DNA of 64,000 bases, taken from NCBI GenBank assembly GCA_023664265.1, contig JAMPFV010000003.1:1-64000 (forward strand), in the 5' to 3' direction. Origin of the DNA: Roseburia sp. Its GTDB lineage: Bacteria; Bacillota; Clostridia; Lachnospirales; Lachnospiraceae. Position 1 is the first letter of the stretch, and each line of letters begins with the position of its first letter. Position numbers and translations under genes: made by a program. Below are positions 1-64,000 of this stretch, piece by piece. The notes below the pieces were generated by a model. That model searched no databases. It saw only the letters and a list, made by a program, of their open reading frames with translations, and was not told where the DNA came from.

Positions 1-1
1 G

Positions 2-139
2 GATTTGATTGACATTCGTGAGTATGTAGAGCGGATGGAAGCGGAACAGAGGAATACATCTACGGAAAGTACCCATGACAGGATGGCAGCCTCCCGAGTT
101 TGTGAAAACCGGCGTGCCGGTAATACAAAACGTACATAG
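2..139 (+). CDS. 3' end of an unidentified gene (partial)
   Basis: An open frame enters from the left edge and ends at a TAG, giving 45 charged, mostly hydrophilic residues. I do not recognise a family from so little sequence. A short inverted repeat (CGTAC-ATA-GTACG) lies across its stop codon, and a small hydrophobic-peptide gene follows closely. In many Firmicutes such peptides sit next to recombinase or phage genes, so this could be the tail of a mobile-element protein, but that is inference from the neighbour only. It may also be a chance open frame. Confidence 0.35.
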   Translation, partial: DLIDIREYVERMEAEQRNTSTESTHDRMAASRVCENRRAGNTKRT

Positions 140-163
140 TACGTTGGAAGGGAGGTGGCGCCG

Positions 164-253
164 ATGACAGCTTTTGAAATCATTTCGATTTTCATTGGAA
201 TATTGGCATTGCTGGCAAGACTTTTCACCGCTCTAAGGGGTGTGATACTGTGA
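164..253 (+). CDS. Small holin-like hydrophobic peptide (29 aa)
   Basis: A strong GGGAGG ribosome binding site lies about 8 bases before the ATG. The product starts MTAFEIISIFIGILALLAR, a charge-poor hydrophobic helix long enough to span a membrane. That start closely resembles the short 'putative holin-like toxin' peptides of Firmicutes, which are often found beside phage or recombinase remnants. Members that I know usually have a second hydrophobic stretch and a lysine-rich tail. Here the frame stops early, and a lysine-rich segment lies just beyond the stop in another frame, so the gene may be frameshifted. Toxic activity is inference from family resemblance. Confidence 0.45.
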   Translation: MTAFEIISIFIGILALLARLFTALRGVIL

Positions 254-481
254 CAAGCCCCAAAACGAAAAAGAGTAACCGCACAATAAGTATGAATCCA
301 TCAGAGCTTTTGTGTATCCCGGAAAGCACCGCTTAAATATTGATTTTCCCAACAAAATCGCTTATAATCTGATTTGCGGAGTTCAATGCTTTATAAGCCC
401 GGACGACTAAAGCTATTGAACCATTATACCAAAATCGAATTAAGGTTTCAGAAAAGAATAATTGAGAAATGAGGATTTCAA

Positions 482-1174
482 ATGTCAACGGGATTGGTTT
501 ATATACTTACAAATCCTTGCCTTGATGGCTGGGTGAAAATCGGCATGACAGAACGCAATGATATTGAGAGAAGGATACAGGAACTGAACGCACCGCCCAA
601 TATACCGCTTTCGTATCGCTGCTATGCTGTTTATGAAGTGGACAACCCGCTTGAGGTTGAGAAAAGAATACATAACCTTATTGACATAATTGATAATTCT
701 TTACACGCAAGAGAACAGTTAAATAACGGCAGAACCAGAGTGCGCGAATTTTTCAAGATTTCGCCGGAGACAGCATATGGCATATTCAAAAATGTTGCAG
801 ACTTGCGTGGAGACACGGACAAGCTGAAATTCTACACGCCGACGTTGGAGCAGTCTCAGGAGCAGGAAATCGCCGAAGGAAGAACCAAGCGCACCAACAA
901 CTCATTCAGGCTGTTAAATATCGCGGTCGGTGAGGAAATAGCTTTTTTATATGATGATACAATTACCGCAAAGGTAAAGAACAATAAAAACCAAGTTGAA
1001 TACGAAGGCACAGAGTATACGGTTACCGGTCTGGCGCGTAAGCTGTTAATTGAGCGGCACGGATGGTCTGAAAATCTGCATGTCAACGGTTGGCGGTATT
1101 TTGCCAAAGACGGCGTTTCTTTGAGCGATTTGCGGGACAGGATAGAGAACGCCGAAGAAGACAATGATCAGTGA
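482..1174 (+). CDS. GIY-YIG (T5orf172-type) protein with RAMA-like C-terminus
   Basis: The N-terminal part, about residues 1-95, has the GIY-YIG core in the T5orf172 style: GLVYILTNP, then WVKIGMTER with the conserved Lys-Ile-Gly, and a downstream VEKRIHNLI helix. The C-terminal part, about residues 140-222, has a short beta-rich pattern (VGEEIAFLYDD, VEYEGTEYTV, then HVNGWRYF) that resembles the RAMA or DUF4357-type modules found with DNA-modification enzymes. The family is expected to bind or nick DNA, but substrate and role are unknown. The region is AT-richer than the genes further right and follows a possible mobile-element remnant, which suggests acquisition. I saw no restriction or methylation gene beside it. 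The family call is fairly safe; the C-terminal domain name is tentative. Confidence 0.72.
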   Translation: MSTGLVYILTNPCLDGWVKIGMTERNDIERRIQELNAPPNIPLSYRCYAVYEVDNPLEVEKRIHNLIDIIDNSLHAREQLNNGRTRVREFFKISPETAYGIFKNVADLRGDTDKLKFYTPTLEQSQEQEIAEGRTKRTNNSFRLLNIAVGEEIAFLYDDTITAKVKNNKNQVEYEGTEYTVTGLARKLLIERHGWSENLHVNGWRYFAKDGVSLSDLRDRIENAEEDNDQ

Positions 1175-1258
1175 GACGATTTCATACTGACACATAATTT
1201 CAGATACACACAGAGAAGAAAACACGCCGCCAAACGCATGATGAAAAGTCTGCGCTGC

Positions 1259-1317
1259 GCCAAACCATAAGTGGTTTGGCACAAACTCGTTATGCGCATA
1301 GTCTCAGCAAAGCTGAG
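1259..1317 (+). promoter_or_regulatory. Two stem-loops in the sbcD leader
   Basis: Two perfect short hairpins precede sbcD. The first is GCCAAACC/GGTTTGGC with a 6-base loop, at 1259-1280. The second is CTCAGC/GCTGAG with an AAA loop, at 1303-1317. No T-run follows either, so they are not classical terminators. They may affect stability or translation of the sbcDC mRNA or bind a protein. Confidence 0.4.
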
Positions 1318-1350
1318 CCGGTAAAACAGCGCAGAAATGAGGTGAAAAAC

Positions 1351-2508
1351 ATGAAATTTCTGCATTTAGCAGATTTACATTTGGGAAAAGCGCTGAGTGA
1401 CTTTGATCTGATTGAGGATCAGAGATACATCCTTGACCGGATACTTCATATCGCGGAGAAGGAATCCATAGACGGCGTATTCATCGCTGGAGATGTGTAT
1501 GATAAATCCGTTCCGAGCGAGGCGGCTACGAGGCTCCTGGATTATTTCCTGCTCGAGCTGTCCAAGAAAGAAATAAAGGTCTTTATGGTGAGCGGAAACC
1601 ATGATTCGGACGATCGTTTGAATTACGGGAGCGCTCTGTTTGCATCGAATCAGATATTCATATCGGCCGTCTTTGACGGAACACTTCATAAGCAAAGCTT
1701 TGCTGACGGGGATACGCAGATCGATATCTACATGCTTCCGTTTGTGAAGGCTTCTCAGGTAAGACATTATTTCCCAGATGAGGATATAGAGAATTATGAC
1801 GACGCTGTCCGCACCATCCTAAGAAACACACGCATCAACAGGAAAAATAAAAATATTCTGGTGGCGCATCAGTTTGTCGCGGGGAGGGGAGCAGATCCCG
1901 CACTTGCAGGCTCTGAAAGCGTCGGCACGCAGAGTGTGGGCACGGTCGAAAAAATCGGATATGACTGCTTTGATGATTTTGACTATGTGGCATTGGGCCA
2001 TATTCACTCGCCACAGAGCGTTGGAAGAGACGAGATCCGATATGCCGGTTCTCCGCTCAAATATTCTCTCAGCGAAGCAAACAATGAGAAGTCGGTTCCG
2101 CTGATTACGGTATCGGCGGAGGAGAAGATCAAGATAGAGCTTGTTCCCCTAAAGCCGATGCGGGATATGAGGCACATAAGAGGGACGCTGAAGGAGCTGT
2201 TGGATCAAAAGAATGTAAACGCGCCGGAGGATTTTATTTATGCAACGCTGACGGATGAGGACATCCTCAATGATGCGATGGGCGTATTCCAACAGGTATA
2301 TCCCAACACGGTGCGGATTGATTACGACAATTCCTATACAAGAGAGATAGAGCAGGTGGACATCAGCAGAATTGCCGAAAACAAATCCTTCGCGGAACTG
2401 ATCGGAGACTTTTACAGGCAGATGTATGGCTGTGAGATGACAGAAGAAGAAATGGACGTAATGCGGACAGCGGCACGGGAGGCAGGTGTTATCAGTGAAG
2501 CCGATTAA
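1351..2508 (+). CDS. sbcD: Exonuclease SbcCD, subunit D (Mre11-like nuclease)
   Basis: This is the Mn2+-dependent phosphoesterase subunit of the SbcCD complex, which opens and degrades hairpin and protein-blocked DNA ends. The Mre11 metal-site motifs appear in order: HLADLHLGK near the start, IAGDVYD, VSGNHDSDD, an AHQF segment, and ALGHIHSPQ. I chose the ATG preceded by AATGAGGTGA; a longer upstream in-frame start would add 25 residues that do not look like SbcD. The product is 385 aa, normal for the family. Its 3' end overlaps sbcC, so the two are translationally coupled, as usual. Two leader hairpins lie upstream. Confidence 0.96.
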   Translation: MKFLHLADLHLGKALSDFDLIEDQRYILDRILHIAEKESIDGVFIAGDVYDKSVPSEAATRLLDYFLLELSKKEIKVFMVSGNHDSDDRLNYGSALFASNQIFISAVFDGTLHKQSFADGDTQIDIYMLPFVKASQVRHYFPDEDIENYDDAVRTILRNTRINRKNKNILVAHQFVAGRGADPALAGSESVGTQSVGTVEKIGYDCFDDFDYVALGHIHSPQSVGRDEIRYAGSPLKYSLSEANNEKSVPLITVSAEEKIKIELVPLKPMRDMRHIRGTLKELLDQKNVNAPEDFIYATLTDEDILNDAMGVFQQVYPNTVRIDYDNSYTREIEQVDISRIAENKSFAELIGDFYRQMYGCEMTEEEMDVMRTAAREAGVISEAD

Positions 2509-5500
2509 ATTAATCATAAGCGCAATCGGTCCCTATGCGGAGAGGCTTCCGGAAATAGCGTTTGGGGCCTTTGAGGAAAAGGGACTGTTTTTGATATCCG
2601 GAGACACCGGCGCGGGGAAAACCACGATATTTGACGCGATATGCTTTGCCCTGTATGGAACGACCAGCGGAACCTATCGGGATACGAAAAATTTGAGAAG
2701 CGAATACGCCAAGGACTCTGTCGAGAGCTATGTGGACTTTTATTTTTCGCATCAGGGGCGTGAATTTCATGTGTGGAGACAGCCGTCCTATGAAAGGCGG
2801 AAACAGCGCGGAACCGGTGTGATATTGGAAAAGGAAAAGGCGGTTTTCTATGAGGAGGGGAAGGCGCCGACAGAGGGCCTGACGCAGGTCAATACTGCCG
2901 TAAAGGAACTGCTGCACCTCGATGAGAAGCAGTTTAAACAGATTGTGATGATCGCACAGGGGGAATTTTGGAATTTATTGAATGCCAAAACGGACCAGCG
3001 GACGGAGATACTGCGGACAATATTTTTGACGAGCGGCTATAAAGACATCGAGTACAGATTGAAGGATCGAATGGATGCAAGCGGCAAGATGAAGGAAAGC
3101 GCCGAAAGGAGCATTATTCAGCATTTTGAGGACGTGCTGATAGGCGAAGAGGACGCGCTCTTTGACGAACTGGAGGCTGTCAGGAGCAGGGTCGGACAAT
3201 CCGGAAGCATATGGAATTTGGATGAAATCTCAGATGTGATGGAGCGGCTGATTCTGTCAGACAGGGAAAAAGTAAAGCGCATCAGGGCAGAGCTGAAAGG
3301 GGCGGAGGCGGAGCTGAAGAAAAGCAATGAGGCGCTTGCGCTGGCCAAGACGAACAACAGCTTTATCGAGAAGAGAGACCGACTTGAAAAAGAGAAGGAG
3401 GAGCTGGAAAAAAGAAAGACGGAAATTGCCGAAGCGGTTCTGCTTTTGGACAGACAAAAGAAAGCCACGCGCAATGTGAATCCGTCCTACGCCGCGTGGG
3501 CGAAAAAGTGCGAGGAAGTGTCCTTGACGAAAAAGCAGATCGAGACAGCGGAATCAAATTTGGAGGCGGCTGTGAGCGCTGCAAAACAGGCGAAGGACGC
3601 GCTCGACGATGCCAAAGGGCAGGAGCCGGAGGTTGACAGGTTAAAGCAGGCGATCAGCAGGATTGATGAGGAGGAACAGAAATATCGGCAAAAGGAGGAG
3701 CTTGAAGGAAGGCTGGAAGCGCTCGGAAAGCTCGATAAAAATATCGGCGCGGAGGAAGCGGATTTAAAAGAATATGAAAGGGCTTTTCAGGAGAAGATAA
3801 AAACCCTTAATCGCACCGTCAGGGAATTAAAAGAAAAGCCGGCAGAGCTGGCGGAGGCCAAAAACGAGCATGAGAAGCAAAAAGAACTTTTGACGGATTT
3901 GAACACAATAACGGACATTCAGCTTCCGGAAAGAGAAAAAAGAAAAAAGGCGCTTTCTGAGAAACAGAAAGCATTCTTGGAGACGCGTGACAAGTATGAG
4001 GAGGCGGGCAAAAAGAGAGAGGCGGCTGAGCGCATTCTTGAGGACAGCAGAGCCGGCATTTTAGCGGGAAGGCTTGTAGCGGGAGAGAAATGTCCGGTGT
4101 GCGGCTCGGTACATCATCCGGAGCCGGCGAAGCTGAAAGCAGCTTCGATTTCGGAGGATGCTTTCAGGAAACTGCAGGAAGAAGAGGCAGAGCTTCAAGA
4201 GAAAAAGAACCATGTAAATACGGAGGCGGAAAAAGCAAAGACATCGTTGGAGGAATTTGAGGGACAGCTTAGGAGAACGATATTGGATTGCATTGAAAGT
4301 CCGCTTTTGGCCATGGCTATAAATATGGCCATGGAGGGAGCGTCTCTTGAGGAGCTGATAACGGCAGCAAACGAAGCAAAAACGCAGGCAGAGAGGAGGA
4401 CTAGGGAGAGCAGCCAAAAATGTACCTCCCTTGAGAAGGATTGCAGGGCGCTTAAAAGGGCCGAGAAAGCGCTTGAGGATGCGCAGGGAGACGAGACAGA
4501 GCGGCTCAATACAAGAAAAGAAGAGCTCAATGAGAAGAAGCAAAAAATAAAGCAGGAGCTTGCGGAAACGAGCGCCACCTTAAAGACGCTTGAGAAATTG
4601 AGCTTTCCGGATTGGGAGACGGCAAAAAAAGAGCGAAAACAGGCAGAGGCGAGGAAAAAGAAGCTGTCGGATGCCATCGCAAAGGCAGAGGAGGAAAAGA
4701 AAAAAACTGACAGGAATGTCACCGCCGTCGAATCGGAGCAAAAGACATTGAATGGCAGTCTGAGCCGGCAGGAAAAGGATGAAGAAGCTTTAAAAAAGAA
4801 GCTGGATGAAGAAATCCGTGCAAACGGCTTCTCCTCCGCGGAGGAAATGCTGAAATACGTTGCGGACGAGAATGCTATCGCATCGTCGGACAAAGTGATC
4901 AATGACTATTATCAGGCTGTCGCGACAAATAAAAAACAGCTCTTAGATGCGAAGGCGGATGCAAAGGGGAAAAAGCTTACGGACATTGAGGCCCTGAGGA
5001 CTGTATGCGATGAGCAGAGCGCAAGGGTGGATCGTATCAGGAGGAACTGCAACAACAGCGAAAACAGGATACAGACGAATGAAGAGAAACAAAAGAGCAT
5101 TTTGGGCAGGAGAGAAGAGCTGGAGAAAGCGCGGAAAGAGAATGCAATCTGTCAGCGGCTTTACAGTCTGGTCAGGGGAACAACCGGAAACGGAAAGATT
5201 ACGTTGGAGCAGTACATACAGGCTGCGGGATTTGACGGGATTATCGCTGCGGCAAACAGACGGCTGCTGCCGATGAGCGACGGGCAGTATGAGCTGTATC
5301 GTCAGGAGGATGCGCTTGGCAAGAGAAGCAATCATTTCCTTGACCTTGAGGTTCTGGACAATTATACGGGACACAGACGGCCGGTGGGGAATCTCTCCGG
5401 CGGCGAGAGCTTTAAGGCCTCGCTGAGCCTTGCTCTGGGCCTGTCCGATACCGTGTCGTCCAATCTTGGCGGCGTACAGATGGACGCGCTCTTTGTGGAT

Positions 5501-5689
5501 GAGGGCTTTGGAACGCTGGACCGGAAATCGATAGACAGCGCGATGGAAATCCTGATAAATCTGACCGGAAGCAACAAGCTCGTGGGAATCATCAGCCACA
5601 GGGAAGAGCTTATGGAGAATATTCCACAGCAGATTAAGGTAAAGAAGACAAAGGACGGCAGCCGGATTACCGTTGAGTGCGGCTTATAG
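2495..5689 (+). CDS. sbcC: Exonuclease SbcCD, subunit C (Rad50-like ATPase)
   Basis: This is the SMC-like ATPase partner of SbcD. The N-terminal Walker A is SGDTGAGKTTIFDAI. Two long Lys/Glu-rich coiled coils flank a zinc hook, GEKCPVCGSVHHP, near residue 532, almost exactly the middle of the 1064-residue protein. The C-terminal lobe has the ABC signature LSGGESFKASLSLALG, Walker B ALFVDEGFGTLD, and a switch histidine in ISHREEL. I placed the start at a GTG that gives MKPIKLIISAIGPYAE, the usual family beginning, with GGGAGG 12 bases upstream. A GTG nine bases earlier is the alternative. Both overlap the end of sbcD. No terminator hairpin is obvious after it. Confidence 0.96.
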   Translation: MKPIKLIISAIGPYAERLPEIAFGAFEEKGLFLISGDTGAGKTTIFDAICFALYGTTSGTYRDTKNLRSEYAKDSVESYVDFYFSHQGREFHVWRQPSYERRKQRGTGVILEKEKAVFYEEGKAPTEGLTQVNTAVKELLHLDEKQFKQIVMIAQGEFWNLLNAKTDQRTEILRTIFLTSGYKDIEYRLKDRMDASGKMKESAERSIIQHFEDVLIGEEDALFDELEAVRSRVGQSGSIWNLDEISDVMERLILSDREKVKRIRAELKGAEAELKKSNEALALAKTNNSFIEKRDRLEKEKEELEKRKTEIAEAVLLLDRQKKATRNVNPSYAAWAKKCEEVSLTKKQIETAESNLEAAVSAAKQAKDALDDAKGQEPEVDRLKQAISRIDEEEQKYRQKEELEGRLEALGKLDKNIGAEEADLKEYERAFQEKIKTLNRTVRELKEKPAELAEAKNEHEKQKELLTDLNTITDIQLPEREKRKKALSEKQKAFLETRDKYEEAGKKREAAERILEDSRAGILAGRLVAGEKCPVCGSVHHPEPAKLKAASISEDAFRKLQEEEAELQEKKNHVNTEAEKAKTSLEEFEGQLRRTILDCIESPLLAMAINMAMEGASLEELITAANEAKTQAERRTRESSQKCTSLEKDCRALKRAEKALEDAQGDETERLNTRKEELNEKKQKIKQELAETSATLKTLEKLSFPDWETAKKERKQAEARKKKLSDAIAKAEEEKKKTDRNVTAVESEQKTLNGSLSRQEKDEEALKKKLDEEIRANGFSSAEEMLKYVADENAIASSDKVINDYYQAVATNKKQLLDAKADAKGKKLTDIEALRTVCDEQSARVDRIRRNCNNSENRIQTNEEKQKSILGRREELEKARKENAICQRLYSLVRGTTGNGKITLEQYIQAAGFDGIIAAANRRLLPMSDGQYELYRQEDALGKRSNHFLDLEVLDNYTGHRRPVGNLSGGESFKASLSLALGLSDTVSSNLGGVQMDALFVDEGFGTLDRKSIDSAMEILINLTGSNKLVGIISHREELMENIPQQIKVKKTKDGSRITVECGL

Positions 5690-5759
5690 CTTCTTTGAAG
5701 GGGAGCGGGACAACAGTGTCTGTCGTGACACAGCGTATGCCGTGACGCGGGTTGAATGC

Positions 5760-5789
5760 TTGACATGAAATACGGGGGAATGATAAAAT
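5760..5789 (+). promoter_or_regulatory. Sigma-A-type promoter of the YD-repeat gene
   Basis: TTGACA and TAAAAT are separated by 18 bases. The -10 ends about 60 bases before the start codon of the secreted YD-repeat protein. This suggests the gene is transcribed separately from sbcDC. Confidence 0.6.
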
Positions 5790-5848
5790 AAACGCGACAA
5801 TCACACTTTTTGATCAATTGTGACCGGAAAGGAGAGTGATCATAAATT

Positions 5849-6853
5849 ATGAAGAAAAAGCTTTTGGCTTCAGTCATCACAGCGGTTCTGCTGCTGTCAA
5901 ACGCAATGACGGTGTCCGCTGCCTCAATGTTCGAGATAGACGAACACGCTTATCCCGAGGAAGGCTTACCCCCCGTTGTGGAGAAGCCGAGTCCGTACGA
6001 GGACATATTTCTTGAACCGTATCAGCCTACTATTATGTATTCCATCAATCAGGAACGCCCGGACTTTTACGCGCAAACGTCTGCCCCGGGAAGGAAAAAC
6101 CCGACACGGGCCTTGTTCCTCCTTACGGATAAGGGCAGTAAGCCGGATGATCCTCCATACGACAGAGAATACAGATATGAATATGATGCGCGGGGCAATC
6201 TGTTGTCGTGGGTTTTTACCGACAGTGCCGGTGATGTCAGCGCATATGATTATAAACGCGATGCGCAGGGCAATCTGTTGAGATCTGTCTGGCGCAGGTA
6301 CGGAGATCGGGTTAATCACAATTTAACCTATGACGCGCAGGGAAACCTGGTGAATGATTTTGTTCTCGCGGATTACAATCCCGACGGTTGGGAGGAACAT
6401 AAGTATACCTATGATGAGGCGGGTAATCTTTCGACCCATGATATTACCGTGTTTGTGGAGAAAGGCAACGTCAAAACATACCAATATACCTATAACGCGC
6501 AGGGCAATCTTTTGACGAGTCTCTGGTATGACAGTATGAGCTATGAACTGCAAACGGATGAGTTCACCTATGACGCGGCGGGCCGTATGCTGACCCATGT
6601 CCATGCGTCAGAGCCGACGCAGGAATCATTGATTGTCATACCGAATTATTTTAATGAGCAGTATACCTATGACGCGCGGGGCAATCTGGTGACTTATACC
6701 TATAACAGCTATGTGGGCTTTGATAAGAGAAGACACTCCTCCGTTACGCATCAGTATACCTATGATGCGTCAGGTAATCTTCTGACCTATACCAAAACCG
6801 GTGAGGACAAGAGCGGTGTTGTCACCAGAAACTGGCAGTATTTCTACGACTAA
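5849..6853 (+). CDS. Small secreted YD-repeat (RHS-like) protein
   Basis: The start has a strong AAAGGAG site. Residues 1-25 are a signal peptide (three lysines, a hydrophobic run, cleavage near VSAAS). After a Pro-rich stretch of about 80 residues come eight YD/RHS-type repeats of roughly 25-30 residues. Their cores are YDARGNL, RDAQGNL, YDAQGNL, YDEAGNL, YNAQGNL, YDAAGRM, YDARGNL and YDASGNL, near residues 111, 137, 161, 187, 214, 240, 273 and 303. Full RHS and polymorphic-toxin proteins use such repeats to build a shell around a C-terminal toxin. Here the protein ends right after the last repeat at residue 334 with no toxin and no wall anchor. It could bind carbohydrate at the surface or be the relic of a larger protein. 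It has its own promoter and terminator. Confidence 0.82.
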   Translation: MKKKLLASVITAVLLLSNAMTVSAASMFEIDEHAYPEEGLPPVVEKPSPYEDIFLEPYQPTIMYSINQERPDFYAQTSAPGRKNPTRALFLLTDKGSKPDDPPYDREYRYEYDARGNLLSWVFTDSAGDVSAYDYKRDAQGNLLRSVWRRYGDRVNHNLTYDAQGNLVNDFVLADYNPDGWEEHKYTYDEAGNLSTHDITVFVEKGNVKTYQYTYNAQGNLLTSLWYDSMSYELQTDEFTYDAAGRMLTHVHASEPTQESLIVIPNYFNEQYTYDARGNLVTYTYNSYVGFDKRRHSSVTHQYTYDASGNLLTYTKTGEDKSGVVTRNWQYFYD

Positions 6854-6864
6854 TCTGAAAAAGC

Positions 6865-6896
6865 AAAAAACGCAGGTTGCCGAGCTTGCGTTTTTT
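6865..6896 (+). terminator. Intrinsic terminator of the YD-repeat gene (TGCCGA loop)
   Basis: Twelve bases before the loop (AAAAAACGCAGG) pair with CTTGCGTTTTTT, with one G-T wobble, and the stem ends in six Ts. A T-G pair closes a TGCCGA hexaloop. It starts 12 bases after the stop codon. The same stem and loop recur near 41.57 and 41.67 kb. Confidence 0.85.
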
Positions 6897-6906
6897 GATT
6901 CTAAAG

Positions 6907-7211
6907 GATTAGGGTGTCAAAAGGTGCTTTAAAATTTTTCATTCGGCAAATTGCACAAAATATCGCACGCTGCCAGACTACGGCAAATGGATTTTCTAAA
7001 TATTCCGATATAAGTGATGGATACTGACGCAATCGTCCACCATTTGCCATCCATGGCTCAGGGTGGACTTTTCGGGACATCCATGTCCCGAAATTGCTGT
7101 TTCGCTGACGGAATATTAAGAAAATCTCATTCGCCTTCGCAAGTGCAGCTTAGCAATTTTTGTGCAATCTGCCTTGTTGAAAATAAAACAGTATCTTTTG
7201 ACACTCTAATC
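6907..7211. mobile_element. Palindromic MITE-like element with 9-bp target duplication
   Basis: The element begins GATTAGGGTGTCAAAAG and ends with the near-perfect complement CTTTTGACACTCTAATC. The imperfect inverted arms extend about 110 bases each. Shared blocks in the arms include TTGCACAAAA, GATTTTC and AATATTCCG. In the centre is a perfect small hairpin, TTCGGGACA/TGTCCCGAA. The sequence ATTCTAAAG is found at 6898-6906 and again at 7212-7220, exactly flanking the element, as expected for a 9-bp target-site duplication. No transposase is encoded, so it would need one elsewhere. It sits between the YD-gene terminator and the tandem terminator repeats. Open frames inside it have no coding signal. 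Confidence 0.75.
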
Positions 7212-7246
7212 ATTCTAAAGGAAATTGCGACAATCGTAGTGGAAGT

Positions 7247-7274
7247 ATCGTCGCTGCCGAGCGACGATTTTTTT
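7247..7274 (+). terminator. Intrinsic terminator, first repeat copy (TGCCGA loop)
   Basis: A perfect 8-bp stem ATCGTCGC/GCGACGAT closes a TGCCGA hexaloop and is followed by seven Ts. Confidence 0.8.
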
Positions 7275-7310
7275 GCTTCTGGAAGAAGTTGCGACAATCG
7301 TAGTGGAAGT

Positions 7311-7340
7311 ATCGTTGCTGCCGAGCGACGATTTTTTTTT
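7311..7340 (+). terminator. Intrinsic terminator, second repeat copy (TGCCGA loop)
   Basis: The stem ATCGTTGC/GCGACGAT has one T-G wobble and closes the same TGCCGA loop. A run of eight Ts follows the stem. Confidence 0.8.
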
Positions 7341-7462
7341 GGTGGTGGTAAATAAAGAACGGATATGTTATAATCAAAATCACAAGATGTATTTTGAAAA
7401 TAGTAACATTGTGAAACTGTCGGAAATATGATAAAAAATCTCACCGCATCGGAGTTCGCAGG

Positions 7463-7711
7463 ATGGAATATTATGAGTTTGATAAGGCTTTGGAACAGTA
7501 TAACGATTGATATGAAAAGGGCCTGAAAAAGCAGGCCGGCAAATATATGGAAAGCGTTTCCGCAGAAATCGAAGCGGCAGACGAGCTTGAGAAAGAAAAG
7601 ATTTTCCGGCGCTTTCTCGGCGATTTGTGTGATGGTCACAGATATGACTTTTTAAAGGAACGCGGCAATGGAGAAATACCGTTTGCCTTGAAGCAAAGTA
7701 TTCCATTATGA
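7463..7711 (+). pseudogene. Small hypothetical gene with an internal stop
   Basis: An ATG eight bases after a GGAG opens a frame of 82 codons that reads as a plausible soluble helical protein: MEYYEFDKALEQYND, a TGA at 7508-7510, then YEKGLKKQAGKYMESVS and an acidic helix. The single stop in an otherwise protein-like frame suggests a recent nonsense mutation. I do not recognise the family. An ATGA overlap at its end opens a second frame of only 14 codons. The 150 bases that follow up to the SEC-C gene contain that gene's promoter and no convincing gene. Confidence 0.5.
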
Positions 7712-7817
7712 AAAGCGATAACATTCAGACAGATGAACAGGGAAACAAATAATATCAGGGCTTTAAGAAAGGGGGGATGGGAGATGGGTGAACGCGGGAA
7801 TATTCCATAATGAAAGC

Positions 7818-7846
7818 GTGACAACGGAAGGACGGCAGGCTATAAT
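7818..7846 (+). promoter_or_regulatory. Sigma-A-type promoter of the SEC-C gene
   Basis: GTGACA, a 17-base spacer, then a perfect TATAAT, 57 bases before the start codon of the SEC-C protein. Confidence 0.6.
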
Positions 7847-7902
7847 AAACAATGGAACAAAAGTAAAAACAGGCGCTTTAGCCAAGGTGGGAAGGAGCCC
7901 AT

Positions 7903-9117
7903 ATGTTATTAAGAGAGCACTTGAAGGAACACAACAAAGATGAATTATTGTTTTTGGCAAGGGGGCTTGAGCTGCAAAAGTGCTCAATCCTTCGCAAGCA
8001 GGCGTTGATTGACAGAATCGCCGAAGCCTTTTGTACGGAGGAAATGCTGCGAATCAGACTAAGCTGTCTGACAAAGGAGCAGATGGATATTTTTCGGAGG
8101 GCGTGCGCCGCGCCGACGGATGTCTCCACGGACGAAGCGGCGGATGGCATACAGCTGTACAGATATTGGACGGGGTATTTTGAGGAGCAGGCGGACCGGT
8201 TCCACGTATTTGAGGATATAGCGGAAATTTTCGGCAGGATTGATGATGAAGCATTCCGAGAGGAACAGAGCAAAAAGGGCTGGATGGTAAAGTGTGTGCA
8301 GTTCTTTATCAATTACTATGGCATAGCGCCCGCGGAGGTGCTGAATGAGCTGTACGGGCAGAAGGTGAAGTGCACCGTGGACGAAATGATCAGGACGCTG
8401 GGGGAGATGCCCGAGGACATCGTGCTCACCCGCGTGTTTACGATGGACTGTCTGGAGATACAGGACTGCCCCGAGGGTGACCCGCTCTATTCCCCGGTCG
8501 GTCTGGCTTTATACCTGCCCCTGTTGGCGGGGAACGAATGGCGCGATTTATTGAGGAGGCAAAAGGGGAAGCCGTTTTATATTCCCTCGGCACGACAGAT
8601 TGAGGAGATCTACCAGACCGGGTATGAAGCGAGCTCGCGCACATACAAAAAGATGGAGGCCTTTTTGATGAGGGCGGCGGGTATATCCCGGAGAGAAGCG
8701 TCCGGATGGAGCCTTCGGGTGTGGACGGTCAGCTGCGAGGGAGAGGATCCGACAGAGGTAATCAGCGAAATGTCAAGTGCCGACATTGTATTTGAAAGCG
8801 AAGAGCAGGTGCGTACGCTTATGGATCTGATGATAGCGGCGTATAATAATACGCGGATGCAGGACAACAGAGGCTATAAGCCCATTGAACTGATGGCAAA
8901 AAGGCGCACGGACAGGATGCCGACGATTGTTCCCGGAAGCTCCTTTGCGGCCTCCCTGCTGAGAGATGCGGAGCCGCAGTTGAAAGAGATGGGGATACCG
9001 GTTGACTTGGAGGGAGATACGACCGAATCGGGAAAGAAGGTTTATCCGAACGATCCGTGTCCCTGCGGCTCCGGGAAAAAATATAAAAAATGCTGTGGAA
9101 GAAACAGGGGGAAATAG
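7903..9117 (+). CDS. SEC-C motif protein with SAP/Rho-N-like start
   Basis: The last residues carry a complete SEC-C zinc motif, DPCPCGSGKKYKKCCG, as found at the C-terminus of SecA and in many uncharacterised bacterial proteins. The first 45 residues (REHLKEHNKDELLFLARGL and following) look like the small helical SAP or Rho-N fold, which suggests nucleic-acid binding. The roughly 300 residues between are helical and I cannot name them. A GAAGGAG site precedes the ATG. tadA follows after 34 bases and may be co-transcribed. Function is unknown; the zinc motif is certain, the SAP-like part is a guess from pattern. Confidence 0.8.
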   Translation: MLLREHLKEHNKDELLFLARGLELQKCSILRKQALIDRIAEAFCTEEMLRIRLSCLTKEQMDIFRRACAAPTDVSTDEAADGIQLYRYWTGYFEEQADRFHVFEDIAEIFGRIDDEAFREEQSKKGWMVKCVQFFINYYGIAPAEVLNELYGQKVKCTVDEMIRTLGEMPEDIVLTRVFTMDCLEIQDCPEGDPLYSPVGLALYLPLLAGNEWRDLLRRQKGKPFYIPSARQIEEIYQTGYEASSRTYKKMEAFLMRAAGISRREASGWSLRVWTVSCEGEDPTEVISEMSSADIVFESEEQVRTLMDLMIAAYNNTRMQDNRGYKPIELMAKRRTDRMPTIVPGSSFAASLLRDAEPQLKEMGIPVDLEGDTTESGKKVYPNDPCPCGSGKKYKKCCGRNRGK

Positions 9118-9151
9118 GATCCGATTTTACCGGACAGGCGGGAGTGACACA

Positions 9152-9649
9152 ATGCAAAATGTGGATGAGAAATACATGCGCGAGGCCATCCGGCAGGCGA
9201 AAAAGGCTTATGTGCTCGGCGAGGTGCCGATCGGCTGCGTGATCGTGCATGAAGGGAAAATAATCGGGCGCGGCTACAATCGCCGGAATACGGATAAGAG
9301 TACACTCTCCCATGCGGAGATTACCGCGATTAAGAAGGCAAGCAGGGTTATCGGAGATTGGAGGCTGGAAGAGTGTACACTATATGTTACGCTGGAGCCG
9401 TGCCAAATGTGCGCGGGTGCGATTGTCCAGGCGAGAATTTCCAAGGTTGTAATGGGCTGTATGAACCCCAAGGCAGGCTGCGCGGGCTCGATTCTGAATA
9501 TTTTGGAGATGCCCGAATTTAACCATCAGGTGGAGACGGTGCGCGGCGTCTTGGAAAAGGAGTGCGCGGATATGCTCAAGGCCTTTTTCAAAGAGCTGCG
9601 CATTCGCAATAAGTCGGAAAAAGTATTGAAAAAAGAAAGTTACGGATAG
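9152..9649 (+). CDS. tadA: tRNA adenosine(34) deaminase TadA
   Basis: This enzyme converts A34 to inosine in the anticodon of tRNA-Arg(ACG). The zinc deaminase signature is complete: HAE near residue 52, with the catalytic glutamate, and PCQMCAGA near residue 82. The flanking segments GEVPIGCVIV and ARISKVVMG are typical of TadA rather than of free cytidine deaminases. I chose the ATG with GGGAG about 8 bases upstream; an earlier in-frame start would overlap the SEC-C gene and adds nothing conserved. The 165-aa length fits the family. Confidence 0.95.
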   Translation: MQNVDEKYMREAIRQAKKAYVLGEVPIGCVIVHEGKIIGRGYNRRNTDKSTLSHAEITAIKKASRVIGDWRLEECTLYVTLEPCQMCAGAIVQARISKVVMGCMNPKAGCAGSILNILEMPEFNHQVETVRGVLEKECADMLKAFFKELRIRNKSEKVLKKESYG

Positions 9650-9711
9650 GCAAAGGGATAAAAGGTGTGGTACAATAGTGCTGTCAGAGCCGGCGGGAGG
9701 AGGAGTTTGGG

Positions 9712-10662
9712 ATGGACGAGATAGCAGTATTGATTCCGTGCTATAATGAGAGTAAGACGGTGGAAAAGGTGGTGCGCGATTTCCGCGCGGCGCTCCCGAA
9801 CGCCGTGATATATGTGTACGACAATAACTCGACGGACGGCACGGACGAGCTTGCGCGCCGCGCGGGCGCGGTGGTGCGCTACGAATATCAACAGGGAAAG
9901 GGCAACGTTATCCGGCGGATGTTCCGGGAGATTGACGCCAAGTGCTATATTATGACGGACGGCGACGATACCTATCCCGCCGATGAGGCGCCGAAGCTGT
10001 GCGAGGCGGTTTTGGAGCGCGGCGCGGATATGGTGGTGGGAGACAGGCTTTCCTCCTCGTATTTTGAGGAGAACAAGCGGCCGTTCCACAACTTTGGAAA
10101 TTCGTTGGTTCGGGGCGCGATCAACAGTATTTTCAAGAGCAATATCCGCGATATTATGACGGGCTACCGGGCGTTCAGCTACCAGTTTGTGAAGTCCTTT
10201 CCCGTGCTGTCGAAAGGCTTTGAGATAGAGACGGAGATGAGCATTCACGCGATTGACAGGAATATGCGGGTGGAGAATGTGATCATTCAGTATCGGGACA
10301 GGCCGGAGGGGAGCGTCTCCAAGCTCAACACCTATTCGGACGGCATTAAGGTGCTCTGGACGATTGCGAAGATGTACAGGAATTATAAGCCGATGGGATT
10401 TTTCCTGTTGATCAGCACGGTGCTGGCGGTGATTTCCACGGCGTTTCTGATACCGGTGCTCGGGGAGTTTTTTGACACCGGTCTGGTGGCGCGGTTCCCG
10501 ACGCTGATTGTGTGCGGCTTTGTGTATGTGGCGGCAATCCAGTCCTTTTTTGCGGGCCTCATGCTGTCCACGATGCGCCAGAAAAATTTGCAGGATTTTG
10601 AGCTGAATCTGATTCTGCTGGAGAGAGAACGGAAGAAGAGCGAAGACAAGCAAGATGAATGA
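9712..10662 (+). CDS. Family 2 glycosyltransferase with C-terminal membrane helices
   Basis: The N-terminal 230 residues are a GT-A fold of the polyprenyl-phosphate mannosyl/glucosyltransferase type: AVLIPCYNESKTVEKVV, then VYDNNSTDGTDE, and the metal-binding DGDDTYPADE. Two hydrophobic helices near residues 228-250 and 262-285 anchor it in the membrane. Enzymes of this type move a sugar from a nucleotide donor to undecaprenyl phosphate for later use outside the cell. The start follows GGGAGGAGG. The gene overlaps the following exonuclease gene by eight bases, so they share a transcript, but no functional link between them is evident. The sugar is unknown. Confidence 0.88.
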   Translation: MDEIAVLIPCYNESKTVEKVVRDFRAALPNAVIYVYDNNSTDGTDELARRAGAVVRYEYQQGKGNVIRRMFREIDAKCYIMTDGDDTYPADEAPKLCEAVLERGADMVVGDRLSSSYFEENKRPFHNFGNSLVRGAINSIFKSNIRDIMTGYRAFSYQFVKSFPVLSKGFEIETEMSIHAIDRNMRVENVIIQYRDRPEGSVSKLNTYSDGIKVLWTIAKMYRNYKPMGFFLLISTVLAVISTAFLIPVLGEFFDTGLVARFPTLIVCGFVYVAAIQSFFAGLMLSTMRQKNLQDFELNLILLERERKKSEDKQDE

Positions 10663-11419
10663 TGTGCGAGAGAATTATGTGGTGTTTGACATCGAGACCA
10701 CGGGACTGAGTCCCAAGTACGAGAAGATTATCGAGATTGGCGCGGCCAGAATCGCGGACGGGGAGGTGGCGGACACCTTTTCAACCTTTGTCAATCCGGG
10801 GAAGAGCCTGCCGCCGCGGATCGTGGAGCTCACCGGAATAACCGACATAGATGTCATAAATGCGCCCTATATCGAGGAGATATTTGACGCGTTTGTCAGT
10901 TTTGCCGGGGACGATGTTTTGCTCGGACACAATCTGCTGTTTGACTATTCCTTTGTCAAGAAAGCGGCCGTGAATCAAAAGAAAACCTTTGAGAGGAAGG
11001 GAATTGACACCCTGCGAATCGCGCGCCGATTCCTGACGGATTTGGACAGCAGACGGCTGAGCGATTTGTGCGGTTATTACGGGATTTATCTGGAGGCGCA
11101 CCGGGCGCTGAATGACGCGATTGCGACGCATATGCTCTACCGGCGGCTTGTAGCGGACTTCTATGAGAAGGAGCCGGAGACTTTCCTGCCGCGGGAGCTG
11201 GTGTACAGCGCCAAGAAGGAAAGCCCCGTCACGCAGAAGCAGTATGAGCATGTCATCCGGCTTGCGCGGCGGTTCGGACAGCGGGTCACGGAGGAGAACG
11301 GCGGCTGTTATCTCGAGCCGGTGGCGGGGGTGACGACAGAGCGGACGGACATCGGGCGGCTGAGCAGGAACGAGGCGAGCAGACTTATTGATGGCCTGCT
11401 TGCAAATTTTGGACGATAG
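10655..11419 (+). CDS. DnaQ-family 3'-5' exonuclease (DEDDh)
   Basis: The three exonuclease motifs are present: VVFDIETTGL with the metal-binding Asp and Glu near residue 11, GHNLLFDYSF near residue 89, and HRALNDA near residue 150 with the DEDDh histidine and last aspartate. This is a stand-alone exonuclease resembling the PolC or DNA polymerase III epsilon domain. The last 65 residues are an extra basic segment (QKQYEHVIRLARRFGQ) outside the catalytic fold. The start overlaps the glycosyltransferase stop. The 3' end overlaps a convergent gene by 35 bases. It may have a proofreading or repair role. Confidence 0.9.
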   Translation: MNDVRENYVVFDIETTGLSPKYEKIIEIGAARIADGEVADTFSTFVNPGKSLPPRIVELTGITDIDVINAPYIEEIFDAFVSFAGDDVLLGHNLLFDYSFVKKAAVNQKKTFERKGIDTLRIARRFLTDLDSRRLSDLCGYYGIYLEAHRALNDAIATHMLYRRLVADFYEKEPETFLPRELVYSAKKESPVTQKQYEHVIRLARRFGQRVTEENGGCYLEPVAGVTTERTDIGRLSRNEASRLIDGLLANFGR

Positions 11420-11987
11420 TGTCCTTCGTCAGGGAACGCAGAGATTGGGCGCTGCGTATCAGCCCGTCGATTTTCTCCGGAGTGCCGTATTGGGCGTAGA
11501 GCTCGGAGAGCAGATAGTAGGATTTGCCGACGTCCGTTCCCGTTGACACGGCAAACTCCAGCGTCCGGATGGCAAGCGTGTCGTTGCCGTTCGCGTGGAG
11601 CTTTTCGGCGAGCCGCTGCAGGAGCGTGACCAAATTGGTGTAATGAAAATCGTATTCGCTTAATATAGTAATATTAGCGGTTCCGTATTGCAGCTTGAGG
11701 TCGGTGTTGCTAAGCCCCGTGAGATTGACGATTTTATACGCGGACAGGCTCTTGAGGTCCTCAAGGTCGCAGCGTATCGCCTCCGTCATGTTCTCGGGCG
11801 ACATGGAGAGGATATCGTCGGGAATGGTAATATAATCCAGCGCGTCAAGGGATTTCCTGCGCGTATAGTTGGCCTTGGCCTCGCGCTCCCAAAAGCTTTG
11901 CTCGGCTTTGGCCTCCCGGCTGTTTTCGCGTTTGAGCTTTAGTGAAATTATTCCTGCGAAGATTATTGAAATAATTATGAATTTCAT
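11385..11987 (-). CDS. Membrane-anchored helical (TPR-like) protein of unknown function
   Basis: The chosen ATG follows AAAGGAT on the reverse strand and gives MKFIIISIIFAGIIS, a single N-terminal membrane helix or uncleaved signal. A charged linker follows, then about 150 mostly helical residues. The end (AIRTLEFAVSTGTDVGKSYY, then LLSELYAQYG) has the spacing of a TPR-like helical repeat. A longer frame upstream has no binding site and covers the divergent small gene, so I reject it. The start codon lies inside the promoter of the divergent 33-residue gene. The 3' end overlaps the exonuclease gene. Family not recognised. Confidence 0.72.
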   Translation of the reverse strand: MKFIIISIIFAGIISLKLKRENSREAKAEQSFWEREAKANYTRRKSLDALDYITIPDDILSMSPENMTEAIRCDLEDLKSLSAYKIVNLTGLSNTDLKLQYGTANITILSEYDFHYTNLVTLLQRLAEKLHANGNDTLAIRTLEFAVSTGTDVGKSYYLLSELYAQYGTPEKIDGLIRSAQSLRSLTKDTIVQNLQAGHQ

Positions 11988-11994
11988 ATATAAT
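11966..11994 (+). promoter_or_regulatory. Sigma-A-type promoter of the 33-aa membrane peptide gene
   Basis: TTGAAA, 17 bases, TATAAT. It lies across the start codon of the divergent minus-strand gene, so transcription of the two is likely to interfere. Confidence 0.6.
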
Positions 11995-12048
11995 ATCCTT
12001 TCAGATAAAATTGTGTACGATGGGTATAAAGGAGGCGCGCAACACATA

Positions 12049-12150
12049 ATGAATTTTAACAATAAAAAGACACAGCGTAAAATTGCGGCTGCCATAGCCA
12101 TTCTTCTGGTGTTGGCGATGGTGGTGCCGATGGTTTTGAGCCTTGTATGA
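12049..12150 (+). CDS. Small single-helix membrane protein (33 aa)
   Basis: A GGAGG lies 15-19 bases before the ATG and a good promoter lies upstream. The peptide starts with a basic head, MNFNNKKTQRK, and continues with a hydrophobic helix rich in Ala, Val, Leu and Met that ends at its C-terminus. This is the shape of a small membrane protein with the basic end inside. I do not know a function. The VanW-family gene starts 68 bases later. The good promoter, ribosome site and clean topology support it being real despite its size. Confidence 0.6.
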   Translation: MNFNNKKTQRKIAAAIAILLVLAMVVPMVLSLV

Positions 12151-12218
12151 TAATCATACAACAGCAGACGGGACGATTGCAACTGGTTTGTATTTATAAG
12201 TGAGGAGAGAAAGGGATT

Positions 12219-13778
12219 ATGAAAGCGATGAGAAAGAGAGCAGGTCTGTTATTGATGAGTCTGGCGCTGGCGCTTCTTGCGGGCGTCGTATGGGGCGGCG
12301 CGACGGCGGAGGCGAAGTCCGACGACAATGTTATTCTGGAGGGAATCTACATGGGGGAGATTGATTTGTCCGGAATGACGGCTGACGAGGCCAAGGCGGC
12401 CGTCAATGCCTTTGTGGAGCAGTTGAAGCTCAAGAACATTACCTTTGGCGCGGTGGACGGACACTATATCGCGACGACCGTTGCGGAACTCGGCGTGAGC
12501 TGGGTGAATCAGGGGGATATCGACGCGGCGGCCGCCCTTGGGAAAACAGGCAATATCGTGAAGCGCTACAAGGCGATAGAGGACCTCAAGCATGGAAATA
12601 AGGTGTATGACTTGCAGCTGGCCTTTGACCCCGCGGTGCTGCGGGCTTTCCTGGAGGAGCAGTGCACGGAGTATGACGTTGCGGCCGTCAACGCGGCGCT
12701 TAGCCTTGCGGACGGGGTCTTTACGGTCACGGAGGGACAGAGCGGTCAGCGCGTGAACATAGATGCGTCCCTGAACAGGACGGTTGAATTTCTGACAAAC
12801 GAATGGAATTATCAGGACGCCTCCATTGACTTGATAATCGACGTGGAGGAGCCTAAAGGAAACGCGGAGGAGCTGGCGCAGGTAAAGGATGTGTTGGGGA
12901 CGTTTACGACAAGCTATTCGAGCAGCGGTGCTTCGAGAAGCGCGAATGTGGAGAACGGCTGCCGTCTGATAAACGGGACGCTGCTCTATCCGGGCGAGGA
13001 GTTTTCCACATACAATACCATCAAGCCCTTTACACAGGCAAACGGCTATTATCCGGCGGGATCCTATCTCAACGGCAAGGTGGTTGACAGCATCGGCGGC
13101 GGTATCTGCCAAGTATCGACGACTCTTTACAACGCGGTGCTCCTGTCCGAGCTGGAGGTTGTGGAGCGCAACAATCATTCCATGATCGTCACCTATGTCG
13201 AGCCTTCCATGGACGCGGCGATATCCGAGTCGGCGGGGAAGGACTTCCGGTTTGTCAATAACTACGAGTATCCGATTTACATTGAGGGCCATACGGCGGG
13301 AAAGAAGATTACTTTTACAATCTACGGCGTGGAGACCAGAGATCCGGGACACAAGGTATACTATAAGAGTGAGGTGCTCTCCACGACACAGCCGGACCAT
13401 GAGGAGATTATCGCGGACGGCGGACAGGGCATCGGCTATATCAATGTGCAGTCCGCGCATATCGGACACAAGGCGCAGCTCTGGAGAATTATAGAGGAGA
13501 ACGGTGTTGAGGTGAGCCGCGAGGTCATCAACAGCAGCAGCTATCTGGCGGCGCCCAGAACTGCGACGGTGGGCGTAAACACGAGCAATCCGGAGTACGC
13601 AAGCCGCATTCAGGCCGCAATCGCGTCAGGCAGCATTGACAATTGCAAGGCGGAGGCCGCGGCAATCAAGGCGGAGATGGCGGCGGCAGCGCAGCAGCAG
13701 GCAGATCAGGAGGCGTATAACCAGGCGCTTTTGGAGCAGCAACAGCAGGCGTTGGAGCAGCAGCAGGCCGCGCAATAG
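12219..13778 (+). CDS. Secreted VanW-family protein
   Basis: A signal peptide (MKAMRKRAGLLLMSLALALL, cleavage near residue 32) is followed by a region, about residues 40-220, like the PG_binding_4 domain that often precedes VanW. The VanW domain follows: FSTYNTIKPF, then SIGGGICQVSTTLYNAVL and ERNNHSM, about residues 225-375. The last 60 residues are Ala- and Gln-rich with long Gln runs. VanW proteins are named after a vancomycin-resistance accessory gene, but the biochemical role is not known; envelope location and peptidoglycan contact are the usual inference. No other van genes are nearby, so this is not a sign of glycopeptide resistance. Confidence 0.88.
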   Translation: MKAMRKRAGLLLMSLALALLAGVVWGGATAEAKSDDNVILEGIYMGEIDLSGMTADEAKAAVNAFVEQLKLKNITFGAVDGHYIATTVAELGVSWVNQGDIDAAAALGKTGNIVKRYKAIEDLKHGNKVYDLQLAFDPAVLRAFLEEQCTEYDVAAVNAALSLADGVFTVTEGQSGQRVNIDASLNRTVEFLTNEWNYQDASIDLIIDVEEPKGNAEELAQVKDVLGTFTTSYSSSGASRSANVENGCRLINGTLLYPGEEFSTYNTIKPFTQANGYYPAGSYLNGKVVDSIGGGICQVSTTLYNAVLLSELEVVERNNHSMIVTYVEPSMDAAISESAGKDFRFVNNYEYPIYIEGHTAGKKITFTIYGVETRDPGHKVYYKSEVLSTTQPDHEEIIADGGQGIGYINVQSAHIGHKAQLWRIIEENGVEVSREVINSSSYLAAPRTATVGVNTSNPEYASRIQAAIASGSIDNCKAEAAAIKAEMAAAAQQQADQEAYNQALLEQQQQALEQQQAAQ

Positions 13779-13803
13779 AGAGGTACGAAGGAGCGTTTCG
13801 ACA

Positions 13804-14802
13804 ATGAATTGCGGAAGGTTGACGGAGAGCGTCTATGAGCGCTCGGTGGTCAAGGTAATGAGAACTGCTTCAGAGAAGAGCAGAGAGCTTTACAATAGCG
13901 CAGCGCCGGAGGCAGACTGCGCTGTTTTTCCGTGTTCCGGCGCGGGCGGAGGACTGCTTGTGAGTGGTCAGGCATCGGCCTGCGGGTATGAGGAGGAGGT
14001 CGCGCTTTTTGCGTTTACGGCCGCCGCCAACAACGCGGTCGCGGCTGTATCCGGCGCGGTCTCGGATGCCTACGCCAATCTGACGCTGACGGTGCCGGAA
14101 CGGCTGCGCGAGATCAAGGTGCGGCGGATGCTTGAGCGGGCGGCCCGCGAGGCGGAGGCAGTGCACATCCCGATTTTGAGTGTCAATGTACAGGCGCTGC
14201 CCTGCGTGGAGGAGCCTGTCGCAAGCTGTGTCGTGAGTGCGCGCGCGGATTCCGGCGGGTTTCGGGGCGCGGGCGTGGACGAGGATATTGTGATGACCAA
14301 GTGGATTGGATTGGAAGGCACGGCGCTGCTTGCGCGGCGGCATTATGACGCGCTCTGCGGGCGGTATCCCGCGGATCTTGTGGAGACGGCTTGCGGCTTT
14401 GAGTGGCTTTTATCCATCATTCCGGAGGCTGCGACCGCCAAAGTGTCCGACGTCAGCGCGGTGCAGGCGGTCAGAGAGGGCGGTATTTTCGGCGGACTCT
14501 GGGCGCTTGCGGCAGGCAGCGGCGTTGGACTGGTCGCAGACTTAAAGCGCATACCGGTACGGCAGGAAACGATAGAGGTATGCGAATTTTTTGATATCAA
14601 TCCGTACGAGCTCTTGGCGGGCGGAAGCCTTCTGATGACGACGCGGGACGGCGGCGGCCTTGTGGAGGCGCTTGCGGCGCAGGGGATTGCGGCTGCGGTC
14701 ATCGGCAGAACCGCCGCTGGAAATGACAGGGTTGTCAGATGCGAGGAGGAGACGCGGTTCCTGGAGCCGGCCAAGGGTGATGAACTATTCAAAATCAAAT
14801 AA
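13804..14802 (+). CDS. AIR-synthase/HypE-like protein
   Basis: The pattern fits the PurM/HypE (AIR synthase-related) superfamily. Around residue 160 is GVDEDIVMTKWIGLEGTALL, the segment that joins the N- and C-terminal domains in this group, and a C-terminal domain ends with a TAAGNDRVV-type strand. The superfamily makes phosphorylated intermediates with ATP. The classic N-terminal phosphate loop of HypE is not evident, and no hydrogenase genes are near, so a hydrogenase role is unlikely. I chose the ATG after GAAGGAG; an upstream frame into the VanW gene is not protein-like. The Lrp regulator and aminotransferase follow within 15 bases, so the three probably act in one amino-acid-related pathway. 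Confidence 0.7.
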   Translation: MNCGRLTESVYERSVVKVMRTASEKSRELYNSAAPEADCAVFPCSGAGGGLLVSGQASACGYEEEVALFAFTAAANNAVAAVSGAVSDAYANLTLTVPERLREIKVRRMLERAAREAEAVHIPILSVNVQALPCVEEPVASCVVSARADSGGFRGAGVDEDIVMTKWIGLEGTALLARRHYDALCGRYPADLVETACGFEWLLSIIPEAATAKVSDVSAVQAVREGGIFGGLWALAAGSGVGLVADLKRIPVRQETIEVCEFFDINPYELLAGGSLLMTTRDGGGLVEALAAQGIAAAVIGRTAAGNDRVVRCEEETRFLEPAKGDELFKIK

Positions 14803-14817
14803 AAGGAGATTAGAGCG

Positions 14818-15300
14818 ATGAGAGAAAAGATTTTGTCCATTATAGAGAAGAACAGCAGGATTGACCTGCGCGAGCTTGCGATTATCCTCGGCGCGGAGGA
14901 GACGGATATCGTCAACGAGATGCAGCGGATGGAGCAGGAGGGTGTGATCTGCGGCTACCACACCCTGATTGACTGGGAGAAGACGGACGTCGAGAAGGTC
15001 AATGCGCTGATTGAGGTGCGCGTCACCCCGCAGCGCGGGCACGGCTTTGACAGCATTGCGGAGCGCATTTACAAGTATCCGGAGGTACATGCGGTCTATC
15101 TGATTTCGGGCGGATACGATCTGCTTGTGAGTCTGGAGGGAAAGTCGCTCAAGGAGGTATCGAACTTTGTCTCCGACAAGCTCTCCACGCTGGATACGGT
15201 GCTCAGCACGGCGACGCATTTTATCCTGAAAAAGTATAAGGACCACGGGACCATTCTGGGCAGAAAAGAAGTGGATGAAAGGATACAGGTGACGCCATGA
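14818..15300 (+). CDS. Lrp/AsnC-family transcriptional regulator
   Basis: An N-terminal winged helix (EKILSIIEKNSRIDLRELA, then a recognition helix near residues 30-45) is followed by the RAM/ligand-binding domain (VRVTPQRGHGFDSIAERI, then VYLISGGYDLLVSLEG). Lrp-type proteins sense amino acids and regulate amino-acid metabolism. Its stop overlaps the start of the aminotransferase as ATGA, so the two are translated together and the ligand is probably an amino acid handled by that enzyme. The DNA-binding site cannot be seen here. Confidence 0.9.
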   Translation: MREKILSIIEKNSRIDLRELAIILGAEETDIVNEMQRMEQEGVICGYHTLIDWEKTDVEKVNALIEVRVTPQRGHGFDSIAERIYKYPEVHAVYLISGGYDLLVSLEGKSLKEVSNFVSDKLSTLDTVLSTATHFILKKYKDHGTILGRKEVDERIQVTP

Positions 15301-16466
15301 GAAATCCTTTATCAAAGACTATTGTAGAGATTAAGCCTTCGGGCATTCGGAAATTTTTTGACATTGTGAGCGAGATGAAGGACGCGATATCGCTGGGTGT
15401 GGGAGAGCCTGATTTTGAGACGCCGTGGCATATCCGCGACGAGGGCATCTACTCGCTGGAGAGAGGGCGCACCTTCTATACCTCCAACGCGGGGCTGATA
15501 GAGCTGCGCGAGGAGATTGGAAAGTATTTAAAGAGGCGGTACGATATCAGCTATGACGCGAAGACGGAGATGCTGGTCACGGTCGGCGGCTCCGAGGCGA
15601 TCGACATTGCGCTGCGCGCGATGGTTGACCCGGGCGACGAGGTGCTGATACCGCAGCCGAGCTATGTGTCCTATGAGCCGTGCGCGGTGCTTGCGGGCGC
15701 GAAGCCGGTGATTATCGAGCTGAAGCATGAGAACCAATTCCGCCTGACGGCGCAGGAGCTGGAGGACGCGATTACGGATAAGACGAAGATCCTGATTCTC
15801 CCGTTCCCCAACAATCCGACGGGCGCCATTATGGAGCGGAAGGATTTGGAGGCGATTGCCGAGGTCATTTTAAAGCATGATCTGTTTGTGATATCGGATG
15901 AGATTTATGCGGAGCTGTGCTACGCGGAGAAGCATGTGTCCATTGTGAATATCGACGGGATGTGGGAGCGCACGATTCTGATCAACGGCTTTTCAAAGTC
16001 GCATGCGATGACGGGCTGGCGGCTTGGCTATGCGTGCGGGCCGAAGGAGATTATCGAGCAGATGTACAAAATCCATCAGTTCTGTATCATGTGTGCGCCG
16101 ACGACTTCCCAGTATGCGGCGATTGACGCGCTCAAGAACGGCGATGCGGACGTACAGATGATGCGTGAGGCGTACAATCAGCGGCGCCGTTATTTAGTCC
16201 ATGCGTTTCAGGAGATGAAGCTCGAGTGCTTTGAGCCGTTCGGGGCGTTCTATATCTTCCCGTGCATCAAAGAGTTTGGAATGACAAGCGACGAGTTTGC
16301 GACGCGCTTTCTGAACGAGGAGAAGGTTGCGGTGGTGCCCGGGACGGCGTTTGGCGGCTGCGGAGAGGGCTTTATCCGTATCTCCTACGCGTACTCTCTC
16401 GAGAAGCTCAAAATCGCGATGGAGAAGCTGGAGCGCTTTGTCAACAGGCTGCGCGCGGAGCGGTAG
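15297..16466 (+). CDS. PLP-dependent class I/II aminotransferase
   Basis: A fold-type I aminotransferase of the aspartate/aromatic group. The PLP lysine is in NGFSKSHAMTGWRLGY near residue 235, with the following arginine for the substrate carboxylate. Earlier motifs are GVGEPDF, VTVGGSEAID and LPFPNNPTGAI, and the C-terminal FIRISYA contains the second carboxylate-binding arginine. The 389-aa length is standard. It is coupled to the Lrp regulator by a 4-base overlap. The exact amino acid cannot be told from sequence. Confidence 0.92.
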   Translation: MRNPLSKTIVEIKPSGIRKFFDIVSEMKDAISLGVGEPDFETPWHIRDEGIYSLERGRTFYTSNAGLIELREEIGKYLKRRYDISYDAKTEMLVTVGGSEAIDIALRAMVDPGDEVLIPQPSYVSYEPCAVLAGAKPVIIELKHENQFRLTAQELEDAITDKTKILILPFPNNPTGAIMERKDLEAIAEVILKHDLFVISDEIYAELCYAEKHVSIVNIDGMWERTILINGFSKSHAMTGWRLGYACGPKEIIEQMYKIHQFCIMCAPTTSQYAAIDALKNGDADVQMMREAYNQRRRYLVHAFQEMKLECFEPFGAFYIFPCIKEFGMTSDEFATRFLNEEKVAVVPGTAFGGCGEGFIRISYAYSLEKLKIAMEKLERFVNRLRAER

Positions 16467-16505
16467 AAGAAGCCGCGGCGGCGCGGAAAAAGGGAGGAAC
16501 AGGGA

Positions 16506-17012
16506 ATGCATATTGTCCTGTACCAGCCGGAGATACCGGCAAACACCGGAAATATCGGAAGGACCTGCGTCGCGACCGGAACGGCGCTGCACCTGATAGA
16601 ACCGCTCGGCTTTCGGCTGACGGGGAAGGAGCTGCGCCGCGCGGGCATGGACTATTGGGAGCACTTGGATGTGCGCAGGTATATGAACTTTGAGGAGTTT
16701 GCGGAGAAAAATCCGGTGGGGAATCCGAATGCAAGGATTTGGATGGCGACGACAAAGGCGCGGAGGGTCTATACGCAGGCGGACTTCAGGCTGGACGATT
16801 ATATTATGTTCGGCAGGGAGAGCGCAGGGATTCCGGAGGAGCTGTTGGTCGGCCATGAGGAGACGTGTATTCGGATTCCGATGCTCGATAAGATACGGAG
16901 CCTGAATCTCTCCAACAGCGTGAGCATTGTGCTGTACGAGGCCCTGCGGCAGCAGGACTTTGCGGGGCTGCGGCCGGAGGGAGAGCTGCATCGGCTGCGG
17001 TGGGGAGAGTAG
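16506..17012 (+). CDS. trmL: tRNA (cytidine/uridine-2'-O-)-methyltransferase TrmL
   Basis: A SPOUT methyltransferase that methylates the ribose of nucleotide 34 in certain leucine tRNAs using S-adenosylmethionine. The start MHIVLYQPEIPANTGNIGRT and the knot motifs MFGRESAGIPEEL and IPMLDKIRSLNLSNSVSI are the conserved TrmL/YibK blocks. The 168-aa length is that of the minimal catalytic domain. It begins 39 bases after the aminotransferase and has its own GGGAGGAA site. Confidence 0.95.
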   Translation: MHIVLYQPEIPANTGNIGRTCVATGTALHLIEPLGFRLTGKELRRAGMDYWEHLDVRRYMNFEEFAEKNPVGNPNARIWMATTKARRVYTQADFRLDDYIMFGRESAGIPEELLVGHEETCIRIPMLDKIRSLNLSNSVSIVLYEALRQQDFAGLRPEGELHRLRWGE

Positions 17013-17061
17013 AGGGCTTTCGGGCGGTGCCGGAAGCCTGTGACAGAGGAGGAGAAGCTGC

Positions 17062-17682
17062 ATGACGCGGGAGCAACAGAAGAAATTCAGAGAACTGAAA
17101 AAATGCTGCGCACAGATGTTGGGAAAGAGCGCGAAGGCGTATGGCTTTAAGAAAAAGGACTGTATGATTTGGAGCGCGAAGGGAGAGCTCTATTTTTCGC
17201 TGATGGTGGATGTCAGAGAGAAGGATGGCCGCTGTTGGTGCGCCGCATGGGAAAGAATAAAACCGCTGTGGATGGATGAATTGTTTTGGGATATTATTGA
17301 CATGCCGGAAAATAAGTCGGAGCCGCTCAGCCTGCGCTGTATCGGCGCCTTTGCGATTTCCGGCATGACCTTTTTTGAGGACAGGCGGGAATTGCCGGAG
17401 TGGCGTGCGGAGGAACTGGAAAAATGCATTGCGGAATACTTGGAGCATTTCAGGGATACGGTAAATGACAGCGATATGGAAAGCTGGAATTCCGTATTTG
17501 ATGAGAGGGCCTATCAGGGCGAGGTTCAGGCGATATTGCTTCTGATTCACAGGCAGGAATATCGGGAGGCGTTGGAGCGCGTGCAGTCCATGGAGGAGCG
17601 CTCCTATTTCCAAAACAAAGGGATTTGGTTTAAGGAGTATGCCGAAGCGTATTGCAGAAGGCATATTTCTCCGGGTGATTGA
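17062..17682 (+). CDS. Hypothetical protein (DUF4304-like)
   Basis: A 206-residue soluble protein without signal or membrane segments. The start (LKKCCAQMLGKSAKAYGFKK) and the following strands (ELYFSLMVDVREKDGR) resemble the DUF4304-type proteins common in Firmicutes, but I am not certain. A GGAGGAG site precedes the ATG. It is followed after 58 bases by an Imm1-like gene. Many small proteins of this kind are found in toxin-immunity islands, so a role there is possible, by association only. Confidence 0.6.
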   Translation: MTREQQKKFRELKKCCAQMLGKSAKAYGFKKKDCMIWSAKGELYFSLMVDVREKDGRCWCAAWERIKPLWMDELFWDIIDMPENKSEPLSLRCIGAFAISGMTFFEDRRELPEWRAEELEKCIAEYLEHFRDTVNDSDMESWNSVFDERAYQGEVQAILLLIHRQEYREALERVQSMEERSYFQNKGIWFKEYAEAYCRRHISPGD

Positions 17683-17740
17683 TGCGTTGCAGAATGATGT
17701 TTATCATTGCATTTACAAATGCCAATCTGTGGAGGAGAGT

Positions 17741-18112
17741 ATGGGAAAGGGAATAATCAGTACCAATAAAGGAGATTTTATTTTTCAATCAGCGGATGAT
17801 ATAATAAAATTTATACAAACTGCGCCACAGGAAGATAGCGATATATGGATTAGCGGAGAGCAACCGTATCCCTGCATTGCCGTCTGTATTAACGGGGAAT
17901 ATGCTGCCGTTCATTTTTTCCAAAATGACACAGGCGACATGTGGTTGTCCTATAATGAGGATAATCAAAAAGAGGTTTCTTTTATTGCGGGAGGGGGCGA
18001 ATGGAAACCCGATGTTGATGCAATTATTGCTTTAAGCGATGCGTTTTCATGCATCAGGGAATTTTTAGATACTTATGAAAGGCCAAGCTGTATTCGGTGG
18101 CAGGAGTTATAG
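17741..18112 (+). CDS. Imm1-like putative immunity protein
   Basis: A 123-residue protein whose C-terminal half fits the Imm1 pattern of polymorphic-toxin immunity proteins: a central PCIAVCINGEYAAVHF strand pair, a short GGGEWKPDVD loop, and an ending AFSCIREFLDTYERPSCIRW, in which the final Arg-Pro and Trp are characteristic. I chose the ATG behind GGAGGAG; an upstream in-frame start overlaps the previous gene. No matching toxin is adjacent. The only RHS-like gene in the window is about 11 kb away and has no toxin domain. The gene is AT-richer than its neighbours, which suggests transfer. The family call is by eye. Confidence 0.6.
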   Translation: MGKGIISTNKGDFIFQSADDIIKFIQTAPQEDSDIWISGEQPYPCIAVCINGEYAAVHFFQNDTGDMWLSYNEDNQKEVSFIAGGGEWKPDVDAIIALSDAFSCIREFLDTYERPSCIRWQEL

Positions 18113-18277
18113 AATTTATCTTTATAATATTCCGCGCTTTCCGCAGAGCCGTATTTTTCCCTTTCCGATTTCTGATAGCGCATTTGCGGCGTCCGTCAAA
18201 TGCTCCGCTCAAGCTGTATATTCACGCGTTCATACTCCATATTGTCGATGGGAACCTCCCGAAATATCCCCCCTTTA

Positions 18278-18306
18278 TTGAAAATCCCCCTTCGATTTGC
18301 TATAAT
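18278..18306 (+). promoter_or_regulatory. Sigma-A-type promoter of xylB
   Basis: TTGAAA, 17 bases, TATAAT, ending 50 bases before the xylB start. The remaining space between the Imm1-like gene and this promoter (about 165 bases) shows no gene. I see no clear catabolite-repression site. Confidence 0.75.
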
Positions 18307-18356
18307 AAAAAACAACCTGAAAAAGAACCGAACCTGAACAGAAATGGAGGCTTATT

Positions 18357-19844
18357 ATGTATTATATCGGAGTGGACCTTGGAACATCCGCAGTGAAGCT
18401 GCTGCTTATGGAAGGAAACGGCAAAATCGCCAACATCGTCTCAAAGGAGTACCCGCTGTACTTCCCCAACCCGGGTTGGAGCGAGCAGAAGCCCGAGGAC
18501 TGGTGGCGTGCGGTGAAGGAGGGCCTCAGGGAGCTGACGGAGGGCTTTGACAAGTCGCAGGTGGCGGGTATCAGCTTCGGCGGGCAGATGCACGGGCTGG
18601 TCCTCCTCGACAAGGACGACGCCGTTATCCGTCCCGCGATCCTCTGGAACGACGGCAGGACGCAGGAGGAGACGGACTACCTGAATAACGTGATCGGCAG
18701 GGAGAAGCTTTCAAAATATACGGCGAATATCGCGTTTACGGGCTTTACGGCGCCCAAAATCCTCTGGGTAAAAAATAAGGAGCCGGAGAACTTCGCGCGG
18801 ATAGAGAAGATCATGCTCCCCAAGGACTACATAGCATACATGCTTTCCGGAAGCTTCTGCACCGACGTGTCCGATGCGTCGGGGATGCTCTTATTTGATG
18901 TCGAGCACAAGCGCTGGTCGAAGGAAATGCTGGAAATCTGCGGGGTAAAGGAATCGCAGATGGCGAAGATTTACGAGAGCTATGAGGCGGTCGGAACGCT
19001 TCGCGGGGAGGTCGCGGCGGAGCTTGGCCTCCCCGCGTCCGTGAAGGTCGCGGCGGGCGCGGGCGATAACGCGGCGGCGGCGGTCGGGACAGGAACGGTG
19101 AGCATGAGCGGCAGCGGGGACGCCATGTGCAATATTTCGCTGGGAACGAGCGGCACAATTTTTATCTCCAGCAAAAAGTTCGGCGTGGACAGGAACAACG
19201 CGCTCCACGCGTTTGCCCACGCGGACGGCAGCTATCACCTGATGGGCTGTATGCTCAGCGCGGCCTCCTGCAATAAGTGGTGGATGAAGGACATTGTAGG
19301 GACAAGCGAGTTTGCCAAGGAGCAGGCGGCGATTGCGGACGATAAGCTCGGCAACAATCATGTGTACTTCCTGCCCTACCTGATGGGCGAGCGCTCTCCG
19401 CACAATGACGCCAATGCGAGGGGAACTTTTATCGGAATGACAATGGACACGTCCAGAGCGGACATGTATCAGGCGGTTCTCGAGGGTGTGGCCTTTGCCA
19501 TCCGCGATTCCTTTGAGGTTGCCAAGAGCCTCGGAATCGATATCCGCTCCTCCAAGATCTGCGGCGGCGGCGCGAAAAGCCCGCTCTGGAAAAAGATCGT
19601 TGCGAACGTGCTGAATATTCGTCTGGACATCATCGAGAGCGAGGAGGGTCCGGGCTACGGCGGCGCGATTCTCGCGGCGGTGGCGTGCGGCGAGTATGCC
19701 TCCGTCGAGGAGGCGGCGTCAAAGCTTGTCAGGGTGGTGGACAGCGTGGAGCCTGACCCTGAGCTTGCCAAGCGGTATGAGGAGCGGTACAGGAAGTTTG
19801 CGCAGATTTATCCGACAGTGAAGGAGCTGTTTCCGAAAATCTGA
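18357..19844 (+). CDS. xylB: Xylulokinase
   Basis: A FGGY-family sugar kinase that makes D-xylulose 5-phosphate. The N-terminal phosphate-binding GVDLGTSAVKLLL, the FGGQMHGLVLLD loop with the family aspartate, and the C-terminal ICGGGAKSPLWKKIVANVLN are all those of XylB, as is the NPGWSEQKPEDWW segment. Length 495 aa is normal. No xylose isomerase or transporter is next to it; glpK follows 39 bases downstream, an unusual pairing of two FGGY kinases. It has its own promoter and a GGAGG site. Confidence 0.93.
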   Translation: MYYIGVDLGTSAVKLLLMEGNGKIANIVSKEYPLYFPNPGWSEQKPEDWWRAVKEGLRELTEGFDKSQVAGISFGGQMHGLVLLDKDDAVIRPAILWNDGRTQEETDYLNNVIGREKLSKYTANIAFTGFTAPKILWVKNKEPENFARIEKIMLPKDYIAYMLSGSFCTDVSDASGMLLFDVEHKRWSKEMLEICGVKESQMAKIYESYEAVGTLRGEVAAELGLPASVKVAAGAGDNAAAAVGTGTVSMSGSGDAMCNISLGTSGTIFISSKKFGVDRNNALHAFAHADGSYHLMGCMLSAASCNKWWMKDIVGTSEFAKEQAAIADDKLGNNHVYFLPYLMGERSPHNDANARGTFIGMTMDTSRADMYQAVLEGVAFAIRDSFEVAKSLGIDIRSSKICGGGAKSPLWKKIVANVLNIRLDIIESEEGPGYGGAILAAVACGEYASVEEAASKLVRVVDSVEPDPELAKRYEERYRKFAQIYPTVKELFPKI

Positions 19845-19883
19845 GCGGTGGGAAAAGAGGAGAATATGAGAAAAGGCGGGGAT

Positions 19884-21377
19884 ATGAAATACGTTATGGC
19901 GCTCGACCAGGGGACGACAAGCTCGCGCTGTATTCTGTTTGACAGGGCGGGCAATATCGTCAGCATGGCGCAGAAGGAGTTTCGGCAGATTTACCTCAAG
20001 GCGGGCTGGGTGGAGCATGACCCGATGGAAATCTGGTCGAGCCAGATTGCGGTGGCGATTGAGGCGATGACGAAGGTGGGCGTCGAGGCGGACGCGGTGG
20101 CGGCGCTGGGTATCACCAACCAGAGAGAGACGGCGATTGTATGGGATAAGAACACAGGCGCGCCCGTATATAACGCGATCTGCTGGCAGTGCCACAGAAC
20201 CGCCGATAGGGTTGAGACGCTGAAGGCGGAGGGCTATGATGCGGTTATCCGGCGCAAGACAGGGCTTGTGCCGGACGCGTATTTCAGCGCGACGAAGCTT
20301 GCCTGGATATTGGACAATGTGGCGGGGGCGCGGGAGCGCGCCGAGGCGGGCGAGCTGCTGTTTGGAACGGTGGACACGTGGCTGATCTGGAATCTGACAA
20401 AGGGCAGGATTTTTGTGACGGATTACACGAACGCGTCGCGCACCATGCTGTTCAACATTCACGAGAGACGCTGGGATGATGCGCTCTTGGAGAAGTTTGG
20501 GATACCGCGCGCCATGCTTGCCGAGGTGAAGCCCTCAAGCTGTGTCTACGGCAGGACGGACGCGTCAATTCTGGGCGGCGAGATTGCGATAGCGGGCGCG
20601 GCGGGCGACCAGCAGGCGGCGCTGTTCGGGCAGTGCTGCTTTGAGGAGGGCGATATCAAGAATACCTACGGGACCGGCTGCTTCCTGCTGATGAATACGG
20701 GAAACAGGGCGATTATGTCCAAGAACGGACTGATTACGACGATAGCGGCGGGCGACGGGGAGGAGCCCGTGTACGCGCTTGAGGGAAGCGTGTTTGTCGC
20801 GGGGGCGGCGATACAATGGCTGCGCGATGAGATGCGGATGGTGAGAAGCTCCGCGCAGTCGGAGGAGTACGCGAAGGCGGTGGCGGACACGAACGGCGTC
20901 TATGTCGTGCCGGCGTTTACGGGGCTGGGCGCGCCGTTCTGGAATCAATACTGCCGCGGCACGGTTGTGGGGATCACGCGGGGCTGCAGCAAGGAGCACT
21001 TTATCAGAGCGACGCTGGAGTCTCTGGCCTATCAGACCTACAGCGTGATTCAGGCGATGGAGTCCGACACGGGGCTTGCGATTGAGCAGCTGCGTGTGGA
21101 CGGCGGTGCGAGCGCGAACGATTTTCTGATGCAGTTTCAGGCGGATATCCTGAATGGGGAGGTGCTCCGCCCGAGCTGTATCGAGACGACTGCGCTGGGG
21201 GCGGCGTATCTTGCGGGCCTTGCGGTCGGATACTGGCGGGACAAGGAGGAAATCCGCGAGAACTGGCAGCTCTCGCGGCGTTTTGAGCCGCTGATGGCAA
21301 AGGAGCGGCGCGCTCACTGCCTGCGCGGATGGGAGAAGGCGGTAAAGTGCGCGCTGATGTGGCAGGACGAAAACTAA
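19884..21377 (+). CDS. glpK: Glycerol kinase
   Basis: This enzyme phosphorylates glycerol to sn-glycerol 3-phosphate. The start [20 protein letters not shown] is the usual GlpK beginning. Other family blocks are [14 protein letters not shown], the [13 protein letters not shown] catalytic region, and [17 protein letters not shown] placed the start at the family position; an ATG 18 bases earlier has GAGGAG only three bases away and is a possible alternative. No glycerol facilitator or glycerol 3-phosphate dehydrogenase is adjacent. The stop is followed after two bases by a 14-base palindrome. Probably one transcript with xylB. Confidence 0.93.
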
Positions 21378-21379
21378 TA

Positions 21380-21393
21380 TGACATATATGTCA
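21380..21393. promoter_or_regulatory. Perfect 14-bp palindrome upstream of the ABC exporter
   Basis: TGACATATATGTCA reads the same on both strands. It lies between the glpK stop and the ABC exporter start, 17 bases before the latter's ATG. Such sites are often operators for dimeric regulators. No regulator gene is adjacent. Confidence 0.45.
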
Positions 21394-21410
21394 CAATTCG
21401 GAGCGCCGAT

Positions 21411-23231
21411 ATGGGACAGGGGATGGAGGATAAGTTGAAGGAGTATAATGTGGAGCGCGGCGACGAGGCTGCGGAGCAGGAGTTTTTTGAGAATTTCCGC
21501 AGGAATAAAAACAGCAGTCTGAAGACCCTGCTGGGGCTTTATAAGGGGCATTACACGACCCTGTTCTTCTCGGTAGTGTTTTTCTTCATCAAGCATTCCC
21601 CCGCGTGGGTGCTGCCGATTGTGACGGCGAACATCATTAATATCGCGACAAATCCGGAGGAGGATTTTGCGGTAAGGATTGTCATCAATGTTGTGCTGAT
21701 GAGCCTTATGATCATACAGAATATTTTTACCAACTATATTCATGTGTATCTGTATTCCAAGACAATCCGCAATATGGAATGTAATCTGCGCGGCTCGCTG
21801 GTCAGCAAGCTGCAGCAGTTGTCGATTTCCTATCACAACGCGATGCAGTCAGGGCGGCTGCAATCAAAGATTATGCGCGATGTGGAACAGATTGAGACGC
21901 TTTCCAGACAGATTTTTATTTCGGTGCTGAGCATTATTATGAATGTCGCGGTCGCGTTCGGCGTAGTCATCAGCAAGAGCCTGACGGTGTTTTTCTTTTT
22001 CGTGATCACGATTCCGGTCGCAGTGCTTATCATGGCGGCCTTTAAGAGCAGGATTAAGATCCACAACCGTCAGTTCAGAAAGGACATGGAGGAGACTTCC
22101 GTGCGCGTGATGGAGATGGTGGAGCTGATTCCCGTGACGCGGGCGCACGCGCTGGAGAGCACGGAGACCGACAGAATCAGGCAGCAGCTCGAGAATGTGG
22201 CGCAGAGCGGGCTGAAGCTGGATATTATTCAGTCCTACTTTTCCTCGATAAGCTGGGTGGCGTTTCAGGTCTTTCAGGTCATCTGCCTCGGCTTTACGGG
22301 CTGGCTGGCGGCCAAGGGGCGGATCACGGTCGGGGAGGTCGTGATGTACCAGACATACTTTGCGAACATTGTGGCGCAGGTGTCGAGCGTCATCACGCTC
22401 TTGCCGACGATTTCCAAGGGGCTTGAATCGGTGGATTCCATCGGGGACATTCTGCTTTGCCATGACATCGAGGAGAACGACAGGAAGCCGGATATCCGGC
22501 GCGTGGAGGGGAATATTTCCTTTGAGAACGTGACCTTCCGGTATCCCGACAGCGAGGAGCCGGTGCTGTCGGACTTCAGCCTTGACATCAGGGCGGGGGA
22601 GACGATTGCCTTTGTGGGCGGTTCGGGCGCGGGGAAAACAACGATACTGAACCTCGTTATCGGCTTTATTCAGGCAAGCTCCGGCGTGATACGGATTGAC
22701 GGGCAGGACATGAGCAAGATTAATCTCAAGAGCTTTCGGAAGCATATCGCGGTGGTGCCTCAAAACTCCATCTTGTTCACGGGCACGATCCGCGACAATA
22801 TCACCTACGGGAGCAAGGACGTGTCGGAGGAGCTTTTAAACCGTGTGATTGACGCGTCCAATCTCAGGGAGTTTATCGACTCGCTGCCGGACGGCGTGGA
22901 TTCGCATATCACGGAGCACGGCAGCAATCTGAGCGGCGGGCAGCGTCAGCGGATATCCATTGCGCGGGCGTTCGTGCGCAATCCCAAGGTGCTGATTCTG
23001 GACGAGGCGACCTCCGCGCTGGACAGTATTTCGGAGAAGCAGATTCAGTCGGCGGTAAACAATATCGTGAAGGACAGGACGACGCTGATTGTCGCGCACC
23101 GCCTCTCCACGATAAAGGACGCGGACAGGATTGCCGTGATTGGCAGCGGCGGCTTGGAGGAGCTTGGGACCTATGAGGAACTGATGGCGAAGAAGGGGAA
23201 GTTCTATGAGCTGCGGGAGCTGCAGATGTAG
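21411..23231 (+). CDS. ABC exporter (fused permease and ATPase)
   Basis: A half-transporter of the multidrug/lipid exporter type. About six membrane helices lie in residues 45-320 and an ATPase domain follows from about 355: Walker A GGSGAGKTTILNLV, Q-loop VVPQNSILFTG, signature LSGGQRQRISIARA, Walker B VLILDEATSALDS, and H-loop AHRLSTI. It should work as a homodimer, because no partner half-transporter is present. A hydrophilic 40-residue N-terminal extension is unusual but not rare. The substrate cannot be inferred. A palindrome upstream may control it. Confidence 0.9.
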   Translation: MGQGMEDKLKEYNVERGDEAAEQEFFENFRRNKNSSLKTLLGLYKGHYTTLFFSVVFFFIKHSPAWVLPIVTANIINIATNPEEDFAVRIVINVVLMSLMIIQNIFTNYIHVYLYSKTIRNMECNLRGSLVSKLQQLSISYHNAMQSGRLQSKIMRDVEQIETLSRQIFISVLSIIMNVAVAFGVVISKSLTVFFFFVITIPVAVLIMAAFKSRIKIHNRQFRKDMEETSVRVMEMVELIPVTRAHALESTETDRIRQQLENVAQSGLKLDIIQSYFSSISWVAFQVFQVICLGFTGWLAAKGRITVGEVVMYQTYFANIVAQVSSVITLLPTISKGLESVDSIGDILLCHDIEENDRKPDIRRVEGNISFENVTFRYPDSEEPVLSDFSLDIRAGETIAFVGGSGAGKTTILNLVIGFIQASSGVIRIDGQDMSKINLKSFRKHIAVVPQNSILFTGTIRDNITYGSKDVSEELLNRVIDASNLREFIDSLPDGVDSHITEHGSNLSGGQRQRISIARAFVRNPKVLILDEATSALDSISEKQIQSAVNNIVKDRTTLIVAHRLSTIKDADRIAVIGSGGLEELGTYEELMAKKGKFYELRELQM

Positions 23232-23261
23232 CGCGGCCTCCGTATAATTTAGCCGAAACGG

Positions 23262-23290
23262 TTGCCCAAATCAGACAATTCAGATATAAT
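23262..23290 (+). promoter_or_regulatory. Sigma-A-type promoter of the diguanylate cyclase gene
   Basis: TTGCCC, 17 bases, TATAAT, 86 bases before the likely TTG start. Confidence 0.65.
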
Positions 23291-23376
23291 GGCAGTACGA
23301 AGAAAGACGGAGCCCGGCACATTCGGGAAATACCGGGTATATCGGATAAATGATGAGAGGACAGGGAGGGATACGC

Positions 23377-25014
23377 TTGGAGAAACGGGTTACGGGGATT
23401 TATTTTGCGGTGCTGCTGATCGGAATCCTATATGCTGTTTTTGCGGCGTTTTCATTCCGGAATACCATCGTCGCCAGAACGGAGGAAACGGGAGTTGCCA
23501 TATGGGATGACGATATGGCGCTGACGCAGGAGGACGGTGTGTATTCCTACAGGCGGATATTGCCCTCGGAGCAGATCAATGAGAAGGTAATCGTGTACAA
23601 TACCGTACATATGTATCTCGAGGTGTTTATTGACGGGAATAAGGTGTATGAGCTGATGGCGGACAGGGACAGGACCGTCAGGACAACGGGCTTCTGTTGG
23701 AATGTCATCTCCCTGACGGAGGAGGATGCCGGCAAGGAGATCGTCTTTCAGGTGACGCCGGTCTACAGTGACAGCAAGCCTACGGGGAGCTTTTTCTACG
23801 GCACCTATCGGGAGATAGAGCAGCAGGTTCTGACAGAGCGGGTGGTGCGCCTTGTGTTGGCGGGTATCATCGCGCTGGCCGGCGTTGTCATGCTGCTGTA
23901 CGGCTTCTTTGTAGTGAAAAGGGGACAGGACGCGGAGACCATTATGCAGTTTGCCATATTTGCGACGCTGCTTGGCATCTGGTCCGTTGTTGAGACACAG
24001 ATACCCGACTGGATTTTCCCCGGGAGCATCGCGATGGTGTTTGTGTCCCATCTGACGCTGATGACCATGCCGATTCCGTTTATGCTGTTTCTGCGCCATA
24101 TGTATCACAATGGAGAGAACCGTCTGTGGGGACTTTGCTGTTATGCGAACTGCGCGGTGATTGCCGCGCGGGTTATCCTGCAGGTGGCGGGAATCCGTGA
24201 TTTGCGTGAGACTTTGCTGCTGACGCACATTTGTCTGCTGCTGTTTGTGGCGGTTATCGTGGGAATGACCATCCAAGAGGTCGTGACAAACGAGTTGACC
24301 GATCAGGTTAAGATTAACAGCGCCTGCGTGCTGGTCATTTTGGCAAGCACCGTGCTCGAGCTGGCGATTTACCGCTTCAGCAACAGGAGCACGCCCTTGG
24401 GCAGCATGGGCTTTTTGTTCTACATAACGGTGATGGGCATCGAAAATGTGCGGAGCTCCCGCAGGCTGATGGAGCAGGCCAGAGAGAGCGCGCTCTACCG
24501 CAAGCTTGCCTATACGGACGAGCTGACGGGACTTGCAAACCGCACGGCCTTCAAGGAGGATTTGGAGCTGCGCAGGGCGTTTGATAAGGCGAGCGGAGAG
24601 ATGAGAATCCTGCCTACCGTTGTTTTCATGTTTGATTTAAACGATCTGAAGAAATGCAATGACACCTACGGGCACGACTATGGAGATCAATATATCCGGA
24701 TGGCGGCGGACGTCCTGAAGAAGCTTTTCGCGCAGGAGGGGAAATGCTATCGAATCGGCGGGGACGAGTTCTGCGCGTGGACGCCCTACAGCTCCCCGGA
24801 GGCCATTGATGAGAAGCTGCGGCTTCTGGAGCAGGAGGTTCAGGGGCTGAATGACAAGGGCTTTGTCGTGACCGTCAGCGTTGCCGTGGGGTACGCGATC
24901 TACAAGGAGGGCGAGGACGGCGGCGGTCTGTACAGTACGATGAAGCGGGCGGACGCGATGATGTATGAGCGCAAGCAGGCGTACAAGAAGCGCGGATTGG
25001 GTCAGGCAATTTGA
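23377..25014 (+). CDS. Seven-helix membrane sensor with GGDEF domain (diguanylate cyclase)
   Basis: It makes cyclic di-GMP in response to an outside signal. An N-terminal helix (VTGIYFAVLLIGILYAVF) is followed by about 120 residues outside the cell, then seven membrane helices in roughly residues 155-365, the plan of 7TMR-DISM receptors. The C-terminal GGDEF domain starts near residue 385 (YTDELTGLANRTAF) and contains an intact RIGGDEFCAW near 460, so activity is expected. The RxxD inhibition site upstream of it is absent (FAQE instead), so product feedback is probably lost. I chose the TTG start because GGGAGGG lies 6 bases upstream; an ATG 27 bases earlier lacks such a site. The vsr gene follows directly. 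Confidence 0.88.
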   Translation: MEKRVTGIYFAVLLIGILYAVFAAFSFRNTIVARTEETGVAIWDDDMALTQEDGVYSYRRILPSEQINEKVIVYNTVHMYLEVFIDGNKVYELMADRDRTVRTTGFCWNVISLTEEDAGKEIVFQVTPVYSDSKPTGSFFYGTYREIEQQVLTERVVRLVLAGIIALAGVVMLLYGFFVVKRGQDAETIMQFAIFATLLGIWSVVETQIPDWIFPGSIAMVFVSHLTLMTMPIPFMLFLRHMYHNGENRLWGLCCYANCAVIAARVILQVAGIRDLRETLLLTHICLLLFVAVIVGMTIQEVVTNELTDQVKINSACVLVILASTVLELAIYRFSNRSTPLGSMGFLFYITVMGIENVRSSRRLMEQARESALYRKLAYTDELTGLANRTAFKEDLELRRAFDKASGEMRILPTVVFMFDLNDLKKCNDTYGHDYGDQYIRMAADVLKKLFAQEGKCYRIGGDEFCAWTPYSSPEAIDEKLRLLEQEVQGLNDKGFVVTVSVAVGYAIYKEGEDGGGLYSTMKRADAMMYERKQAYKKRGLGQAI

Positions 25015-25031
25015 CGACTGAGGTGATTCGG

Positions 25032-25475
25032 ATGGACCGGCTGACGAAGGAACAACGCCACAGAAACATGAAGAACATCAGAAACAAGGATACGGGTATT
25101 GAGATGACGCTGCGCAAGGCTCTGCGGAGCAAGGGCTATCGCTACCGCAAAAATGACAGGCGGCTGCCGGGCAAGCCCGACATCGTTCTGTCGAAATACA
25201 AGATAGCCGTTTTCTGTGACAGCGAGTTTTTCCACGGAAAGGACTGGGAGGCGCTCAAGCCGCAGCTGGAGCGGGGGAAAAACGCGGAATTCTGGATAAA
25301 GAAAATCCTGAAAAATCAACAGCGGGACGAGGAGGTCAATCAACAGCTCGAGTATCTGGGCTGGACGGTGCTTCGCTTTTGGGGGAAGGACATTATGAAG
25401 AACCCGGACGAATGCATCCGGGCAATCGAGGAAGTGATATTTGACAGTCTGTTGGATGCGGATGATGAGGAGTAA
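25032..25475 (+). CDS. vsr: Vsr-type very-short-patch repair endonuclease
   Basis: Vsr nicks next to T:G mismatches made when 5-methylcytosine deaminates. The N-terminal RHRNMKNIRNKDTGIEMTLR and the core LPGKPDIVLSKYKIAVF with its catalytic Asp are diagnostic. In well-known members the next strand reads VHGCFWHGH; here it is CDSEFFHGKDW, so one conserved histidine and the structural zinc cysteines are absent. Related Firmicute proteins show similar changes, so activity is still likely but altered. The start with GAGGTGA was chosen. It is paired with the cytosine methylase 13 bases downstream. Confidence 0.9.
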   Translation: MDRLTKEQRHRNMKNIRNKDTGIEMTLRKALRSKGYRYRKNDRRLPGKPDIVLSKYKIAVFCDSEFFHGKDWEALKPQLERGKNAEFWIKKILKNQQRDEEVNQQLEYLGWTVLRFWGKDIMKNPDECIRAIEEVIFDSLLDADDEE

Positions 25476-25488
25476 AGGAGATTTTGCA

Positions 25489-26502
25489 ATGTACAGGTCA
25501 ATCGATTTATTTGCGGGGATAGGAGGAATCAGAAAAGGCTTTGACAATGCTTTCGGGGAGGACATTGAGACCGTGTTTGTGAGTGAGTGGGACGAATACG
25601 CGCAGAGCACCTATCGCTTGAATTATAAGGATGATTTTGAGATTGCGGGGGATATCACCAAGATTGATGAAAAGGATATTCCGGAGTTCGACATCTGCCT
25701 GGCGGGGTTTCCGTGTCAGGCGTTTTCTCTGGCCGGGAGGCGCATGGGCTTCGACGACGACTACAAGGGGATGTGCAGAGGAACGCTGTTTCAGGATGTT
25801 GTGCGGATCTGCGAATACGGAAGACCGAAGGTTATCTTCTGTGAGAATGTCAAGGGTCTGACGATTCACGACAGGGGACGCACGTTTAAGGTTATCCGGA
25901 GGGCGTTTGAGCAGATTGGCTATACCGTATATGATAAGGTGCTGAACAGCAAGGATTTTGGCGTGCCTCAGAACCGGGAGAGGATTTACATTGTCGCTTT
26001 TCGCAATGACATTGACAGCAGCGCGTTTCATTTTCCGGAGGGGGACAATCCGGACACCTGCATTCGGGACATTCTGGAGGAGCGGGAGGTCAGCGTGAAG
26101 TATTATCTGTCCACGGTATATATGGATACTCTGAGGAAGCACAAGGAGCGGCACCGTGAGAAAGGGAACGGCTTCGGGTATGAGATCCGCGAGCTGAGCG
26201 GTCAGGCCGGCGCGCTCGTCTGCGGAGGAATGGGGCGTGAGCGGAATCTTGTGATTGATAAGCGCCTCACCGATTTTGTGCCGGTTACGCACATCAAGGG
26301 CGAGGTCAACCGGGAGGGCATCCGGAAGCTGACGCCGCGGGAGTGGGCGAGACTGCAGGGCTTCCCGGACAGCTTTAAGCTGGAGCTGGCGGACACGCAT
26401 TTGTACAAGCAGTTCGGAAACAGCGTCACCGTAAATGTGATTGAAGCGATTGCGAGGGAGATCAGGAAGGTATTGGACAGTGCCGCTAACCCAAAGGGAT
26501 AA
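25489..26502 (+). CDS. dcm: DNA (cytosine-5-)-methyltransferase
   Basis: All main motifs of C5 methylases are present: I (SIDLFAGIGGIRKGF, binds S-adenosylmethionine), IV (CLAGFPCQAFS, catalytic Cys), VI (FCENVKGL), VIII (QNRERIY), IX (RKLTPREWARLQGFP) and X (KQFGNSV). The target-recognition region between VIII and IX is only about 100 residues, and the site cannot be predicted. An AAAGGAG site precedes the chosen ATG. With vsr it forms a methylate-and-repair pair. No restriction endonuclease gene adjoins them, so it appears to be an orphan methylase or a remnant of a restriction system. Confidence 0.93.
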   Translation: MYRSIDLFAGIGGIRKGFDNAFGEDIETVFVSEWDEYAQSTYRLNYKDDFEIAGDITKIDEKDIPEFDICLAGFPCQAFSLAGRRMGFDDDYKGMCRGTLFQDVVRICEYGRPKVIFCENVKGLTIHDRGRTFKVIRRAFEQIGYTVYDKVLNSKDFGVPQNRERIYIVAFRNDIDSSAFHFPEGDNPDTCIRDILEEREVSVKYYLSTVYMDTLRKHKERHREKGNGFGYEIRELSGQAGALVCGGMGRERNLVIDKRLTDFVPVTHIKGEVNREGIRKLTPREWARLQGFPDSFKLELADTHLYKQFGNSVTVNVIEAIAREIRKVLDSAANPKG

Positions 26503-26536
26503 GATGTTTTGGGACTAAAATGGAAAGGGAACGGAT

Positions 26537-28480
26537 ATGGGGAATGTGACGGAGAGCAAAGTGAGGAAATTCGGGCGGCGGATGATCTGCGGTGCGGGGC
26601 TGCTGCTTTTGCTGATTGGGTTGGACGCGGCAGAGCTGACGGCCCGCGCCGAGGAGCAGAGCTTTGAGATTGAGGCGGAGCTGCTGCCGTCGGATAAGGA
26701 TAGTCTGGATGTCCTGCTGACAATTGAGAACTTGGGAGCAGACTGGGAGGGAACGGCGCGTCTGACGGCCGAGGGCATCGATTCGTGCACGTATGATACG
26801 GCGCTGTCCCTGCCGCAGGGAAGCGCCAAACAGTTTGTGGTGCGGATACCGCAGGAAAGCGTGAGCAGCACGGACGGAATCGTCGAGGTCAGTCTGCTGG
26901 ATAAGAAGTCCGCCTTGGCGGCGAAGAAGGAATTCCGGCGGTTGCTTCAGGGAGGGACAACCTCTCTCTCGATGGGGATTTTGAGTGACGACTACGCGGC
27001 GCTTACCTATATGGACATGGGGGGAGGCGAATACGATTACAATGGAGGCTCTTATCCGATAAAGCTGGTGCGGCTTGACCGGGATAATCTGACGCAGACG
27101 CTGGACGCGCTGACCTTTCTGGTAATCGACGATTATGATACCGGCGTTTTGCCGGAGGAGACAGTCGCGCGCATGGAAGGCTGGGTGGAGAACGGCGGGA
27201 TATTGCTCGTGGGCACGGGAAGCAATGCGGAGGATACGCTGCGCGGGCTTGCGTTTCTGGAGCTGCAGTGCGATGAGACCTTTGACACGGGAGCGGAGGC
27301 GGGGAAGTCCGCCTATGACTATCGCATAGATGTGTCCCTGCTTTCGTGGGCGGAGCTTATTGATGCAGGCGGTTTATATGAGGATGTTTACATGTGCGCC
27401 ATGCTGGTGTGCCCGCGGGGCTTCGGCGCCGTAGGCGTTCTGCCGTACACGCTGGCGGAGCTGGGGCGGGCGGATTTATCCGTGAGCGGCTCGCAGGAGA
27501 ATGTGGTGCGGTCTGTGTTGGATAGTGTGGGGGAGGAGGCGGCATTGCGCTATGCGGCCGGCAGCAATAAGGTTGCGGGCGGTTACAGCTTCCGCAGAGC
27601 GATACGCATTCTGGGAAACGGCAGTGAACGCCTGAATTTCAGCGCGTTGCGGCTTATTGTCGTTCTCTATGTGATTTTCGTGGGGCCGGTGCTCTATCTG
27701 ATTCTGCGTCAGGCCAAGAAGCGGGACCTTTATTGGGTGTTGGTGCCGGCGTCGGCGCTCGCGGCGATTCTTCTGGTCTGGTTTGCGGGAAGAGGCTTTG
27801 AGGTGGCGGATGCCAGAGTGTATTCCGTGACGATACAGGATCTCTCCGGAGGGGAACGGCCCAAGACCTATCTGCGCTGTTATGACAGCGGTAATAAGCC
27901 GTGGCGTCTTCGCCTAGCCGGACGGTATGATTGTGCCGGCCCTGCTCAGGCAGGCTACTACAACTATATTGGAGAATATCATATCACAAAGGAGGGGGAG
28001 CGTCTGTTTCTCGGGCTCGACCCCACTGTCAATTTTCAGGACGGTCATTTTATGGCGGTGAGCAGTGAAAGCGCGGCGAACGGAAGCCTTTCGGGCGATA
28101 TCGAATACAGCCTGACGGGACTGCCGCAGATTGCTGCCGTTACCAACGGGACGGATTTGGATTTCGCGTATCTGGCGGTGGTGGTGAATGACAATATATG
28201 CGTATATAAGGATTTCCCGGCGGGCGAGACCCGCGAGCTTTCTTCGCTTGAGCTGATTTATGACGATGAGGTGAGCAGCTACATGTACGGCTGCGCCGGC
28301 AGCAGTAAGAACAGGGCGGACATGGATGTGCTGACGGCGCTGGGAATGGGAATCATGACCGCGTGCGGGCAGACGAGGACGGATTCCGTGGCGATGATCG
28401 GCGTGACGGAGAACTGGGACAAGGCGGTGGAGGATACCTGTAAGGAGATTGCTTACGGATGCTTCTATACTATTCAGTAG
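26537..28480 (+). CDS. Membrane protein with GATase-like extracytoplasmic domain
   Basis: First gene of a seven-gene operon. An N-terminal signal or helix (near residues 13-32) is followed by an immunoglobulin-like beta region. Next comes a segment (FLVIDDYDTGVLPEETVARM, then ENGGILLVGTGSNAE, about residues 195-240) like the class I glutamine-amidotransferase-like fold in proteins accessory to ABC-2 transporters. Two membrane helices lie near residues 372-395 and 400-420, and the last 220 residues are a beta-rich outer domain. The catalytic cysteine of true amidotransferases is missing, so this is likely a binding module. By comparison with GldG-like partners of GldA/GldF, it may work with the next two genes; this is inference. 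Confidence 0.6.
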   Translation: MGNVTESKVRKFGRRMICGAGLLLLLIGLDAAELTARAEEQSFEIEAELLPSDKDSLDVLLTIENLGADWEGTARLTAEGIDSCTYDTALSLPQGSAKQFVVRIPQESVSSTDGIVEVSLLDKKSALAAKKEFRRLLQGGTTSLSMGILSDDYAALTYMDMGGGEYDYNGGSYPIKLVRLDRDNLTQTLDALTFLVIDDYDTGVLPEETVARMEGWVENGGILLVGTGSNAEDTLRGLAFLELQCDETFDTGAEAGKSAYDYRIDVSLLSWAELIDAGGLYEDVYMCAMLVCPRGFGAVGVLPYTLAELGRADLSVSGSQENVVRSVLDSVGEEAALRYAAGSNKVAGGYSFRRAIRILGNGSERLNFSALRLIVVLYVIFVGPVLYLILRQAKKRDLYWVLVPASALAAILLVWFAGRGFEVADARVYSVTIQDLSGGERPKTYLRCYDSGNKPWRLRLAGRYDCAGPAQAGYYNYIGEYHITKEGERLFLGLDPTVNFQDGHFMAVSSESAANGSLSGDIEYSLTGLPQIAAVTNGTDLDFAYLAVVVNDNICVYKDFPAGETRELSSLELIYDDEVSSYMYGCAGSSKNRADMDVLTALGMGIMTACGQTRTDSVAMIGVTENWDKAVEDTCKEIAYGCFYTIQ

Positions 28481-28489
28481 GGGGAGAAT

Positions 28490-29416
28490 ATGCTGTATAT
28501 TAATGATTTGACAAAAAATTACGGTTCCTTTACGGCGGTCAATCACCTGACGCTGCATATTCCAGAGGGCGATCTGTTCGGGTTTATGGGGCCCAACGGC
28601 GCGGGAAAGACGACGACGATTCGCATTGTCTGCGGTCTGCTTCGGGCCAACGGGGGCACCGTCAGAATCGGAAATACCGCGGCACCCGTGGGGAGTAAGG
28701 AGATGAAGCGTCAGATCGGTTATGTGCCGGATTTCTTTGGCGTGTATGATAATCTGAAGGTGCGGGAATATATGGATTTATACGGTTCCATGTACGGGAT
28801 GTACGCGCGGGACATCGCAAAGCTGACGGATGACCTGCTGGAGCTGGTCAATCTCTCGGACAAGAAGGAGGTCTATGTGGACACGCTCTCTCGCGGGATG
28901 AAGCAGCGTCTGTGCGTGGCGAGGGCGCTGCTCCACAATCCTAAGCTGCTGATTCTGGACGAGCCAAGCTCGGGGCTGGATCCGAGGGCCCGCGTGGAGA
29001 TGAAGGAGCTGCTGAAGAATCTGCACTCCATGGGCAAGACGATTGTTATCAGCTCCCATATTCTCTCGGAGCTTTCGGAGATGTGCAACAGCATCGGAAT
29101 CATGAACCGCGGGCAGCTGATAGCGGCGGGGCGCATTGAGGATGTCATGCGGCAGCTTTCCGACGGGAATCGGATTCATATCCAAATCGCTTCCGGCATG
29201 GAGACGGCGGTGCGGCTGATGAAGGAGCAGGCGGGCTTTACGGTGGAGTCGGTGCGCGAGAATGAGATGATTGCTTCGGGCGGCGGCACGGAGGAGCAGA
29301 TCAGCGCGCTGATTGGTCTGTTGATACACAGCGGGGTCGTTCTGACCGGATTTTACAGGGAGGAAGGCAGTCTGGAGACGCTGTTTATGCAGTTGACGGG
29401 AGGTGGCATACAGTGA
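28490..29416 (+). CDS. ABC transporter ATPase
   Basis: Walker A GPNGAGKTTTIRIV, a Q-loop near YVPDFFGVY, signature LSRGMKQRLCVARAL, Walker B LLILDEPSSGLDP, and the switch histidine in SSHILSE are all intact. The last 90 residues form an extra small domain. It is the ATPase of an ABC-2 type system, with the permease overlapping its end as GTGA. The preceding stop is nine bases away, so the three genes are coupled. The substrate is unknown; nothing indicates drug or metal export. Confidence 0.92.
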   Translation: MLYINDLTKNYGSFTAVNHLTLHIPEGDLFGFMGPNGAGKTTTIRIVCGLLRANGGTVRIGNTAAPVGSKEMKRQIGYVPDFFGVYDNLKVREYMDLYGSMYGMYARDIAKLTDDLLELVNLSDKKEVYVDTLSRGMKQRLCVARALLHNPKLLILDEPSSGLDPRARVEMKELLKNLHSMGKTIVISSHILSELSEMCNSIGIMNRGQLIAAGRIEDVMRQLSDGNRIHIQIASGMETAVRLMKEQAGFTVESVRENEMIASGGGTEEQISALIGLLIHSGVVLTGFYREEGSLETLFMQLTGGGIQ

Positions 29417-30324
29417 GAATACAGTGGAACCCTATCATAAAAAAGGATTTGCGCGTGGCGGCCCGCAGTATGCGGATGAGCTGGGGACTGTTCGCCTACG
29501 AGGCGGTGCTGCTGTTGGCGTTTCTGTTGGCGCTCGCGGTCATACAGGCGGACAGCCAGAGCATCTATACGGACGGCAATATCTATGCGAGACTGATTTC
29601 CCTGTTCCCGGTGACTGCGATAGCGCAGGTGTGCATTGTCACCATGATTATGCCGATTCTCACGGCCTCTGCGATTTCGGGAGAGAGGGAGCGCCAGACG
29701 CTCGACATCATGCTGACGACTTGCATGTCGCCCTTGTCGATTGTGTTGGGAAAGGTGGGCTCCGCGGTCGTGCATATTCTGTTTTTCGTGATGGCGGGAA
29801 TGCCGATCATGGCGTTGTCCTTTGTATTCGGCGGACTGGGCCGGATGAATCTGCTCTGGTTTGTGCTTGCGATTATTCTGTTGGCCGTAGTCGCGGGGAG
29901 CGTCGGAATCTTCTGCTCTGCAATCTGCCGCAAAACCATAACGGCGGTGATTCTGTCCTATGTGTTTTATTTCGTGTTCGGCGTTCTGACGGGCGTTCCC
30001 ATTCTGATCAGGGCGGCCCTGAGTCAGTGGGAGACCGTGGGGGACTCCATGCTGTTTCTGCTGTTTAATCCCATCGTGTTCTTTGAGGAGTTTTTTATGC
30101 AGATTATGACGAACGAGTCCCTTTTCGGCGGAGAGCAGCATGTTTTTGACCGCGGGGACGTGGGCTTTCTGACGTACAATCTGGCGCAGGGAAAGTTGTG
30201 GATGCTTCTGTCTGCGGTGTGTCTGCTTGCGGTGGCGCTGCTGTTTTTGTTCGGGGCCGCATGGATGGTGAATCCGATGCATTCCGCGGCGGGGAGAAAA
30301 AGCCGGGGGAAAAGGGCGAAGTAA
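29413..30324 (+). CDS. ABC-2 family permease
   Basis: About six membrane helices with the usual ABC-2 permease layout. A cytoplasmic N-terminus (QWNPIIKKDLRVAARSMRM) carries the coupling region, followed by helices near residues 25-47, 62-85, 110-135, 148-172, 180-200 and 262-283. The SAISGERERQTLDIMLT segment after helix 2 is typical of this class. The GTG start overlaps the ATPase stop and follows GGGAGG. It pairs with the ATPase just upstream; the C-terminal tail is basic. Confidence 0.88.
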   Translation: MRIQWNPIIKKDLRVAARSMRMSWGLFAYEAVLLLAFLLALAVIQADSQSIYTDGNIYARLISLFPVTAIAQVCIVTMIMPILTASAISGERERQTLDIMLTTCMSPLSIVLGKVGSAVVHILFFVMAGMPIMALSFVFGGLGRMNLLWFVLAIILLAVVAGSVGIFCSAICRKTITAVILSYVFYFVFGVLTGVPILIRAALSQWETVGDSMLFLLFNPIVFFEEFFMQIMTNESLFGGEQHVFDRGDVGFLTYNLAQGKLWMLLSAVCLLAVALLFLFGAAWMVNPMHSAAGRKSRGKRAK

Positions 30325-30349
30325 AGGTGTCTGAAGGAGAGAAGAACGG

Positions 30350-31669
30350 ATGGATCAGAGAGCGTTTGTCAGATTTATACAGACCTGCCGCCGCAGATTA
30401 AATATGGCGGGCTTTTTAAAAAATGCGGTGTTTGCGCTGTGTATCGGCGCCGGCGCGGGGGTGGTTTTTCAGACGGCCGCTTTGCTGCTGCCGTTTTGGT
30501 ATGCCAATCTCTATACCGGTCTGGCGCTGGCGCTTGCGCTGCTCGCGGCGTTGGCGACGACTCTTGTGAAGCGGATAAGTCCGGAGCAGGCGGCGCTTGC
30601 GATAGACCGTTTCGGCTTTGAGGAGCGGATTGTCACGGCCTATGAGCTGTTGGGACAGGAGGGGGAGTTTCCGGCAATGCAGCGGGAGGACGCGATGCGG
30701 CAGCTTGCGGCGCACCGTGACAGGGTCCGCATTCCGCTGTGTCCTTCCCCCAAGAGGCTGCTGGCGCTTGCGGGGCTGTTGGCGGCGCTCCTTTGTCTCG
30801 CCGTGCTGCCGGCCGAGACAAAGGAGCGTGCTCGGGAGCTTCATATGGTTCGCGAGAGCGCCGAGGAGAAGGAAGAGGAAATAGAGGCGCTTATGGATGC
30901 GCTGGAAGAGCTTGCGCAGGAGGGGCTGACGCCGGAGCAGCAGGAGGCTGTTGAGGAGGCCATGACAAGTCTGGAAATCTCGCTCTCAGAGTATCAGCAG
31001 GCGTACTCCGCGGACATGCTGGCGGCGGCAACGGAAAAGCTGGACTATAAATACGGGGAGATGAATGAGCGTTTCAAGGATCTTTTGCAGGGTCTGTCGG
31101 AGGATTCGGTGGTTTATACGACGCTCGCACAGGGCGCTTCGGGCAATCCGGGGGATTCCGCTCAGAACGGTCAGGGCAATGAAAACGTCAGCGGGGACGG
31201 ACAGGGAAGCGATCGGGGAGATGCTCAGAACGGGAGTGGAGACGGACAGGGTACCGGCAACGGAAGCGATCAGGGAGACGGTCAAGGCAGCGGGAGCGGA
31301 CAGGGAGCCGGGAGCGGCCAAGGCGGCGGGGACAGTCAGAACGGTCAAGGAGACGGAAGCGGCCAAAGCGGTGGAGCAGGCAGCGGGGATGGCAGAGGAG
31401 ACGGGAGCAGCAATGCGTCCCACGATTATGTCAGCGTTCCCAATGCAATTGCAGACAGCGGGAATCTGTCAGGCAATGCCGCCAATCACGATACGTCCGA
31501 GTATTTCTTCGCGCAGAACGGCCTGAGCTGGGAGGGGACGCATATGTCCCACGAGGCGGTTATCGGCAGCTATGAGCAGAATGCCTATGAGGGCATTGCT
31601 GCAGGGCGCTACCCCGGCGGCATGGAGGACATTATCAAGGAGTATTTTGCAAGCTTTAACACAAAATAG
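30350..31669 (+). CDS. Membrane protein with coiled coil and Gly/Gln/Ser/Asp-rich tail
   Basis: Two membrane helices near residues 22-48 and 53-72 are followed by a cytoplasmic loop and a third helix near 137-153. An acidic coiled coil follows (EEKEEEIEALMDALEELAQE and on to about 240). Then comes a low-complexity stretch of about 110 residues made almost only of Gly, Ser, Gln, Asp and Asn, and a C-terminal 60 residues of normal composition. The plan resembles DUF4175-type proteins next to MoxR/VWA genes. The tail may be a flexible linker outside the membrane. Family naming is tentative. It precedes the MoxR gene by nine bases. Confidence 0.6.
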   Translation: MDQRAFVRFIQTCRRRLNMAGFLKNAVFALCIGAGAGVVFQTAALLLPFWYANLYTGLALALALLAALATTLVKRISPEQAALAIDRFGFEERIVTAYELLGQEGEFPAMQREDAMRQLAAHRDRVRIPLCPSPKRLLALAGLLAALLCLAVLPAETKERARELHMVRESAEEKEEEIEALMDALEELAQEGLTPEQQEAVEEAMTSLEISLSEYQQAYSADMLAAATEKLDYKYGEMNERFKDLLQGLSEDSVVYTTLAQGASGNPGDSAQNGQGNENVSGDGQGSDRGDAQNGSGDGQGTGNGSDQGDGQGSGSGQGAGSGQGGGDSQNGQGDGSGQSGGAGSGDGRGDGSSNASHDYVSVPNAIADSGNLSGNAANHDTSEYFFAQNGLSWEGTHMSHEAVIGSYEQNAYEGIAAGRYPGGMEDIIKEYFASFNTK

Positions 31670-31678
31670 AGGTTGATT

Positions 31679-32671
31679 ATGGAGGCAATAGAGGGTATGA
31701 GTGAATGGGATAAGAGCAGGCGGCAGGACGCGGCATACATGGCGCAGCAGATTGCGTCCTGCGAGGCGGAGCTTCAAAAGGGAATTATCGGACAGCGGGA
31801 GATTATCCGTCAGGTGATGCTGGCGATGCTCACGGGGGGAAATGTGCTTTTAGAGGGGATGCCGGGACTGGGAAAGACAAGGCTTGTCAGCACGATTGGC
31901 AAGGTCTTTGATTTGTCCTTCAAGCGGATTCAGTTTACACCGGATCTGATGCCAAGCGACGTGACCGGAACGAATATCATTGTCAGGAACGAGCAGGGAA
32001 ACGCGTTCTCCTTCTCTCGCGGGCCGATTTTTGCCAACCTGATTCTCGCGGATGAGATTAACCGCGCCACGCCTAAAACACAGTCAGCGTTGTTGGAGGC
32101 CATGCAGGAGCATACCGTCACCGTGGGGAATGACAGCCATAAGCTGGAGGAGCCTTTTTTCGTATTGGCGACGCAGAACCCGATTGAGAATGAGGGGACA
32201 TATCCATTGCCTGAGGCGCAGCTCGACCGTTTTATGTTCAAGATCTTAGTCCGGTTCCCGTCGAAGGCGGAGCTGCGGGACATCGTGGCGCTGACGGAGG
32301 GAAGAGAAGAGCCTGCCATTGAGAAGCGGCTGGACGGCGAGGGGCTTTTGGCCGCAAGAGCGCTGGTGAACCAAGTGCCGATTGCCGACGCGGTGATGGA
32401 TTATCTGTTAGAGCTTGTGATGGCGACGCACGCGCAGAATCCTCATATCAGGGAGGGCGCAAGTCCCAGAGCGGCGCAGGCGCTGATTCGCGCAGCGCGG
32501 GCAAAGGCTTTTCTGGAGGGGCGCTACAACGTCTCCTTTCAGGATGTAAAAGAGACGGCGTACCCGGTGCTGAGGCACCGCATTATCCCAAGCTTTGACG
32601 CCGTCAGCGAGGGAATCACGGAGGACGACATTATCCGGAAGCTCTTGGAGCAGAGAGCGGATCAGATATAG
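31679..32671 (+). CDS. MoxR-family AAA+ ATPase
   Basis: A MoxR-type chaperone ATPase. Walker A is EGMPGLGKTRLV, Walker B ILADEINRATPKTQSALLEA, followed by sensor 1 ATQNPIENEGTYPLPEAQ and an arginine-rich lid near RAAQALIRAARA. MoxR proteins help assemble or activate VWA-domain partners, usually with DUF58 proteins, exactly the two genes that follow. The start ATG has AGAGG seven bases away; an in-frame ATG 18 bases later is also possible. Confidence 0.93.
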   Translation: MEAIEGMSEWDKSRRQDAAYMAQQIASCEAELQKGIIGQREIIRQVMLAMLTGGNVLLEGMPGLGKTRLVSTIGKVFDLSFKRIQFTPDLMPSDVTGTNIIVRNEQGNAFSFSRGPIFANLILADEINRATPKTQSALLEAMQEHTVTVGNDSHKLEEPFFVLATQNPIENEGTYPLPEAQLDRFMFKILVRFPSKAELRDIVALTEGREEPAIEKRLDGEGLLAARALVNQVPIADAVMDYLLELVMATHAQNPHIREGASPRAAQALIRAARAKAFLEGRYNVSFQDVKETAYPVLRHRIIPSFDAVSEGITEDDIIRKLLEQRADQI

Positions 32672-32686
32672 GAGTAAAGAGAAAAG

Positions 32687-33571
32687 ATGATACCGGATGC
32701 TGTATTTTTTGAACGGCTGTCCCGTCTGCGCCTGGCCATCGGACAGAAGTCCTCGATGAACCTGACGGGGAACCGCAAATCCGTACAGAAGGGTTCTTCG
32801 GCGGAGTTTTCGGACTTTCGGGAGTATCTGCCGGGGGATGATATCCGCCGCATAGACTGGAATGCCTACGGGCGGCTGGACAGGCTCTATATAAAGGAAT
32901 ATATGGAGGAGAAGGAGGCGGTGATTTCTATTTTGTTAGATACCAGCGCTTCCATGGATTATGGCGCGCGCAAAAAGAGTGAGACGGCCGGCCTGCTGGC
33001 GGCGGCATTGGCCTATCTGGGCCTGAACAATATGGATCGGGTTCTGCTCTATGATATGAAGCGGATGCAGTCGCCCTTTGCGGCAGCCGGCGGGAAGCGG
33101 GCGCTGCCGCGCCTGACGCGGTGGCTGGAACAGCGGGACTTTGACGGGACGGTGGACATTGGCGCCGCGGTCAGGCAGCTTCCGGCGGGGAATCAGGGCG
33201 TTACGATCCTTATCAGCGATTTTTTGCAGGAGTCCTTTTTGGAGCCCGAGGAGGAGGCCATGGCAGGATTGCTGCGTTTTCTGCGGTACAGGCGGCAGAA
33301 GGTCATCGTGCTGCATGTGCTGGCGGGGGAGGAGCTGTCGGTGCCGCTTGCCGGCACGCATCGGCTGATTGATATGGAGGAGCGCACGGCGCTGCATGTC
33401 ACGCTGGATTCCGGAACCATTCGGACATATGAGAAGGCGCTGCACGGCTTTTTGTCGCGGCTGCGGCGGGAGTGCGCGGGAACGGGAGCCTTTTATGCGG
33501 TGTGCAATACCGAGACGGATATTTATCAACTGATTTTCCAAGAGTTAAGAAGCTGTACGGAAATCGTCTGA
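32687..33571 (+). CDS. DUF58-domain protein with VWA-like fold
   Basis: The DUF58 hallmark is present near residues 45-70: FREYLPGDDIRRIDWNAYGR. It is followed by a VWA-like core with an intact metal site, ILLDTSASMDYG, of the DxSxS type. DUF58 proteins are the usual partners of MoxR. It sits 15 bases after the MoxR gene and 9 bases before the giant VWA gene, so stoichiometric production is likely. No membrane helix is seen. The role is unknown beyond the family association. Confidence 0.92.
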   Translation: MIPDAVFFERLSRLRLAIGQKSSMNLTGNRKSVQKGSSAEFSDFREYLPGDDIRRIDWNAYGRLDRLYIKEYMEEKEAVISILLDTSASMDYGARKKSETAGLLAAALAYLGLNNMDRVLLYDMKRMQSPFAAAGGKRALPRLTRWLEQRDFDGTVDIGAAVRQLPAGNQGVTILISDFLQESFLEPEEEAMAGLLRFLRYRRQKVIVLHVLAGEELSVPLAGTHRLIDMEERTALHVTLDSGTIRTYEKALHGFLSRLRRECAGTGAFYAVCNTETDIYQLIFQELRSCTEIV

Positions 33572-33580
33572 GGAGGCGAT

Positions 33581-36500
33581 ATGATATTTGAAAGCTTATG
33601 GCCGCTGTTCTTTCTGGCAGCGGTTCCGATTATCATAATTTTATATTTATTAAAGCCCAAGGGCGTGGAGTACCTGATATCCTCGAACCTGCTCTGGAAG
33701 AAGCTGATACGGAATGAACAGTCGCGCACCTTCTTTGAGAAGTTTGTGCACAATATCCTGATGTATCTGCAGATTCTGATTACGATACTGCTCGTGGTCG
33801 CGCTGATGTCTCCGTTTATCCGGACGGACAGTCACGGCGGCGGGAGGAAAATCCTGATTCTGGATACCGGCGGAAGTATGCAGCATACGAACGCTGCGGG
33901 GCAGACCCGCCTTGAGGAGGCCGTACAGCTGGCCTGCGATGAGGTGCGCAGCTCGGAGGATACCCGATTCTCGATTGTCACGGTTGACACTGCGGGGGTG
34001 GAGCTTCTGGCGGTGGACATGACGGACACGGACAGTCTGGTACAGGCGCTGCAGGGAGTGGAATGCAGTGACTGCGGCGGGGACGTGTCACTCGCACAGG
34101 GGATTTTGGATACGCTCACGGGCGGCGGCGCGGAGGATGCGGCGGAGGTGATTGTCTATACGGACGGGAGCGGCGCGGACGGCTTTGACGGGCTGAACGG
34201 CGGCGCGGAGAAGTCGCTTCATGTGGTGGGAGCGCCGTCCTCCAATCTGGCAAATGAGTATACGGTGTTTACCGAGCGGGAGGACAGGCTCTATGACGTT
34301 CTCGTGAGCGTGGCGAATTACAGCGACGCGGCGGCGGACTTTGACATCAGTCTGCATGACGCGGACGGCGAGATAATCGCGCTGAGCCGGATGCGCCTTG
34401 CGCCCTCCGAGAGCGCGGTCTGTCTGTTCGAGCAGGTGGATTGGCAAGGGAAAACGCTGGAGTCGCGGCTGGACGGCATCACCTTTGCGGATGGCGCAGA
34501 GGACAGTCTGCAGCGTGACAATATCTCGTATGCGGTAAAAGGGCGGGAGAACCTGATTAACGGGCTGCTTGTCGGGGAAGGTAACACGTTTATCGAAAAG
34601 GCCTATATGGCCGTCACGGGGTCAGGCATCACCAAGGCCAAGACGGACGCGGCGGTGCAGGCGGCGCGGGAGGCTTGGATGCGGACGCCGCTGACGGAGG
34701 GTGGCTACAATGTGGTCATCTATGACGCGGGGCAGCAGCCGCAGGTCTCGGATGTGAACAGGCTGGTCTTCGGCGATGCCGGTGGGGAGGTGACCGAGAC
34801 ACTGGAAAACGTAGTGCTGGATATGACGGACTGTGCGTTGACGGCAGGGCTGTCCGGCTTTACCATAGGCGTAAACACAGCGTATTGCTTTGCGCTTCCC
34901 GAGGGGGCGGAGAGCTTTTTGGAGTACGGTGGAAACTGCGTGGGTTATTATCGGGAGCAGGCCGGCGGCAAGGAAATCGTGGTGGGCTTTGATATCCGCG
35001 AGTCGGATTTTCCCCTGCGAGCGGAGTTCCCGGTCTTTCTGGCAAACGCCATGATTTATCTCTCCGATACCTCATGGCTTGCCTCGAATGTGTATTACGC
35101 GGGGGAGGAGCTTGCCCTGCAGCCTTGGGCGGAGCCTGAGGGCGATGTGCCGGATTCCGCGTTGGACAAGGCGGGACTGTACCGGCTGACTGCCGGAGAC
35201 TATGAGGAAAATTATGTGGTGCGCTTTCGGACGGCCACAGAGTCGGACGGACGCGCGCAGGCGGATTCCGTCAATATTGAGGGCGGCCGGCAGCTCAGGT
35301 CGGTGAAGCGCACGCTCCGGAATGTGTTTCTGCTCCTGGCGTTGGCGCTTCTGGCAGTGGAGTGGATCGTATATGTGCGCCGGATGCGGTATCGGGGAAG
35401 GTTTTATCTGATTGTGAGAGGACTGGTGCTGCTCTGCGTGCTGCTCGCGCTTTTCGGGCTTCGGATTCACAGGGGCAGCAGTCGAACCGCCACGGTCTTT
35501 GTGGTGGATCTTTCCAACAGCAATGAGGAGCATCTCGAGGAGATGAACGAATATCTGCGGGAGGCGGTGGACAAAATGCCCTCCGGAAATGTCTATGGAA
35601 TCGTGAGCTTTGGAAAGAACGCGCTGGTAGAGCAGTTCCTGAGCAATGAAAGGCATTACGGGGGTCTGATGACGGTGCCGGAGAAGGCTGCGACCGATTT
35701 TGAGGAGGCGGTATCCAAGGCGCTGACGCTGATCCCGGGAGACTGCAGCGGGAGAGTGGTCGTGCTCACGGACGGGAAGGAGACGCGGGGCGATTTGCAG
35801 CGGATGGCGCAGGCGCTGACGACAAGCCGGACGGAATTTCTCGCGCTGCTCTACGAGGATGCGGAGACGACGGACGCCTATATCGACAACGTGGTGCTTC
35901 CGTCGTATCTGCACCCGGGGGACAAGTATTCCATAACGGTGCTGGTGGAGAGCAATTATGACACGGACGCTGTCATCGGACTCTATAACGGGAGCAGCCG
36001 GACGGCGGCCAATACCGTGCATCTCAACAGAGGGAGCAACCGTTTTGTATTCAGCGCTCAGGTGGACGGGGACGCGTCCGGGGGTGACATGGAAACCCTG
36101 CGGGTACAGGTTCAGGCTGGGGGGGATGCCTGCCCGGAGAACGATTCCTTCAGCGCCTATGCGGCAGTGAAAACACCGCCGCGCGTGCTGTTGATTTCCG
36201 GGCGCGATACGAAGGTCTCCGGCTTCGGCGCGGTGCTCAGCGCGGCGGGCTGCGATTACAATGCGGTTTCAGCGCTGAACGCGCCTGACAATATTGACGC
36301 GATGTTGGAATACAAGGCGATTATCCTGGCGAATACCTATATTGATGAACTGCCGGTGGGCTTTTTGGAGAATCTGGAGACCTATGTGAAGGACTACGGC
36401 TGCGGCTTTATCTGCTGCGGCGGCGAGGACAGCTTCGCACTGGGCGGATATCGCGATACCGCGTTGGAGACGGTGCTTCCGGTGGATATGCAGCTCAGGG

Positions 36501-38131
36501 GCGTAAACGAGATGCCCTCTATGGCGATGGTCATGGTCATTGACCATTCCGGCAGTATGACAGGGGCGGAAATCGGTGGCATCACGAATCTGGATATCGC
36601 CATACGCGCGGCCACCGTGGCGGTGGACAATCTGCGGGAGGAAGATTATGTGGGGATTCTGACCTTTGACGACCGGTATGAATGGCAGGTGGAGCTTCAG
36701 CAGGCGGACGACAAATCCACGATTAAGGAGAAAACGAAGCAGATAAAGGAGGGCGGCGGCACGACCATTAAACCGGCGCTTGAGGAGGCATGCAGGGAGC
36801 TTTCTGAGAGCGATGCCTCCGTCCGCCATGTGATACTGCTGACAGACGGTATGGGAGAGACGGATAATTACGGGGATGTGATCAGCGCCTACACGGCCGG
36901 CGGCATTACGCTCTCCACGGTAGCGGTTGGAGATGGTTCGGATACTGCGCTTTTGGAGCGTCTTGCGGACAACTGCGGCGGTCGCTATTATTACTCCGAC
37001 ACCTCGAGCGATATTCCCCGTATCTTTGCGCAGGAGGTTTTTCTGGGCGGAGACAGCTATATCAAGAACGGTACGTTTTCCCTGTCGGTAAACGGCGGAC
37101 ATGAGCTGACAACGGGTCTGTTTCCTGAAGGGTGGCCCGTGCTCTACGGCTATGTCTGCGCCACGCCCAAGACCGCCTCAAGTCCGGTGATTGTGTCCGG
37201 CGACAAGGGCGATCCGATTCTCACGGTATGGCAGTATGGCTTAGGTCGGACGGCGGCGTGGAACAGCGACGTCACGGGAGAGTGGAGCGGCGGCTTTATG
37301 GGGCAGGCAGATTATGTGCAGTTGTGGAAGCGGGTAGTGGACTACTGCACCGGAAATGCGGATATGGGCGAGGACAGCGTGAATGTGGTGACGGTGGGAG
37401 AGTACACGGAGGTGTCCTACGAGACGGCGGGATACGGGAGCGGCACGGAGGTTCTCGTGACGGTGATGGATCCTGAGGGGAACGCTGCTGAGGAGAAGCT
37501 TCACGCGACAGCGCCCGGGAAATACAGCGCGGAGATTTCCACGCCGCAGACAGGGCTGTACCACTTTCATATCCGCCGGATGGAGGATGGAGCGGTGCAA
37601 AGCTATATGACAACGGCTGCCGCGGTGCAGTTCTCGGATGAATATAAATTTGACATAAGCACGGATTCCTTTATGCAGTTTGTCAATCAGTATGGGCAGG
37701 TGATCACTGCGCAGGAGTCCGTCTGGAAGTCAAGCACCGTGAAGGCGAGGGAGAGCTATCCGCTGACCAATTGGCTGATAGCGCTTGCAATCTTTCTGTT
37801 TCTGGCAGATGTGGCGATGCGGCGGTTCCAATATGTGCCAAAATGGATTCGCACAGGCAGACGGCGCAGGAGGATTTCATTGGCTGGCGCGCAGAATGCA
37901 CCGGCCCGGCAGGAAGCCGTTTCTACGGCGGGCACAGAGACGGAGAGGACGCTACAGGGGGAAGTCGTATCCACGGCAGACACAGGGCCGGAGAGGGCGG
38001 TAAAGGAAAAAGCGAGGAAGTCCTCTGACAGTAGAAAAAAGAAGACAAAGCCGGCGCAGCAGACGCTGGATACCTCTCAACTGCTGAAAAAGAAGGACGA
38101 TCGCAACACGGGCAGTTCGGGGAGAGCCTGA
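33581..38131 (+). CDS. Giant BatA-like membrane protein with three VWA modules
   Basis: The N-terminus is BatA-like: two helices (residues 6-24 and 58-80) flanking a LLKPKGVEYLISSNLLWKKL cytoplasmic loop. A first VWA follows at about residue 90 with a broken metal site (DTGGS). Two more helices at about 578-626 lead into a second VWA with an intact DLSNS near 642. A GATase-like domain (PRVLLISGRDTKV, about 866-970) is next, then a third VWA with an intact DHSGS near 985. A last helix lies near 1393-1413, followed by a basic, Lys-rich cytoplasmic tail. It appears to be two BatA-like proteins and a GATase-VWA protein fused. VWA domains bind other proteins through a metal ion, so it is probably the client of the MoxR ATPase. 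At 1516 residues it is far longer than ordinary BatA. Confidence 0.85.
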   Translation: MIFESLWPLFFLAAVPIIIILYLLKPKGVEYLISSNLLWKKLIRNEQSRTFFEKFVHNILMYLQILITILLVVALMSPFIRTDSHGGGRKILILDTGGSMQHTNAAGQTRLEEAVQLACDEVRSSEDTRFSIVTVDTAGVELLAVDMTDTDSLVQALQGVECSDCGGDVSLAQGILDTLTGGGAEDAAEVIVYTDGSGADGFDGLNGGAEKSLHVVGAPSSNLANEYTVFTEREDRLYDVLVSVANYSDAAADFDISLHDADGEIIALSRMRLAPSESAVCLFEQVDWQGKTLESRLDGITFADGAEDSLQRDNISYAVKGRENLINGLLVGEGNTFIEKAYMAVTGSGITKAKTDAAVQAAREAWMRTPLTEGGYNVVIYDAGQQPQVSDVNRLVFGDAGGEVTETLENVVLDMTDCALTAGLSGFTIGVNTAYCFALPEGAESFLEYGGNCVGYYREQAGGKEIVVGFDIRESDFPLRAEFPVFLANAMIYLSDTSWLASNVYYAGEELALQPWAEPEGDVPDSALDKAGLYRLTAGDYEENYVVRFRTATESDGRAQADSVNIEGGRQLRSVKRTLRNVFLLLALALLAVEWIVYVRRMRYRGRFYLIVRGLVLLCVLLALFGLRIHRGSSRTATVFVVDLSNSNEEHLEEMNEYLREAVDKMPSGNVYGIVSFGKNALVEQFLSNERHYGGLMTVPEKAATDFEEAVSKALTLIPGDCSGRVVVLTDGKETRGDLQRMAQALTTSRTEFLALLYEDAETTDAYIDNVVLPSYLHPGDKYSITVLVESNYDTDAVIGLYNGSSRTAANTVHLNRGSNRFVFSAQVDGDASGGDMETLRVQVQAGGDACPENDSFSAYAAVKTPPRVLLISGRDTKVSGFGAVLSAAGCDYNAVSALNAPDNIDAMLEYKAIILANTYIDELPVGFLENLETYVKDYGCGFICCGGEDSFALGGYRDTALETVLPVDMQLRGVNEMPSMAMVMVIDHSGSMTGAEIGGITNLDIAIRAATVAVDNLREEDYVGILTFDDRYEWQVELQQADDKSTIKEKTKQIKEGGGTTIKPALEEACRELSESDASVRHVILLTDGMGETDNYGDVISAYTAGGITLSTVAVGDGSDTALLERLADNCGGRYYYSDTSSDIPRIFAQEVFLGGDSYIKNGTFSLSVNGGHELTTGLFPEGWPVLYGYVCATPKTASSPVIVSGDKGDPILTVWQYGLGRTAAWNSDVTGEWSGGFMGQADYVQLWKRVVDYCTGNADMGEDSVNVVTVGEYTEVSYETAGYGSGTEVLVTVMDPEGNAAEEKLHATAPGKYSAEISTPQTGLYHFHIRRMEDGAVQSYMTTAAAVQFSDEYKFDISTDSFMQFVNQYGQVITAQESVWKSSTVKARESYPLTNWLIALAIFLFLADVAMRRFQYVPKWIRTGRRRRRISLAGAQNAPARQEAVSTAGTETERTLQGEVVSTADTGPERAVKEKARKSSDSRKKKTKPAQQTLDTSQLLKKKDDRNTGSSGRA

Positions 38132-38158
38132 TAAGGGGAAAACAAAAAGGAGGAGACA

Positions 38159-39034
38159 ATGAATATTGCGGTGTTGTCGGATATACATGGGAATCATATT
38201 GCGCTGGAGCGCTGCATGGATTATTTAGCAGAGCAGAATATTGACGCATACTGCTTTCTGGGTGATTACGCGGGAGAGTTCCCGGGGATAGAGGAGGTCC
38301 TTCACATTCTGCGTGAGCTGAAAGAATCCGCACCCTGCCATATGATTCGGGGGAACAAGGAGGAATACCAGATAGGCGGCTTGGGCGATGACCATCCGGA
38401 GTGGGACGCGTACCCGAGTACTGTGGGAATGATACGCTATGCGGGGCGGCATCTGACGCAGGAGGACAGGGCCTTTTTTGCCGCGTTGCCGATAACGGAC
38501 TGCATCCGAACGGAGGGGATGCCGGATATCCGGATCTGCCATGGCTCACCGCGGAGAGTGAAGGAAGATATCCATGCGGGAAAAGATGTGAATAGGGAGA
38601 TCTTTGCCGCGGTGGAAGAGCAATATATTTTATGCGGCCATACGCATCGGGTCACGGACGCGAGGGAGCACGGCAAGGTGGTTTGGAACCCGGGCTCCGT
38701 CGGACTGCCTCTGGACGGGAGCGGCAGGGCGCAGTGCATGATTTTACACGCAGATACGGATGCGTCCTGTTGGAGCGGCGAGTTCGTGGCGCTGGACTAT
38801 GATATAGAGCGGGTCGTAAACGAGATGAAGGCGGAGGGGCTTTACCGTCTCGCGCCGTACTGGGCACGGGTTACGGAGAGCCTGCTGCGGGGCGGTACTG
38901 TCTCGCATGGCACGGTTCTTGCGAGGGCGATGGCGATTTGCGAGCAGGAGAACGGCGCGTGCATCTGGCCGGCAGTGCCGGAAGCCTGCTGGGAGAAGGC
39001 GTACATGGAGCTGATAGGTTGGGGAAACGATTAA
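38159..39034 (+). CDS. Calcineurin-like metallophosphoesterase
   Basis: The metal-site motifs are SDIHGNHIAL, FLGDYAGEFPG, IRGNKEE, CHGSPR and CGHTHRVTD, in the order of the YfcE/MPE class. After about residue 205, which ends the catalytic domain, an extra C-terminal segment of 85 residues is present. It could act on a small phosphodiester or phosphoprotein; the substrate is unknown. It has its own GGAGGAG site 27 bases after the giant VWA gene and may be the last member of that transcript, though it is not a typical part of the set. Confidence 0.88.
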   Translation: MNIAVLSDIHGNHIALERCMDYLAEQNIDAYCFLGDYAGEFPGIEEVLHILRELKESAPCHMIRGNKEEYQIGGLGDDHPEWDAYPSTVGMIRYAGRHLTQEDRAFFAALPITDCIRTEGMPDIRICHGSPRRVKEDIHAGKDVNREIFAAVEEQYILCGHTHRVTDAREHGKVVWNPGSVGLPLDGSGRAQCMILHADTDASCWSGEFVALDYDIERVVNEMKAEGLYRLAPYWARVTESLLRGGTVSHGTVLARAMAICEQENGACIWPAVPEACWEKAYMELIGWGND

Positions 39035-39113
39035 AGCGTTTTCTGCACAATGCCGTTTTAGAGAATTATCAGGGGGAATTCCCGCAGCAGCGGTTAAAGT
39101 TTGTCGGTTTGGC

Positions 39114-39142
39114 TTGCAATGGAAAATGTCATGGGCTATACT
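39114..39142 (+). promoter_or_regulatory. Sigma-A-type promoter of rubrerythrin
   Basis: TTGCAA, 17 bases, TATACT, giving a leader of roughly 165 bases. The space from the phosphoesterase to rubrerythrin contains no convincing gene. Confidence 0.6.
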
Positions 39143-39249
39143 GGAATAGACGAAAAGAATACGATAGAAATACAAAGCCCCAATTCGCAGGGGATTCAGA
39201 AATGGAAGGTTTCATGGAAGGGATATTTATAGGGGCTGATATGAAAGGG

Positions 39250-39271
39250 GTTTCACGGCAGATTGTGAAAC
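39250..39271. promoter_or_regulatory. Inverted repeat in the rubrerythrin leader
   Basis: GTTTCAC and GTGAAAC are separated by eight bases, 40 bases before the rubrerythrin start. It does not match the known PerR box (TTATAATNATTATAA). It could be an operator or an RNA hairpin. Confidence 0.35.
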
Positions 39272-39311
39272 GCCGATTATACCACATAAAGAAGCAGAGA
39301 GGAGAAAAACA

Positions 39312-39851
39312 ATGAGCAACAAATACGCAGGAACACAGACGGAGAAAAATTTACAGGCGGCGTTCGCGGGGGAGTCGCAGGCGCGGAACAAGTACACCTA
39401 CTTTGCCTCCAAGGCCAAGAAGGAGGGCTATGAGCAGATTTCGGCGATGTTCCTAAAGACGGCGGATAATGAGAAGGAACACGCGAAAATGTGGTTTAAG
39501 GAGCTGAACGGAATCGGCGATACCAAGGAGAACCTTGCGGCGGCCGCGGACGGCGAGAACTACGAGTGGACGGACATGTATGAGGAGTTTGCAAAGACCG
39601 CGGAGGCGGAGGGCTTTGCGGAGCTGGCGGAGAAGTTTCGCTTGGTCGGCGCGATTGAGAAACACCATGAGGAGAGATACCGCGCGCTGTTAAAGAACGT
39701 GGAGACGGCTGCGGTATTTGAGAAGAGTGAGGTAAAGGTATGGGAGTGCCGCAACTGCGGTCATATCGTTGTGGGGACGAAGGCGCCCGAGGTATGTCCT
39801 GCCTGTAACCATCCGCAGAGCTATTTTGAGGTGAGCGCGGAGAATTATTGA
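39312..39851 (+). CDS. rbr: Rubrerythrin
   Basis: A diiron peroxidase of anaerobes that removes hydrogen peroxide with a rubredoxin-like electron centre. The N-terminal ferritin-like part has the iron-binding glutamates in [26 protein letters not shown] and [12 protein letters not shown]. The C-terminal 40 residues hold the iron site [10 protein letters not shown] and [11 protein letters not shown]. The start follows GAGAGGAG. The 179-residue length is normal. The gene indicates an oxygen-sensitive host. Confidence 0.96.
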
Positions 39852-39876
39852 GAGGTCCGGCAGAGTGGAGAAAAGA

Positions 39877-40317
39877 ATGTACAGGGTAAGGGAAATAGAG
39901 GATTCCGATTTTGACGGCCTGATGAAGCTGTACATGCAGCTTCACGATAATCCTTTTCCGGAGAAAACGCCGGAGCTTCTGGCGCTGTGGCAGCGCATTC
40001 TTCAGGATGAGAATCATCACATTATTGTCGCGGAGACGGAGGGGGCGCTTGCGTCCTCGTGCGTATGCGTGATCATTCCCAACCTGACGCACCACCAACA
40101 GCCGTATGCGTTTGTGGAGAATGTCGTCACGGCGGAGCAGTTTCGGAATCAGGGAATGGCCACGGCTTGTCTGAACTATGCGAAGGAGCTGGCCAAGCGG
40201 GAGAACTGTTACAAGCTGATGCTGCTCACCGGCTCCAAGAAGGAGAGCACACTGTCATTTTATCGGAAGGCCGGATACAACAGCGAGGATAAGACGGCAT
40301 TCATTCAATGGATATAA
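39877..40317 (+). CDS. GNAT-family N-acetyltransferase
   Basis: The acetyl-CoA-binding segment VVTAEQFRNQGMATACLNYA follows the strand ending in YAFVENV, and the C-terminal GSKKESTLSFYRKAGY is the usual GNAT ending. The 146 residues are one domain. I chose the ATG behind GTGGAG; a GTG 12 bases earlier is possible. The substrate is unknown. It follows rubrerythrin closely and may be co-transcribed. Confidence 0.85.
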   Translation: MYRVREIEDSDFDGLMKLYMQLHDNPFPEKTPELLALWQRILQDENHHIIVAETEGALASSCVCVIIPNLTHHQQPYAFVENVVTAEQFRNQGMATACLNYAKELAKRENCYKLMLLTGSKKESTLSFYRKAGYNSEDKTAFIQWI

Positions 40318-40365
40318 GGGTTGAGAAAAGATGGATATAAGGAATGAGGAATTGGAGGCTTTGCT

Positions 40366-40932
40366 ATGAGAAAAACGACGAAAAATCTGACGTTATCGGC
40401 GATGTTTATCGCAGTCGGGCTTGTGTTGCCCTTCTTTACCGGACAGATACCGCAGATAGGGAAGATGCTTCTTCCGATGCACATACCGGTGTTTCTGTGC
40501 GGATTGATCTGCGGATGGCAGTATGGCGCAATCGTCGGTTTTGTCGTGCCGCTGCTGCGCTCGGTTATCTTTAGCGTGCCGGTGCTGTTTCCGACCGCGG
40601 TTGCGATGGCCTTTGAGCTGGCGACCTATGGGCTGGTTTCGGGACTGCTCTATGAGCGCTCACACTGGCACTGTGTAGTCGCGCTCTACCGCGCGATTAT
40701 CGCGGCGATGATCATGGGAAGACTGGTGTGGGCTGTGGTGCAGATGATTCTGCTTGGCATATCCGGCAGTCGGTTTACGGGACAGATGTTTCTTGCGGGG
40801 GCGTTTCTGAATGCCATCCCGGGTATCATCATACAGCTTACGCTGATTCCGGCGGTTATGGTGGGATTGAATCGCACGGGTCTTGTGCGGTTTCACGGGA
40901 CCAAAAAGCACGCCGAAGAGATGAAAGGGTAG
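40366..40932 (+). CDS. ECF transporter S component
   Basis: About six hydrophobic helices. The signature ALIPMHIPV-like segment of this class is seen as MLLPMHIPVFLCGLICGWQYG near residue 36, followed by a substrate-binding loop region. S components bind a vitamin or nucleobase and share the EcfA/EcfT energy unit encoded elsewhere. The nearby P-loop kinase four bases downstream may phosphorylate the imported compound. The substrate cannot be told from sequence; no riboswitch is visible upstream. Confidence 0.8.
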   Translation: MRKTTKNLTLSAMFIAVGLVLPFFTGQIPQIGKMLLPMHIPVFLCGLICGWQYGAIVGFVVPLLRSVIFSVPVLFPTAVAMAFELATYGLVSGLLYERSHWHCVVALYRAIIAAMIMGRLVWAVVQMILLGISGSRFTGQMFLAGAFLNAIPGIIIQLTLIPAVMVGLNRTGLVRFHGTKKHAEEMKG

Positions 40933-40936
40933 TCTG

Positions 40937-41515
40937 ATGGAAAACAGGGTGTCCGAGCCGGTGCGGATAATCCGTTCCCTGCCTGAGACCGGCAGGCCGC
41001 GGATAATCGCGATTGACGGCAGATGCGCGTCAGGCAAGACGACGCTCGCGGAGCAGCTGCGTGAGGTGTTGGATTGCACGGTGATACATATGGATGAATT
41101 TTTCCTCCGGCCGGAGCAGCGGACACAGGAACGTCTTCGCACGGCAGGCGGAAACGTGGATTATGAGCGCTTCCTGACGGAGGTGCTCTCTCCGTTGCGG
41201 GAGGGGACAGTCTTCGCGTATCGTCCCTATGATTGTAAGCGGCAGGCGTTGGCGGAGCCGATACGGATTGTCCCGGGAGAGCTTGCGCTTGTGGAGGGCT
41301 CATACAGCTGCCACCCTGCGCTGTGGGATGCGTATGACCTGAGAATATTTCTGACGGTGGAGCCTCAGGAGCAGCTGCGGCGGATACGGAAACGAAACGG
41401 GGAACAGGCGGCTGAAATCTTCCTGAAAAAGTGGATACCGATGGAGGAATTGTACTTTTCCGCCTTTCAGATAGAGAGCCGATGCGATTTGCATTATAAA
41501 ATTGCGCAGGCGTAA
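40937..41515 (+). CDS. P-loop kinase of the uridine kinase-like group
   Basis: Walker A IDGRCASGKTTLAEQL near residue 27, then VIHMDEFFL, the Asp-containing acceptor segment, and VEGSYSCHP near 120, the pattern of uridine-kinase and nicotinamide-riboside-kinase-like enzymes. The C-terminal RIRKRNG is a lid. Four bases separate it from the S-component gene, so it may trap the imported molecule by phosphorylation. Its last 16 bases are included in a tandem duplication that begins just before the stop. Confidence 0.78.
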   Translation: MENRVSEPVRIIRSLPETGRPRIIAIDGRCASGKTTLAEQLREVLDCTVIHMDEFFLRPEQRTQERLRTAGGNVDYERFLTEVLSPLREGTVFAYRPYDCKRQALAEPIRIVPGELALVEGSYSCHPALWDAYDLRIFLTVEPQEQLRRIRKRNGEQAAEIFLKKWIPMEELYFSAFQIESRCDLHYKIAQA

Positions 41516-41562
41516 ATTATTCAAGGAGAATACAAGGCGTTTTTAAACGCCATGTATTCTCT

Positions 41563-41590
41563 AAACGCAAGTTGCCGAGCTTGCGTTTTT
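41563..41590 (+). terminator. Intrinsic terminator, first duplicate (TGCCGA loop)
   Basis: A 9-bp stem AAACGCAAG/CTTGCGTTT with a T-G closing pair and a TGCCGA loop; Ts continue after the stem. Confidence 0.8.
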
Positions 41591-41664
41591 AATCGATGGA
41601 AAATTGCGCAGGCGTAAATTATTCAAGGAGAATACAAGGCGTTTTTAAACGCCATGTATTCTCT

Positions 41665-41694
41665 AAACGCAAGCTGCCGAGCTTGCGTTTTTTT
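41665..41694 (+). terminator. Intrinsic terminator, second duplicate (TGCCGA loop)
   Basis: The same stem as the first copy, but the T of the closing T-G pair is changed to C, giving a C-G pair. It is followed by a longer T-run and lies against the stop codon of the convergent bactofilin gene. Confidence 0.8.
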
Positions 41695-42115
41695 AATCAT
41701 CCAGTGAATCGACCAGGCTGCCCGAGGAGCTGCTTCCGATTGCGGGAGGCGCTGTGGTAGTCATGGTACATCTTCCGTCGAAGCAGGCATTTTCGTCAAT
41801 GACAAGGGACTTCGCGGAAATGTTGCCTGTCAGCTTGCCCGTGGAAAGCAGCTCCAGCTTTCCATCGACGGCGATATCGCCGTCCACCGTGCCGGAAATA
41901 ATGACGCACTGCGCGTAGATATTTCCGAAAACCTGTCCCTGTGGCCCGAGAATCAGGCATTTGTCGCAGTTGCAGTTTCCATTCACCGTGCCGTCTATCC
42001 GTATAGCCTCCGGTGCGGTCAGATTGCCGTTAAAGACTGCGCCCTCGCCGATAAGTGTGCCGACCTTTGTGTGCGCATCATCAATATAGGCTGTGTTCTT
42101 GTTTTTTCCTAACAT
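41693..42115 (-). CDS. Bactofilin (polymer-forming cytoskeletal protein)
   Basis: A beta-helical protein that polymerises without nucleotide. The central part has repeated short strands with Gly turns: GTLIGEGAVFNGNLTAPEAI, then IDGTVNGN, QVFGNI, GTVDGDI and GKLTGNI, the bactofilin pattern. Ends are short and disordered, with a Ser/Gly-rich C-terminus. The ATG has a GGAGG on the reverse strand. Bactofilins organise envelope synthesis at defined places. The stop overlaps the terminator of the opposite gene. Confidence 0.92.
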   Translation of the reverse strand: MLGKNKNTAYIDDAHTKVGTLIGEGAVFNGNLTAPEAIRIDGTVNGNCNCDKCLILGPQGQVFGNIYAQCVIISGTVDGDIAVDGKLELLSTGKLTGNISAKSLVIDENACFDGRCTMTTTAPPAIGSSSSGSLVDSLDD

Positions 42116-42199
42116 AATGTAATCCTCCTTTTGTGTGATTAATCAACAATCAAAAGTAATTCATGCGAATACGCGTATGTATTTTGCGGCTTCTTTCCT

Positions 42200-42228
42200 A
42201 TAGTACCACATATCGCTCCGTTTTTCAA
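42200..42228 (-). promoter_or_regulatory. Sigma-A-type promoter of the bactofilin gene
   Basis: On the reverse strand TTGAAA, 17 bases, TACTAT. The rest of the 313-base space to the coiled-coil gene contains two overlapping TATAAT-like sequences at 42337 and 42346 without a good -35, perhaps that gene's promoter, and no gene. Confidence 0.55.
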
Positions 42229-42428
42229 AATGTTTCTTTTTATGTACAATGATTTTGAGTGTGTCCGTATGATGAGAGATCTTCCCGCCGCGAATAAAAT
42301 CCGGGCGGGGGTTAAAAATGTACGGAAATATGCCGATATAATCTATATAATAGTGTCGGGATTGCGCGAGGCACAGGGCAATCCGCAGACATCATGCGAT
42401 TGACATTGCAGGGTAAGGAGGATGGGAT

Positions 42429-43682
42429 ATGCAGATTAAGGGAAACCACAGCATCGGCGCGCGCATGGCGGTCAATGCCGTTTCAAATAATTTGTCCAAT
42501 GGAAAGACGCGCACCAAACCGCTTGGGCAGAGCATGGGAAACCGTGCGGGCGCGCAGTGCAAGGTCACAATTTCGAGGGAAGGAAAGTGGCTCAGCGCGC
42601 AGACGAAGCAGGAGTCGGCTCCAAAGCAGCAGCTCGGACAGGTGGAGCGTGCGCTGCTGCGCCGGCAGAAGCAGGATTCAGACTACAAGGAGGAGCATTC
42701 CCGACTTGTCAACGAGATTGCAAGCCTCAAAAATACGTTGCATAATACCGGTGCGGTTGGGGATAAGGAGACGATCGAGCGAAAACAACAGGCGCTTGAA
42801 AAACTGGAAAATCTCAAGGAGCTTCAGGAGGAGGAAAATCGGCAGCGGCTCAAGGCGGCAGCAGGCGGTCTGGCGGGGATTTCCAAGGAACAGGGAGAGA
42901 TTGATAAGAGCAATTCCGAGCTGTATATGATGCTCAAGAGCTTTGAGGAGGAGGACGAGGATTCCGAAGGGCAGGGCGATTCCAACAAGACCGACAGTGC
43001 AAAGGAGACGCCGGACGAGATGGAGAGCATGGGCGAGAAGACCAGACAGTCCGCGGCGATGCTCGGCGTATCTGCGGCAAGGCGTGAGATGGCGTCGGCG
43101 GATGTTGTCGAGGAGCTGAAGCAGGAAGGACTGGATATGCTCGCGGAGGTAACCGGTCTGATGAACGAGATTACCGCAGGACTGAAAGAGGCCGAGGAGA
43201 TTATGAGCGATACCGGACGCAGCGAGGCGGAGCGTCTGCAGCTTGCGTCGGAGGCGGTAGAACGGAGCCGCGGTGTCTTGGCGGGGAGCGCGGCGGATAT
43301 GATACAGATGCGCGGCAGAGGGCTTCAGCGGCTTCAGGATGCAAGAGAGCTGAAATTAAAGCGGATTCAGATAGACCCGCTTCAAAACGTGGCCGCGGCG
43401 CAACAGAGCATGACGGCGATGGCGGATAGGCAGATTATCGGCGAAGCGGCGGAGAAGCTGCTGAGCAAAGCGTCGCAGGAGCTTGCCGACAGAGTCCGGG
43501 AGGAAATCGACAAGCGCAATGACATTCTTCCCGATACCGGGGAGGAGGAAGAGCTTGCCGAGAAGCTCCGACAGGAGGAAGAGGAGACGGCCAAGGAGCT
43601 TCGACAGGAGGAGCAGGAAGCACTCGAAAAAAGAACAGCGCAGGAGCAGGCTGAAATTGCGGTCGGACAGGCGCAGAAATAG
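42429..43682 (+). CDS. Coiled-coil hypothetical protein
   Basis: A 417-residue soluble protein rich in Glu, Lys, Gln and Ala with no signal or membrane helix. The first 30 residues (IKGNHSIGARMAVNAVSNNL) are unlike the rest. Long heptad regions lie near 68-150 and 340-410, and a middle segment near 170-200 is acidic. I do not recognise a family. A GGAGG precedes the start. It could be structural; the neighbouring bactofilin is divergent and might be a partner, but that is only position. Confidence 0.55.
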   Translation: MQIKGNHSIGARMAVNAVSNNLSNGKTRTKPLGQSMGNRAGAQCKVTISREGKWLSAQTKQESAPKQQLGQVERALLRRQKQDSDYKEEHSRLVNEIASLKNTLHNTGAVGDKETIERKQQALEKLENLKELQEEENRQRLKAAAGGLAGISKEQGEIDKSNSELYMMLKSFEEEDEDSEGQGDSNKTDSAKETPDEMESMGEKTRQSAAMLGVSAARREMASADVVEELKQEGLDMLAEVTGLMNEITAGLKEAEEIMSDTGRSEAERLQLASEAVERSRGVLAGSAADMIQMRGRGLQRLQDARELKLKRIQIDPLQNVAAAQQSMTAMADRQIIGEAAEKLLSKASQELADRVREEIDKRNDILPDTGEEEELAEKLRQEEEETAKELRQEEQEALEKRTAQEQAEIAVGQAQK

Positions 43683-43777
43683 CCGGTTTGCACGGAATTG
43701 CAGAAGATTTTCCGGAATATTGGGAGCTTATTATGAAAAAATTTTTCAAATAAGTTCCTTTTTGATGAATTAAGTTG

Positions 43778-43806
43778 TTTAAAAATATGGAAATGTATAG
43801 TATAAT
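43778..43806 (+). promoter_or_regulatory. Sigma-A-type promoter of glgP
   Basis: TTTAAA, 17 bases, TATAAT, in the extended form TATAGTATAAT. The leader before the glgP start is about 125 bases and may form a weak stem (GGGAGAG with CTCTGCCC). Confidence 0.6.
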
Positions 43807-43935
43807 GATGAAATGAGGGACAATTTTTTAAGGATATTTGAGAAATTAACAAAATTAAATGGCTCACGACCTGACGGGAGAGGCCCTCAGGCTCTGCCCG
43901 CAGGGACACATTGCAAAAGTGGAGGGAACGACAAA

Positions 43936-46389
43936 ATGCCGAAAAAACCAATTATTGACAAGGAAATGTTTAAGAGAAGTGTATTGTACAACGTAAAGAC
44001 ACTGTATCGGAAGAGCCTGGAGGAGGCGACCGACCAGCAGATTTTCCAAGCGGTGTCCTTCGCGGTAAAGGACGCGATTGTGGACAACTGGCTCAAGACG
44101 CAGGAAGCCTATGATGAGAAGGACCCCAAGATTGTCTACTATATGTCCATGGAGTTTTTGATGGGCCGCGCGCTCGGCAACAATATGATCAACCTGATGG
44201 CGTACAAGGAGTTTTCCGAGGCGTTGGAGGAGCTGGGACTGGACATCAATGTCGTTGAGGACCAGGAGCCGGACGCGGCGCTTGGCAACGGCGGTCTCGG
44301 GCGGCTTGCGGCGTGCTTTCTGGATTCGCTGGCGACGCTCGGCTATTCCGCATACGGCTGCGGTATCCGCTACAGGTACGGCATGTTCAAGCAGGAGATC
44401 CGCGATGGATTCCAGCGCGAGGTGCCGGATGACTGGCTTCGCGACGGCAATCCGTTTGAGCTGAGACGTCCGGAGTATACCAAGGTCATCAAGTTTGGCG
44501 GCAATGTTGCCTGCAGGGAAGAGGACGGCAGGATGATCTGGTATCAGGAGAATTACCAATCCGTCAAGGCAGTGCCGTATGATCTGCCGGTGGTAGGCTA
44601 TGGCAACGGGATTGTGAACACGCTCCGAATCTGGGACGCGGAGCCGATGGACTGCTTCAGCTTGGATTCCTTTGACAAGGGCGATTACCAGAAGGCGGTA
44701 GAGCAGAATAACCTCGCGAAGAATATCGTCGAGGTACTGTATCCGAACGACAATCATATTTCCGGCAAGGAGCTTCGCTTAAAGCAGCAGTATTTCTTTA
44801 TCTCAGCGTCCGTACAGACGGCGATTGAGAAATATATGGCAAAGCATGACGATATCCACCGCTTCCATGAGAAGGTTACCTTCCAGCTCAACGATACGCA
44901 TCCCACGGTAGCGATTGCGGAGCTGATGCGGATACTGCTGGATGAATACAAATTAGAGTGGGACGAGGCGTGGGCGATTACGACCAAGACCTGTGCGTAC
45001 ACCAACCATACGATTATGGCGGAGGCGCTCGAGAAATGGCCGGTAGACTTGTTCCAGCGGCTGCTCCCGAGAATTTTCCAGATTGTGGAGGAGATCAACC
45101 GCCGCTTCCTGCTCGATATTGTGAACCGGTATTCTGAGCCTGCCGACAAGATTAAGAAGATGGCGATTATCGCGGACGGTCAGGTGAAGATGGCGCATCT
45201 GGCGATTGTGGCGGGCTACAGCGTCAACGGCGTTGCGAGGCTTCATACGGAAATCCTCAAGAAGCAGGAGCTTCGGGATTTCTATGAGATGTTCCCGCAG
45301 AAGTTCAACAATAAGACCAACGGCATCACGCAGAGAAGATTTCTGCTGCACGGCAATCCCCTGCTTGCGGATTGGGTGACGGATAAGGTTGGAGACGACT
45401 GGATTGTCGATCTGCCGACGATTGAGGGAATCGCAAAGTATGCGGACGATCCGAAAGCGCAGAAGGAATTTATGGAGATTAAGCGTAAGAACAAGGTGCG
45501 TCTTGCGAAATATATCAAGGAGCATAACGGTATCGAGGTGGATCCCGATTCCATCTTTGATGTACAGGTAAAGCGCCTGCACGAGTACAAGCGCCAGCTT
45601 TTGAATATCCTGCACGTGATGTATCTGTACAATCAGATTAAGGAGAACCCGAGTATGGAGTTCTATCCGAGAACCTTTATCTTCGGCGCGAAGGCGGCGG
45701 CAGGCTACAAGAACGCGAAGCTTACGATTAAGCTGATCAATGCGGTTGCGGATGTGATCAACAGCGACCCGATTGTGAAGAACCGGATTAAGGTGGTGTT
45801 TATCGAGAACTACAGAGTTTCCAACGCGGAGCTGATTTTTGCGGCGGCGGACATCTCCGAGCAGATTTCCACGGCCAGCAAGGAGGCCAGCGGCACAGGC
45901 AACATGAAGTTCATGCTCAACGGCGCGCTGACCCTCGGCACGATGGACGGCGCGAATGTGGAGATTGTCGAGGAGGTCGGGCAGGAGAACGCGTTTATCT
46001 TCGGCCTGAGCTCGGACGAGGTCATCAATTACGAGAACAACGGCGGCTATAACCCGATGGACATCTACAACAGTGACGCGGACATCAGAAAGGTCGTAGA
46101 TCAGCTTGTTGACGGTACCTACGCCGACGACAGGGAGCTTTTCAGAAGCCTTTACAACTCCCTGCTCAACACACAGAGCACGGATAAGGCGGACCGCTAT
46201 TTTATCCTGAAGGATTTCCGCGCATATGCAGAGGCGCACAGGCAGGTGGAGAAGGCTTACAAGAACACCTCCGGATGGGCGAAGAGCGCGATGCTCAATG
46301 TCGCGAAGGTCGGCAAATTCACCTCCGACAGGACTATTCAGGAGTATGTGGATGAGATCTGGCATCTGGATAAGGTGGAGATACAGTAA
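43936..46389 (+). CDS. glgP: Glycogen/starch/alpha-glucan phosphorylase
   Basis: It releases glucose 1-phosphate from glycogen. Conserved blocks include YYMSMEFLMGRALGNN near the N-terminus, LGNGGLGRLAACFLDSLATL, RYGMFKQEI, and the PLP-lysine region GTGNMKFMLNGALTLGT near residue 657. I chose the ATG after GGAGGG; an upstream frame reaching the promoter has no site and is not conserved. Length 817 aa is usual. It has its own promoter and a strong hairpin after the stop; glgC and glgD lie about 3 kb downstream. Confidence 0.95.
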   Translation: MPKKPIIDKEMFKRSVLYNVKTLYRKSLEEATDQQIFQAVSFAVKDAIVDNWLKTQEAYDEKDPKIVYYMSMEFLMGRALGNNMINLMAYKEFSEALEELGLDINVVEDQEPDAALGNGGLGRLAACFLDSLATLGYSAYGCGIRYRYGMFKQEIRDGFQREVPDDWLRDGNPFELRRPEYTKVIKFGGNVACREEDGRMIWYQENYQSVKAVPYDLPVVGYGNGIVNTLRIWDAEPMDCFSLDSFDKGDYQKAVEQNNLAKNIVEVLYPNDNHISGKELRLKQQYFFISASVQTAIEKYMAKHDDIHRFHEKVTFQLNDTHPTVAIAELMRILLDEYKLEWDEAWAITTKTCAYTNHTIMAEALEKWPVDLFQRLLPRIFQIVEEINRRFLLDIVNRYSEPADKIKKMAIIADGQVKMAHLAIVAGYSVNGVARLHTEILKKQELRDFYEMFPQKFNNKTNGITQRRFLLHGNPLLADWVTDKVGDDWIVDLPTIEGIAKYADDPKAQKEFMEIKRKNKVRLAKYIKEHNGIEVDPDSIFDVQVKRLHEYKRQLLNILHVMYLYNQIKENPSMEFYPRTFIFGAKAAAGYKNAKLTIKLINAVADVINSDPIVKNRIKVVFIENYRVSNAELIFAAADISEQISTASKEASGTGNMKFMLNGALTLGTMDGANVEIVEEVGQENAFIFGLSSDEVINYENNGGYNPMDIYNSDADIRKVVDQLVDGTYADDRELFRSLYNSLLNTQSTDKADRYFILKDFRAYAEAHRQVEKAYKNTSGWAKSAMLNVAKVGKFTSDRTIQEYVDEIWHLDKVEIQ

Positions 46390-46409
46390 AAATACGGAAT
46401 GCAGAGAGA

Positions 46410-46437
46410 CTGCCGCGCGGAGGAATCCGCGCGGCAG
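46410..46437 (+). terminator. Hairpin terminator after glgP
   Basis: CTGCCGCGCGG pairs perfectly with CCGCGCGGCAG around an AGGAAT loop, 20 bases past the stop. The tail CTTTATT is only moderately T-rich. Confidence 0.65.
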
Positions 46438-46468
46438 CTTTATTCCCGCGAGTAATGAGGAAAATAGC

Positions 46469-46569
46469 CATGCTTGCATGGGTATTTGACGAATACCGCG
46501 AGGGTCTGATACCCCGCAGCTCTGCTGCGTTGCAAGTTTGATGCCCCGTCAGCTTGCTGCGGGGTTTTT
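46469..46569 (+). repeat. Four-hairpin extragenic element ending in a terminator
   Basis: Successive stems: CATGC/GCATG (46469-46480), GGTATT/AATACC (46481-46497), CGCAGC/GCTGCG (46515-46529) and CCCCGTCAGC/GCTGCGGGG (46544-46564, one bulge) followed by TTTTT. About 100 bases are almost completely paired and hold no gene. The style is that of dispersed extragenic repeats of this bacterial group. Confidence 0.6.
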
Positions 46570-46609
46570 GACTCTTCCATAGGAAATTGCGACAATTGCA
46601 GTGGCGGTG

Positions 46610-46637
46610 AATCGTCACTGCCGAGCGACGATTTTTT
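46610..46637 (+). terminator. Intrinsic terminator, first copy at second locus (TGCCGA loop)
   Basis: Stem AATCGTC/GACGATT plus a closing C-G pair after an A-C mismatch; six Ts follow. Confidence 0.75.
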
Positions 46638-46673
46638 ATTCTATGGGAAATAGCAATAATCGTAGTGGCGGTT

Positions 46674-46701
46674 AATCGTCACTGCCGAGCGACGATTTTT
46701 T
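46674..46701 (+). terminator. Intrinsic terminator, second copy at second locus (TGCCGA loop)
   Basis: Identical stem and loop to the preceding copy, followed by Ts. It is the last terminator before the aconitase-family promoter. Confidence 0.75.
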
Positions 46702-46710
46702 AACTCATCA

Positions 46711-46740
46711 TTGCAATCAGACAGGGGAGTATAGTATAGT
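46711..46740 (+). promoter_or_regulatory. Promoter of the aconitase-family gene
   Basis: TTGCAA, 18 bases, TATAGT, again in the form TATAGTATAGT seen at glgP and glgC. Confidence 0.6.
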
Positions 46741-46786
46741 ATTTAGGGAAGGCTTATTATTATAGAAGAAAGGATTGATGTTTTCG

Positions 46787-49075
46787 ATGATACAATTATC
46801 AGAGACCGGCGTTTATCTGATAAACGGCACGGAGTTGATTGCGGACAATGCGGAGGCTGCGGAGGCTGTCAAGGCGAAGACCGGCAGACAGGTCGATAAG
46901 GCGGAGGCAAAGAAGGAGACGATTGCATACGGCATATTGCAGGAGCATAATACCTTCGACAGCATGGACAAGCTCAAGATTAAATTTGATAAACTGACCT
47001 CACATGACATTACGTTTGTGGGGATTATTCAGACGGCGAGGGCGTCAGGCCTGACGAAATTTCCCGTGCCGTATGTGCTGACCAACTGTCATAATTCTCT
47101 CTGCGCGGTGGGCGGGACAATCAACGAGGATGATCACATGTTCGGCCTTACCTGCGCGAAGCGATACGGCGGCGTCTATGTACCGCCGCATCAGGCGGTA
47201 ATCCACCAGTTCGCACGGGAGATGCTCGCGGGAGGCGGGCGTATGATTCTGGGCTCTGATTCTCATACGCGCTACGGTGCTCTGGGAACAATGGCAATGG
47301 GCGAGGGCGGTCCCGAGCTTGTAAAGCAGCTCTTGAACCAGACCTATGACATCAATCTGCCGGATGTGGTGGCGGTCTATCTGGAGGGTGCGCCGGAGAA
47401 GGGCGTCGGCCCGCAGGATGTGGCGCTTGCGATTATCGGTGCGGTGTTCCAAAACGGCTATGTGAAGAATAAGGTGATGGAGTTTGTGGGCCCCGGCGTC
47501 GCTTCGCTGTCGGCGGATTTCCGAATCGGAATCGATGTGATGACGACAGAGACAACCTGTCTCTCCTCCATTTGGAGAACGGATGACGCCGTTAAGGAGT
47601 TCTATGATATTCACGGCAGAAGTGAGGATTTTGCCGTGCTGAATCCAGGGGAAATCGCTTACTATGAGGGCTGTATCCGGGTTGATTTGAGCAAGATAAA
47701 GCCCATGATTGCGATGCCGTTCCACCCGAGCAACACTTATACCATCGAGGAGCTGAACGCGAACCTTTTGGATATTCTGGACGACTGCGAGAAGAAGGCG
47801 CTGGTCAGCCTTGACGGCGCGGTGGATTTTAAGCTGAAGGATAAGGTCAGAGACGGGAAGCTGTATGTGGAGCAGGGAATCATTGCTGGATGCGCGGGCG
47901 GCGGCTTTGAAAATATCTGTGCCGCGGCGGACATTCTGGAGAATGCGAGCATTGGTCCGGATGCGTTTACGCTCAGCGTATATCCCGCCTCCATGCCGAT
48001 TTACATGGAGCTTGTCAGGAACGGATGCGCGGCGAAGCTGATGGAGACCGGCGCGATTCTCAAGACGGCGTTCTGCGGCCCGTGCTTTGGCGCGGGAGAC
48101 ACGCCGGCAAACAACGCGTTCTCCATCCGCCACTCGACAAGGAACTTTCCGAACCGTGAGGGCTCGAAGCTCCAGAGCGGACAGATTGCGTCCGTCGCGC
48201 TGATGGATGCGCGCTCTATCGCGGCCACGGCGGCAAACAAGGGATACCTCACCGCGGCGACAGACTTTGACGGGAAAATCAACCGGTATCAATATTTCTT
48301 TGACAAGAAGATATATGAGAACCGCGTATTTGATTCAAAGGGCGTGGCAGACGAATCGGTCGAGATTCAATTCGGTCCGAATATCAAGGACTGGCCGGCG
48401 ATGGCGGCGCTGACCGACAATCTGATGCTGAAGGTGGTCTCGGAAATCCACGACCCCGTAACCACGACGGACGAGCTGATTCCCTCTGGGGAGACCTCGT
48501 CGTACCGCTCGAATCCGTTAGGGCTTGCGGAGTTTACGCTCTCGCGCAAGGATCCGAACTATGTGCGGCTTGCGAAGGAAGTACAGGCGGCCGAGAAGGC
48601 GCGGGAGGAGGATACCTGCCCCGTCCGGCAGCTTGCGGAGCTGGAAGACGCGTGGAGCGTGATGAAGACCATCACGCCGGACGCTGACAGAAGCAATACG
48701 GGTATCGGCAGCACCATCTTTGCGGTGAAGCCGGGGGACGGCTCCGCGCGCGAGCAGGCGGCAAGCTGTCAAAAGGTGCTCGGCGGATGGGCGAATATCG
48801 CAAACGAGTATGCGACCAAGCGTTACCGCTCCAATCTGATCAACTGGGGGATGCTCCCGTTTCTCATCAAGGCGGGCGAGCTTCCCTTCAAGAACCTTGA
48901 TTACATCTATATCCCCGGCATCAGGAGAGCCGTGGAGGAGAAGGCGGATGTCATCAAGGCTTATGTGGTAGGGAACGGACAGAAGAAGGCGTTTGAGATG
49001 ACGCTCGGCGAGCTGACCGACGAGGAGCGTCAGATTATTCTCAAGGGATGCCTGATCAACTATAACCGCGTTTAA
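46787..49075 (+). CDS. Aconitase-family hydratase
   Basis: A [4Fe-4S] dehydratase of the aconitase superfamily, similar to the YbhJ type. The cluster and active-site blocks are [19 protein letters not shown] near residue 160 and [19 protein letters not shown] near 429, with an arginine in [15 protein letters not shown]. The C-terminal swivel domain begins near 640. The N-terminal 40 residues are an extra segment. At 762 aa it is within the range of this subgroup. It may isomerise citrate or a related tricarboxylate; the real substrate is not certain. The start has AAAGGA upstream; an ATG nine bases earlier is possible. Confidence 0.85.
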
Positions 49076-49196
49076 ACCGGTTTCGGGCTGTCATATTTTG
49101 GACAAGCGTGCATATACTTAAATGACAAACAAAAAAGCATCCGCCCGTTAAAAAACTTAATAAAATTGCACAAAACACTACCATTTTCAAAAGATT

Positions 49197-49207
49197 TATA
49201 GTATAAT
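49197..49207 (+). promoter_or_regulatory. Probable extended -10 of glgC
   Basis: TATAGTATAAT, identical to the glgP element, about 48 bases before the glgC start. No good -35 is visible at the expected distance. Confidence 0.45.
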
Positions 49208-49254
49208 TTGAATAAATCTAAAAAGTAGATATTAAATCAACAGGAGGGAGAAAT

Positions 49255-50463
49255 ATGGCAAAAGAAATGATAGCAATGCTGCTTGCCGGCGGTCAGGGCT
49301 CACGGTTGTATACACTGACACAGAAGCTGGCAAAACCTGCGGTTCCCTTTGGGGGAAAATATCGCATCATTGATTTTCCGCTGTCCAACTGCGTCAATTC
49401 AGGCATCGACACGGTGGGCATACTGACGCAGTATCAGCCGTTGGTGCTGAATGAGTACATAGGAAACGGACAACCGTGGGATTTGGACAGACTGCACGGA
49501 GGCGTACATGTGCTGCCGCCGTACCAGAAATCAACGGGGTCAGACTGGTACAAGGGAACGGCCAACGCGATTTACCAGAATATCAACTTTATCGAGCGGT
49601 ATGATCCGGAGTATGTCATCATCCTGTCCGGCGACCAGATCTGCAAGCAGGATTACAGCGATTTCCTCAGGTTCCATAAGGAGAAGGGCGCGGAGTTCAG
49701 CGTGGCCGTTATGGAGGTGCCTTGGGAGGAGGCGAGCCGCTTTGGCCTGATGGTTACGGACGAGAATGACAAGATTACGGAGTTCCAGGAGAAGCCGAAG
49801 GAGCCCAAGTCCAATCTGGCGTCCATGGGTATCTATATATTTAACTGGAATATTTTGAAGAAGTATCTGATTGAGGACGAGAACGATCCGAATTCCGAGA
49901 ACGATTTCGGGAAGAACGTAATCCCCAACCTTCTGCGCGACAACCGCGACATGTACGCGTATCGGTTTGACGGCTACTGGAAGGATGTCGGGACGATTTC
50001 CTCCCTGTGGGAGGCGAATATGGAGGTGCTGGATCCGGAGAACAGCGGTATCAACCTGTTTGATGAGGATTGGCGCATCTACAGCCGCAACAGCGGTATG
50101 ACCGGACACAGAATCGGACAGGGCGCGGAGCTTGAGAACTCCATGATCACTGACGGCTGCAGCATTGAGGGCACGGTAAAGCATTCTATCCTTTTTGCGG
50201 GCGTCAAGGTAGAGAAGGGCGCGGTCATCGAGGACGCGGTTATCATGGGCGGCAGCACTATCAAGGAGGGCGCGCAGGTGAAGCACTGCATTATCGCGGA
50301 GAATGTTGTCATTGAGAAGAATGCGGTAGTGGGCGCGATGCCCGAGGGCGAGAAGAAGGGCGTGGCTACCGTCGGTTCGGATATAGTCGTTGGTGAGGGC
50401 GCCGTTGTCGGGCCTGACGCAATGGTTTCAGAAGACGTAAAGGGAGGTGACAAGGTATGGTAA
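49255..50463 (+). CDS. glgC: Glucose-1-phosphate adenylyltransferase, catalytic subunit
   Basis: It makes ADP-glucose for glycogen synthesis. The N-terminal [20 protein letters not shown] holds the nucleotide loop, followed by [18 protein letters not shown] and [12 protein letters not shown]. The C-terminal part is a left-handed beta-helix ([20 protein letters not shown]). Length 402 aa. A GGAGGGAG site precedes the ATG. The stop overlaps glgD by seven bases, so the two are translated together. Confidence 0.96.
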
Positions 50464-51605
50464 ATTCAAATGCAGATTCAGCAATGGGCATCCTGTTCCC
50501 GAACAGCTACGACTCCTTAGTGCCTGAGCTTGTTACGGAGCGCCTGATGGCTTCCATACCGTTTGCAAGTCGTTACAGATTGGTTGACTTTCTGCTCTCG
50601 AGCATGGTCAACTGCGGCATTGATAATATATCACTGATTGTCAGAAAGAACTATCATTCTCTGATGGACCACTTAGGCTCCGGCAGGGAGTGGGATTTGG
50701 CCCGCAAGGTGGGCGGTCTGAACATTGTACCGCCGTTTGCGCAGAAGACGGTGAATGTCTACAATGGCCGTGTTGAGGCGATTGCGAGCATTATCGCATA
50801 CTTGAAGCGCCAGAAGGAAAAGTACGTGATCATGGCGGACACCAATATCGCTGTCAACTTTGATTTCAGCGCGCTCTTACAGCAGCATATCGACAGCGGC
50901 GCGGATGTGACGATTGCGTATGTCGAGGAGGAGATTCCGGAGGGGCTTCTTGACATTGATATGACCAAGAAAGATCTGTACTATACGCTTGGCATCAGCA
51001 GCGACGGCAGGGTTCGGAATATCGTGGTAAATGACAAGGAAAAGGGCGTAAAGAATGTGTCCATAAACATTTACGTCATTGACAGGGAGCTTCTGATTGA
51101 GCAGATTCAGGAGGCGTATGTGAACGGCCTGACCTACTTTGAGCGCGATATTATCTCTCCGCAGCTGGAGAAGCTGAATGTACAGGGCTATCGGCATGAA
51201 GGCTACTATGCGCGGATTATCAGCGGCAAGAGCTACTTCCAAGAGAATATGAAGCTGCTCGACGAGAAGAATGTTGAGGCGCTTTTCTCACGCAATCCGA
51301 TTTACACCAAGATTCGTGACGACAATCCGACACGCTACATGGCGGGCGCGCATGTGAAGAATGTTATGGCTGCCGACGGCTGCGTGATTGAGGGCGAGGT
51401 GGAGAACAGCATCCTCTTCAGGGGCGTCAAGGTAAAGAAGGGCGCGAAGGTGCGCAACTGCGTGCTGATGCAGGACACGGTAATTGAGACCGGCGCGGCC
51501 GTAGAGTACACGATCACGGACAAGAATGTCACCGTCTCCTCCTATAAGGAGCTGAAGGGAACGGAATCCTTCCCCGTATTCGTGGAGAAGAGAAAGACCG
51601 TATAG
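50457..51605 (+). CDS. glgD: Glucose-1-phosphate adenylyltransferase regulatory subunit GlgD
   Basis: A GlgC paralogue typical of Firmicutes that partners with GlgC and lacks several catalytic residues: the glycine-rich nucleotide loop of GlgC is replaced by a segment near residue 10 ([20 protein letters not shown]). The remaining fold is kept, including [20 protein letters not shown] and the C-terminal beta-helix. It raises the activity of GlgC. The ATG lies within the stop region of glgC and has GGGAGG upstream. Confidence 0.95.
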
Positions 51606-51613
51606 CGCGGGAG

Positions 51614-51642
51614 TTGACTTATTTCCGATAAATGGGTATAGT
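51614..51642 (+). promoter_or_regulatory. Sigma-A-type promoter of the acyltransferase gene
   Basis: TTGACT, 17 bases, TATAGT, just after the glgD stop. Confidence 0.7.
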
Positions 51643-51682
51643 ATGTTTTATATGGATAAATACATTTAACGGAGAGGTCAAC

Positions 51683-53428
51683 ATGAAAGCAGAAAACCGC
51701 AAATCAAATAAAAATGCAAGGATGCGATACACAGCGCCGGCAATCGTAATATTGCTTGCGCTGTGTGTTGTGTTTTATAAAAGTCTGGATTATGAGTATA
51801 CGCTGCAGGGAGATGCGACGGACATTCTGGAGAACGGCATATCGGCGGCGAGCGGCTGTGAGCTTACGCCGAAGGAGGGGCATTACGAGCTTACGGTCAA
51901 CGGGGAGGACCCGCAGTTTTCTATCACGGGGCTGTCGCAGACGGCAGGCGGGCTTGCGCTCTGTCCGGACGGACCCTATGAGGGAGAACCGATTGCGGTA
52001 CAGATATTTTACGTACAGGCGGGGGAGGAGTTTTCCGAGAGACATTCCGTGAAGGCCACGCTGGAGACGGGAATGACCCGCTGCGAGGCGCCGCTGCCGC
52101 TTGCGCAGTACGCCGCGCTGCGGTTTGATATCGACGGGGACGTCTCGCTTGGCGCAATCGAGGCGTATTCCGCCGAGACAGAGATAAGACCGGTGATATC
52201 CCGGAATACGGTCAGGCGGTGCATGTGGTATTTTCCGGCTGTGATTGTCGGAGGGGTCCTGATAGCTTGGGCGCACGGCACACGGCGCAGGGAGAGCGGG
52301 CTGACGGGGCGTGCTTATCTCGGGACTGTTTTGTTCGGCGCAAAGCCGCAGGCGGACAGGGCGGTGCATCTGGATTATCTGCGGGTGCTCGCGGCGGTTC
52401 TGGTTATTCTGGCGCACGCCTGTTCACCGATGGTGGCGCTTGCCGATGCGGACTGGAAGCGCTTGCTGCTGGTGTGCGGGCTGAGCCTTGGCCTGTGCTG
52501 CAATCTGCTCTATGTCATGCTGTCGGGAGCGCTGCTTTTGGATGCAAGGAGCGGCAGGGAGGAGAGCGTGGGGAGCTTTTATCTCAGGAGAGCGTCCCGC
52601 GTGATGATCCCGCTGGCGGCCTATTATCTGCTTTTGCTGTCCCTGAACGACGAGGTGGCGTTTCTGCCGCCGAGGAATATCGCGGCCTCGCTCAAGCGGA
52701 TTGTGGCGGGCGCGCCCGATGTGGGACCGCATCTGTGGCTGATTTATACCATTGTCGGCCTGTATTTGGTGACACCGTTTTTCAGAGTGATGGTGCGGTA
52801 TCTCAGCGACGGAATGCTGTTTTCGCTCGCGGTGGTGATTATCGCGCTGAACGCGCTGGTGACGTACCTGCCCCTGTTTGGGATGAGCTTTGGCGCGGGG
52901 ACGTTCCTTGCGGGCTGGGAGGGCGTTTTCCTGTTGGGGTATATTTTGGTCAGGCAGGACAGAATGGATGGCGGCAGCCGCCGCAATCGGCGGTGGATGC
53001 TTGCGGCGGCGGTTTCCTATGGGATAATGGTGACGGTGGTATTTCGGGATTCGGCGCAGATGAACTATGTGTATAACAGCACGCCGACAATTGTTGTGGC
53101 CTCCTGTGGGATTTTCGCACTGTTTTTAAATGCCAAAAATTGGTTTGCGGACAAGAAGAATCTGCTCGTGCGCCTGCTGTCAAAATACAGCTATTCCATC
53201 ATCCTGATACACTGGTACGCGCTGTTCGTGGTCGTTGAGGGGAAATTTCACATCACTGCGCTGCGGTTCGGCTGTATCGGCGGAATCGGTGCGACGGTGG
53301 TACTGACGCTGCTCGTATGTCTTGTGATGGCGGTGGTCTTTGACAATACCGTCGTCATTGTCTGCAATTTGATTTTTGACAGGCTTGTGCAAAAAATTCA
53401 AGGAATTTTTGCGCGCGGACGCGAATAG
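51683..53428 (+). CDS. Acyltransferase-3-family membrane protein
   Basis: A first helix near residues 16-34 is followed by about 145 residues of extracytoplasmic beta-rich sequence, then a second helix, and the acyltransferase-3 core of about ten helices from residue 230: HLDYLRVLAAVLVILAHACS, with the catalytic-type histidine, and RRASRVMIPL. A C-terminal KYSYSIILIHWY is typical. Such proteins acylate sugars of the envelope. The N-terminal outer domain is unusual and may bind the acceptor. I chose the ATG with GGAGAGG; an upstream in-frame start has none. Confidence 0.86.
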   Translation: MKAENRKSNKNARMRYTAPAIVILLALCVVFYKSLDYEYTLQGDATDILENGISAASGCELTPKEGHYELTVNGEDPQFSITGLSQTAGGLALCPDGPYEGEPIAVQIFYVQAGEEFSERHSVKATLETGMTRCEAPLPLAQYAALRFDIDGDVSLGAIEAYSAETEIRPVISRNTVRRCMWYFPAVIVGGVLIAWAHGTRRRESGLTGRAYLGTVLFGAKPQADRAVHLDYLRVLAAVLVILAHACSPMVALADADWKRLLLVCGLSLGLCCNLLYVMLSGALLLDARSGREESVGSFYLRRASRVMIPLAAYYLLLLSLNDEVAFLPPRNIAASLKRIVAGAPDVGPHLWLIYTIVGLYLVTPFFRVMVRYLSDGMLFSLAVVIIALNALVTYLPLFGMSFGAGTFLAGWEGVFLLGYILVRQDRMDGGSRRNRRWMLAAAVSYGIMVTVVFRDSAQMNYVYNSTPTIVVASCGIFALFLNAKNWFADKKNLLVRLLSKYSYSIILIHWYALFVVVEGKFHITALRFGCIGGIGATVVLTLLVCLVMAVVFDNTVVIVCNLIFDRLVQKIQGIFARGRE

Positions 53429-53462
53429 TTGTTAGATAAGAAGTAAAAAATAAGGACACAGC

Positions 53463-54095
53463 ATGAAAAATCTGTCGAGACTTCTTATTTTCATTCTATG
53501 CGTGCCGCTGCTTGCGCGGCTTTTCATTAAGCCGGATGTGCAGGCGGAGAAGCGGGAAAAGAAGCCGGAAGACGAGGAGCTTCTCTTTATGGTCGCAATC
53601 GACGAGGATAAGGGAAGCTTTTGGTGTGAGCCGGAGCGGGCCGTGGCCTACATGGTGGCCGCAATCGTGCCGTGGGAGACGCTCTCCGGGGAGCCGGCGT
53701 CGGATTGGGCCCGGCAGGAGTATCTGAAAGCGCTGGCGGTGCTGTGCCGCACCAATCTGATGTATGCATGGCAGCAGAAGGGGAGCCCGCCGTTTCTGTC
53801 GATGGAGGACTGCGGGTTGTACATGAAAAGACTGCGCGCGGACTCTCCGCGGCTTGATGAGATAAGAAGCGCGGTGGAGTTCACAAGGGGAGCGGTGATG
53901 GCCGATGAGAATAATGCGGTGATTGCGGCTCCCTTTTTTACCTCCTCCGACTGGGATATCCGGATGCGCAGCGCGGGGGACGGATGCGGATTTTCGCTGA
54001 ATTACGGCGTTCTTATGGCCAACGACGGGATGAGCTTTGCGGAGCTTCTGAACGGATTTTTTGAAAATATTAAAATTGTCGTCATGTATAAATAG
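53463..54095 (+). CDS. SpoIID-like protein (diverged)
   Basis: An N-terminal signal or helix (SRLLIFILCVPLLARLFI) is followed by an extracytoplasmic domain. Residues 60-105 (VAYMVAAIVPWETLSGEP, then YLKALAVLCRTNLMYA) follow the conserved SpoIID/LytB pattern, in which an EMP...ALKAQAVAARTY block is expected. The catalytic glutamate of SpoIID transglycosylase appears at WE near residue 71 but the surroundings are changed. The 210-aa length is shorter than normal. The neighbour downstream looks like SpoIIQ, matching the usual spoIID-spoIIQ order, so a role in engulfment is likely. Confidence 0.7.
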   Translation: MKNLSRLLIFILCVPLLARLFIKPDVQAEKREKKPEDEELLFMVAIDEDKGSFWCEPERAVAYMVAAIVPWETLSGEPASDWARQEYLKALAVLCRTNLMYAWQQKGSPPFLSMEDCGLYMKRLRADSPRLDEIRSAVEFTRGAVMADENNAVIAAPFFTSSDWDIRMRSAGDGCGFSLNYGVLMANDGMSFAELLNGFFENIKIVVMYK

Positions 54096-54170
54096 CCTCC
54101 GAACAGGTAATGCTAGGTATTGCGATAGGTAATACGCAAAATGAATTATTTAGCACAATGGAGGTTGAAG

Positions 54171-55046
54171 ATGAATAGACGTAATGGGAAGCGTCCCGCT
54201 ATGCAAAAAGAAAAAATGAGTGTTATAGCTGCGTCCGTTTTTGTATTGTCAGCGCTCACTCTTGCGGGTGTGTACATGGCGGCACAGGATGACACGAATA
54301 CCGAGGAGAATCGGATAGATTTTGCAAAGCTTGAGGAACAGCAAAATACGGCTACGGAAGAGAAAGAGGATGGGGTGACGGATACCCGGTTTGTATCAGG
54401 CAAGGCCGACGTGGGCAGTGCGCCGGTGGACGAGCGGTTTGTCAGACCGGATGAAATCAATGATTTGAGCAATAACAATGATATGGATGTGGACCCGGAA
54501 TACACGGAGGTCAGCTCCGGGCAGGTGACGAACACGCCGGTTGAGCTTGCCGCCGAGCCGGAGGTGCAGACGGACGAGCCTGTTGTGCTGACGCAGGAGG
54601 CTGTTTCGGAGGAGCCGGCCGTATCCCTGTCCTTTGGCGAGGGGGACTCCCTGCAGCTTCCGATAGTCGGCAAGGTGATTATGAACTACAGCATGGACAA
54701 GGCGGTCTATCACGGAACCATGCAGCAGTACCGCTACAATCCCGCGCTGATTGTGGCCGCGACCGAGGGGGACATCATCACGGCGGCCGCTGAGGGCATC
54801 GTCACGGACATCTACAGGGATGCACAGACCGGAAATACCATTGTATTTGACCTTGGCAGCGGCTATGCGCTGACCTACGGACAGCTCGAGGACATCACGC
54901 TCAGCGTGGGCGACAGAGTGTCGGCGGGCGACATGGTAGGAAAGGTGGCCAAGCCCACCATCTATTACACGGAGGAGGGCGCAAACGTATATTTTAAGCT
55001 GACAAAGGACGGCGTGCCCCTGAATCCGCTGGACAAGATTCAATAG
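54171..55046 (+). CDS. SpoIIQ-like degenerate M23 (LytM) protein
   Basis: An N-terminal membrane helix (KMSVIAASVFVLSALTLAGV) is followed by an acidic linker of about 130 residues and a LytM-like domain from about 165. The fold is recognised by the IITAAAEGIVTDIYRDAQTG hairpin and VGDRVSAGDMVGKVA. The zinc ligands are not in place: the usual HxxxD and HxH appear as HGTMQ and YALTYGQ, so it is probably not a peptidase. SpoIIQ is such a protein, which builds the engulfment channel with SpoIIIAH. Its place just after a SpoIID-like gene supports this. Confidence 0.78.
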   Translation: MNRRNGKRPAMQKEKMSVIAASVFVLSALTLAGVYMAAQDDTNTEENRIDFAKLEEQQNTATEEKEDGVTDTRFVSGKADVGSAPVDERFVRPDEINDLSNNNDMDVDPEYTEVSSGQVTNTPVELAAEPEVQTDEPVVLTQEAVSEEPAVSLSFGEGDSLQLPIVGKVIMNYSMDKAVYHGTMQQYRYNPALIVAATEGDIITAAAEGIVTDIYRDAQTGNTIVFDLGSGYALTYGQLEDITLSVGDRVSAGDMVGKVAKPTIYYTEEGANVYFKLTKDGVPLNPLDKIQ

Positions 55047-55058
55047 GAGAAGTCGCAG

Positions 55059-56249
55059 ATGCTTTTGTTAAAGAATGCAGTAATCCGCAGCATGAGTGAC
55101 ACAATATGTGCAAAATATAAGGCAAGTACCCTTGAGGGAAGCATACTTATTGAGGCCGGCAAAATCCTTGAGGTGGCTCCTGAAATAGCGCTCCCCGAAT
55201 CCGCGGACTGTAAAATAATTGATATCAACCACAAGCTGGTGATGCCGGGACTGATCGAGGCTCATTGTCATATGGGAATCACCGAGGAGAAAAAAGGGCA
55301 GGAGGGGGACGACTGCAACGAGACCGTGCATCCCGTCACGCCCATGCTCCGGTCGATTGACGCCATAAACACGATGGACGCGGCCTTTCACGACGCAGTG
55401 CGCGCGGGCATCACCTCAGCAAATATTGGCCCCGGCAGCGCGAATGTTGTCGGCGGTCAATTTGCGGTTGTGAAGACAAGCGGACGGCGCATCGACGAGT
55501 TGATTTTGAAGGCGCCCTCCGCGATGAAAATCGCCTTCGGGGAGAATCCCAAGGTCAACTATGCGGGAATCGGCACGTCGCCCGTGACAAGAATGGCAAT
55601 CGCAGGAATGCTCCGGCAGGAGCTGACGCAGGCCCGGCAATATCTTGAGGATTATGAGAAAAACAAGACGGACTACAGCTTTCACTATGAGGCATGGCGG
55701 CCTGTCTTTGAGCGTAAAATCCCGCTCAAGGCCCATGCGCACCGCGTGGATGATATTTTTACCGCCGTCCGCATCGCGTCGGAGTTCGGATTGGAGATGA
55801 CGCTCGATCACTGCAGCGAGGGGCACCTGATCGCGCCGGAGCTGGCGGCGCTGGGGTATCCTGCCATAGTCGGGCCGGATTTGGCAAGCCGCAACAAGAT
55901 AGAGGTGCAGAACATGGCCTTTAAGACGGCGGGCGTTCTGGCCAATGCGGGGGTGAAGGTCGCAATCACGACAGACCATCCCGTCTCGCTGATTCAGTCG
56001 CTGCCGCTGTGCGTGGGGCTGAGCGTAAAGCAGGGACTTTCGATGGAGGATGGTTTCAAGGCGATGACGATTCACGCCGCCGAGATCTGCGGGACGGCGG
56101 ACAGGGTAGGCAGTCTGGAGCCGGGGAAAGACGCGGATATCGCGGTCTTTGACGGGAATCCGATGGAGGTTTTTACCGATACCGTAATGACGATGATCAA
56201 CGGGGAAATCGTGTATGATGCGAGGGACGCCCGATCCCGGCAGAGCTGA
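55059..56249 (+). CDS. Amidohydrolase (imidazolonepropionase-related)
   Basis: The metal-dependent TIM-barrel motifs are present: GLIEAHCHMGI near residue 66, KAHAHRVDDIFTAVRIA near 220, a second histidine in TLDHCSEGH, and ITTDHPVSL near 308 with the catalytic Asp. A substrate-specific GPGSANVVGGQFAVVKT segment is typical of this imidazolonepropionase-like group. Histidine-degradation genes are not near, so the substrate is unknown. It begins 12 bases after the SpoIIQ-like gene. Confidence 0.88.
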   Translation: MLLLKNAVIRSMSDTICAKYKASTLEGSILIEAGKILEVAPEIALPESADCKIIDINHKLVMPGLIEAHCHMGITEEKKGQEGDDCNETVHPVTPMLRSIDAINTMDAAFHDAVRAGITSANIGPGSANVVGGQFAVVKTSGRRIDELILKAPSAMKIAFGENPKVNYAGIGTSPVTRMAIAGMLRQELTQARQYLEDYEKNKTDYSFHYEAWRPVFERKIPLKAHAHRVDDIFTAVRIASEFGLEMTLDHCSEGHLIAPELAALGYPAIVGPDLASRNKIEVQNMAFKTAGVLANAGVKVAITTDHPVSLIQSLPLCVGLSVKQGLSMEDGFKAMTIHAAEICGTADRVGSLEPGKDADIAVFDGNPMEVFTDTVMTMINGEIVYDARDARSRQS

Positions 56250-56360
56250 GCCGGGAAAGCGGTGCGGAAACAGAGAAAAAATGGCCGGATGACCCACTTG
56301 GACTTTACTTGCGCCCGAAATGCGTGTAGAATAATAGGGGTTAAGGAAGGAAAAAGGAAG

Positions 56361-57782
56361 ATGAAGAAGAACAGAGGCAGCGTCGGGCTTTGCCTGATAC
56401 TGAGTATCATATTACTGCTGTCGGCCTGTGGCGTCAATGCGCCGGCCGGAGACAGAACCGGCACGTCGGATGTGCCGCAGGCGCAGGAGACAGAGTCCGG
56501 GACCGGCCCGGCGGTGCGGGATGAGGCCTATGCGACAAAGCTGAAAAGCTATGGAATAGAGCTTCCGGTAAGCCGTACCCGGATTTCGGTGAACCAGTCG
56601 GGCTATAGCGCCTCCCGTGACAAAGAAGTCATATTCTTGGGGGATTCCTATGGGGATACTTTCCGGGTAGTCCGCAAATCCGACAACAAGGTTGTCCGCG
56701 TCGGACGAATCAACGCGGCGCAGACCGACGGTCTCAGCGGGCAGACAGTGAGCATTTGCGATTTTTCACAGGTGACGGAGCCGGGAAGCTATTACATAGA
56801 GACGGATATTATCGGGCAGTCCTATCCCTTTGAGATATCGGAGGACGCTTACGAGAGGCTTTTTCTCGGACTGCTGGCCAATATGTCGGACGCGCGGCTG
56901 GAGGAGAGCGCCAAGGGCGTGTGCGACGTGAGCTTCGGTATGCACATTCTGTTGTACTCTCTGCAGAAGAACGGCGCGCTGTATGAGCAGGCCTACGCCT
57001 ATATGGGGGACGCGGCGGCTGACGGCGACATGGTGGCCCGGCTGTTGTATATGGCGCAGTGGCTGCTGACAAAGCAGGGCGAGGATGGAAGCCTTTACGG
57101 AGATTATGAGGCGACGGCGGCGTTCTGCGGGATTATGGCCATGGGGCGCAATACCTTTGGAAAATACGAGGCCACGGTGTCGAAGGAGCTTCAGGACGCC
57201 GCCGAGCGGGCATGGCAATGGCTTGCGGGCAATGCGTGTGACAGCGGTGAGAGAAGGGCGGCCCGCTTTTATGCGGCGATGCAGCTTTTGGACGCGACGG
57301 GAAACCGTGAATATCGGCAGATTGTCGATGAATTTCTGGCGGGCTATGAGGGAAGCTATACGGCGGACAGGTTTGTCTTTTATGGCGTATGGGTTTGTCT
57401 GAATGCGGAGCAGAATATTGACAGAGACACGTGCACCCACATTATGCTGTGCCTGGTGGACGAGACGGAGCAGATTTGCAATGAGGCCGAAAAAGACGAG
57501 CTTTTCGGTATCGGCGAGCGCTCTCTTGAGAATACGCTCCGCAGGGTGCTGCTGCTCTGCTTCATCAATTATATCACGCCCAGCAAGGAATACACACTTA
57601 TCGTTGAGAATAGCATACAATATATAGGCGGGCTGAATGAGACGGGGGAGTGCCATATCGGACCGGACGGTCGTTGGCGGGATACGGATGCGTCTTTGGA
57701 AAGAAATTTTGAGTGGAACGGTATTGTATTGTTCTGTTTTGGTGATATGCTTAAAAATATAAATGATATGGCCGAGGAGTAG
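56361..57782 (+). CDS. GH9-like lipoprotein with CelD_N domain, catalytic motif not seen
   Basis: A lipoprotein signal ends at LLLSACG near residue 19, with the lipid-linked cysteine. Residues 70-170 resemble the immunoglobulin-like CelD_N domain of family 9 glycosidases (RISVNQSGYSASRDKEVIFL, then YYIETDIIGQSYPFEIS). The rest is a long helical domain, as expected for the GH9 alpha/alpha barrel, but the catalytic DAGD block is not seen (KGVCDVSFGMHILLYS stands there). It is probably a binding rather than a cutting protein. ddl follows 28 bases later, which hints at a wall-related role. Confidence 0.62.
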   Translation: MKKNRGSVGLCLILSIILLLSACGVNAPAGDRTGTSDVPQAQETESGTGPAVRDEAYATKLKSYGIELPVSRTRISVNQSGYSASRDKEVIFLGDSYGDTFRVVRKSDNKVVRVGRINAAQTDGLSGQTVSICDFSQVTEPGSYYIETDIIGQSYPFEISEDAYERLFLGLLANMSDARLEESAKGVCDVSFGMHILLYSLQKNGALYEQAYAYMGDAAADGDMVARLLYMAQWLLTKQGEDGSLYGDYEATAAFCGIMAMGRNTFGKYEATVSKELQDAAERAWQWLAGNACDSGERRAARFYAAMQLLDATGNREYRQIVDEFLAGYEGSYTADRFVFYGVWVCLNAEQNIDRDTCTHIMLCLVDETEQICNEAEKDELFGIGERSLENTLRRVLLLCFINYITPSKEYTLIVENSIQYIGGLNETGECHIGPDGRWRDTDASLERNFEWNGIVLFCFGDMLKNINDMAEE

Positions 57783-57810
57783 CCGGGTCTTATCGGATGG
57801 AGGTAATAGT

Positions 57811-58857
57811 GTGAAAATTGTTGTGTTAGCGGGAGGAATCAGCACGGAGCGGGATGTGTCTCTGGTGACGGGCGCCATGATTTACAGAGCCTTGAAGGAG
57901 AAAGAGCATCAGGCGGTGCTGTTGGATGTATATTTGGGCTATGAGGGAGATGCGGATCATATCTTTGATATAGAGAAGGACTGGAGCAGGAACTTCGGCG
58001 CAATCACGGAACAGAATCCCGATATCAGTGCGGTGAAGGCGCTCAGAAAGGATAACCCCAAGCGCCTGATAGGGCCGAATGTGATAGAGATTTGCAGTCA
58101 GGCGGATATCGTCTTCCTTGCGCTCCACGGTCAGAACGGGGAGGACGGGAGGATCCAGGCAATGTTTGACCTGCTCGACATCAAATATACGGGCACGGAT
58201 TACCTCTCCGGTGCGCTCGCGATGGATAAATCCATCTCCAAGGAGCTGTTTAACAAATACCATATTCCGACAGTCAAGGGCATCACAGTCACAAAGGAGG
58301 AGGCGCAGGCCGTCACGCCGTGGTATATTTTCCCCTGTATCGTGAAGGTGAACTGCGGCGGCTCGAGCGTGGGCGTGTACAAGGCGGACAACGAGGCGGA
58401 GCTCAAGGAGGCGCTGGAAAAGGCATTCCTGCTGGAGAACAGGGTGATTATTGAGCAGTACATAGACGGGCGGGAGCTTTCCATCGGCGTGATAGACGGA
58501 AAAGCGCTCCCGATTATTGAGATAGCGCCCAAGGTCGGCTTCTATGATTATAAGAATAAATATCAGGCAGGCTCAACGATAGAAACCTGTCCTGCGGAGC
58601 TTGACGGGAATCTGGCGAAGGCGATGCAGTCCTGCGCGGAGTCGGTTTACCGCGCATTGCGTCTCAGAACCTATGCGCGTGTTGATTTCAGAATGGATAG
58701 GAACGGCAATTTCTATTGTCTGGAGGCGAACACGCTTCCGGGAATGACGCCGACCTCGCTTTTGCCGCAGGAGGCGGAGGCCGTTGGAATGAATTTTGCG
58801 GAGCTTTGTCAGCGGATTGTTGAGATTTCACTGAAAAAATATGACGAGTGCGAGTGA
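57811..58857 (+). CDS. ddl: D-alanine--D-alanine ligase
   Basis: Joins two D-alanines for peptidoglycan. The ATP-grasp family blocks are VLAGGISTERDVSLVTG at the start, FLALHGQNGEDGRIQ, YTGTDYLSGALAMDKSISKE, VKVNCGGSSVGVYK, and the metal-binding CLEANTLPGMTPTSLLP. The start is GTG, preceded by GGAGG. It overlaps no neighbour at the 5' side; murF begins nine bases after the stop, so the two peptide-side-chain steps are coupled. Confidence 0.95.
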   Translation: MKIVVLAGGISTERDVSLVTGAMIYRALKEKEHQAVLLDVYLGYEGDADHIFDIEKDWSRNFGAITEQNPDISAVKALRKDNPKRLIGPNVIEICSQADIVFLALHGQNGEDGRIQAMFDLLDIKYTGTDYLSGALAMDKSISKELFNKYHIPTVKGITVTKEEAQAVTPWYIFPCIVKVNCGGSSVGVYKADNEAELKEALEKAFLLENRVIIEQYIDGRELSIGVIDGKALPIIEIAPKVGFYDYKNKYQAGSTIETCPAELDGNLAKAMQSCAESVYRALRLRTYARVDFRMDRNGNFYCLEANTLPGMTPTSLLPQEAEAVGMNFAELCQRIVEISLKKYDECE

Positions 58858-58865
58858 GGGGCGAG

Positions 58866-60296
58866 ATGGAAAAGCATCCTATGAAAAATATGACATTGAA
58901 AAATATCGCGGAGGCCGTTGGCGGAGCGCTTCACGCGGAGCATATCACGGAGGGCGTGGATGTCGATGTGACCGAGGCCGCGGGTGTGGTGCTTGACTCC
59001 CGGCAGGTAGGTGCGGGATACATATTTATTGCGACCAAGGGCGAGCGCGTGGACGGACACAGCTTTATTGACCGCGTGTTTGAGAGCGGGGCGATGGGCG
59101 TGATCTGCGAGAAGGCGCCGGAGACGCCCAAGGGCGCTTATATTCTGGTGAAGGACAGCTTTCAGGCGTTGAAGGATGTGGCGGAGTATTATCGCCGTCA
59201 GCTCGACATTAAGGTGATCGGAATCACCGGGAGCGTGGGGAAGACGAGCGCGAAGGAGTTCATCGCGAGCGTCGTTTCAAGAGCGTTTCGGACGTTGAAG
59301 ACCGAGGGGAACTTCAATAACGAGGTGGGACTTCCGCTCACGGTGCTGCGGATACGCGAGGACTGTGAGGTGGCGGTGCTGGAGATGGGAATCAGCGACT
59401 TCGGGGAGATGCACCGGCTGAGCAAAATCGCAAGGCCGGATATCTGTGTGATTACCAATATCGGGCAATGTCATTTGGAAAATCTGGGCACCAGAGACGG
59501 GATATTGAAGGCGAAGAGCGAGATTTTTGATTTTATGAACGCGCAAGGAAGCGTCTGCCTCAACGGTGATGACAATAAGCTCGCGGCGATAACGGAGGTG
59601 AAAGGGCAAAAGCCGCTGTTTTTCGGTATGGAGCAGGGCAATGCCGTCCGCGCCACGGATTATGTGCATATAGGTCCGGAGGGCAGCAGGGTTACGATTC
59701 ATATCAATGCGGATATACCCGTGTCCTTCACGGCGACGATACCGCTTCCGGGGGAGCATATGGTGTATAATGCGCTCGCGGCCGCGGCGGTAGGACTGAT
59801 TCTGGGAATGACGGCAAAGCAGATACAGGCGGGGCTTGAGGCGGTGGAGCCTGTCGGCGGACGCAGCCATGTGATTCGCACGGAGAGCTTTACGATTATT
59901 GACGACTGCTATAATGCGAATCCCGTATCAATGAAGGCCGCGATTGATCTGCTGGCCCAGATAGCTCAGAGCCGCCGGGTGGCGATTATGGGCGATATGT
60001 TTGAGCTTGGCGGGCAGGAGCGGAGGCTGCACCGGGAGGTTGGCGAATACGCCGCGGAAAGCAATCCGGAGGTGATTATCTGCGTCGGCGGGCTGTGCAG
60101 GGACATGGCGGACGGCGCGCGCTCGGTGGAACGCTCGGAGAGCAGTGTATATTATTTTAAGGATAAAGCCGAGCTGCTCACACAGCTCAAAGAGCTGCTT
60201 CACACGGGGGACACCGTGCTTGTCAAGGCCTCGCACGGAATGCATTTTGAAGAGTTGATTCCCGTGATAGAGAGAGGATTTCAGGGAACTATTTAA
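58866..60296 (+). CDS. murF: UDP-MurNAc-tripeptide--D-alanyl-D-alanine ligase
   Basis: Adds D-Ala-D-Ala to UDP-MurNAc-tripeptide. The ATP loop is IGITGSVGKTSAKEFIASV near residue 117, with the downstream NEVGLPLTVL, AVLEMGISDFGEM and IDDCYNANPVSMKAAI blocks. The 476-residue length is right. I chose the ATG with GAGGGG upstream; an ATG 15 bases later is also possible. It uses the product of ddl, the gene before it. Its 3' end overlaps plsC by eight bases. Confidence 0.95.
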   Translation: MEKHPMKNMTLKNIAEAVGGALHAEHITEGVDVDVTEAAGVVLDSRQVGAGYIFIATKGERVDGHSFIDRVFESGAMGVICEKAPETPKGAYILVKDSFQALKDVAEYYRRQLDIKVIGITGSVGKTSAKEFIASVVSRAFRTLKTEGNFNNEVGLPLTVLRIREDCEVAVLEMGISDFGEMHRLSKIARPDICVITNIGQCHLENLGTRDGILKAKSEIFDFMNAQGSVCLNGDDNKLAAITEVKGQKPLFFGMEQGNAVRATDYVHIGPEGSRVTIHINADIPVSFTATIPLPGEHMVYNALAAAAVGLILGMTAKQIQAGLEAVEPVGGRSHVIRTESFTIIDDCYNANPVSMKAAIDLLAQIAQSRRVAIMGDMFELGGQERRLHREVGEYAAESNPEVIICVGGLCRDMADGARSVERSESSVYYFKDKAELLTQLKELLHTGDTVLVKASHGMHFEELIPVIERGFQGTI

Positions 60297-61026
60297 TCTG
60301 TTCTTTGTTTTTGTCGTAGGTTTCCCGGATAATATTCTGAATATATGTGCCGAGCTGCTTTTGGGCCTCCTTGGGGAGCTCGCTGACATAGACGGGCTTG
60401 CCGTATTCGATGATCACATGCGCCTTTCTGATTCGCGGAAACTGATTCTCAAAGACCGCGGCGCTGTTGTTGATGGTCATCGGAATAATGGGGCAGCCCG
60501 ATTTTGCCGCGATTCGGAAGCTCCCCTCGTGGAACGGGAGGAACGTTCCCTCCTCCTTGTTTCTGGTTCCCTCCGGGAAGATACAGATGGAGATGCCTCC
60601 CTTGACCATATCAATGGCTGTCAGGATGGTTTTCAGCCCTGCCTTCACATCCTCCCTGTCGAGAAAAAGACAGTGTAAATCCTTCATCCACACACTCAAG
60701 AGCGGCACCTTCTCCATCTCCTTCTTGGCGATATAGCCGGTGGGGCGCGGAACGCGCGGGTATGTGAGGACAATGTCAAAATAGCTCCGGTGATTCCCGA
60801 CGTAGACGACGCCGGTATCGGCCGGAATGTTTTCCTCGCCGATATAGTCCACCTTTGTGCCGGCAAGGAAGCGCACGCACCGAAAAGCCCAATTGACGAT
60901 GGCGAGACTCGACCGGCTCTTGATATCGGGGTTGAATTTGCCGATGATCCATTCAAGCAGCATGAGTGGAATGCTCAGAATCAGAAACAGAACCACAAAC
61001 AGAACCACAAATATAAATCTAATCAT
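60289..61026 (-). CDS. plsC: 1-acyl-sn-glycerol-3-phosphate acyltransferase
   Basis: Makes phosphatidic acid. The acyltransferase motifs NHRSYFD near residue 79 (HX4D) and ICIFPEGTRNKEEG near 148 are both present. One or two N-terminal helices (residues 3-26) anchor it. The 245-aa length is normal. It converges on murF with an overlap of eight bases and no hairpin between them. It has its own promoter upstream. Confidence 0.93.
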   Translation of the reverse strand: MIRFIFVVLFVVLFLILSIPLMLLEWIIGKFNPDIKSRSSLAIVNWAFRCVRFLAGTKVDYIGEENIPADTGVVYVGNHRSYFDIVLTYPRVPRPTGYIAKKEMEKVPLLSVWMKDLHCLFLDREDVKAGLKTILTAIDMVKGGISICIFPEGTRNKEEGTFLPFHEGSFRIAAKSGCPIIPMTINNSAAVFENQFPRIRKAHVIIEYGKPVYVSELPKEAQKQLGTYIQNIIRETYDKNKEQIK

Positions 61027-61085
61027 ATAAAATTCCCTTTCTTCGTAAATATCGGTTGAAGGTAAGACCGCCTTGCTCCAATATC

Positions 61086-61114
61086 ATTATATAAGCCGGC
61101 ACAGGGAAACGCAA
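61086..61114 (-). promoter_or_regulatory. Sigma-A-type promoter of plsC
   Basis: On the reverse strand TTGCGT, 17 bases, TATAAT, about 60 bases before the plsC start. Confidence 0.65.
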
Positions 61115-61154
61115 TAGCGGATTGTGTCCGGTGCGGATGCGGTTTATGTGCGGT

Positions 61155-61658
61155 TTATGTGTTGGGAACCGACAGTTGTTCCTCTATGTGTCGGACCTCC
61201 TCTATGGATATTCCAAGGAAATCCGCCACCGTTTGGCAGTCCCTGTTCCGCGTCAGACAGTCTCGGATAATCTTTTCACGTCCCTCTTCACGTCCTTCTT
61301 CACGTCCTTCTTGGCGTCCTTTTTCAAACCCTTCCATGTGTCCCTTCTGTTGCGCATAGGCCATAAGCTCATCAAACTTCATATATCCCTGTTTCACCTC
61401 CGGCAGCATTTTCACGGTACGGACATAGCCGTGAAGCTCTCTTGTCGCATCATCCACGGCATTTTCCGTCGTGCTCTCTTCTATATATTTTAACATGGTT
61501 TGCAGTTCTCTGCTACCACCTTTTTGCCCGCGGGTATTAAAATATATGAATTGCAGTCCGTCATTATATTGCAGCTGCGGAACCTCCCTGCATTGATTGC
61601 CGATAGTGTACCTCATATAATCAAAGCCGAAGGGGTCAAAGTTTGTAATGGTACGCAT
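61155..61658 (-). pseudogene. Truncated Rpn-family nuclease/transposase
   Basis: The 167 residues match the C-terminal half of Rpn-type (PD-(D/E)XK) proteins: a strand pair near VPQLQYNDGLQFIYFNTRG, a helical middle, then a repeated charged segment (GRQEGREEGREEGREK) and a small helical end. The N-terminal catalytic part is missing. A few codons before the ATG remain open but a TGA closes the frame just upstream, so this is a remnant. The GREE repeat at 61280-61320 is encoded by a simple DNA repeat. Confidence 0.65.
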
Positions 61659-61761
61659 ATGAGATTGAGGAAATGTCCTGAGCGGTAGTCATATCCCGCC
61701 GGTTCAAGACATATTTATTCATAAAAGAAAGACTTGCGTTTACCGTAAAAGGAGAGAAGCA

Positions 61762-62190
61762 ATGCGAAAAAAGAGTATCAAAAGGTATTTCTGTCTGGCG
61801 ATAGCGCTCACCATCACCATGCTCTTACTGAGCGGATGCAGCGCGGCGTCCGAGAATGCCGACAAGCTTAGGGACCTTGATTTTACCGTGCTCGGGGAAA
61901 AGGAGCAGCCGGACACCCTGAAGGAGATTATCAGTGAGAAGAAGAAGGCCCCGTTCCAGATCAGCTATGTTCTGGGCGCCGATTTGTATGTGGCAATCGG
62001 CTATGGAGAGCAGTCCGGCGGCGGCTTCAGCATCAGCGTCAATGACTTCTATGAGACGGAGACGGCGATTATTATCGACACGACGCTGACAGGGCCCGGC
62101 AGCGCGGAGAACGTCACACCGGTCGCGACATACCCGTATATCGTGATAAAAACCGAAAATATAGCGGATAAGCCGATAGTTTTTCAATGA
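61762..62190 (+). CDS. Small lipoprotein, PrcB_C-like
   Basis: A lipoprotein signal (basic head, hydrophobic run, cysteine in LLSGCSA near residue 26) is followed by one domain. The core GADLYVAIGYGEQSGGGFSI and the ending TYPYIVIKTE are like the PrcB_C domain found in accessory subunits of some bacterial protease complexes. No protease gene adjoins. A GGAGAG site precedes the ATG. 142 residues. Confidence 0.75.
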   Translation: MRKKSIKRYFCLAIALTITMLLLSGCSAASENADKLRDLDFTVLGEKEQPDTLKEIISEKKKAPFQISYVLGADLYVAIGYGEQSGGGFSISVNDFYETETAIIIDTTLTGPGSAENVTPVATYPYIVIKTENIADKPIVFQ

Positions 62191-62285
62191 GAGATGTGAT
62201 ATGATAGAAGCGGAGAAAACGGGAAATAATCAGTCTTATCCGGAGCGGATGCTTCCGGTACCGTGGAATTACAAGGAGAAAACAT

Positions 62286-63626
62286 ATGTTATTGATAAAA
62301 AACGGATTTGTGGTTGACCCCGCAAATAATATCGCAAGAAAAGCAACTGTTATCGTAAAGGACGGGCGGATTGTAAGAGTGACGGACGCAGAGAGCCGTG
62401 AGGGCAGCTGTGAAGAGACGGACGCAGAGCGCTTTGAGAACGGCTGCGAAGAGACCGGCGCAGAGCGCTTTGAGGGCGGCTGCAAAGTGATTGACGCGGA
62501 GGGGTGTATCGTGGCGCCGGGGCTTGTGGATGTGCATGTGCATTTTCGCGACCCCGGCTTTACCCATAAGGAGGATATTGAAACCGGCGCCAGAGCCGCG
62601 CTCAAGGGCGGCTTTACCGGCGTCGTGCTGATGGCAAACACAAAGCCCGCCGTGGATAATCCGGATACGCTGACATATGTTATTGAAAAGGGGAGAACAA
62701 CCGATTTAAAGATTTATACCTGCGCCAACGTCACAAAAGGAATGGCGGGACGGGAGCTTACGGATATGGAGCTGCTTCGGCAAAAGGGCGCGGCGGGCTT
62801 TACGGACGACGGGATCCCCATTATGGACGCCGCGCTTCTGGAGCAGGCCATGCGCAGGGCTTCCGCGCTGGGCGTACCCATCAGCCTGCATGAGGAGAAT
62901 CCCGCGCTGATCATCAATAACGGGGTCAATCAGGGAAAGGCCTCCGAGCATTTCGGAATAGGCGGCTCCCCGCGGGAAGCGGAGATATCCCTGATTGAGC
63001 GGGATCTGGAGCTTGCGTTAAGAACAGATGTTATCTTAAATATACAGCATATCAGCACGAAGGAGGGCGTCGCGCTTGTGCGGGAGGCCAAGTGCCGCGG
63101 CGCGAAGATCCATGCGGAGGCGACACCGCACCATTTCAGTCTGACGGAGGACGCGGTGATCGCGCATGGCGCCCTGGCGAAGATGAACCCGCCGCTGCGC
63201 GAGGAGGCCGACCGGCTCGCGATTATTGAAGGCCTCAAGGACGGAACGATCGATCTTATCGCGACCGACCATGCGCCGCATGGCAGAGAGGAGAAGGCGC
63301 GCCCCCTGACGGAGGCCCCGAGCGGCATTATCGGCTTGGAGACGGCATTGTCTCTGGGAATAACGAATCTTGTCGATACGGGGGCGCTGACAATCAGTGA
63401 GCTTATCGCCCATATGACGGTCAATCCGGCCCGGATGTACCGGCTTGACGCGGGCACTCTCTCCGTGGGAGCGCCTGCGGATCTTGTTATTTTTGATGCA
63501 AATGCGACGCAGACGGTCGGAAATTATGCATCAAAGTCTGCAAATTCCCCCTTCACCGGACAGCGGCTCAAGGGAGTGGTGCGCTGTACGATCGTGGATG
63601 GAAAGGTGGTTTATGAGGGGAAGTAA
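62286..63626 (+). CDS. pyrC: Dihydroorotase
   Basis: Third step of pyrimidine synthesis. The zinc-binding VDVHVHFRDPGF is near residue 82, followed by ANTKPAVDNP, SLHEENP, IQHISTKEGV and IATDHAPHG, all conserved. The family usually has the HVHFRD block near residue 60; here it is about 25 residues later because of an insertion near residues 33-68 made of three 12-residue repeats. The start follows AAGGAG. Other pyr genes are not in view. Its 3' end overlaps the convergent AraC gene. Confidence 0.94.
   Translation: MLLIKNGFVVDPANNIARKATVIVKDGRIVRVTDAESREGSCEETDAERFENGCEETGAERFEGGCKVIDAEGCIVAPGLVDVHVHFRDPGFTHKEDIETGARAALKGGFTGVVLMANTKPAVDNPDTLTYVIEKGRTTDLKIYTCANVTKGMAGRELTDMELLRQKGAAGFTDDGIPIMDAALLEQAMRRASALGVPISLHEENPALIINNGVNQGKASEHFGIGGSPREAEISLIERDLELALRTDVILNIQHISTKEGVALVREAKCRGAKIHAEATPHHFSLTEDAVIAHGALAKMNPPLREEADRLAIIEGLKDGTIDLIATDHAPHGREEKARPLTEAPSGIIGLETALSLGITNLVDTGALTISELIAHMTVNPARMYRLDAGTLSVGAPADLVIFDANATQTVGNYASKSANSPFTGQRLKGVVRCTIVDGKVVYEGK
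62382..62489 (+). repeat. Three 36-bp in-frame repeats inside pyrC
   Basis: Units at 62382, 62418 and 62454 code for TDAESREGSCEE, TDAERFENGCEE and TGAERFEGGCKV. They lie in a loop of the N-terminal beta domain and add about 25 residues compared with relatives. Confidence 0.85.
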
Positions 63627-64000
63627 GCCTTTCCCTCCCGCATCGCGCTCGGCGTCACGCCGAAAATCTTCTTAAACGCCCGCCGGAAGCTGTTCGCGTT
63701 GTTATAGCCCACGGACAGATACAATTCGTTCAGGCTGATGTCCGTCTCCCGAATCAGCCGCGCGGCCTCATTCATGCGGATATTCTCCAGATAGTTCGAG
63801 AAATTGATTCCCGTCTTCTCCTTAAACATATGGGAGAAATAGCTCTCCGAAATCTGAAACTCATCAGAAATCTTGTTCAGGCTCATCGACGGATCCATAT
63901 AGTTCTTCAAAATATACTGCTCAATCGCGGAGACCGGACTTGTGTCCTCCGACTCCGCGGTAAACAGCCTGCAGAGCCGCAGCGCGATATCCTCGCACAG
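63611..64000 (-). CDS. AraC-family regulator, C-terminal part (continues past the window)
   Basis: The open frame runs from the right edge on the reverse strand. The last 100 residues are the AraC DNA-binding domain with both helix-turn-helix units: SLNKISDEFQISESYFSHMF and SLNELYLSVGYNNANSFRRA, ending in FKKIFGVTPSAMR. The protein continues into the unseen region with a helical linker. It may be a two-component response regulator of the YesN type, but the N-terminus is not visible. It converges on pyrC. Confidence 0.88.
   Translation of the reverse strand: MCEDIALRLCRLFTAESEDTSPVSAIEQYILKNYMDPSMSLNKISDEFQISESYFSHMFKEKTGINFSNYLENIRMNEAARLIRETDISLNELYLSVGYNNANSFRRAFKKIFGVTPSAMREGKAYFPS

Follow-up and report, generated by a model that had tools for sequence, protein, structure and literature searches.

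Between an intrinsic-terminator-like hairpin and two terminator-like repeats, the window, which is the whole 64-kb stretch of DNA analysed here, holds a 305-bp palindromic element at positions 6907-7211 (no strand assigned) that is almost certainly a MITE. The hairpin, recognised by its inverted repeat, and its T-run follow an upstream RHS-repeat gene (6861-6900, plus strand), and the element adjoins them downstream. On the other side stand the two tandem 62-nt repeats (7213-7338, plus strand; copies at 7213-7274 and 7277-7338), direct repeats of 92% identity, of which the first overlaps the right target-site duplication; GGAAATTGCGACA opens this tandem repeat and is also found at 46582-46594. 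The ends of the element are 17-bp terminal inverted repeats (TIRs), the left one GATTAGGGTGTCAAAAG (6907-6923, plus strand) and the right one its inverted partner with one mismatch (7195-7211, minus strand), and they are flanked by an exact 9-bp target-site duplication (TSD), ATTCTAAAG, at 6898-6906 and 7212-7220. The two TIRs are the sole matches to GATTAGGGTGTCAAAAG at up to three mismatches in the 64 kb, for a chance expectation of 0.16. The palindromic element with its intact duplication and its placement between a terminator and a terminator repeat, both described in a first-pass annotation made from the letters alone, are thus confirmed. The inverted arms described there, of about 110 bases, are indeed of that length; their pairing is imperfect, at 71% in 6904-6973/7145-7214 and 94% in 6990-7007/7109-7126. 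The predicted fold of the plus strand from 6898 to 7220 reaches -133.3 kcal/mol (z -14.7 against shuffles), and that of the minus strand of the element -136.4 kcal/mol (z -12.6 against shuffles). Elsewhere in the window, a gene for a T5orf172-domain protein (482-1174) stands directly before sbcD/sbcC-like genes at 1276-5689.

Mobility of the element is strongly supported. A search with the 305-bp query, a check put forward in the first-pass annotation, recovers a second near-full copy in the same genome (contig C56, 85%) and several in the congeneric genomes G018 and G025. Diverged copies lie on contigs C15, C10 and C88 of the window's own genome, together with short fragments and a partial copy on C3 that comprises bases 197-305 and retains an exact terminal repeat. 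The query matches five of 60 genomes (own included): G018 and G025 have many matches, some with both TIRs, and G016 and G029 have short matches only. The TIR itself, at up to one mismatch, is present in nine of the same 60 genomes (own included), and the elements that it bounds fall into several sizes, 88, 116, 153-161, 230-237 and 304-340 bp. Those of 88-237 bp, in G006, G019, G029 and G032 (loci L065, L045, L052, L055, L068, L071, L076, L079, L084 and L086), share the GATTAGGGTGTCAAAAG TIR, beyond which the query finds no match in them. Searches of plasmid and phage collections yielded no match to the element (blastn, 1e-5). When named genomes were scanned for the TIR pattern, 81 stretches emerged, many at contig ends in Lachnospiraceae records. 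TIRs at contig ends in G018 and G006 were considered as insertion sequences and rejected, those of G018 being read as collapsed MITEs of the kind described below and those of G006 as having other interiors.

The classification as a non-autonomous, MITE-like transposon is upheld by the TIRs, the duplication, the copies elsewhere and the presence in other genomes of transposases between matching ends. One such element, at L174:3921-5791 in another Lachnospiraceae genome, is complete, with a length of 1871 bp, exact TIRs identical at both ends to the left TIR of the window, a 7-bp TSD (CTATAAA) and one 543-aa transposase, a DDE protein with the Pfam domains DUF772 and DDE_Tnp_1_6. The best NCBIfam match of this protein is IS1182, at E 3.6e-30 and with 105 bits, where the equivalog cut-off is 270; on this score it would be at best a divergent IS1182 member. 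The other, at L281:1333-3213 in a genome of the window's genus (G002), measures 1881 bp and has imperfect TIRs, the TSD ATATTAT and a 543-aa transposase ORF whose product is 52% identical to the L174 transposase. The L174 protein finds matches in eight of 38 genomes of the genus, two of them weak. As a query against the window's own genome it finds no transposase; that genome has an end-like stretch at C36:27066. Two other leads to a transposase were dropped: nine ORFs beside single TIR copies at eight loci in congeners, none of which looked transposase-like by eye, and ISLre2 and IS256, which were considered on TSD length and given up because the L174 protein matches IS1182 best. From its ends, the element is very likely of the IS1182 type, from whose complete members it differs in having no transposase inside.

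The sites of insertion are in keeping with this affiliation. Of 85 distinct outer flanks, 33 have a run of at least five T residues that adjoins the TSD and points at the element. In 420 control windows placed 100-400 nt farther away, which are partly coding and thus give a low baseline, the figure is 5%. Runs of at least five A residues are found in merely three of the 85 flanks, and this asymmetry of T over A is independent of the control baseline. The motif CAATTTC (up to one mismatch) lies beside 15 of the 85 flanks, as against 1% of control windows. According to the available part of PMC4923244, IS1272 of the IS1182 family inserts into terminator hairpins, as does TnSha1, and the T-runs at window-type insertions fit this targeting. 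The two differ in that IS1272 is reported to make no TSD, whereas the window TIR family usually makes one of 7 bp and the window element has 9. Among the 39 TIR pairs listed, an exact 7-bp duplication accompanies 16, one of which is a cross-pair of neighbouring elements, a duplication of 0 or 1 bp is found at 19, and the window element alone has 9 bp. The GTCGCAATTTCC motif, as in the 62-nt repeat of the window, flanks several insertions in G018; within the 64-kb window, the count of the GGAAATTGCGACA/GTCGCAATTTCC motif is not above chance. No syntenic relative offering an empty site was found among the 37 other genomes of the genus searched, just one of which encodes a full-length homologue of the downstream gene (32% identity).

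The core of the element, overlooked in the earlier sequence-only reading, is an RNA family. On the minus strand, positions 6975-7142 match the full length (1-168) of the Rfam model RF01731, TwoAYGGAY, with 133.2 bits against a gathering threshold of 43, and by Rfam's standard it is therefore certain that the element carries this known orphan RNA. The copy has the same two AYGGAY hairpins as the RNA described by Weinberg et al. 2010, hairpin 1 at 7070-7093 with the loop C-AUGGAU-G at 7078-7085, and hairpin 2 at 7046-7057 with the same loop at 7048-7055 (both on the minus strand, and both drawn from the Rfam alignment, the predicted fold and loop counts). What sets it apart from RF01731 as described, an orphan RNA, is its position inside a transposon that has TIRs and a TSD. 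The passages available from the listed papers that name TwoAYGGAY or AYGGAY do not link the RNA to transposons; the main text of PMC2864571 does not contain the words 'transposon', 'transposable', 'mobile' or 'inverted repeat'. The available portions of papers pairing CsrA with MITEs or IS1182 with MITEs, PMC4383904 included, likewise say nothing on TwoAYGGAY elements.

TwoAYGGAY is patchy and usually multicopy. The window's genome has six matches, the window copy included. In the family survey the RNA was detected in 45 of 299 genomes (43 above cut-off), 38 of which have at least two matches each (counted up to a ceiling of nine per genome), and in the class survey in 36 of 391 (27 above cut-off), 30 of them outside the window's family; there was none in 14 control genomes. 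TIRs of the window type bound TwoAYGGAY in four genomes outside the window's genus (G237, G121, G103 and G183), with exact 7-bp duplications at copies in G237 and G103 and not at the listed copies in G121 and G183. A single-contig genome from another Clostridia family (G394) has the RNA within a MITE of unrelated TIR, CTGCAATTCGTAATATA. Seven copies were located there (L401-L407), and L405, whose ends do not fit the TIR pattern, was excluded; the six measured copies are 284-285 bp long and at least 92% identical. Five of the six have direct repeats of 6-10 bp, with a boundary slop of up to 2 nt, whereas 30 comparisons between flanks taken from different copies give matches of five at the longest. 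The occurrence of TwoAYGGAY within both GATTAGGGTGTCAAAAG and CTGCAATTCGTAATATA ends makes the RNA a cargo of at least two unrelated MITE families. Further candidate ends, without duplication, were seen in G571 and G373. The window element resembles bacterial MITEs in general in being short, intergenic and multicopy, with TIRs and TSD, but differs in having an interior that is conserved between genera and between elements with unrelated ends.

Conservation of the interior has to be weighed against a purely selfish MITE, in which the core would be a DNA palindrome or a transposase-binding region needed for transposition and would have no role as RNA. The DNA is near-palindromic, there is neither orientation bias nor a clear promoter, and the elements of 88-237 bp suggest that the TIR alone is enough to move. 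RNAalifold predicted 34 pairs from 31 cores, with pair-keeping changes on both sides in 33 of the 34 and an invariant C-G pair closing loop 1. Because palindromic DNA can mimic covariation, G-U pairs were compared with A-C mismatches, which should be equal in number if neither strand is special. Hairpins 1 and 2 together have 45 G-U and 10 A-C cells among 118 distinct copies, in an alignment fitted to a G-U-tolerant model, which biases towards G-U; the outer stem, an internal control for this bias, has 19 and 16. When each pair is counted once in a genome and all helices are taken together, the totals are 45 G-U and 23 A-C (p 0.010). It is the hairpins of genera with the window TIR that account for the excess; there, 37 G-U against 4 A-C (outer stem, 9 against 5) argue against a selfish MITE and point to minus-strand RNA as the probable working form of the hairpins in window-type elements of these genera. 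Genera without the window TIR have 8 G-U and 6 A-C in the hairpins (outer stem, 10 and 11), figures that carry no information on the working form there; together with the lack of an excess in the outer stem, they are compatible with the selfish account. It is hard to reconcile, however, with the same core standing in the G394 MITE, which implies that the core is not required by one transposase only, or with an association with csrA that persists on a tree, and we regard it as doubtful. Far less credible is that the RNA regulates the neighbouring mRNA in cis. Rfam gives the type label 'Cis-reg', and among 113 distinct copies with sufficient flank (from 127 model matches; 20 of the 113 have no neighbouring ORF on one side) convergent contexts outnumber divergent ones by 28 to 14, which places copies near gene ends. 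Yet the RNA strand is sense in just 19 and antisense in 32 of 51 tandem contexts (p 0.09), so that a preference for sense-strand placement was discarded as unsupported, and the family is marked 'n' for cis-regulation in the available part of Weinberg et al. 2010 (PMC2864571). A sigma-28 promoter before the RNA, which visual inspection of G204 and G301 had suggested, was also rejected, the score over 112 copies being 7.99 of 12 and that of the mirrored control 8.03; the sigma-70 promoter score for the same number of copies reached p 0.038 only.

If the RNA is the working form, its loops direct attention to CsrA. Of the 118 distinct copies, 98 have GGA in loop 1, which is without it in the other 20, and 108 have it in loop 2; the window copy has CAUGGAUG in both. 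In a column test with one loop per group, the loop-2 GGA columns of 23 copies from the window's genus are 97% identical, a figure equalled by 441 of 5000 random column sets; the GGA mean was reached by 225 of 5000 sets in G147, 1161 in G183, 1421 in G121 and 2632 in G237, and across these five groups the GGA columns do not stand out clearly from the rest in conservation. In a sample of 299 genomes obtained like that of the family survey, PF02599 detects csrA in 154 (152 above cut-off). The gene is present in 44 of 45 genomes with TwoAYGGAY as against 110 of 254 without it (Fisher p 1.7e-13); the sole exception is G229, and the window's own genome has three matches to PF02599. Relatedness was taken into account with an rpoB tree of 73 genomes, built by a quick method and with 21 of 70 inner branches well supported. 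Its sample comprised all 45 positives and 35 negatives hand-picked, blind to csrA, from 55 random ones, and lost seven of the 80 (six without an rpoB match and G204, with a fragment only). In nine independent pairs on well-supported branches that differ in csrA, TwoAYGGAY is concordant in 6.7 on average and opposed in none (200 pairings; median p 0.016, range 0.008 to 0.125), and, conversely, csrA is concordant in 6.3 and opposed in none of 13 pairs that differ in TwoAYGGAY (median p 0.031). In Clostridia csrA is tied to motility, and the association could be indirect, through motility as a common cause. An association that arises secondarily from flagellar lifestyle or phylogeny, with the RNA binding another partner, gains from this tie and from a tree test of nine independent pairs only; we consider it improbable, since none of these pairs is opposed and the hairpin loops present a paired GGA that was matched to the CsrA-site motif in the available part of Gardner et al. 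2014 (PMC4333381), where CsrA-binding sRNAs in Clostridia were proposed. CsrA is thus the likely but unproven partner of TwoAYGGAY.

A transposon-borne, CsrA-binding RNA is the reading that best accommodates these observations, and one that we hold to be rather probable. Under this reading, an IS1182-type transposase recognising GATTAGGGTGTCAAAAG ends would mobilise the MITE in trans, with a preference for AT-rich sites that often lie just behind intrinsic terminators. The minus-strand cargo, with its two predicted hairpins and their C-AYGGAY-G loops shaped like CsrA sites, would be transcribed and would bind CsrA through the paired GGA loops, and the RNA may then act as a dispersed decoy (sponge) or as a CsrA-dependent RNA. 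Binding to CsrA is also proposed as the reason why lineages share the core and not the transposon ends. In presenting GGA from several of its hairpin loops, TwoAYGGAY resembles the CsrB/RsmY-type sRNAs, but those belong to Gammaproteobacteria in the available text of PMC4333381, whereas TwoAYGGAY is a multicopy, mobile and putative CsrA binder. A CsrA sponge spread by transposition is possible. The fuller proposal, that a mobile CsrA-binding module has passed between unrelated transposon ends and that its copies form a genome-wide sponge, tuned by transposition and lost with csrA, is more tentative, and we do not expect all of it to hold. If the CsrA-binding reading is correct, an orphan RNA of 2010 is explained, patchy and multicopy as the cargo of a transposon, and a transposon disseminates sites to which a global RNA-binding regulator binds. 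The proposal made in 2014, that Clostridia have CsrA-binding sRNAs, becomes testable now that a partner and loops can be named. RF01731 matches should not be annotated as cis-regulators of the next gene.

In four genomes (G147, G204, G301 and G328) the copies have the appearance of long-settled elements and not of fresh MITEs. Their outer arms of about 30 nt are 0.59-0.73 identical between copies (random, 0.55) and pair at 0.86-0.93 within a copy, with cores that are 0.67-0.80 identical; in two copies the cores are 90% and the arms 63% identical. The arms in these genomes, those of L244:601-765 and L246:601-766 among them, often start after ACAG or GT and end in GCGTCCG, and several of the copies stand in divergent pairs. 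Two TwoAYGGAY units on opposite strands, separated by a few hundred bases, were observed at L241 (the same site as L202), L243, L244, L245 and L246 in G147, L266 and L270 in G204, L213 in G069, L215 in G268 and L228 in G098, in each case divergent, with the minus unit first. A close pair on the same strand occurs at L219 in G227.
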